Shown here piece by piece: positions 1-20,071 of a stretch of DNA of 20,071 bases (position 1 is its first letter; each line of letters starts with the position of its first letter). A program made the position numbers and the translations under genes. The stretch lies in contig JAFECV010000002.1 in NCBI GenBank assembly GCA_018241985.1, positions 1-20,071 on the forward strand, in the 5' to 3' direction. This DNA is from Pseudomonadota bacterium (GTDB lineage Bacteria; Pseudomonadota; Gammaproteobacteria; Burkholderiales; Burkholderiaceae_C). Under the pieces are notes generated by a model that worked only from the letters and a program-made list of their open reading frames with translations, was not told the DNA's origin and did not search any database.

Positions 1-590
<590 letters not shown>

Positions 591-628
591 AGCGCGCGGC
601 GGCGCGGCGCGCGCGGCACTCGATCCTG

Positions 629-699
629 AATTTTTTGCACCAAAAGGCGCTGTAGTGCTGGTAAATAATGCGCTTCGTGCTACGCAAAAGATAGCAATT
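629..699 (-). repeat. dispersed TTGCTATC repeat, copy R1 (intergenic)
   Basis: Read on the minus strand from 699, this AT-richer stretch carries TTGCTATC, then TAGCAC, then GCACTACAGCGCC and a T-rich end. The same order of blocks occurs at 5619-5680 and 4956-5018. It lies between purB and the DUF2007 gene, in a stretch otherwise without a gene (591-752). It resembles the short hairpin-forming intergenic repeats I associate with Comamonadaceae; that family link is from memory. A GCTATC at 712-717 could be part of another, more decayed copy. Confidence 0.6.
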
Positions 700-752
700 C
701 GACCTTGACTGCCTCTTGGCTATCTATTGCGCGGCGCCCAGCCTGGGGTGGT

Positions 753-1058
753 TCATTCAGGCCTCGGCGTCCCGCAGCGCCAGCACTGCTCGAAGCCGCC
801 CTCGACCAGTTCGCCGCAGACGCAGCGCCAGCGCCGTTGCGGCATGTGCAGGAAGGCATCGAGCAGCGCGCGCGCCTCGGCCTCGCGCTCGTCGTCGGCC
901 ATCAGCCAGACCTCGGGCAGGCATTCGCCCGGCGGCAGTTCGCCCGCGGCCGATCCGAGGAAGTAGCGCTGCATCGCGGCGTCGAACCCCGCCTGGCGCA
1001 GCATGTCGACCCACAGCGTCGCGATCGCGATGTTCGGGGCGCGGGCCAGGCGCAGCAT
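753..1058 (-). CDS. DUF2007-type protein with C-terminal zinc ribbon
   Basis: This is a 101-residue cytosolic protein. The N-terminal two thirds fit the DUF2007 family (putative signal-transducing proteins), with the ferredoxin-like pattern of N-terminal beta strand, helix and a central EVWLMADDEREAEARALL segment. The C-terminus carries two cysteine pairs (CVCG and CWRCG) about 13 residues apart, a small zinc-ribbon pattern. The ATG at 1056-1058 has a GAGG ten bases upstream. The stop of the DUF1289 gene is only 12 bases upstream, so the two are likely co-transcribed. The molecular function of the family is not known to me. Confidence 0.85.
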   Translation of the reverse strand: MLRLARAPNIAIATLWVDMLRQAGFDAAMQRYFLGSAAGELPPGECLPEVWLMADDEREAEARALLDAFLHMPQRRWRCVCGELVEGGFEQCWRCGTPRPE

Positions 1059-1070
1059 GGCTGCAAGACC

Positions 1071-1493
1071 TCAGGCCGGGCGGGCGCCGCGTTCGGCCGC
1101 GCGCTCGGCGTAGCGGTTGAAGCGCCAGGCGCTGCCGTCCTGCGCGATGCGGCGCCAGGCCGCGCGCTTGGCCGCCGGGCTCATCTCGGTCCAGCGCTGC
1201 ACCTCGTCGAAGGTCCGCCCGCAGCCCTTGCACACCGCGTCGCCCTGGCTGGTCGAGCAGATCGCGATGCAGGGCGTGTCGGGCGTGCCGCGGTACCAGG
1301 CGAGCCAGGCCTCGCGCGCCGGCTGTGGCATCGCCTCCTCGTCGGCCTCGTCCTCGTGGTGGAACACCAGCAGCGCGTAGACCTCGGCCAGCGCGCGCAG
1401 TTCGGGCGCGAGCGTGACCCCGTCGGGCGAGGGCGCGCGCTCGCGCCAGTGGTTGATCGCGGCCTCGATATCGGTGACGTGGATGGCGGCCAT
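1071..1493 (-). CDS. DUF3717/DUF1289 two-domain small protein
   Basis: The 140-residue product starts at the ATG 1491-1493 (MAAIHVTDIEAAINHW). Residues 1-60 fit DUF3717, a short helical domain seen in Burkholderiales. Residues about 75-125 fit DUF1289, with the pattern PCIAIC...CKGCGRTFDEVQRW and W...A.R in the last helix. DUF1289 members hold four conserved cysteines and probably bind a metal; the cysteines are visible here. A much longer open frame continues upstream to 2444 but runs antisense to the TerC gene and its riboswitch, so I place the start at the conserved domain edge. It is the first gene of a pair with the DUF2007 gene. Function unknown. Confidence 0.85.
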   Translation of the reverse strand: MAAIHVTDIEAAINHWRERAPSPDGVTLAPELRALAEVYALLVFHHEDEADEEAMPQPAREAWLAWYRGTPDTPCIAICSTSQGDAVCKGCGRTFDEVQRWTEMSPAAKRAAWRRIAQDGSAWRFNRYAERAAERGARPA

Positions 1494-1602
1494 CGCAACG
1501 GCATGATAGCGCCGCGCCGCCCGCGCAGTCACCGTCAGGGGCCGCGCCGGCATGGCCTCATGCGGCGCAGGGATTAGCGGCGCCATGCTCCAATTTCGCC
1601 CA

Positions 1603-1712
1603 GAAGGGGAGTAGCTCCCTGATCGATGCATCGTCAGCACGAAGGCCCGCGCAACGCGGCGCCTTCCGGTGCATCGGGCCGGAACTTCGTTGTCCGGCCG
1701 AGCAAGACCTTC
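1603..1712 (+). promoter_or_regulatory. yybP-ykoY (manganese) riboswitch aptamer
   Basis: The element has the two conserved strands of the yybP-ykoY class: GGGGAGTAGC at 1606-1615 and GCAAGACC at 1702-1709. They are joined by a P1 helix, GAAGG 1603-1607 with CCTTC 1708-1712. Inside lie three clean stems: CGATGCA 1624-1630 with TGCATCG 1670-1676; GAAGGCCCGCG 1641-1651 with CGCGGCGCCTTC 1655-1666 (one bulge); and GGCCGGA 1677-1683 with TCCGGCC 1693-1699. The class senses Mn2+ and commonly sits before TerC/Alx and MntP genes. Here it lies about 110 bases before a TerC-family start, which fits. No U-tract terminator is visible between aptamer and gene, so control of translation is more likely. 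Confidence 0.92.
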
Positions 1713-1742
1713 GCTCGTGCATGCTCTGCGCGCAAGCGAAGG
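1708..1742 (+). promoter_or_regulatory. alternative helix competing with riboswitch P1
   Basis: CCTTCGC at 1708-1714 is the 3' strand of the aptamer P1 helix. It is perfectly complementary to GCGAAGG at 1736-1742 (7 bp), and its first six bases also match CGAAGG at 1802-1807, just upstream of the TerC start. One strand thus has three possible partners, which is what an expression switch needs. The pairing is read from sequence; its role is inferred. Confidence 0.5.
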
Positions 1743-1824
1743 TACGCCCGCTCCCCGGGCTCCCGCTTTGCGCCTGCATGCCGTTTGCAATGGAACTGCA
1801 ACGAAGGCTGGACGCGGGACGCTG

Positions 1825-2499
1825 ATGGAACTGTTTTCTACCCCCTGGTGGAGTGCGCTGGCCTCCATCGTGCTGATCGACCTGGTGCTGGCCGGCGACA
1901 ACGCGATCGTGATCGCGCTGGCCGCGCGCCGGTTGCCGATGCCGATCCAGCGGCGCGCGATCCTGTGGGGCACGCTCGGCGCGATCGTGGTGCGCGCGGC
2001 GATGACGATCGGCGTCGTGTGGCTGTTGACTCTGCCCGGCCTGCGGCTCGTCGGCGGCCTTGCGCTGCTGTGGATCGCGTGGAAACTGGTCACCGATGGC
2101 GACGCGCCCAAGCCGCACGAAGAGCCCGCCGCGGTCACGTTCTGGGGCGCGATGCAGACCATCGTCGTCGCCGACGCGCTGATGGGCATCGACAACGTGA
2201 TCGGCGTGGCCGGCGCGGCGCGCGAGTCGATGACGCTGGTGCTGATCGGCCTGCTGGTGAGCGTGCCCATCGTCGTGTCGGGCAGCGCGATGGTGCTGAA
2301 ACTGGTGCACCGCTTTCCGCAGATCATCGTCGCGGGCGGCGCGGTGCTGGCCTGGACCGCCGCGCAGATGATCGTCGCCGAGCCGCTGCTGGCACCGCTG
2401 TTCGCGGCGCCGGGCACGCTGCACGACGCGGCGCGCTGGAGCACGTACGCGCTGGCGATCGCCGGCGTGCTCGGCCTGGCCTGGTGGCAGCGGCGATGA
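1825..2499 (+). CDS. TerC-family (YjbE-type) integral membrane protein, probable Mn2+ exporter
   Basis: The 224-residue polytopic inner-membrane protein is of the TerC superfamily, closest in pattern to the YjbE group. The start ATG at 1825 gives MELFSTPWWSALASIV, the usual beginning; a weak SD (GGGA 1816-1819) precedes it. About seven hydrophobic segments are visible. The family's acidic motifs are present: DLVLAGDNA at residues 20-27 and DALMGIDN at about 115-123, whose Asp/Asn residues are thought to bind the metal. TerC proteins such as E. coli Alx are linked to Mn2+ export. The upstream manganese riboswitch supports the same role, so expression should rise with Mn2+. Frames starting further upstream (from 1669) lie inside the riboswitch and are rejected. 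Confidence 0.92.
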   Translation: MELFSTPWWSALASIVLIDLVLAGDNAIVIALAARRLPMPIQRRAILWGTLGAIVVRAAMTIGVVWLLTLPGLRLVGGLALLWIAWKLVTDGDAPKPHEEPAAVTFWGAMQTIVVADALMGIDNVIGVAGAARESMTLVLIGLLVSVPIVVSGSAMVLKLVHRFPQIIVAGGAVLAWTAAQMIVAEPLLAPLFAAPGTLHDAARWSTYALAIAGVLGLAWWQRR

Positions 2500-2502
2500 A
2501 AT

Positions 2503-2600
2503 GGACCACCCCCAGGCTGCGCGCACTTCGTGTCGCTTCGCCCACCCCCTCACCGGGGGCGCGCCCAGCGGCCTGGCGGAGCCAGTTCCGCGGGTGCCCA
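2503..2600. repeat. GC-rich hairpin repeat of Comamonadaceae-like type
   Basis: The stretch after the TerC stop holds CCCCC 2545-2549 with GGGGG 2555-2559 (loop tcacc) and CTGGC 2573-2577 with GCCAG 2581-2585 (loop gga), ending in TTCCGCGGG. The layout CCCCC, hairpin, AGCGGCCTGGCGGAGCCAG, TTCCGCGGG matches a multi-copy intergenic element I recall from Comamonadaceae genomes. It may act as a terminator for the TerC gene, but no T-run follows. The rest of 2500-2705 shows no gene. Confidence 0.55.
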
Positions 2601-2705
2601 TGAATGGCCTGCTCCGCGGCTTCTCGAACTCGTTTTATGCGGCATGGGTAGCGCGGAACGTCGCGCACAACGGAAGGGCCGCAACCGATGCTATCCTTCG
2701 TCGCG

Positions 2706-3044
2706 ATGAGACTCTTGCTGAAATGGCTGTTGCACGCGATCGCACTGCTCGCGGTGGCGAGCCTGTATGGCGGCGTCGTGGTGAAGAGCTTCGGCGCGGC
2801 GCTGCTGGCGGCGCTGGTGATCGGGCTGCTGAACGCGGTGCTGCGCCCGGTGCTGGTGCTGCTGACGCTGCCGGTCACGCTGGTCACGCTCGGCCTCTTC
2901 CTGTTCGTGATCAACGCGCTGATGTTCTGGGCCGCGTCGGGCCTGCTCACGGGCTTTCACGTCGCCGGTTTCAGCGCCGCGCTGATCGGCTCGCTGATCT
3001 ATTCGCTGCTGGGCGTGCTGATCGATTCGGTGCTTCGAGCCTGA
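2706..3044 (+). CDS. small four-helix membrane protein (phage_holin_4_2 / DUF360-like)
   Basis: The 112-residue protein is nearly all hydrophobic, with four membrane segments at about residues 8-28, 30-52, 57-77 and 85-107, separated by short loops. The pattern NAVLRPVL...LPVT..TLGLF.F.INALMFW is characteristic of the chromosomal 'phage holin family' membrane proteins (PF04020). Despite the name these are common chromosomal genes, and nothing phage-related surrounds this one. I prefer the ATG at 2706 ([11 protein letters not shown]) over the one at 2688 because the family normally starts there. The stop is one base from the stop of the convergent protease gene. Function unknown. Confidence 0.85.
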
Positions 3045-3045
3045 C

Positions 3046-4626
3046 TCAGCGCTTCGCTTCCAGATCCTTCTGCTGCTGCAACACCTGGCGCAGCCGCGCG
3101 TCGATGATCGACGCCTCGACGAAATCGACCGGCTGGCCAGCCGCGGTGCGCTTGCGGATCAGGTCCTGCGCGGCCTTGAAGCGGTCCACCGCGGCGCCGT
3201 AGTCGACCAGCGCGACCTGGCGCTCGGCCTCGGCGCGGATCGCCCGCACCGGCTCATCCTCGGCGTTGTACGCCTGCGCGAGCAGCTGCCATGCGGTCGG
3301 GTCCTGCGGATGCGTCGCGACCCAGGCGCGCAGCCGCTCGGCGACCGCCGCGGACTGGCCGAGGCGGATGCGCGCCTCGCACGACAGCACCAGCTCCGGC
3401 CGCCCCGGCGCCGCCGGGTCGATCAGCTTGGCCACCTGCGCCGCGTCGCCGGCGCCCCAGGCGATCTCGGCCGCGAGCAGCCGCGCGAGCCGCGCCGCGG
3501 CGGCGTCGCCGGCGACCAGCGGTTCGAGCCGCGCCGCGAAGCCGCGCGCCTTGTCGAATTCGCGCAGCTTCAGGCTCGCCAGCGCCGCGCCGTACAGCGC
3601 GCCGACCTGGCGCACCCGCGGCTGCTGGCCGAGCGCGGCGTCCTGCCCGCCCGCGACCGCGGCGCGCAGCGCATCGACGCTGCCTTGCGACAGCACCTGC
3701 GCGCGCGCCTTGATCATCGCCTGCGGCATGCTGAGCGGCGGCAGCGGCGGCCCGCCGGCGAACTGCGCGCGCGCCTGCATGTCGGCGATGCGCTCGCCGG
3801 TCAGCGGGTGGGTGCGCAGGTACGGGTAGGCGTCGTCGTCGTTCAGCCGCGACGCCTCGCGCAGCTTCTCGAACATCGCGGCGAACGCCTTCGGCGAATA
3901 GCCGGCCTTGACCAGCACGCCGTAGCCGACCCGGTCCGCCTCGCGCTCCATGTCGCGCGAGAACTTGAGCTGCCCGCTGACCGCCGCGGCCTGGCCGCCG
4001 GCGATCACCGCGTTGCCCGCGTCCGGGTTGCGGCTGGCGGCGATCGCGCCGACCAGGATCGCGCCGAGGATCAGCGGCAGCGTGCGGCTGTCCTGCGCCA
4101 TCATGCGCGAGATGTGGCGCTGCGTGACGTGGCTGAGTTCGTGCGCCAGCACCGAGGCGAGCTCGTCCGGGTCGTCGACCGCGGCGATCAGCCCCAGCTC
4201 CAGCCCCAGGTAGCCGCCCGGCACCGCGAACGCGTTGATCTCGGGGTCGGCCCCGAGCACGATCTGCCACGCGTAGCGCTGCTCCATCTCGGGCCCGACC
4301 TCGCCCAGGGCGCGCGCCGCCGCGAGCAGCCGGGTCCAGATCCCCTGCACGTATTCGGCCAGCACCGGGTCGTCGATGTAGGACGGGTCGCGGTACAGCT
4401 CGCGCGCGACCTGCTCGCCCATGCGCCGCTCGGCGCCGATCGACAGGTCGCCACCATCGCCGAGCGAAGGCAGCGGCTGCGCCTGGGCCCATACGGGCAG
4501 CGGCGCGGCGACGAGCGACAGCGACAGCAGCGCGACCAGCAATGCGCGCACGCGGAAACGGCCGGCGCCGCGCGGCGCATCACGCACGCGCGCGGGCGGT
4601 TTGCAGCAAGGGGATCGCAGAAGCAT
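3046..4626 (-). CDS. exported M48-family zinc metalloprotease with C-terminal TPR-like region (BepA/YfgC-like)
   Basis: The 526-residue protein has an N-terminal arginine-rich stretch, then a signal sequence ([20 protein letters not shown]) ending at WAQA, so the mature protein is periplasmic. The peptidase domain (about 60-290) carries the zinc motif HELSH at residues 162-166 and the downstream glutamate in [12 protein letters not shown], near 223. The remaining 200 residues are Ala/Leu-rich helical repeats of TPR character, as in BepA (YfgC), which handles outer-membrane protein assembly. The ATG at 4626 is chosen over the GTG 24 bases upstream; neither has a clear SD. It diverges from moaC with 63 bp between and converges on the small membrane gene with a one-base gap. 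The substrate is not inferable. Confidence 0.93.
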
Positions 4627-4657
4627 CGCCGTATGATGCAGGATACGCACCGGCGTT

Positions 4658-4678
4658 CCGGTAAGCAGGTTTTACCGG
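4658..4678 (+). promoter_or_regulatory. hairpin in moaC leader
   Basis: CCGGTAA 4658-4664 and TTACCGG 4672-4678 form a perfect 7-bp stem with a 7-base loop, ending 11 bases before the moaC ATG. The loop or 3' arm could affect ribosome access. It is far too small for the known molybdenum-cofactor riboswitch class. Role unproven. Confidence 0.35.
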
Positions 4679-4689
4679 GCATCGCAATC

Positions 4690-5199
4690 ATGAGCAGCAG
4701 CAAGGCTTCCAGCGGACTGACGCACCTCGACGCGCAGGGCCGAGCGCAGATGGTCGACGTTGCGGCCAAGCCGGCAACGCACCGGATCGCGGTCGCGGCC
4801 GGCCGCATCTGGATGCGGCCCGAGACGCTGGCGCTGATCGAGAGCGGCAGCGCGAAGAAGGGCGACGTGCTGGCCGTCGCGCGCATCGCCGGCATCATGG
4901 CCGCGAAGAAGACGGCCGAGCTGATCCCGCTCTGCCACCCGGTCTCGCTGACCCGTGTTGCTATCGATCTGGAAGCACAACGTGAAGAGAACATGGTTAC
5001 TTCCAGCGTTTTTTGCACTGCAACCGCGGAAACCAACGGCCCGACCGGCGTCGAAATGGAAGCGCTCACCGCCGTGCAGGCCGCGCTGCTGACCGTCTAC
5101 GACATGTGCAAGGCGGTCGATCGCGGCATGACGATCACCGACGTGCGCCTGCTGGAAAAGCACGGCGGCAAGTCGGGCGACTGGGTCGCGCCGCGCTGA
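4690..5199 (+). CDS. moaC: cyclic pyranopterin monophosphate synthase
   Basis: MoaC converts the MoaA product (3',8-cyclo-7,8-dihydro-GTP) to cyclic pyranopterin monophosphate, the second half of step one of molybdenum cofactor synthesis; it is a cytosolic hexamer. The 169-residue product has all family blocks: HMVDV-like [59 protein letters not shown] and [11 protein letters not shown], the last with the catalytic Asp and Lys. The start ATG at 4690 follows a small hairpin. The gene is monocistronic here and converges on the first PglL-type gene, stops 7 bp apart. Residues about 91-110 are encoded by an AT-richer patch (copy R3 of the dispersed repeat), and that segment looks longer than in related MoaC proteins. 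Confidence 0.97.
4956..5018 (+). repeat. dispersed TTGCTATC repeat, copy R3 (inside moaC)
   Basis: GTTGCTATCG, then GAAGCAC, GTGAAGAGAA, ACTTCCAGC and GTTTTTT follow the same order and spacing as copy R2 at 5619-5680. The base and codon use (gtt gct atc gat, cgt gaa, ttt tgc act) contrasts with the GC-ending codons of the rest of moaC. The frame stays open and the segment encodes a surface-type stretch between the conserved LCHP and GVEMEAL blocks. Confidence 0.55.
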
Positions 5200-5206
5200 G
5201 GCCCGT

Positions 5207-6805
5207 TCACTGCGTCGCACCGGGCAGCGGCGCGAGCGTCCGCGCGAACCCCGGGTTCTTCGCCAGCCAGGCCGCGCATTCCTTCGGCCAGGCCGCGCGA
5301 AACCGCGCCAGGTGAAAGCGCGCGTCCTCGTCGCGCCCGAGCAGCAGGTCGCTTTCGATCAGCTTCTCGATCACGCGTGGCTCGGGCGAGTAGTGCAGCA
5401 GCTCTTCCGCGAGGCGGCGCAGGAACAGCGCGTTCTGCGGCGTCGCATCGGTCAGCGTCAGCAGCGCGAAGCGCGCCGGGCCCCGGAACAGCCAGGCACC
5501 GCGCGCGGCGGCGAGCGCGTCGTCCTGGTACGCGGCCGCGCGCTGCTCGGTCGGCAGGTAGATCTGGCTCACGCGCCAGTAGTCGATGGCGGCGAGGATG
5601 AGCAGGGTCAGCGTCGCCGTTGCTATCGCTGTGATAGCACGCTGTGAAGACAAGGCGGGCACTGCAGCCTGTTTTTTATCGAAACTCTGGCGTGGCGCGG
5701 TGTGCAGCAGCCAGAGCGCGCTCAGCGCGAACGCGGTCTGGAACGGCCCGTACCAGAGCGGGTATTCGACCAGGCTGTGCAGCAGGATCAGCGCGACCAC
5801 GCTCCAGGCGAGCCGGCGCCGCGCGTCCATCTCGGCCCACGGGCGCTGGCGCAAGACCCACCACGCGAACGCCGCGCACACGAGCAGCGCGGCCGGCACG
5901 CCGAAGTCGAACGCAAGCTGCAGCGGCAGGTCGTGTGCGTTGTCGAGCAGGTCGCAAAAGCGCGGCCCGGAAAACAGCGTGATGTACTGCGCGTACGCGA
6001 GCTGGCCCCAGCCCCAGCCGGCGAGCGGCCGCTCGCCGATCAGATGCAGCACGTTGGCCCACAGAATGAGCCGGCTCTGGCAGCCCGCCCCACCGCGCAG
6101 CCGGGCGAACGCGTCGTTGCCGAACGGGCCGAAGCCGTCGATCCACGGCAGGAACAGCGACGCCAGCAAGTAGCCGGCGAGCGCCGCCAGCAGCAGCCGG
6201 CGCAGCACGGGCTCGCGCCAGCCGCCCCAGATCGCCTGCAGCAGGCACAGGCCGACGAGTTCGAGCAGGCCAATGCGCGACGTGGACGCCGCGTCGCCCG
6301 CCGCGAGCAGCGCCGCCGCGAGCCAACCCGGCCAGCCTTGCAGCAAGGCCGCGGGCGGTGCCGGTTGCTCGGCCTCGCCATCGCGCTCGCGCGCCTCGGC
6401 GCCGGCGGCCGTCGGCGCTCGCGCGTCAACCGCTGTAGCCAGCCACAGCAGCGCCGCCAGCGCGATGCAGGTCAGCGTCGCGAACTGGTTGCGCTGGCGC
6501 AGGTTGCCGAACGCCTGGCCGAACGGCGCCTCGTTCACCCAGGGCAGCAGCTGCCCGCCCAGGCCCAGGTACTGCGCGACGCCGATCAGGCTCGAAATCA
6601 GCCCGGCAACGAGCCACGCCCAGGCCGCGGCGCTCACCAACGCGCCGATCAGCGCGCGGCGCGGCAGATGGACGCAGAGTACAAGCAGCAGCGCCGCGCA
6701 GGCCCAGGAGAACATCAACGGCACCGCGGCCGCCGACGGCCCGGGCGCGAACGGATTGAGCCAGGGCAGCGCGATCAGCAGGAAGGCGGCGACGAGAGAC
6801 GGCAT
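5207..6805 (-). CDS. PglL/Wzy_C-family membrane glycan ligase or O-oligosaccharyltransferase
   Basis: The 532-residue polytopic membrane protein has about a dozen hydrophobic segments in residues 1-430. The motif GNLRQRNQFATL at about residue 125 is typical of the PglL_A region. A large periplasmic loop includes GWGWGQLAYAQYI and DNAHDLPLQLAFDFG with the conserved His, near residue 310, followed by LVEYPLWY. These fit the Wzy_C/PglL O-antigen-ligase superfamily, which moves lipid-linked glycans onto lipid A or proteins in the periplasm. The ATG at 6805 (MPSLVAAFLLIALPWLNPF) starts directly at the first helix; the open frame continues upstream without support. It diverges from galE with 122 bp between. 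It is a paralogue of the gene at 9248-11095, but whether its acceptor is a protein or LPS cannot be told. Confidence 0.85.
   Translation of the reverse strand: MPSLVAAFLLIALPWLNPFAPGPSAAAVPLMFSWACAALLLVLCVHLPRRALIGALVSAAAWAWLVAGLISSLIGVAQYLGLGGQLLPWVNEAPFGQAFGNLRQRNQFATLTCIALAALLWLATAVDARAPTAAGAEARERDGEAEQPAPPAALLQGWPGWLAAALLAAGDAASTSRIGLLELVGLCLLQAIWGGWREPVLRRLLLAALAGYLLASLFLPWIDGFGPFGNDAFARLRGGAGCQSRLILWANVLHLIGERPLAGWGWGQLAYAQYITLFSGPRFCDLLDNAHDLPLQLAFDFGVPAALLVCAAFAWWVLRQRPWAEMDARRRLAWSVVALILLHSLVEYPLWYGPFQTAFALSALWLLHTAPRQSFDKKQAAVPALSSQRAITAIATATLTLLILAAIDYWRVSQIYLPTEQRAAAYQDDALAAARGAWLFRGPARFALLTLTDATPQNALFLRRLAEELLHYSPEPRVIEKLIESDLLLGRDEDARFHLARFRAAWPKECAAWLAKNPGFARTLAPLPGATQ
5619..5680 (+). 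repeat. dispersed TTGCTATC repeat, copy R2 (inside first PglL-type gene)
   Basis: TGCTATC 5621-5627 and GATAGCA 5633-5639 form a perfect inverted repeat with a 5-base spacer. GTGAAGACAA, GGCACTGCAGCC and GTTTTTT follow, in the same order as in copy R3 in moaC. It is antisense to the host gene, stays in frame, and encodes the hydrophilic linker SFDKKQAAVPALSSQRAI between two membrane segments, a site likely to tolerate extra residues. Confidence 0.55.
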
Positions 6806-6927
6806 GGAGTTGCGGCGCGGGCCCGGGTGCCATCGCCTGGAGAGCCGATTCTCGCCGAGCCCGCCGGGGCACCCGCTTTCCCGCAACAGGAGCCGCCGCG
6901 ACAGGCCGCTGAGATAATGCTCCGGCC

Positions 6928-7983
6928 ATGCCCAACGCTGCCGCTTCCTCTGCCGGTTCCCCCGCCGCCGCCCCGCTGCTCATCACCGGCGGCGCCGGCT
7001 ACATCGGATCGCACACCGCAGTCGTGCTGATGCAGGCCGGCCGGCGCGTGGTGCTGCTGGACAACCTCTGCAACAGCAGCGAGCGAGTGCTGGAGCGCCT
7101 GCGCCGCCTCTGCGGCGATGCGTTCGACTTCGTGCAGGCCGACGTGCGCGACGGCGCGGCGCTCGACGCCGCGTTCGCGCGCTACCGGCCCGACGGCGCG
7201 ATCCACTTCGCCGCGCTGAAGGCGGTCGGCGAATCGGTCGCCGAGCCGCTGCGCTACTTCGAGAACAACATAGTCGGCATGGTGTCGCTGCTGCAGGCGA
7301 TGGAGCGGGCCGACGTGCGCCGGCTCGTGTTCAGCTCGTCGGCCACGGTGTACGGCGACCCGCAATCGGTGCCGATCCCCGAGACCGCGCCGCTTTCCGC
7401 GACCAACCCCTACGGCCGCACCAAGCTGGTCTGCGAAGACCTGCTGCGCGAACTGCAGCATTGCGATCCACGCTGGCAGGTCGCGATCCTGCGCTACTTC
7501 AACCCGGTCGGCGCGCACGAAAGCGGGCTGATCGGCGAGGCGCCGAGCGGTACGCCGAACAACCTGATGCCGTACCTGACCCAGGTCGCGGTCGGCGCGC
7601 GGCCGTACCTGAACATCTTCGGCGACGACTACCCGACTCCCGACGGCACCGGCGTGCGCGACTACATCCACGTGATGGACCTGGCGCGCGGGCACCTCGC
7701 GGCGCTGCACGCCATGGAGCGCGACCAGCGCTCGCTCACGGTGAACCTCGGCACCGGCCAGGGCGTGAGCGTGCGCGAACTCGTCGACACCTTCGCGCGC
7801 GTCACCGGCCGCGCGGTGCCGTACCGCATCGCGCCGCGCCGCGCCGGCGACGTCGCCGCCTGCTGGGCCGACCCGAGTCTGGCGCGCGAGCTGCTCGGCT
7901 GGCAGGCCGAACACGACCTCGCCCGCATGTGCGAGGACGCGTGGCGCTGGCAGGCGATGAATCCGGCCGGGTACGAGGGCTGA
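6928..7983 (+). CDS. galE: UDP-glucose 4-epimerase
   Basis: GalE interconverts UDP-glucose and UDP-galactose (some members also the N-acetyl forms) and supplies precursors for surface glycans. It is a cytosolic short-chain dehydrogenase with tightly bound NAD. In the 351 residues one sees the NAD-binding GGAGYIGSH at 21-29, the LDNLCNSS loop, FSSSATVYGDP with the catalytic Ser/Thr, and NPYGRTK with the Tyr-X3-Lys pair near residue 160. Then come RYFNPVGAHESGLIGE and GTGVRDYIHVMDLA. It is slightly longer than the 338-residue E. coli enzyme, mainly through a 16-residue Ala/Ser-rich N-terminus. Start ATG at 6928. Position between two PglL-type transferases suggests a role in making their donor glycan. 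A decayed copy of its last 90 bases lies at 9173-9260. Confidence 0.96.
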   Translation: MPNAAASSAGSPAAAPLLITGGAGYIGSHTAVVLMQAGRRVVLLDNLCNSSERVLERLRRLCGDAFDFVQADVRDGAALDAAFARYRPDGAIHFAALKAVGESVAEPLRYFENNIVGMVSLLQAMERADVRRLVFSSSATVYGDPQSVPIPETAPLSATNPYGRTKLVCEDLLRELQHCDPRWQVAILRYFNPVGAHESGLIGEAPSGTPNNLMPYLTQVAVGARPYLNIFGDDYPTPDGTGVRDYIHVMDLARGHLAALHAMERDQRSLTVNLGTGQGVSVRELVDTFARVTGRAVPYRIAPRRAGDVAACWADPSLARELLGWQAEHDLARMCEDAWRWQAMNPAGYEG

Positions 7984-8036
7984 GCTGCGATCCCTCCGAG
8001 GCCGCACTCGCATGAGCAAGGCATGCGGGTGGCCGA

Positions 8037-8310
8037 TTACACCTTGCTGAGCCGCTCCGCCATGCGCGTCTGCCAGCCGGGGCCTGTCGCCTTCCAGCGC
8101 TCGATCACATCGGCCGGCAGGCGCAGCGAAATCAGCTTGCGCGGATTCGGCGATACCGGCCTTCCGCCCCTATTCACCTGAGCGCGGGCCAGCATTTCGT
8201 CGGTCAGTTCCGGCAGTTCTTCGTACTCCTTGCGGCTGTACCGCATGCGCATCGGCGCGCGCAAGGTCAGACTTCAAGGAGCGGCGCGATGCAGGCTCGT
8301 TCACGATCAT
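8037..8310 (-). pseudogene. BrnA-type antitoxin gene broken by a one-base insertion
   Basis: The 3' portion (8037 to about 8229) encodes the typical BrnA ending: PELTDEMLARA, GRPVSPNPRKLISLRLPAD, WKATGPGWQTRM. The 5' portion is in another frame. From ATG 8308-8310, preceded by GAGG, one reads MIVNEPASRRSLKSDLARAD, a normal BrnA beginning. Removing one T from the TT at 8230-8231 joins the frames exactly at QPQEYEELPELTDEM and gives a 90-residue protein, so the lesion is a single inserted base. BrnA is the DNA-binding antitoxin of BrnTA modules, and BrnT (toxin) should lie directly upstream. Here only 40 bases separate it from the HigA-like gene and no BrnT is visible. An internal start could still make the C-terminal 75 residues. 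Confidence 0.8.
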
Positions 8311-8350
8311 TTGCTTTTTCCTCGTGCAATACCGCTGGCGTCTCACCGGC

Positions 8351-8656
8351 TCACCCATGCACTGCCGGCTGAACGTCGATCCGCAGACCCAGCGCATGCA
8401 GCACCTTCAGCACCGTCGCGAAACTGGGATTTCCCTGGCTGCTCAGCGCCTTGTACAAGCCTTCGCGGGTCAGACCCGATTCCCGGGCCACCTGCGACAT
8501 GCCGCGCGCCTTGGCCACGTCGCCCAGGGCCGCGGCGAGCAAAGCAGGGTCGCCCTCCTCGAGCACGGCGGTCAGGTATTCGGCGCACGCCTGCTCGTTC
8601 TGCAAATAGTCGGCAGCATCGAAAATTGGCAGGTCGGCGACCTTGACTTTGCTCAT
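8351..8656 (-). CDS. HI1420-family addiction-module antitoxin (HigA-like, HTH)
   Basis: The 101-residue protein has an N-terminal segment (DLPIFDAADYLQNEQACAEY) that would wrap the toxin, and a C-terminal Cro/XRE-like helix-turn-helix. The HTH runs from MSQVARESGLTREGLYKALS to NPSFATVLKVLHALGLRI. This pattern is characteristic of HI1420-type antidote proteins, which sit downstream of their toxin, as here. The ATG at 8656 is three bases after the toxin stop, with a strong SD (AAGGAG) formed by the last two toxin codons, so translation is coupled. It should neutralise the toxin and repress the operon. Confidence 0.92.
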   Translation of the reverse strand: MSKVKVADLPIFDAADYLQNEQACAEYLTAVLEEGDPALLAAALGDVAKARGMSQVARESGLTREGLYKALSSQGNPSFATVLKVLHALGLRIDVQPAVHG

Positions 8657-8659
8657 GGA

Positions 8660-8995
8660 TCACTCCTTCGTCTTGCCCTGCTCCGGCTCCAGGGTTGCGG
8701 CCAATCGGTGTGCGGCGGCTATGTCGGTCTGCTGGGTCGACTTGTCGCCGCCGCCCAGCATCACGATCACCACGGAACCACGCTGCACGTAGTACATGCG
8801 CCAGCCCGGCCCGAAGAACTCGCGCATCTCGTACACACCGTCGCCTACGGGCTTCACGTCTCCCAGGTTGCCGAGCGACGCCTTGCGAAGCCGAGCCACC
8901 AGGCGGCGCTGCGTCATGCCATCGCGCAGTCCGGACAGCCAAGCCTGGAATTGAGGCATCAGGCGGACGGTGTACACAGAGGGATTGTCAACCAT
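8660..8995 (-). CDS. HI1419-family addiction-module toxin (RelE/HigB-like)
   Basis: The 111-residue protein belongs to the RelE/ParE superfamily, in the HI1419-type branch (phage-derived Gp49/HigB-like). The core includes FQAWLSGLRDGMTQRRLVAR, SLGNLGDVKPVGDGVYEMRE, GPGWRMYYVQRGSVVIVMLG and GGDKSTQQTDI, all in family order. Related toxins cleave mRNA on the ribosome and stop growth; activity here is inferred from the family. Start ATG at 8995. It heads a toxin-first operon with the HTH antitoxin and then the broken brnA. The region upstream holds a hairpin-rich repeat (9060-9107) and the galE remnant. Confidence 0.92.
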   Translation of the reverse strand: MVDNPSVYTVRLMPQFQAWLSGLRDGMTQRRLVARLRKASLGNLGDVKPVGDGVYEMREFFGPGWRMYYVQRGSVVIVMLGGGDKSTQQTDIAAAHRLAATLEPEQGKTKE

Positions 8996-9059
8996 GGTTC
9001 ACAGGATGGCAAGTGCGGTCTTCGCCTTCTTCCGTGGGCGAATACTCAGGCAAAACAAC

Positions 9060-9107
9060 CGCAAGCCATTGTGCGGCGCTTGCGCCAAGCTATTTAAACA
9101 ATAGCAA
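9060..9107 (-). repeat. hairpin-rich repeat upstream of the HigB-like toxin, possible copy R4
   Basis: Three nested inverted repeats are visible: CGCAAGC 9060-9066 with GCTTGCG 9078-9084; GGCGC 9075-9079 with GCGCC 9082-9086; and GCTATT 9089-9094 with AATAGC 9100-9105. Read on the minus strand it begins TTGCTATT and continues ATAGCTTGGCGC, resembling the head of R1-R3 but diverging afterwards. It lies 65-110 bases before the toxin start, so it could also serve as operator or leader structure. Nothing else gene-like is seen in 8996-9172. Confidence 0.45.
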
Positions 9108-9172
9108 AACGGCGCTACCGCCCGCAACCCGACCGCCCTCTCTCAACGAAGTGCAAGCCGCAACAAAGCATC

Positions 9173-9260
9173 GAACTGCTCGGCTGGCAGGCCCAGCACG
9201 ACCTCGCCGCATGTGCGAGGACGTGTGACGCTGGCAGGCGATGGATCCTAAGGGGTATGC
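9173..9260 (+). pseudogene. decayed second copy of the galE 3' end
   Basis: The stretch aligns almost base for base with galE 7889-7978: GCTGCTCGGCTGGCAGGC becomes ACTGCTCGGCTGGCAGGC, followed by CACGACCTCGCC, GCATGTGCGAGGACG and GCTGGCAGGCGATG in both. One C is missing (GCCGC at 9206-9210 against GCCCGC), which shifts the frame. A TGG codon has become TGA at 9226-9228. Similarity ends abruptly at about 9172 on the left and fades near 9260 on the right. The last codons of the convergent PglL-type gene overlap it on the other strand. Confidence 0.9.
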
Positions 9261-11095
9261 GCCTTGACCGAAGGGGGTTGCTCCAGTTCTTGAGTTGGCT
9301 TCTGCTCGAGCACCTTCAGCAGCTTCACTGCCGACAGCACCGGCACCCCGGCCGCTCTCCAGCGCCACTTGGCGCGCGCGAGCGCACAGCTTTCTTCCGG
9401 CGTCATCAGGCAGATCCGGGCCAGCGCATCCTCCGCGACGCGGGGCTGCCCGTTCAGGCCCGCCGCCAGCGCATAGAGCAGCTCGTTCGCGTCCGACGGA
9501 TAGCGCTTGACCGCGCGCTGCATCTCAGCGAGTTGCTGCGGCGTCATGCCGGCGTGCGGCTTCACGCGCAGATTGGTCAGCAGTCCGCGCAACTGGGTCA
9601 GCATCACCAGGCCTGGCGCGCGACTGTTGCGCGACGGGCCGACATGCGCGATCTCGAAGCGGAAGCGCGTGAGATTGCGCTCGGCCAAGTTGTATTCGAC
9701 CGCGACCCAGCCGACCAGCACCGTCGCGAGGCCGAGTAGCGCAGCGCCGGCCCAGCGGCGCAAATGTCGCACTCGCAACATCCGACTCGCGCGGTCGATC
9801 GGCAACATCTGGTCCAGCGCACCCATCATCAGCCCAGCCGGCAACAGGAAGTAGGCGTATTGCTGCGGATACTCGAGCATCGCGTGCAGCCCGAGTGCGC
9901 CGATTGCGAGCAACAGCAGGCAGGCCTGCGGCGTCGCCACCCGCAGCGCCTTCGTGATAAACCAGGCCCCAAGCGCCAGCACCAGCAGCGTACCGAGCGG
10001 CACACCGTTTTGCACCAGTAGGTCCAGCACCAGGTTGTGCGCGCTCGAGAATACGTGGTGGAGCGGCGGATGCTGAAGCGCGAATGCATAGTGCGCATTA
10101 GCCTGCTGGTTCCAGCCCCAGCCGGCCCAGGGCCGCTGCGCAATCGCATCGATGAACATGCGCCATGCGGCTGGGCGCAACCCGGCCGACGCCAGGGTGT
10201 CGGTGCCGCGGCCGGCGCTGACCAGCAACGCATCGCTGATCGCGCCCCACGCCAGGTTCAGCACGATGAAGTAGACACCCAGCGCAATCAACGCCTTCGC
10301 CTGGCGCCGCGTTTCGAGCGGCCGGCGATAGATTAGCGCCGCCACGCCGAGCAGCGCGACTTCAAGCCAGCCTGTACGCGAGCGGGTCGCGGCAATGCCC
10401 ACCATGATGAACGCGGCGCCGGCCGCCGCGATCCAGCCGCGGCAGCGTCCGTTCACATGACCCCACCACAGCGCGATCAAGCCCCAGACCAGCAACGTCG
10501 CCAGATTGTTCGCTTGACCCAGGTTCCCACTCGGACGAAGGCCTTCCATGGGGAATTGCACGGTCAGTAGACCCAAGCCGGACAGGCGCAGCCATTGGTA
10601 TAGCGCAAGGCCGGTGGACAGCAGCGCGCCAGCGCCGATCGCAGCAAACAGTACGTTACCGAGCTGTCCTGGGCGTTGTTGCTCGAAGCGTGCGCCTACC
10701 AGCAGCGCAAGCGCGAAGCCGAATAGGTAGAGGCCACTGATCCACGCGTCGCCCGCGAACACAACGATGCCGGCCGCATGCTGCAGCGCCGGGATGAACG
10801 CAACACAGAACACGGCGACGGCACTCGTGTGTACTGGCACCGACTCGGCGCGGCGCAGCACGATCCAGAACGCCGCCGGCAGCAGTGCGAGCGTCATCAG
10901 CAGGTCCACGTGAAATGCGGGCCATGGGGCGAAATGGGTCGGTAACAGCCAAGCACCGGCGATCGCTACAACCCACAGCACCCACCAGGGCTCGAACGGA
11001 AGCGCGAAGTCCCGCGTCAGCAGCGAACTGCGCGCCGGCTGCGGCACCGCAACCCCCCTGCTGTCTGCATCGGTCATGGGGACGGCTTGTCGCAT
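9248..11095 (-). CDS. PglL-type pilin O-oligosaccharyltransferase
   Basis: The 615-residue polytopic membrane protein has about 11-12 hydrophobic segments over residues 20-450, then a soluble C-terminal tail of about 160 residues (Wzy_C_2-like). It has the PglL_A motif GNLGQANNLATLL (about residue 195), GWGWNQQANAHYAF, the loop SSAHNLVLDLLVQNGVP with the conserved His (about 355) and LHAMLEYPQQYAYFLLPAG. PglL enzymes attach lipid-linked oligosaccharides to Ser/Thr of pilins in the periplasm, and the pilin gene is directly upstream on the same strand. The GTG at 11146 lies inside the pilin terminator, so I choose the ATG at 11095 (MRQAVPMTDAD); the ATG at 11077 is also possible. The last codons overlap the galE remnant. 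Confidence 0.9.
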   Translation of the reverse strand: MRQAVPMTDADSRGVAVPQPARSSLLTRDFALPFEPWWVLWVVAIAGAWLLPTHFAPWPAFHVDLLMTLALLPAAFWIVLRRAESVPVHTSAVAVFCVAFIPALQHAAGIVVFAGDAWISGLYLFGFALALLVGARFEQQRPGQLGNVLFAAIGAGALLSTGLALYQWLRLSGLGLLTVQFPMEGLRPSGNLGQANNLATLLVWGLIALWWGHVNGRCRGWIAAAGAAFIMVGIAATRSRTGWLEVALLGVAALIYRRPLETRRQAKALIALGVYFIVLNLAWGAISDALLVSAGRGTDTLASAGLRPAAWRMFIDAIAQRPWAGWGWNQQANAHYAFALQHPPLHHVFSSAHNLVLDLLVQNGVPLGTLLVLALGAWFITKALRVATPQACLLLLAIGALGLHAMLEYPQQYAYFLLPAGLMMGALDQMLPIDRASRMLRVRHLRRWAGAALLGLATVLVGWVAVEYNLAERNLTRFRFEIAHVGPSRNSRAPGLVMLTQLRGLLTNLRVKPHAGMTPQQLAEMQRAVKRYPSDANELLYALAAGLNGQPRVAEDALARICLMTPEESCALARAKWRWRAAGVPVLSAVKLLKVLEQKPTQELEQPPSVKAHTP

Positions 11096-11132
11096 GAATC
11101 GCTCAATGGGGGTTGAGAAGGCGAGCACCAAG

Positions 11133-11155
11133 GAAAAAGGCCCCACTCGGGGGCC
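11133..11155 (-). terminator. rho-independent terminator of the pilin gene
   Basis: On the minus strand GGCCCC (11155-11150), a five-base loop, GGGGCC (11144-11139) and a run of five T (11138-11134) form a standard intrinsic terminator. It begins 55 bases after the pilin stop. It separates the highly expressed pilin from the PglL-type gene, which would then get only read-through or its own promoter. Confidence 0.85.
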
Positions 11156-11210
11156 ATTCCTCCCAGAGCGGTCCCTTGGCGAACCGCTTTGTCTGCTCAG
11201 GGCTGTTCAA

Positions 11211-11714
11211 TCAGCCGCCGTTCTGGCAGCTTGACGGGCGGTATTTGGCCTGGATCACGTCACCTGCTGTCGCAGTACTGCCGGATGCCACTGTTGCCGC
11301 GCCGTTGGCACCGCAAGTCCAGGTGACTTGGCTATTGGCGTTTAGCGTACCCTGCAGGGTCACGATCTCGCCGGCAATGGCAGGTTCTGCGTTGGTCGCG
11401 GTCACAGTGATCAATGCAGTAGTTCCCGGCGTGAAAGCCACACTCGCCACATAGGTCGAAGTTTGGTTGTCGATCGTGAAACTAGTGTCCGATGCAGTCG
11501 GCAGCCTGCCATTCGTATTGGCAAACTCCGAGACGGAAGTCTTGCCCGACGATGCCGCCAGGATCAATTCACTGACCTTCGCGCGCACCGTGTAGTCGCG
11601 GTAAGCCGGCAGCGCGACCGCCGCCAAGATGCCGATGATCGCGACTACGATCATCAATTCGATCAGCGTGAAACCGCGCTGGGCCGAGCGCCGCATTTGC
11701 TTGAATTGCTTCAT
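11211..11714 (-). CDS. pilA: type IV major pilin precursor (PilA family)
   Basis: The 167-residue prepilin has a 14-residue basic leader ([14 protein letters not shown]) and the PilD cleavage site G^FTLIE, with Glu at mature position 5. The hydrophobic N-terminal helix ([19 protein letters not shown]) drives membrane insertion and fibre packing. The globular part is rich in Thr, Ser, Ala and Asn, offering many O-glycosylation sites. Two cysteines (WTCG and SSCQ) near the end form the likely D-region disulphide loop. The start ATG at 11714 has the SD AGGAG seven bases upstream. A sigma-54 promoter precedes it and an intrinsic terminator follows. The neighbouring PglL-type gene implies a glycosylated pilin. 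Confidence 0.96.
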
Positions 11715-11772
11715 TGGGTGACTCCTAAAGTGGGTTGGGTTGCCCGGGCCTCCCCCGGTACGCCCAATACCA

Positions 11773-11788
11773 TGCAGATCGCGTGCCA
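11773..11788 (-). promoter_or_regulatory. sigma-54 (RpoN) promoter of the pilin gene
   Basis: On the minus strand TGGCACGCGATCTGCA matches the RpoN consensus TGGCACG-N4-TTGCA at all but one position, with the required GG-N10-GC spacing. It lies 59-74 bases upstream of the pilin ATG, giving an expected leader of about 50 bases. Type IV pilin genes are classically driven by RpoN with PilR. Confidence 0.8.
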
Positions 11789-11995
11789 GCGCGCAGCCGG
11801 CCACTGGGCGTGACACAGTTCACGGTTCGGCACGACCGGCCGACAATTCGCGGCTACCGCGCGGATCGCCGGTCGACAAATTTCGTCACTCAGCGAAGTC
11901 GATGCGCGCCGAGGTCGAGAGGCTCGTGACCCGGCCTGAGGACCCATTGCGACCAGCGATGAACACGGGCTTGTTCGCGTTGAACGCGATGCGCT

Positions 11996-12024
11996 TTGAA
12001 AGTAAGGCGATTTTGCATTACTGT
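11996..12024 (+). promoter_or_regulatory. sigma-70-like promoter for the AbrB/VapC pair
   Basis: TTGAAA at 11996-12001, a 17-base spacer and TACTGT at 12019-12024 give a fair -35/-10 pair, 33 bases before the antitoxin ATG. A GAGGA follows at 12048-12052, seven bases from the ATG or slightly less, as SD. Confidence 0.5.
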
Positions 12025-12056
12025 GTACGTGCCATTCGAGCGATTGTGAGGATGCC

Positions 12057-12308
12057 ATGACCACATTGACCGTTACCGCACGGGGCCAGGTGACTTTTAG
12101 AAAAGATGTGCTGCAACACCTCGGCATCAAGCCTGGAGAGAGGATCGAGCTGGATTTGCTGCCCGATGGGCGGGGCGTTCTCAAAGCAGCCCGGCGAACC
12201 GGAACGATTGCCGGTTTTGTCGGATTGCTCGCAGGCCGGGCCAAGAAGGTCGCCAGCATTGAGGAAATCAACGCGGCGACCGCGCAAGGCTGGGCCGGCA
12301 GGGAATGA
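12057..12308 (+). CDS. AbrB/MazE-type antitoxin (VapB-like)
   Basis: The 83-residue protein has an N-terminal SpoVT/AbrB swapped-hairpin DNA-binding domain: LTVTARGQVTFRKDVLQHLG, then IKPGERIELDLLPDGRGVLKA. The C-terminal 35 residues (GTIAGFVGLLAGRAKKVASI onward) would bind the toxin. Its stop overlaps the start of the PIN-domain toxin gene (ATGA at 12305-12308), so translation is coupled. It should neutralise the toxin and autoregulate the operon. ATG at 12057 has GAGGA upstream. Confidence 0.93.
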   Translation: MTTLTVTARGQVTFRKDVLQHLGIKPGERIELDLLPDGRGVLKAARRTGTIAGFVGLLAGRAKKVASIEEINAATAQGWAGRE

Positions 12309-12727
12309 AGGTCGCCGTTGATACCAACGTACTTGTTTGTGCTGCCGTGCGTGACGACCCCATGCAGGCGGACATCGCCGCCAAGGTCTTGACCGATGCC
12401 GAATTGATCGCGGTCGCGCTTCCGTGCCTGTGCGAATTTGCATGGGTTCTGCTCAAGGTCTACGGCTTTCAACCCGCCGACGCTGCCGCCGCGATCCGCG
12501 CTCTGCTCGCCATCGCCAATGTGGAAATGAACAGGCCAGCGGTAGAAGCCGGCCTGTCGGTGCTCGAAGCCGGCGGGGATTTTGCCGATGGCGTCATTGC
12601 CTACGAGGGCAGCGGGCTTGGTGGGGAAACCTTCGTTTCCTTTGACAAAAAGGGCGGTGGCGCTTCTCACGGCGCAAGGGCACTCGGCGCGGCTTTTGTG
12701 AGACGAGGCATTGCACTTCCGGGTTGA
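12305..12727 (+). CDS. PIN-domain toxin (VapC-like)
   Basis: The 140-residue protein is a PIN-domain ribonuclease of the VapC type. The acidic active-site residues are in place: VDTNVLV near the N-terminus (Asp6), CEFAWVL (Glu around 45), GGDFADGVIAYEG (Asp around 100) and FVSFDKK (Asp around 117). VapC toxins cleave specific RNAs, often initiator tRNA or rRNA; the target here is unknown. The ending GASHGARALGAAFVRRGIAL is slightly unusual but the length is normal. It overlaps the antitoxin gene by four bases. Immediately after its stop comes the tail of a second VapC-type gene. Confidence 0.93.
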   Translation: MKVAVDTNVLVCAAVRDDPMQADIAAKVLTDAELIAVALPCLCEFAWVLLKVYGFQPADAAAAIRALLAIANVEMNRPAVEAGLSVLEAGGDFADGVIAYEGSGLGGETFVSFDKKGGGASHGARALGAAFVRRGIALPG

Positions 12728-12943
12728 GATCGCCCCAACTACTTTTTTGGGCGCTTGCTCCCGATCGGCGCACGGACAGCCGACCGCTGGGGCCGGCTGG
12801 CGGGCTCAAAGGGCCGGCCGCTCCCCGCCCTCGACGGGCTGCCGGCAGCCACCGCACTGCACCACGATCTGACGCTGGTGACCCGCAACACCAGGGATTT
12901 CGAAGGTCTGGGCGTTCGGCTGGTCAACCCGTGGGAGGGTTGA
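12728..12943 (+). pseudogene. 3' remnant of a second VapC/FitB-type PIN toxin gene
   Basis: The frame from 12728 to the TGA at 12941-12943 encodes about 70 residues matching only the C-terminal half of FitB-like VapC proteins: GRLLPIGARTADRWGRL, PLPALDGLPAATALHH, DLTLVTRNTRDFEGLG and VRLVNPW. The N-terminal half with the first active-site Asp and Glu is absent, and the frame is cut off by the stop of the upstream vapC-like gene region. There is no ATG start, so this is a truncated remnant and not a short gene. No antitoxin partner for it is visible. Confidence 0.85.
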
Positions 12944-13040
12944 TTTGCCAATCAGATGCGGCAGAGGCGAAGGCAGATCAATGGCATATCGCTATGAATT
13001 CAATAGTGCCCTGGCTAACCTTGTAGGCGCATGCTGCATG

Positions 13041-13061
13041 AGACCGTAACAGGTCTATATT
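13041..13061 (+). promoter_or_regulatory. operator/promoter candidate of the Phd/RelE pair
   Basis: AGACC 13041-13045 and GGTCT 13052-13056 form an inverted repeat that overlaps a TATATT (-10-like) at 13056-13061, about 30 bases before the antitoxin ATG. Such a repeat over the promoter is the usual binding site of a Phd-type autorepressor. No good -35 box is visible. Confidence 0.4.
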
Positions 13062-13091
13062 CGGTCCTATTTGGATCAAGGGAGCGAAGCC

Positions 13092-13367
13092 ATGCGCTAC
13101 TCATCTCAAGTCAAACCCATCAGCTACCTGAAGGCCAACGCTGCCGAGGTGCTGGCGCATCTCGCCGATCAGCGTGAGCCGCTGGTCATCACGCAGAACG
13201 GCGAAGCCCGCGCCGTGCTGCAAGACATTGCGTCCTTCGAGGAAACCCAGGAGACGCTGGCGCTGCTGAAGATTCTGGCGCTCGGCAACCAGGACGTGGA
13301 AGCGGTCCGGGTCAAGCCGGTGGCCGACGTGGTGGCGCGCCTGCGCGCCAAGCGGGCAGCGGCTTGA
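13092..13367 (+). CDS. Phd/YefM-family antitoxin
   Basis: The 91-residue protein has the Phd/YefM DNA-binding domain: VKPISYLKANAAEVLAHLAD, then REPLVITQNGEARAVLQDIASFEE. A C-terminal helical part (ETLALLKILALGNQDV onward) would mask the toxin. The start ATG at 13092 follows GGGAG by seven bases; an earlier frame start at 13071 has no such signal. The stop TGA shares its A with the ATG of the RelE/ParE-type toxin (TGATG). It likely represses its own promoter through the inverted repeat at 13041-13056. Confidence 0.93.
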   Translation: MRYSSQVKPISYLKANAAEVLAHLADQREPLVITQNGEARAVLQDIASFEETQETLALLKILALGNQDVEAVRVKPVADVVARLRAKRAAA

Positions 13368-13708
13368 TGGCAAGCCGGCCGAGACGCTACGAGGTACTGC
13401 TGACCCAGGGTGCGGAACAGGATCTTGAGGCCATCCACGACTACATCGCCGAGTTCGATTGCGTGGCCAACGCCGACCACGTTCTCGACCGGCTGATGGA
13501 AGTCGCGGACGGATTGGCCCGCTTCCCCGAGTCCGGCAGTTACCCGAAAGAGCTGCTGGCGCTCGGCATCAAGGCGTACCGTCAGACGGCGTTCAAGCCT
13601 TACCGGGTCATCTATCGCGTCGTGGGCAATCGAGTCGTCATCCACTTGATCGTCGATGGCCGTCTCGACATGCAGTCGGTGCTGGCGCGGCGGCTTCTCG
13701 GCGCCTGA
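13367..13708 (+). CDS. RelE/ParE-family toxin
   Basis: The 113-residue protein has the RelE/ParE fold pattern: YEVLLTQGAEQDLEAIHDYI, a helical segment ending LARFPESGSYPKELL, then QTAFKPYRVIYRVVGNRVVI, HLIVDGRLDMQSVLARRLL. The GIKAYRQTAF...YRVIYRV...RRLL pattern is typical of toxins paired with Phd/YefM antitoxins. Whether it acts on mRNA (RelE-like) or gyrase (ParE-like) cannot be settled from sequence. The ATG at 13367 overlaps the antitoxin stop by one base; a TTG one codon earlier is less likely. It converges on the GspE/PilB-type gene with 38 bp between stops and no obvious terminator. Confidence 0.92.
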   Translation: MASRPRRYEVLLTQGAEQDLEAIHDYIAEFDCVANADHVLDRLMEVADGLARFPESGSYPKELLALGIKAYRQTAFKPYRVIYRVVGNRVVIHLIVDGRLDMQSVLARRLLGA

Positions 13709-13746
13709 CCGGGGGCCTGCTGACCGATACGACCGCCCGCCCCCCG

Positions 13747-16158
13747 CTACTTGATGCAAACCGACCGCACCTGCTTGAGGTCGGTCAGGCCGAGCATGAT
13801 CTTTTCCATGCCGTCCATCTTCAGCGTGCGCATGCCGCTTTCGACCGCGGCGGAGAAGATCTCGGCGACGCGGGCGCGCTCTTGCACCAGGCGCTTGAGC
13901 CGGTCGTCGGCGACCAGCAGTTCGTGCAGGCCCAGGCGCCCCTTGTAGCCGGTCTGGTTGCATTTGTCGCAGCCGATCGCGCGATAAAAGCGCGGTTTGC
14001 CGCCTTCGCCGTAGCTCTCTATCCACTGGCTTTTCAGCCGGTCCGCCTCGCCGGCGGCATCAACGCGCCAGGCCTCGGTGTGGCGCAGCTCGTCGGCGTA
14101 TTCGCGCACGAAGTCGTCGAGCTCGGCGGCGTCGGGCTCGTACGCCTCTTTGCAGTCGCAGAGCTTGCGCGCGAGCCGCTGCGCGAGGATGCCGAGCAGC
14201 GCGTCGGAGAAGTTGAACGGGTCCATGCCCATGTCGAGCAGGCGGGTGATCGACTCGGGCGCGGAGTTGGTGTGCAGCGTGGAGAACACCAGGTGGCCGG
14301 TGAGCGAGGCCTCGATGCCCATGCTGACCGTTTCCTTGTCGCGCGACTCGCCGACCATGATGATGTCCGGGTCGGCGCGCAGGAAGGCGCGCATCACGAG
14401 CGCGAAGTCGATGCCGGCCTTCTTGTTGACCTGCACCTGGCGCAGCCCTTTCTGCGTGATCTCGACCGGGTCCTCCGCGGTCCAGATCTTGGTCTCGGGC
14501 GTGTTCAGGTGCTTGAGGATCGAGTGCAGCGTGGTCGTCTTGCCGGAGCCGGTCGGGCCGCAGACGTAGAACAGGCCGTATGGTTTTTCCACTGTCGCGA
14601 TCAGCCGCTGGCGGTTGTGTGTGGTCAGGCCGAGCTTGTCGAGCGGGATCGGCTCGCCGCCCGCCAGAATCCGCATCACCACGTCTTCGACGCCGCCGGC
14701 CGACGGAATGGTGGCGACGCGCAGCTCGATGTCGAGCGGGCCGTACTTGCGGAACTTGATCTTGCCGTCCTGCGGCTTCCTGCGCTCGGAGATGTCGAGG
14801 TCGCACATGATCTTCAGCCGCGTGACCATGGCCTGGCGGAAATGCGCCGGCACCTCGATGTAGGGCGCCAGCGCCCCGTCGATGCGGAAGCGGATGCCGG
14901 TCTTGGCCTTGCCGGGCATCGGCTCGATGTGGATGTCGGACGCCTTCTGGTTGTACGCGTCGATGATCACCTTGTTGACGAACTTGACGAGTTCGTTGTC
15001 GGCGGCGGCGGATTCGAGCGCGTCTTCCGCTCCTTCGTCATCAATCGGCGCGGTGAGGTCGGCCAGCAGTTCGTCGATCGTGCCGCCGGTGTCGGCGGCC
15101 GCGCCGAACAGCTGGGCCAGGGTTTCGTCGAACTCGGCCTGCGTCGTGACGCGCCAGGCGAGCTTGCGCGCGCGCGGGAACACCTGCGGCACCACGCGCG
15201 ACGCGCGCACCGCCTCCGGGTCCAGGCACATCACGACCAGGCCGTCGGGCGATTCCTCGAGCGGAATCCAGCCCTGCTGCTCCAGGAACTCGCGCTTGAG
15301 CGACCCATGCAGCGCCTCGATGCGCAGCCGCCCGGGGTTCAGCGGCTCGTACGGCACGCCGAAGTAGCGCACGAGCGACGCGCCGAGCTGCGCCGCGCTG
15401 ACCGCATGCGCGGAAAGCAACAGCGCTTCGACGCTAGTGCCCTGTTCGCGCGCTTGGCGCACGCATTGCGCGAGCGTGGTGGCATTGAGCACACCGCCCT
15501 GCACCAGCCCGTCGTACGGCGACGCGCGGCGCTCGTCGCGCTCCTTGTGCAGGCGCTGGCGGATCGCGGTGGCGAGCGTCTTGCACAACTGGCGCGCGCC
15601 GTCGAGCTCGAGCTTGCCGAACGGCCCGCCGCTCTTGTTGTTGATCAGTTGCAGCACGCCATACAGCGTGGCGCCGTCGACCACCGGCAGCACCAGCATC
15701 TGCCGCGTGCGGTAGCCGGAGCGGCGATCGACCTCGCGCAGGAACGACAGCGCCGGGTCGATGCGGCGCAGTTCGGCGTCGTCGTAGACGTCGGCGATGT
15801 TGAGCTTCTGGCGACTGAGCGCAACGAAGCCGGCGATGCTTTGCGCGCCGATCGGCAGCTTGATCGCGCCGGTGGTGTTGAGCCCGGTCTTGAAGCGCGA
15901 CACCAGCGAGACGCCGTCCTCGCCGACCGCGTACAGCGTGAGGCGGTCGGCGTTGAACAGGCGGCAGATGTCCTCGCCGAGGTCGAGCATCAGCTCGTCG
16001 AGGTTGTCGGTTTCGTGGATGCGGGTCGTGACCTGCTGCAGCTGGCGGAAGAACAGCGCCTCGAAGCTGACGCCGCGCTTTTCCGGCGCCACGCGCTGCG
16101 AGTCGAGGAACGCGCGCTCCACGTCGTCGTCGGGCGAAGAAGACAGCACCGCACTCAC
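13747..16158 (-). CDS. GAF-domain GspE/PilB-type secretion or pilus ATPase
   Basis: The 803-residue cytoplasmic protein has three parts. Residues about 45-205 are a GAF domain (LDELMLDLGEDICRLFNADR, then LVLPVVDGATLYGVLQLINN). Residues about 225-365 resemble the MshEN/T2SSE N-terminal region (LAQCVRQAREQGTSVEALLL, then LGASLVRYFGVPYEPL). The rest is the T2SSE hexameric ATPase. It has Walker A GPTGSGKTTT (about 533-542), AEDPVEI, Walker B region DPDIIMVGESRD, the His-box TGHLVFSTLHTNSA, and CDC (about 670) with CDKCNQTGYKG (about 730) as zinc ligands. Such ATPases power type IV pilus or type II secretion assembly. The start is GTG 16158, overlapping the upstream stop (GTGA). No pilC- or pilD-like partner is in the window, so the machine served is unknown. 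Confidence 0.93.
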   Translation of the reverse strand: MSAVLSSSPDDDVERAFLDSQRVAPEKRGVSFEALFFRQLQQVTTRIHETDNLDELMLDLGEDICRLFNADRLTLYAVGEDGVSLVSRFKTGLNTTGAIKLPIGAQSIAGFVALSRQKLNIADVYDDAELRRIDPALSFLREVDRRSGYRTRQMLVLPVVDGATLYGVLQLINNKSGGPFGKLELDGARQLCKTLATAIRQRLHKERDERRASPYDGLVQGGVLNATTLAQCVRQAREQGTSVEALLLSAHAVSAAQLGASLVRYFGVPYEPLNPGRLRIEALHGSLKREFLEQQGWIPLEESPDGLVVMCLDPEAVRASRVVPQVFPRARKLAWRVTTQAEFDETLAQLFGAAADTGGTIDELLADLTAPIDDEGAEDALESAAADNELVKFVNKVIIDAYNQKASDIHIEPMPGKAKTGIRFRIDGALAPYIEVPAHFRQAMVTRLKIMCDLDISERRKPQDGKIKFRKYGPLDIELRVATIPSAGGVEDVVMRILAGGEPIPLDKLGLTTHNRQRLIATVEKPYGLFYVCGPTGSGKTTTLHSILKHLNTPETKIWTAEDPVEITQKGLRQVQVNKKAGIDFALVMRAFLRADPDIIMVGESRDKETVSMGIEASLTGHLVFSTLHTNSAPESITRLLDMGMDPFNFSDALLGILAQRLARKLCDCKEAYEPDAAELDDFVREYADELRHTEAWRVDAAGEADRLKSQWIESYGEGGKPRFYRAIGCDKCNQTGYKGRLGLHELLVADDRLKRLVQERARVAEIFSAAVESGMRTLKMDGMEKIMLGLTDLKQVRSVCIK

Positions 16159-16946
16159 AGTTCGAACACCTGCCCGGCGGTGAGCTGCCGGATGTCGTGG
16201 CGGCGACCGGCGCGCCCATGGTGCGCGCGCTCCATGTCGTCGATCTCGCGCATGATGAGTTCGGTCTCGGCCGGCTTGGTGTGGCTGATGTAGATCGGAA
16301 AGCGCTTGTCCGCGGCAATCTGGTCGAGCTCGCCCGCGAGCGTGGTCGGCGACAGGTGCAGACTGCGCTCGGCGACTGCGGTCTCGCGGTTGCTGAATGC
16401 GGTTTCGATCACCAGCATCGCGACATCGAGCTGGTTCAGCCGCTGCCAGAACGGCGGATTGCGTTCGGTGTCGCCGGAGAACACCCAGGCGGCGCTGCCT
16501 GCGCTGACCGCGTAGCCGACCGCCGGCACGGTGTGCCGCGCGGGCAGCACTTCGATCTCGCGGCCGCCCAACGCGAGCCGCTCGCCGGTCGCGAGTTCGT
16601 GGAACGAGACCAGCGGCGCCGCCTGCGACGGGATGCGCGAGAAATCGGGCCAGATCGCGTCGTTGAACACATGGGCCTTCAGCGCGGCGAGGGTCTCGGC
16701 CAGCGCGTGGATCTGCAGCGGCGCGCGCCGGCAGGCCGCGGTGGCGTCGACCATCAGCGGCAGCGCAGCGATGTGGTCCAGATGCGAATGGGTCAGGAAC
16801 ACGTGCCCGACGGCGCGCATCTCGTCCAGCGTGAGGTCGCCGACGCCGGTGCCGGCGTCGATCAGCAGATCGTCGTCGATCAGAAACGAGGTGGTCCGGC
16901 AGTCGCGGGCAATCGCCCCCGAACAACCCAATACGCGCACCTTCAT
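16155..16946 (-). CDS. metallo-beta-lactamase-fold hydrolase, class-II cyclic-nucleotide phosphodiesterase-like
   Basis: The 263-residue protein starts MKVRVLGCSGAIARDCRTTS and has IDAGTGVGDLTLDEM, the metal motif THSHLDHIAALPL (about 73-85), LPARHTVPAVGY, FSGDTERNPPFW, IETAFSNRE and a late ISHTKPAE. This fits the class-II cyclic-nucleotide phosphodiesterase branch (PDEase_II) of the metallo-beta-lactamase superfamily; related proteins hydrolyse cAMP or cGMP. The ATG at 16946 follows AGGG. Its stop overlaps the GTG of the GAF/GspE-type ATPase gene, so the two proteins are made together. A role in setting the cyclic nucleotide level sensed by the GAF domain is attractive but unproven. Confidence 0.88.
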   Translation of the reverse strand: MKVRVLGCSGAIARDCRTTSFLIDDDLLIDAGTGVGDLTLDEMRAVGHVFLTHSHLDHIAALPLMVDATAACRRAPLQIHALAETLAALKAHVFNDAIWPDFSRIPSQAAPLVSFHELATGERLALGGREIEVLPARHTVPAVGYAVSAGSAAWVFSGDTERNPPFWQRLNQLDVAMLVIETAFSNRETAVAERSLHLSPTTLAGELDQIAADKRFPIYISHTKPAETELIMREIDDMERAHHGRAGRRHDIRQLTAGQVFEL

Positions 16947-17150
16947 GCAATACCCTGGAGATCTGGATTCAATCGGGATTCAACACGGACCGCTTGGCTC
17001 CTCGCGGAACCGGACAGTGACGGACGATGGAAGGCTATCCGGTGGCGCCGCGGGCGGTAAAGGAATTTGTTGGCATGGCGCCGGTTTAGTTCCGCCGGCG
17101 CAGGCCCGCGAGTATCGGAGGCGCCGGGCCGCAGCCCTGTCAAGTCGGCG

Positions 17151-17783
17151 TCAGGCCTGCTGCAGGAACTGCATGCGGGTGCCGGCCAGCTCGAGCAGGT
17201 CGCCGTTCTTCAGTTCCACCGGTGCGGCGCCGACCGGAATGCCGTTCAGCGTGGGCGCGTCGGCGCCTTCGACGTGCGCGACGACGAAGCCCGGCGCGCG
17301 CCGGGTGATCGCGGCGACCGCGACGCCGGGCTTGCCGACCGTGGTCACGGTCTTGACAAGATGCACCTCGCGCCCCGCGGCCGCGCCGGACAGCACTTTG
17401 ATGCTGGCGTTGACCGGCTGCAGGCTCGCCGGCCCGGAATGCGCGGACATCACCGACGCCGGGCCCGAGACCGGCCCGGCGCGATCGGCCGACGCCGGAT
17501 CGGCGACGAACTTGATCTTGTACTTGCCGACCTCGATGATGTCGTTGTTTTGCAACATCTGCTTGCGGATCGACTTGCCGTTGACGTAGCTGCCGTTCGT
17601 GCTGTTCAGGTCTTCCAGGCAGACGTCGTTGCCGAACATCTGCAGCGCCGCGTGTTCGCCGCTGACCGCGAGGTTGTCGATCACGATGTCGTTATACGGG
17701 CGCCGCCCGAGCGAGGTGCGGTCCTTGGTGAGCTGAAATTCCTTGATGACGACACCGTCGATCGAGACGATCAGTTTCGGCAT
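17151..17783 (-). CDS. FHA-domain protein
   Basis: The 210-residue protein has a classical N-terminal forkhead-associated domain at about residues 5-93: SLGRRPYNDIVID (Gly26-Arg27), VSGEHAAL and LEDLNSTNGSYVNGK, the residues that bind phosphothreonine. After an Ala/Ser/Pro linker (about 97-125), a second, divergent FHA-like fold follows: VTTVGKPGVAVAAITRR, APTLNGIPVG, LKNGDLLELAG; the phosphopeptide Arg/Ser/His set is not complete there. ATG at 17783 has the SD AGGAGT. It follows the PP2C-type phosphatase gene on the same strand by 91 bases. It probably reads Thr phosphorylation that the phosphatase removes; no Ser/Thr kinase is in the window. Confidence 0.92.
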   Translation of the reverse strand: MPKLIVSIDGVVIKEFQLTKDRTSLGRRPYNDIVIDNLAVSGEHAALQMFGNDVCLEDLNSTNGSYVNGKSIRKQMLQNNDIIEVGKYKIKFVADPASADRAGPVSGPASVMSAHSGPASLQPVNASIKVLSGAAAGREVHLVKTVTTVGKPGVAVAAITRRAPGFVVAHVEGADAPTLNGIPVGAAPVELKNGDLLELAGTRMQFLQQA

Positions 17784-17807
17784 GGTCGACTCCTGTTCGC
17801 AATAGAT

Positions 17808-17855
17808 GCTGGGGATGGCGCTGGGATTGGCGCTGGGAATGGCAGTAGGGATGGA
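17808..17855. repeat. four 12-bp tandem units between the phosphatase and FHA genes
   Basis: Units gctggggatggc, gctgggattggc, gctgggaatggc and agtagggatgga follow one another without gaps. The last is more diverged. They lie in the 91-base spacer just upstream of the FHA gene SD, so a change in copy number would alter the spacer only. A small minisatellite or replication-slippage product. Confidence 0.75.
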
Positions 17856-17874
17856 TGGACGGAACCAATCATAT

Positions 17875-18666
17875 TCATATGCCGAGCCAACGAGACACCC
17901 GGCCCAGCCGCGCGCCGTTGCCGCCGCTGCTGCGTCGCACCAGCACCACGGAGATGTTGTCGCGGCCGCCGCCGGCGTTCGCGCCGGCGACGAGCCGGGT
18001 CGCGAGCACCGGCAGCGACTCGTCGCTGCACAGGATCGCGGCGATCGCGTCGTCGCCCAGCATATCGGGCAGGCCGTCGGAGCACAGCAGGTACAGGTCG
18101 GCCGGCTGGGTGCGGTGTTCGGCGACGTCGAGCAGCACCGCGTCCTCGACGCCGAGCGCGCGCGTGACCAGGTTCTTGTGCAGGCAGACGGCGGCTTCCT
18201 CGGCCGTCAGCAGGCCGGCGTCGAGCTGTTCCTGCAGCAGCGAGTGGTCGCGCGTGAGCTGCGTGAGCTCCCCGCCGCGCAGCCGGTAGCAGCGCGAGTC
18301 GCCGATATGGCCGACCACGAGCCGGTCCTGCTGCAGCACGGCCGCCACCAGCGTGGTGCCCATGCCGGCGTACTGCGGGTTCGCGCGCGCGGCGTCCAGG
18401 ATTGCCCGGTTCGAGTTGTCGACGCAGATTTCCATCGCGCGCTGCACATCGCGGCCGCTGGCGCGGGCGCCGGCCTCGGCGAGCCAGCGCCCGAGCTCGG
18501 AGCGGATGAAGCTGGTCGCCATCGCGCTGGCGACTTCGCCCGCGTTGTAACCGCCCATGCCGTCGGCCAGCACGGCCAGGCCGAGCGCCGCGTCGAACGT
18601 GACCGAATCCTCGTTGTTGCCCCGAACCAGGCCTGGATCGGTGTGCGCGCAGAACTGATAGCTCAA
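17875..18666 (-). CDS. PP2C-family Ser/Thr protein phosphatase (Stp1-type)
   Basis: The 263-residue soluble protein has the PP2C/PPM motifs in order: DPGLVRGNNEDS (Arg and the first metal Asp region), VLADGMGGYNAGEVAS, GMGTTLVAAV, VGHIGDSRCYRLRGG, LTRDHSLLQEQ, LLCSDGLPDML and GGRDNISVVLV. It should remove phosphate from Ser/Thr using two Mn2+/Mg2+ ions. The likely start is TTG at 18666 (encoding MSYQFCAHTDPG): the SD AGGGA lies seven bases upstream and no in-frame ATG or GTG precedes the conserved N-terminus. It is followed by the FHA-domain gene, a common pairing in phospho-signalling clusters. The partner kinase is not in the window. Confidence 0.94.
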   Translation of the reverse strand: MSYQFCAHTDPGLVRGNNEDSVTFDAALGLAVLADGMGGYNAGEVASAMATSFIRSELGRWLAEAGARASGRDVQRAMEICVDNSNRAILDAARANPQYAGMGTTLVAAVLQQDRLVVGHIGDSRCYRLRGGELTQLTRDHSLLQEQLDAGLLTAEEAAVCLHKNLVTRALGVEDAVLLDVAEHRTQPADLYLLCSDGLPDMLGDDAIAAILCSDESLPVLATRLVAGANAGGGRDNISVVLVRRSSGGNGARLGRVSRWLGI

Positions 18667-18921
18667 GAATGAGTCCCTGGGACGAAACGGGTGCCGCGGC
18701 CGGCACCATCCTCGGTGCCGCCAGGGCGCATCACGGCCGCAGGCGTTCGGGGCCGCGCGCGAGCCGTGGCAGGCACGTTAGCAGAAGCAACCGGGGGCGC
18801 ACAAGGGCGTTTTTCACGGCGCCGGGACGATCCGGATTAGTACGAACGGATCAATACGTGCCGCCGACCACGCCGGGCGGCCTCCGGGTCGGCCCGCGAG
18901 GATGCCAAAAGCCGTGCGCGT

Positions 18922-18941
18922 GGCGCTGTTAGAGCAGCGCC
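18922..18941 (-). terminator. hairpin over the sucD stop codon, weak terminator candidate
   Basis: GGCGCTG 18922-18928 and CAGCGCC 18935-18941 form a perfect 7-bp stem with a 6-base loop that contains part of the sucD TAA (18929-18931). On the minus strand only a TTTT about 13 bases further follows, so intrinsic termination would be poor. The rest of the gap to the phosphatase gene (18667-18921) shows no gene. Confidence 0.35.
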
Positions 18942-19822
18942 TTGAGAAGCTTGCCCATCTCGGACGGGTTGCGCGTGACCTTGAAGCCGCACGCTTCCAT
19001 CACCGCCAGCTTGGCCTCGGCGGTGTCGGCGCCGCCGGAGATCAGCGCGCCCGCATGGCCCATGCGCTTGCCGGCCGGCGCGGTGACGCCGGCGATGAAG
19101 CCGACGATGGGTTTTTTCATGTGGTCCTTGCACCAGCGCGCGGCGTCGGCCTCGTCCGGGCCGCCGATCTCGCCGATCATGATCACCGCGTCGGTGTCCG
19201 GATCGTCGTTGAAGGCGCGCATCACGTCGATGTGCTTCAGGCCGTTGATCGGGTCGCCGCCGATGCCCACGGCGCTCGACTGACCGATGCCCAGTTCGGT
19301 GAGCTGTGCCACGGCTTCATAGGTCAGCGTGCCGGAGCGGCTGACCACGCCGACGCGGCCCTTCTTGTGGATGTGGCCCGGCATGATGCCGATCTTGATC
19401 TCGTCGGGCGTGATGAGGCCGGGGCAGTTGGGGCCGAGCAGCAGTGTTTTCTTGCCGCCCTTGGCCTCTTTTTCCTTCATCCTGTTGCGCACGACGAGCA
19501 TGTCCTTGACCGGGATGCCTTCGGTGATGCAGATGACGAGATCGAGGTCGGCTTCGGCCGCTTCCCAGATCGCATCCGCCGCGCCCGCGGGCGGCACGTA
19601 GATCACGGAAACCGTCGCGCCCGTTTCCTTCTTCGCGTCCTTCACCGAAGCGAAGATCGGGATGTCGAAAATCTTCTCGCCGGCCTTCTTCGGGTTCACG
19701 CCCGCGACGAAGCAGGCCTTGCCGTTCGCGTACTCCTGGCACTTTTCGGTGTGGAACTGGCCGGTCTTGCCGGTGATGCCCTGGGTGATGACGCGCGTGT
19801 CCTTGTTGATGTAGATCGACAT
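18929..19822 (-). CDS. sucD: succinyl-CoA synthetase alpha subunit
   Basis: SucD with SucC converts succinyl-CoA, ADP (or GDP) and phosphate to succinate, ATP and CoA in the TCA cycle. The 297-residue product has the CoA-binding Rossmann domain ([20 protein letters not shown]...TE), [43 protein letters not shown] and [30 protein letters not shown] near residue 250 contains the phosphorylated His. ATG at 19822 follows AGGA. The sucC stop is 68 bases upstream, so they form the usual sucCD operon. Length and motifs are normal. Confidence 0.98.
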
Positions 19823-19890
19823 ATCTGTTCCTAATCAGTTGAGGACAGAGCTGGTCCGCTGCGCGGCCTGCGGTCTGTCCCGCAAGGTCC

Positions 19891-20071
19891 TCACTTCACC
19901 GCGGCGACAACCTTTTGCGCCGCTTCCGCCATCGTGTCCGCGCTGATGATGGGCAAGCCGCTTTCGGCCAGCATCTTCTTGCCCAGCTCCTCGTTCGTGC
20001 CCTTCATGCGCACCACCAGCGGCACGCCGAGGTTCACCGCCCGGCACGCGGTGATCACGCCGGTGGCGATC
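19891..20071 (-). CDS. sucC: succinyl-CoA synthetase beta subunit, C-terminal end (rest outside window)
   Basis: The last 59 codons of sucC are visible, ending in TGA at 19893-19891. The peptide [20 protein letters not shown], then [20 protein letters not shown] and [19 protein letters not shown], is the standard C-terminus of the beta subunit (CoA-ligase domain), which contacts SucD. It lies directly upstream of sucD on the same strand. Confidence 0.96.

Follow-up and report, generated by a model that had tools for sequence, protein, structure and literature searches.

How did a toxin-antitoxin (TA) block come to lie between an intact galE and a second copy of the 3' end of that same gene? 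The question is raised by the window, by which we mean the whole stretch of 20,071 nucleotides that was analyzed. Islands that an integrase drives to the 3' end of a gene keep the gene end, and a direct repeat flanks their insert. The initial annotation took the galE repeat for such a footprint, that of an element that integrates at a gene terminus and restores it, as site-specific integrases do. We are inclined, on balance, to a different process: the HI1419/HI1420 block would have entered just past the galE stop by an insertion with a long and variable target duplication, leaving the gene whole and a second 3' end beyond the block.

The anatomy can be seen directly (Table 1). The galE 3' end recurs in the same orientation past the TA block, as had been noticed, and local alignment of 7887-7964 with 9172-9248 gave 71 identical columns out of 78, with 6 mismatches and one single-base gap; the similarity is strong to 9248 and weak onward to about 9260. 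The one deletion and the TGG-to-TGA change by which the second copy was said to have decayed are both present in the alignment, and the cargo is as had been described: by Pfam and open reading frames (ORFs), the minus strand holds an HI1419/HI1420-type pair along with a broken brnA. The upstream part of the BrnA-like ORF seems to carry on in another frame when the ORFs are read by eye, and no brnT was recognized adjoining it. When the galE tail was searched against its own assembly (about 90% complete, 820 contigs), it was found in two places only, the remnant with an E value of 5.1e-24. The PglL-type gene that converges on galE has its stop codon (9248-9250) within the remnant, a point that the initial annotation had missed. 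A tRNA scan and an Rfam scan of the window gave no match, the REP motif had 0 matches in the window, and no microhomology was seen by eye at the window junction.

Table 1 Features of the window and genes whose 3' ends are repeated around HI1420-family loci.
Feature	Position or locus	Strand	Basis or detail
galE, UDP-glucose 4-epimerase family, intact host gene	6928..7983	+	ORF; Pfam Epimerase; G001 orthologue 87% amino-acid identity
galE 3' tail, intact repeat copy	7887..7964	+	local alignment
brnA-like antitoxin ORF, probably frameshifted	8037..8264	-	PF14384, 56.3 bits; frame break read by eye
HI1420-type antitoxin	8351..8656	-	PF21716, 115.5 bits
HI1419-type toxin, RelE/Gp49 family (predicted)	8660..8995	-	PF05973 (Gp49), 24.4 bits, cut-off 23.9
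spacer upstream of toxin gene; meets the second galE tail at its right edge (junction)	8996..9171	.	GC 0.559 in 9021-9172
displaced, decayed galE 3' tail	9172..9260	+	alignment, assembly search, column comparison
PglL/Wzy-type ligase gene, pilin glycosylation inferred	9248..11146	-	ORF, Pfam
small ORF and PIN gene	window, 12057-13708 region		PIN just under Pfam cut-off
PIN-like fragment	window, 12755-12943
ParE-family toxin with an ORF preceding it	window, 12057-13708 region
repeated galE tail	window
repeated galE tail	G004
repeated end of cation-ATPase (C-terminus)	L175
repeated end of GNAT gene	L190		45 bp, ends 60 nt before gene end
repeated end of FAD oxidoreductase gene	L200
repeated end of aldehyde dehydrogenase gene	L201
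repeated end of NUDIX gene	L202		20 bp, 100% identical, stop codon included; copies 671 bp apart
repeated end of ABC permease gene	L214		116 bp, 98%

We compared the locus among seven genomes of the genus, our own included (G000 to G006), several of which are fragmented. The single-tail, empty galE/PglL-type junction that had been predicted for relatives was found in G002 and G003, where the convergent galE and pglL end no more than a few tens of bases apart or overlap, so that an uninterrupted single-copy target exists in siblings. Two full galE genes in tandem, the pattern that had been named as pointing to a degraded paralogue, are absent from the locus in the six congeners, the galE of G006 being split over two contigs. 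G006 carries an HI1419/HI1420 pair at the galE end, on the opposite strand and with a single galE tail, and G005 carries a YefM/YoeB-like pair (named by eye) and an HI1420 fragment there. At the galE end of G004 lies a different HI1419/HI1420 pair, then 564 bp of a second galE, and pglL is only a piece. In G001, galE lies directly beside pilB; pilA-pglL are found about 120 kb off, followed by brnA-like and HI1420-like pieces. Among the 19 HI1420-family matches in the seven genomes, four are at the galE end and two lie on either side of the relocated pilA-pglL in G001, one of the two scoring under the curated cut-off. The duplication starts at nucleotide 960 of the gene in the window and at nucleotide 472 in G004, giving 78-88 bp and 564 bp, respectively.

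Past the moved pilA-pglL of G001 (locus L134, 10508-12551), copies of the brnA 3' end (148 bp, 80 bp and a weak one of 30 bp) separate TA genes. All three stop at the same brnA base, which makes brnA a second gene whose tail is repeated around TA modules. After the moved pglL there is also a galE-like sequence of ~40 bp, in frame; it was the best of nine tails, none of 300 shuffles reached its score, and equal lenient scores were obtained elsewhere in the same locus. G001 may keep about 40 bp of the galE end there, which is only suggestive.

The surroundings of pilA differ in other ways. In G004 (L036, 6626-7390), pglL is cut to a C-terminal piece and pilA is followed by a different protein of 254 aa without a Pfam match; the gene beside the pilin was apparently exchanged. 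In the window, the region between pilA and pilB (12057-13708) holds more TA-like genes, and the surroundings of pilA are TA-rich. A dispersed sequence of roughly 170 bp at 2502-2676 of the window is 85% similar to L134 5546-5713 and 80% similar to L134 1-118, and one of these L134 copies lies within about 2.5 kb of the moved pilA.

Where did the displaced tails come from? In the window, 5 of the 7 differences over the 78 aligned columns, including the deletion and the new stop codon, occur in the remnant alone. At column 10 the remnant has a base in common with its own galE alone, and at columns 18 and 63 it has bases in common with the galE of G000 and G001 alone. Its last bases are the GGGGTATG-type end found in the galE of G002-G006, from which the intact galE of G000 and G001 differ. 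Judged from these columns, duplication in place followed by decay would fit the window remnant at least as well as import does.

The longer tails of G004 carry more sites. In pilB, G004 has 30 derived sites in common with G002, 7 with G003 and 10 with the two together. The displaced part of its galE has 11 derived sites in common with G002, 4 with G003 and 2 with neither, and the same part of the intact galE has 11 in common with G003, 3 with G002 and 2 with neither; the contrast of the two tails gave a Fisher p of 0.009, each count alone being weak (p 0.06 and 0.12). The corresponding counts for G002, G003 and neither are 3, 2 and 6 in the 5' half of this galE and 6, 4 and 7 in wzyA, both of them undecided. 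Against a reading as import, the divergence between the galE genes of G002 and G003 is also higher in the 3' half. We also considered the synonymous and nonsynonymous counts between the two G004 tails (synonymous changes, 29 against 19) as a discriminator and set them aside, since much the same ratio is expected if a constrained and a free copy have diverged equally, and they cannot separate import from duplication in place. The simplest reading of G004 is one pointing to imported DNA that carried a galE 3' half and the TA pair and would have been joined to the resident gene. The displaced galE part starts directly past a REP-like sequence and the intact galE also has a REP-like sequence 3' of it, so that the TA pair of G004 lies between two direct REP copies.

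The scar is not confined to galE. We looked at 47 HI1420-family loci, 19 of the genus and 28 from other genera of the family (those among the matches listed), of which L185 and L191 overlap, making the 47 partly non-independent. In the first pass, a direct repeat spanned the antitoxin gene in 4/19 genus loci and in 5/28 loci listed from other genera. Two of five loci cut by contig ends, L177 and L181, added repeats, for a total of 11 of the 47 loci listed. The repeat is part of the 3' end of the adjacent gene in 8 of the 47 (Table 1), a count that covers one TA family and rests on our reading of which repeats are gene tails, and the lengths are 20, 45, 78, 92, 116, 117, 157 and 565 alignment columns. 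In L190 and L200 the TA genes are codirectional with the host gene; in the other six of these eight they are convergent with it. L202 has a unit with hardly anything besides its two TA genes. Three candidates were rejected as gene tails: the repeat of L177 is a 56-bp intergenic sequence, that of L181 is a REP, and L195 has, by eye, a repeated transposase-like sequence and two toxin genes.

The 30 cold-shock control loci had no direct repeat, and neither did 24 galE loci taken from other genera, where one inverted repeat was found; any direct repeat at all was found in 9 of 373 random windows from other taxa, drawn more widely than the test loci. The first-pass tally, with L195 included, differs from the controls (9/47 against 0/54, Fisher p 6.5e-4), and so do the gene tails when set against any direct repeat in the windows from other taxa (8/47 against 9/373, p 1.5e-4).

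We then consider what could have carried the block. A search for tyrosine integrases (PF00589 only) gave no match on the galE contigs of the draft genomes, which are 8 to 245 kb long, and where a genome is a single contig (two cases), the nearest match lies about 27 kb from galE (G004). A larger element ending in the galE tail, for which the initial annotation had suggested a search, was found neither in the own assembly nor in viral contigs (0 matches to one degenerate pattern), and phage records gave two weak partial matches to the tail and nothing else. Against plasmids, the tail matched 12 records, 11 of them below 80% identity, and the annotated ones among the 10 matches listed are galE genes. 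The TA block matched 74 plasmid records, all at 60-80% identity and none covering 80% of the block, and no phage record.

A cassette mobilized by REP/RAYT was also considered for the window and rejected, for no REP flanks the cargo there, though REP copies do flank at galE in G004, G005 and G006. In these three species, the TA modules at the galE end differ and lie between direct REP-like pairs (L036 9353/10045, L037 4779/5387 and L039 384/1095). Of five further direct REP pairs picked among the matches listed, those in L169 and L171 have TA genes between them by ORF reading and those in L170, L172 and L173 do not. In L166, an inverted REP-like pair about 840 bp apart seems, by eye, to flank a Y1-type transposase gene. 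L161 (G012:C33:4500-13500) has six REP-like copies in the same orientation with TA genes between several of them (by Pfam, HI1419-like, PIN with a MazE-like antitoxin, ParD and PemK/MazF) and other genes too, such as a nucleotidyltransferase, and looks like a REP-punctuated TA array.

Under the insertion that we favor, the incoming DNA would most likely have had a galE 3' end with the TA pair behind it, and homology on the galE side would have let it pair with the resident gene. At the far end of this DNA, upstream of the toxin gene, the join would have formed without homology; alternatively, the DNA would have come in as a circle through one crossover. The end of the PglL-type gene is encoded in the resident tail too, and that tail would have remained with the PglL-type gene and decayed. 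Homology on one side with an illegitimate far end would explain both that the gene is kept whole and that the tail varies in length. Addiction by the TA pair, an established idea, would favor the survival of such rare events. All seven genus genomes have a match to the ComEC family (PF03772), which shows gene presence.

Several other explanations can be considered. The TA block might insert itself, duplicating a target of the same cell through repair of a staggered break, with no donor galE. This is possible, though we consider it doubtful. It accords with the window remnant, whose differences are mostly private and which has one base in common with its own galE alone, and it predicts near-identical copies such as those of L202 and L214, L202 being also the case in which the unit, with copies 671 bp apart, holds hardly more than the two TA genes. 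The differing affinity of the two G004 tails argues against it, and a staggered break would more usually leave duplications shorter than the 564 bp reached here. An unlikelier course is that DNA of another strain brought pilA, pglL and an overlapping galE end, the TA block having come separately. That pglL terminates inside the galE tail, that the gene following pilA differs in G004, and that in G001 pilA-pglL have moved about 120 kb off, with pieces resembling brnA and HI1420 behind them and possibly 40 bp of a galE end too, would all be consistent with such an exchange; it leaves the same scar at other genes unexplained, however, and the galE-like end in G001 is only suggestive.

The initial annotation was right that the cargo sits at the galE end, with galE intact and a second tail beyond it, and this anatomy, the direct repeat and the small cargo are also what a mini-element or a remnant minus its integrase would show at a galE 3' attachment site. 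Such site-specific integration is disfavored and, in our judgement, very improbable. A fixed attachment site is not supported because the start and length of the duplication vary, the same scar is found at several unrelated target genes, and the galE contigs show no tyrosine integrase, nor does longer sequence to a distance of about 27 kb; nor was a matching element found in viral contigs or, beyond the two weak partial matches, in phage records. Least credible of all is a tandem galE duplication whose second copy later decayed. The 564 bp of a second galE retained by G004 would suit it, but two congeners have the predicted empty site and a paralogue is therefore unlikely. Moreover, no relative with two full genes is seen among the seven genus genomes, and the displaced G004 copy is nearer to the galE of G002 (94.5%) and of G003 (92.3%) than to the intact galE of G004 (91.2%).

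Among known systems, the TA scar best matches, by analogy, the insertion with long and variable target duplication known for restriction-modification genes (Nobusato et al. 2000, as cited in passages of PMC1643837, PMC3031569 and PMC3874152), here with TA cargo. In those passages, as at galE, addiction-type genes are absent from a sibling genome and are flanked by direct target copies of the order of 100 bp and of variable length, with no transposase. Here the cargo is a TA pair and not a restriction-modification system, and the repeats are host-gene 3' ends at several unrelated targets in one bacterial family. The type VI secretion effector genes of Vibrio cholerae, according to the part of PMC5361080 consulted, undergo serial displacement, perhaps by homology-facilitated illegitimate recombination, and there too an incoming module is anchored by homology on one side and part of the resident gene is pushed downstream. 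That case concerns immunity genes and effector 3' ends of a polymorphic locus, whereas ours concerns the tail of a housekeeping gene beside a TA pair.

Places of TA insertion have been described in enterobacteria at folA-apaH and relA-mazG, with an integration route called unelucidated in the portion of PMC7167474 available to us. Different systems occupy the same intergenic place there and REP sequences occur, as at galE; that portion describes no duplicated gene tail, unlike the galE site. SGI1 sits near the 3' end of trmE (an excerpt of PMC6531882), and such integrase-driven islands are like the galE block in the kept gene end and the flanking direct repeat and unlike it in that here no integrase is seen, there is no constant core and several genes are targets. 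A literature search, mainly of open-access texts in excerpt, found no account of TA genes inserting with gene ends duplicated.

More doubtful still than self-insertion of the block, and offered as speculation, is a wider generalization in which HI1419/HI1420 pairs would themselves be mobile, taking up residence at the 3' ends of many different genes by a recurrent process in which 20-560 bp of the gene end is duplicated. The flanking repeats would allow exit as a circle and re-entry into the homologous gene of another cell, a TA cycle without an integrase that runs on borrowed host-gene tails.

For the insertion with target duplication that we favor, a recurrent and datable scar around one TA family, together with the empty sibling sites known for galE, makes the route of TA integration answerable by comparison of intact and displaced tails. 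TA pairs would take their place with restriction-modification genes among the addiction modules whose insertion duplicates a long stretch of the target, and a scar that recurs at other genes in related bacteria offers a way to study how selfish gene pairs settle in chromosomes.
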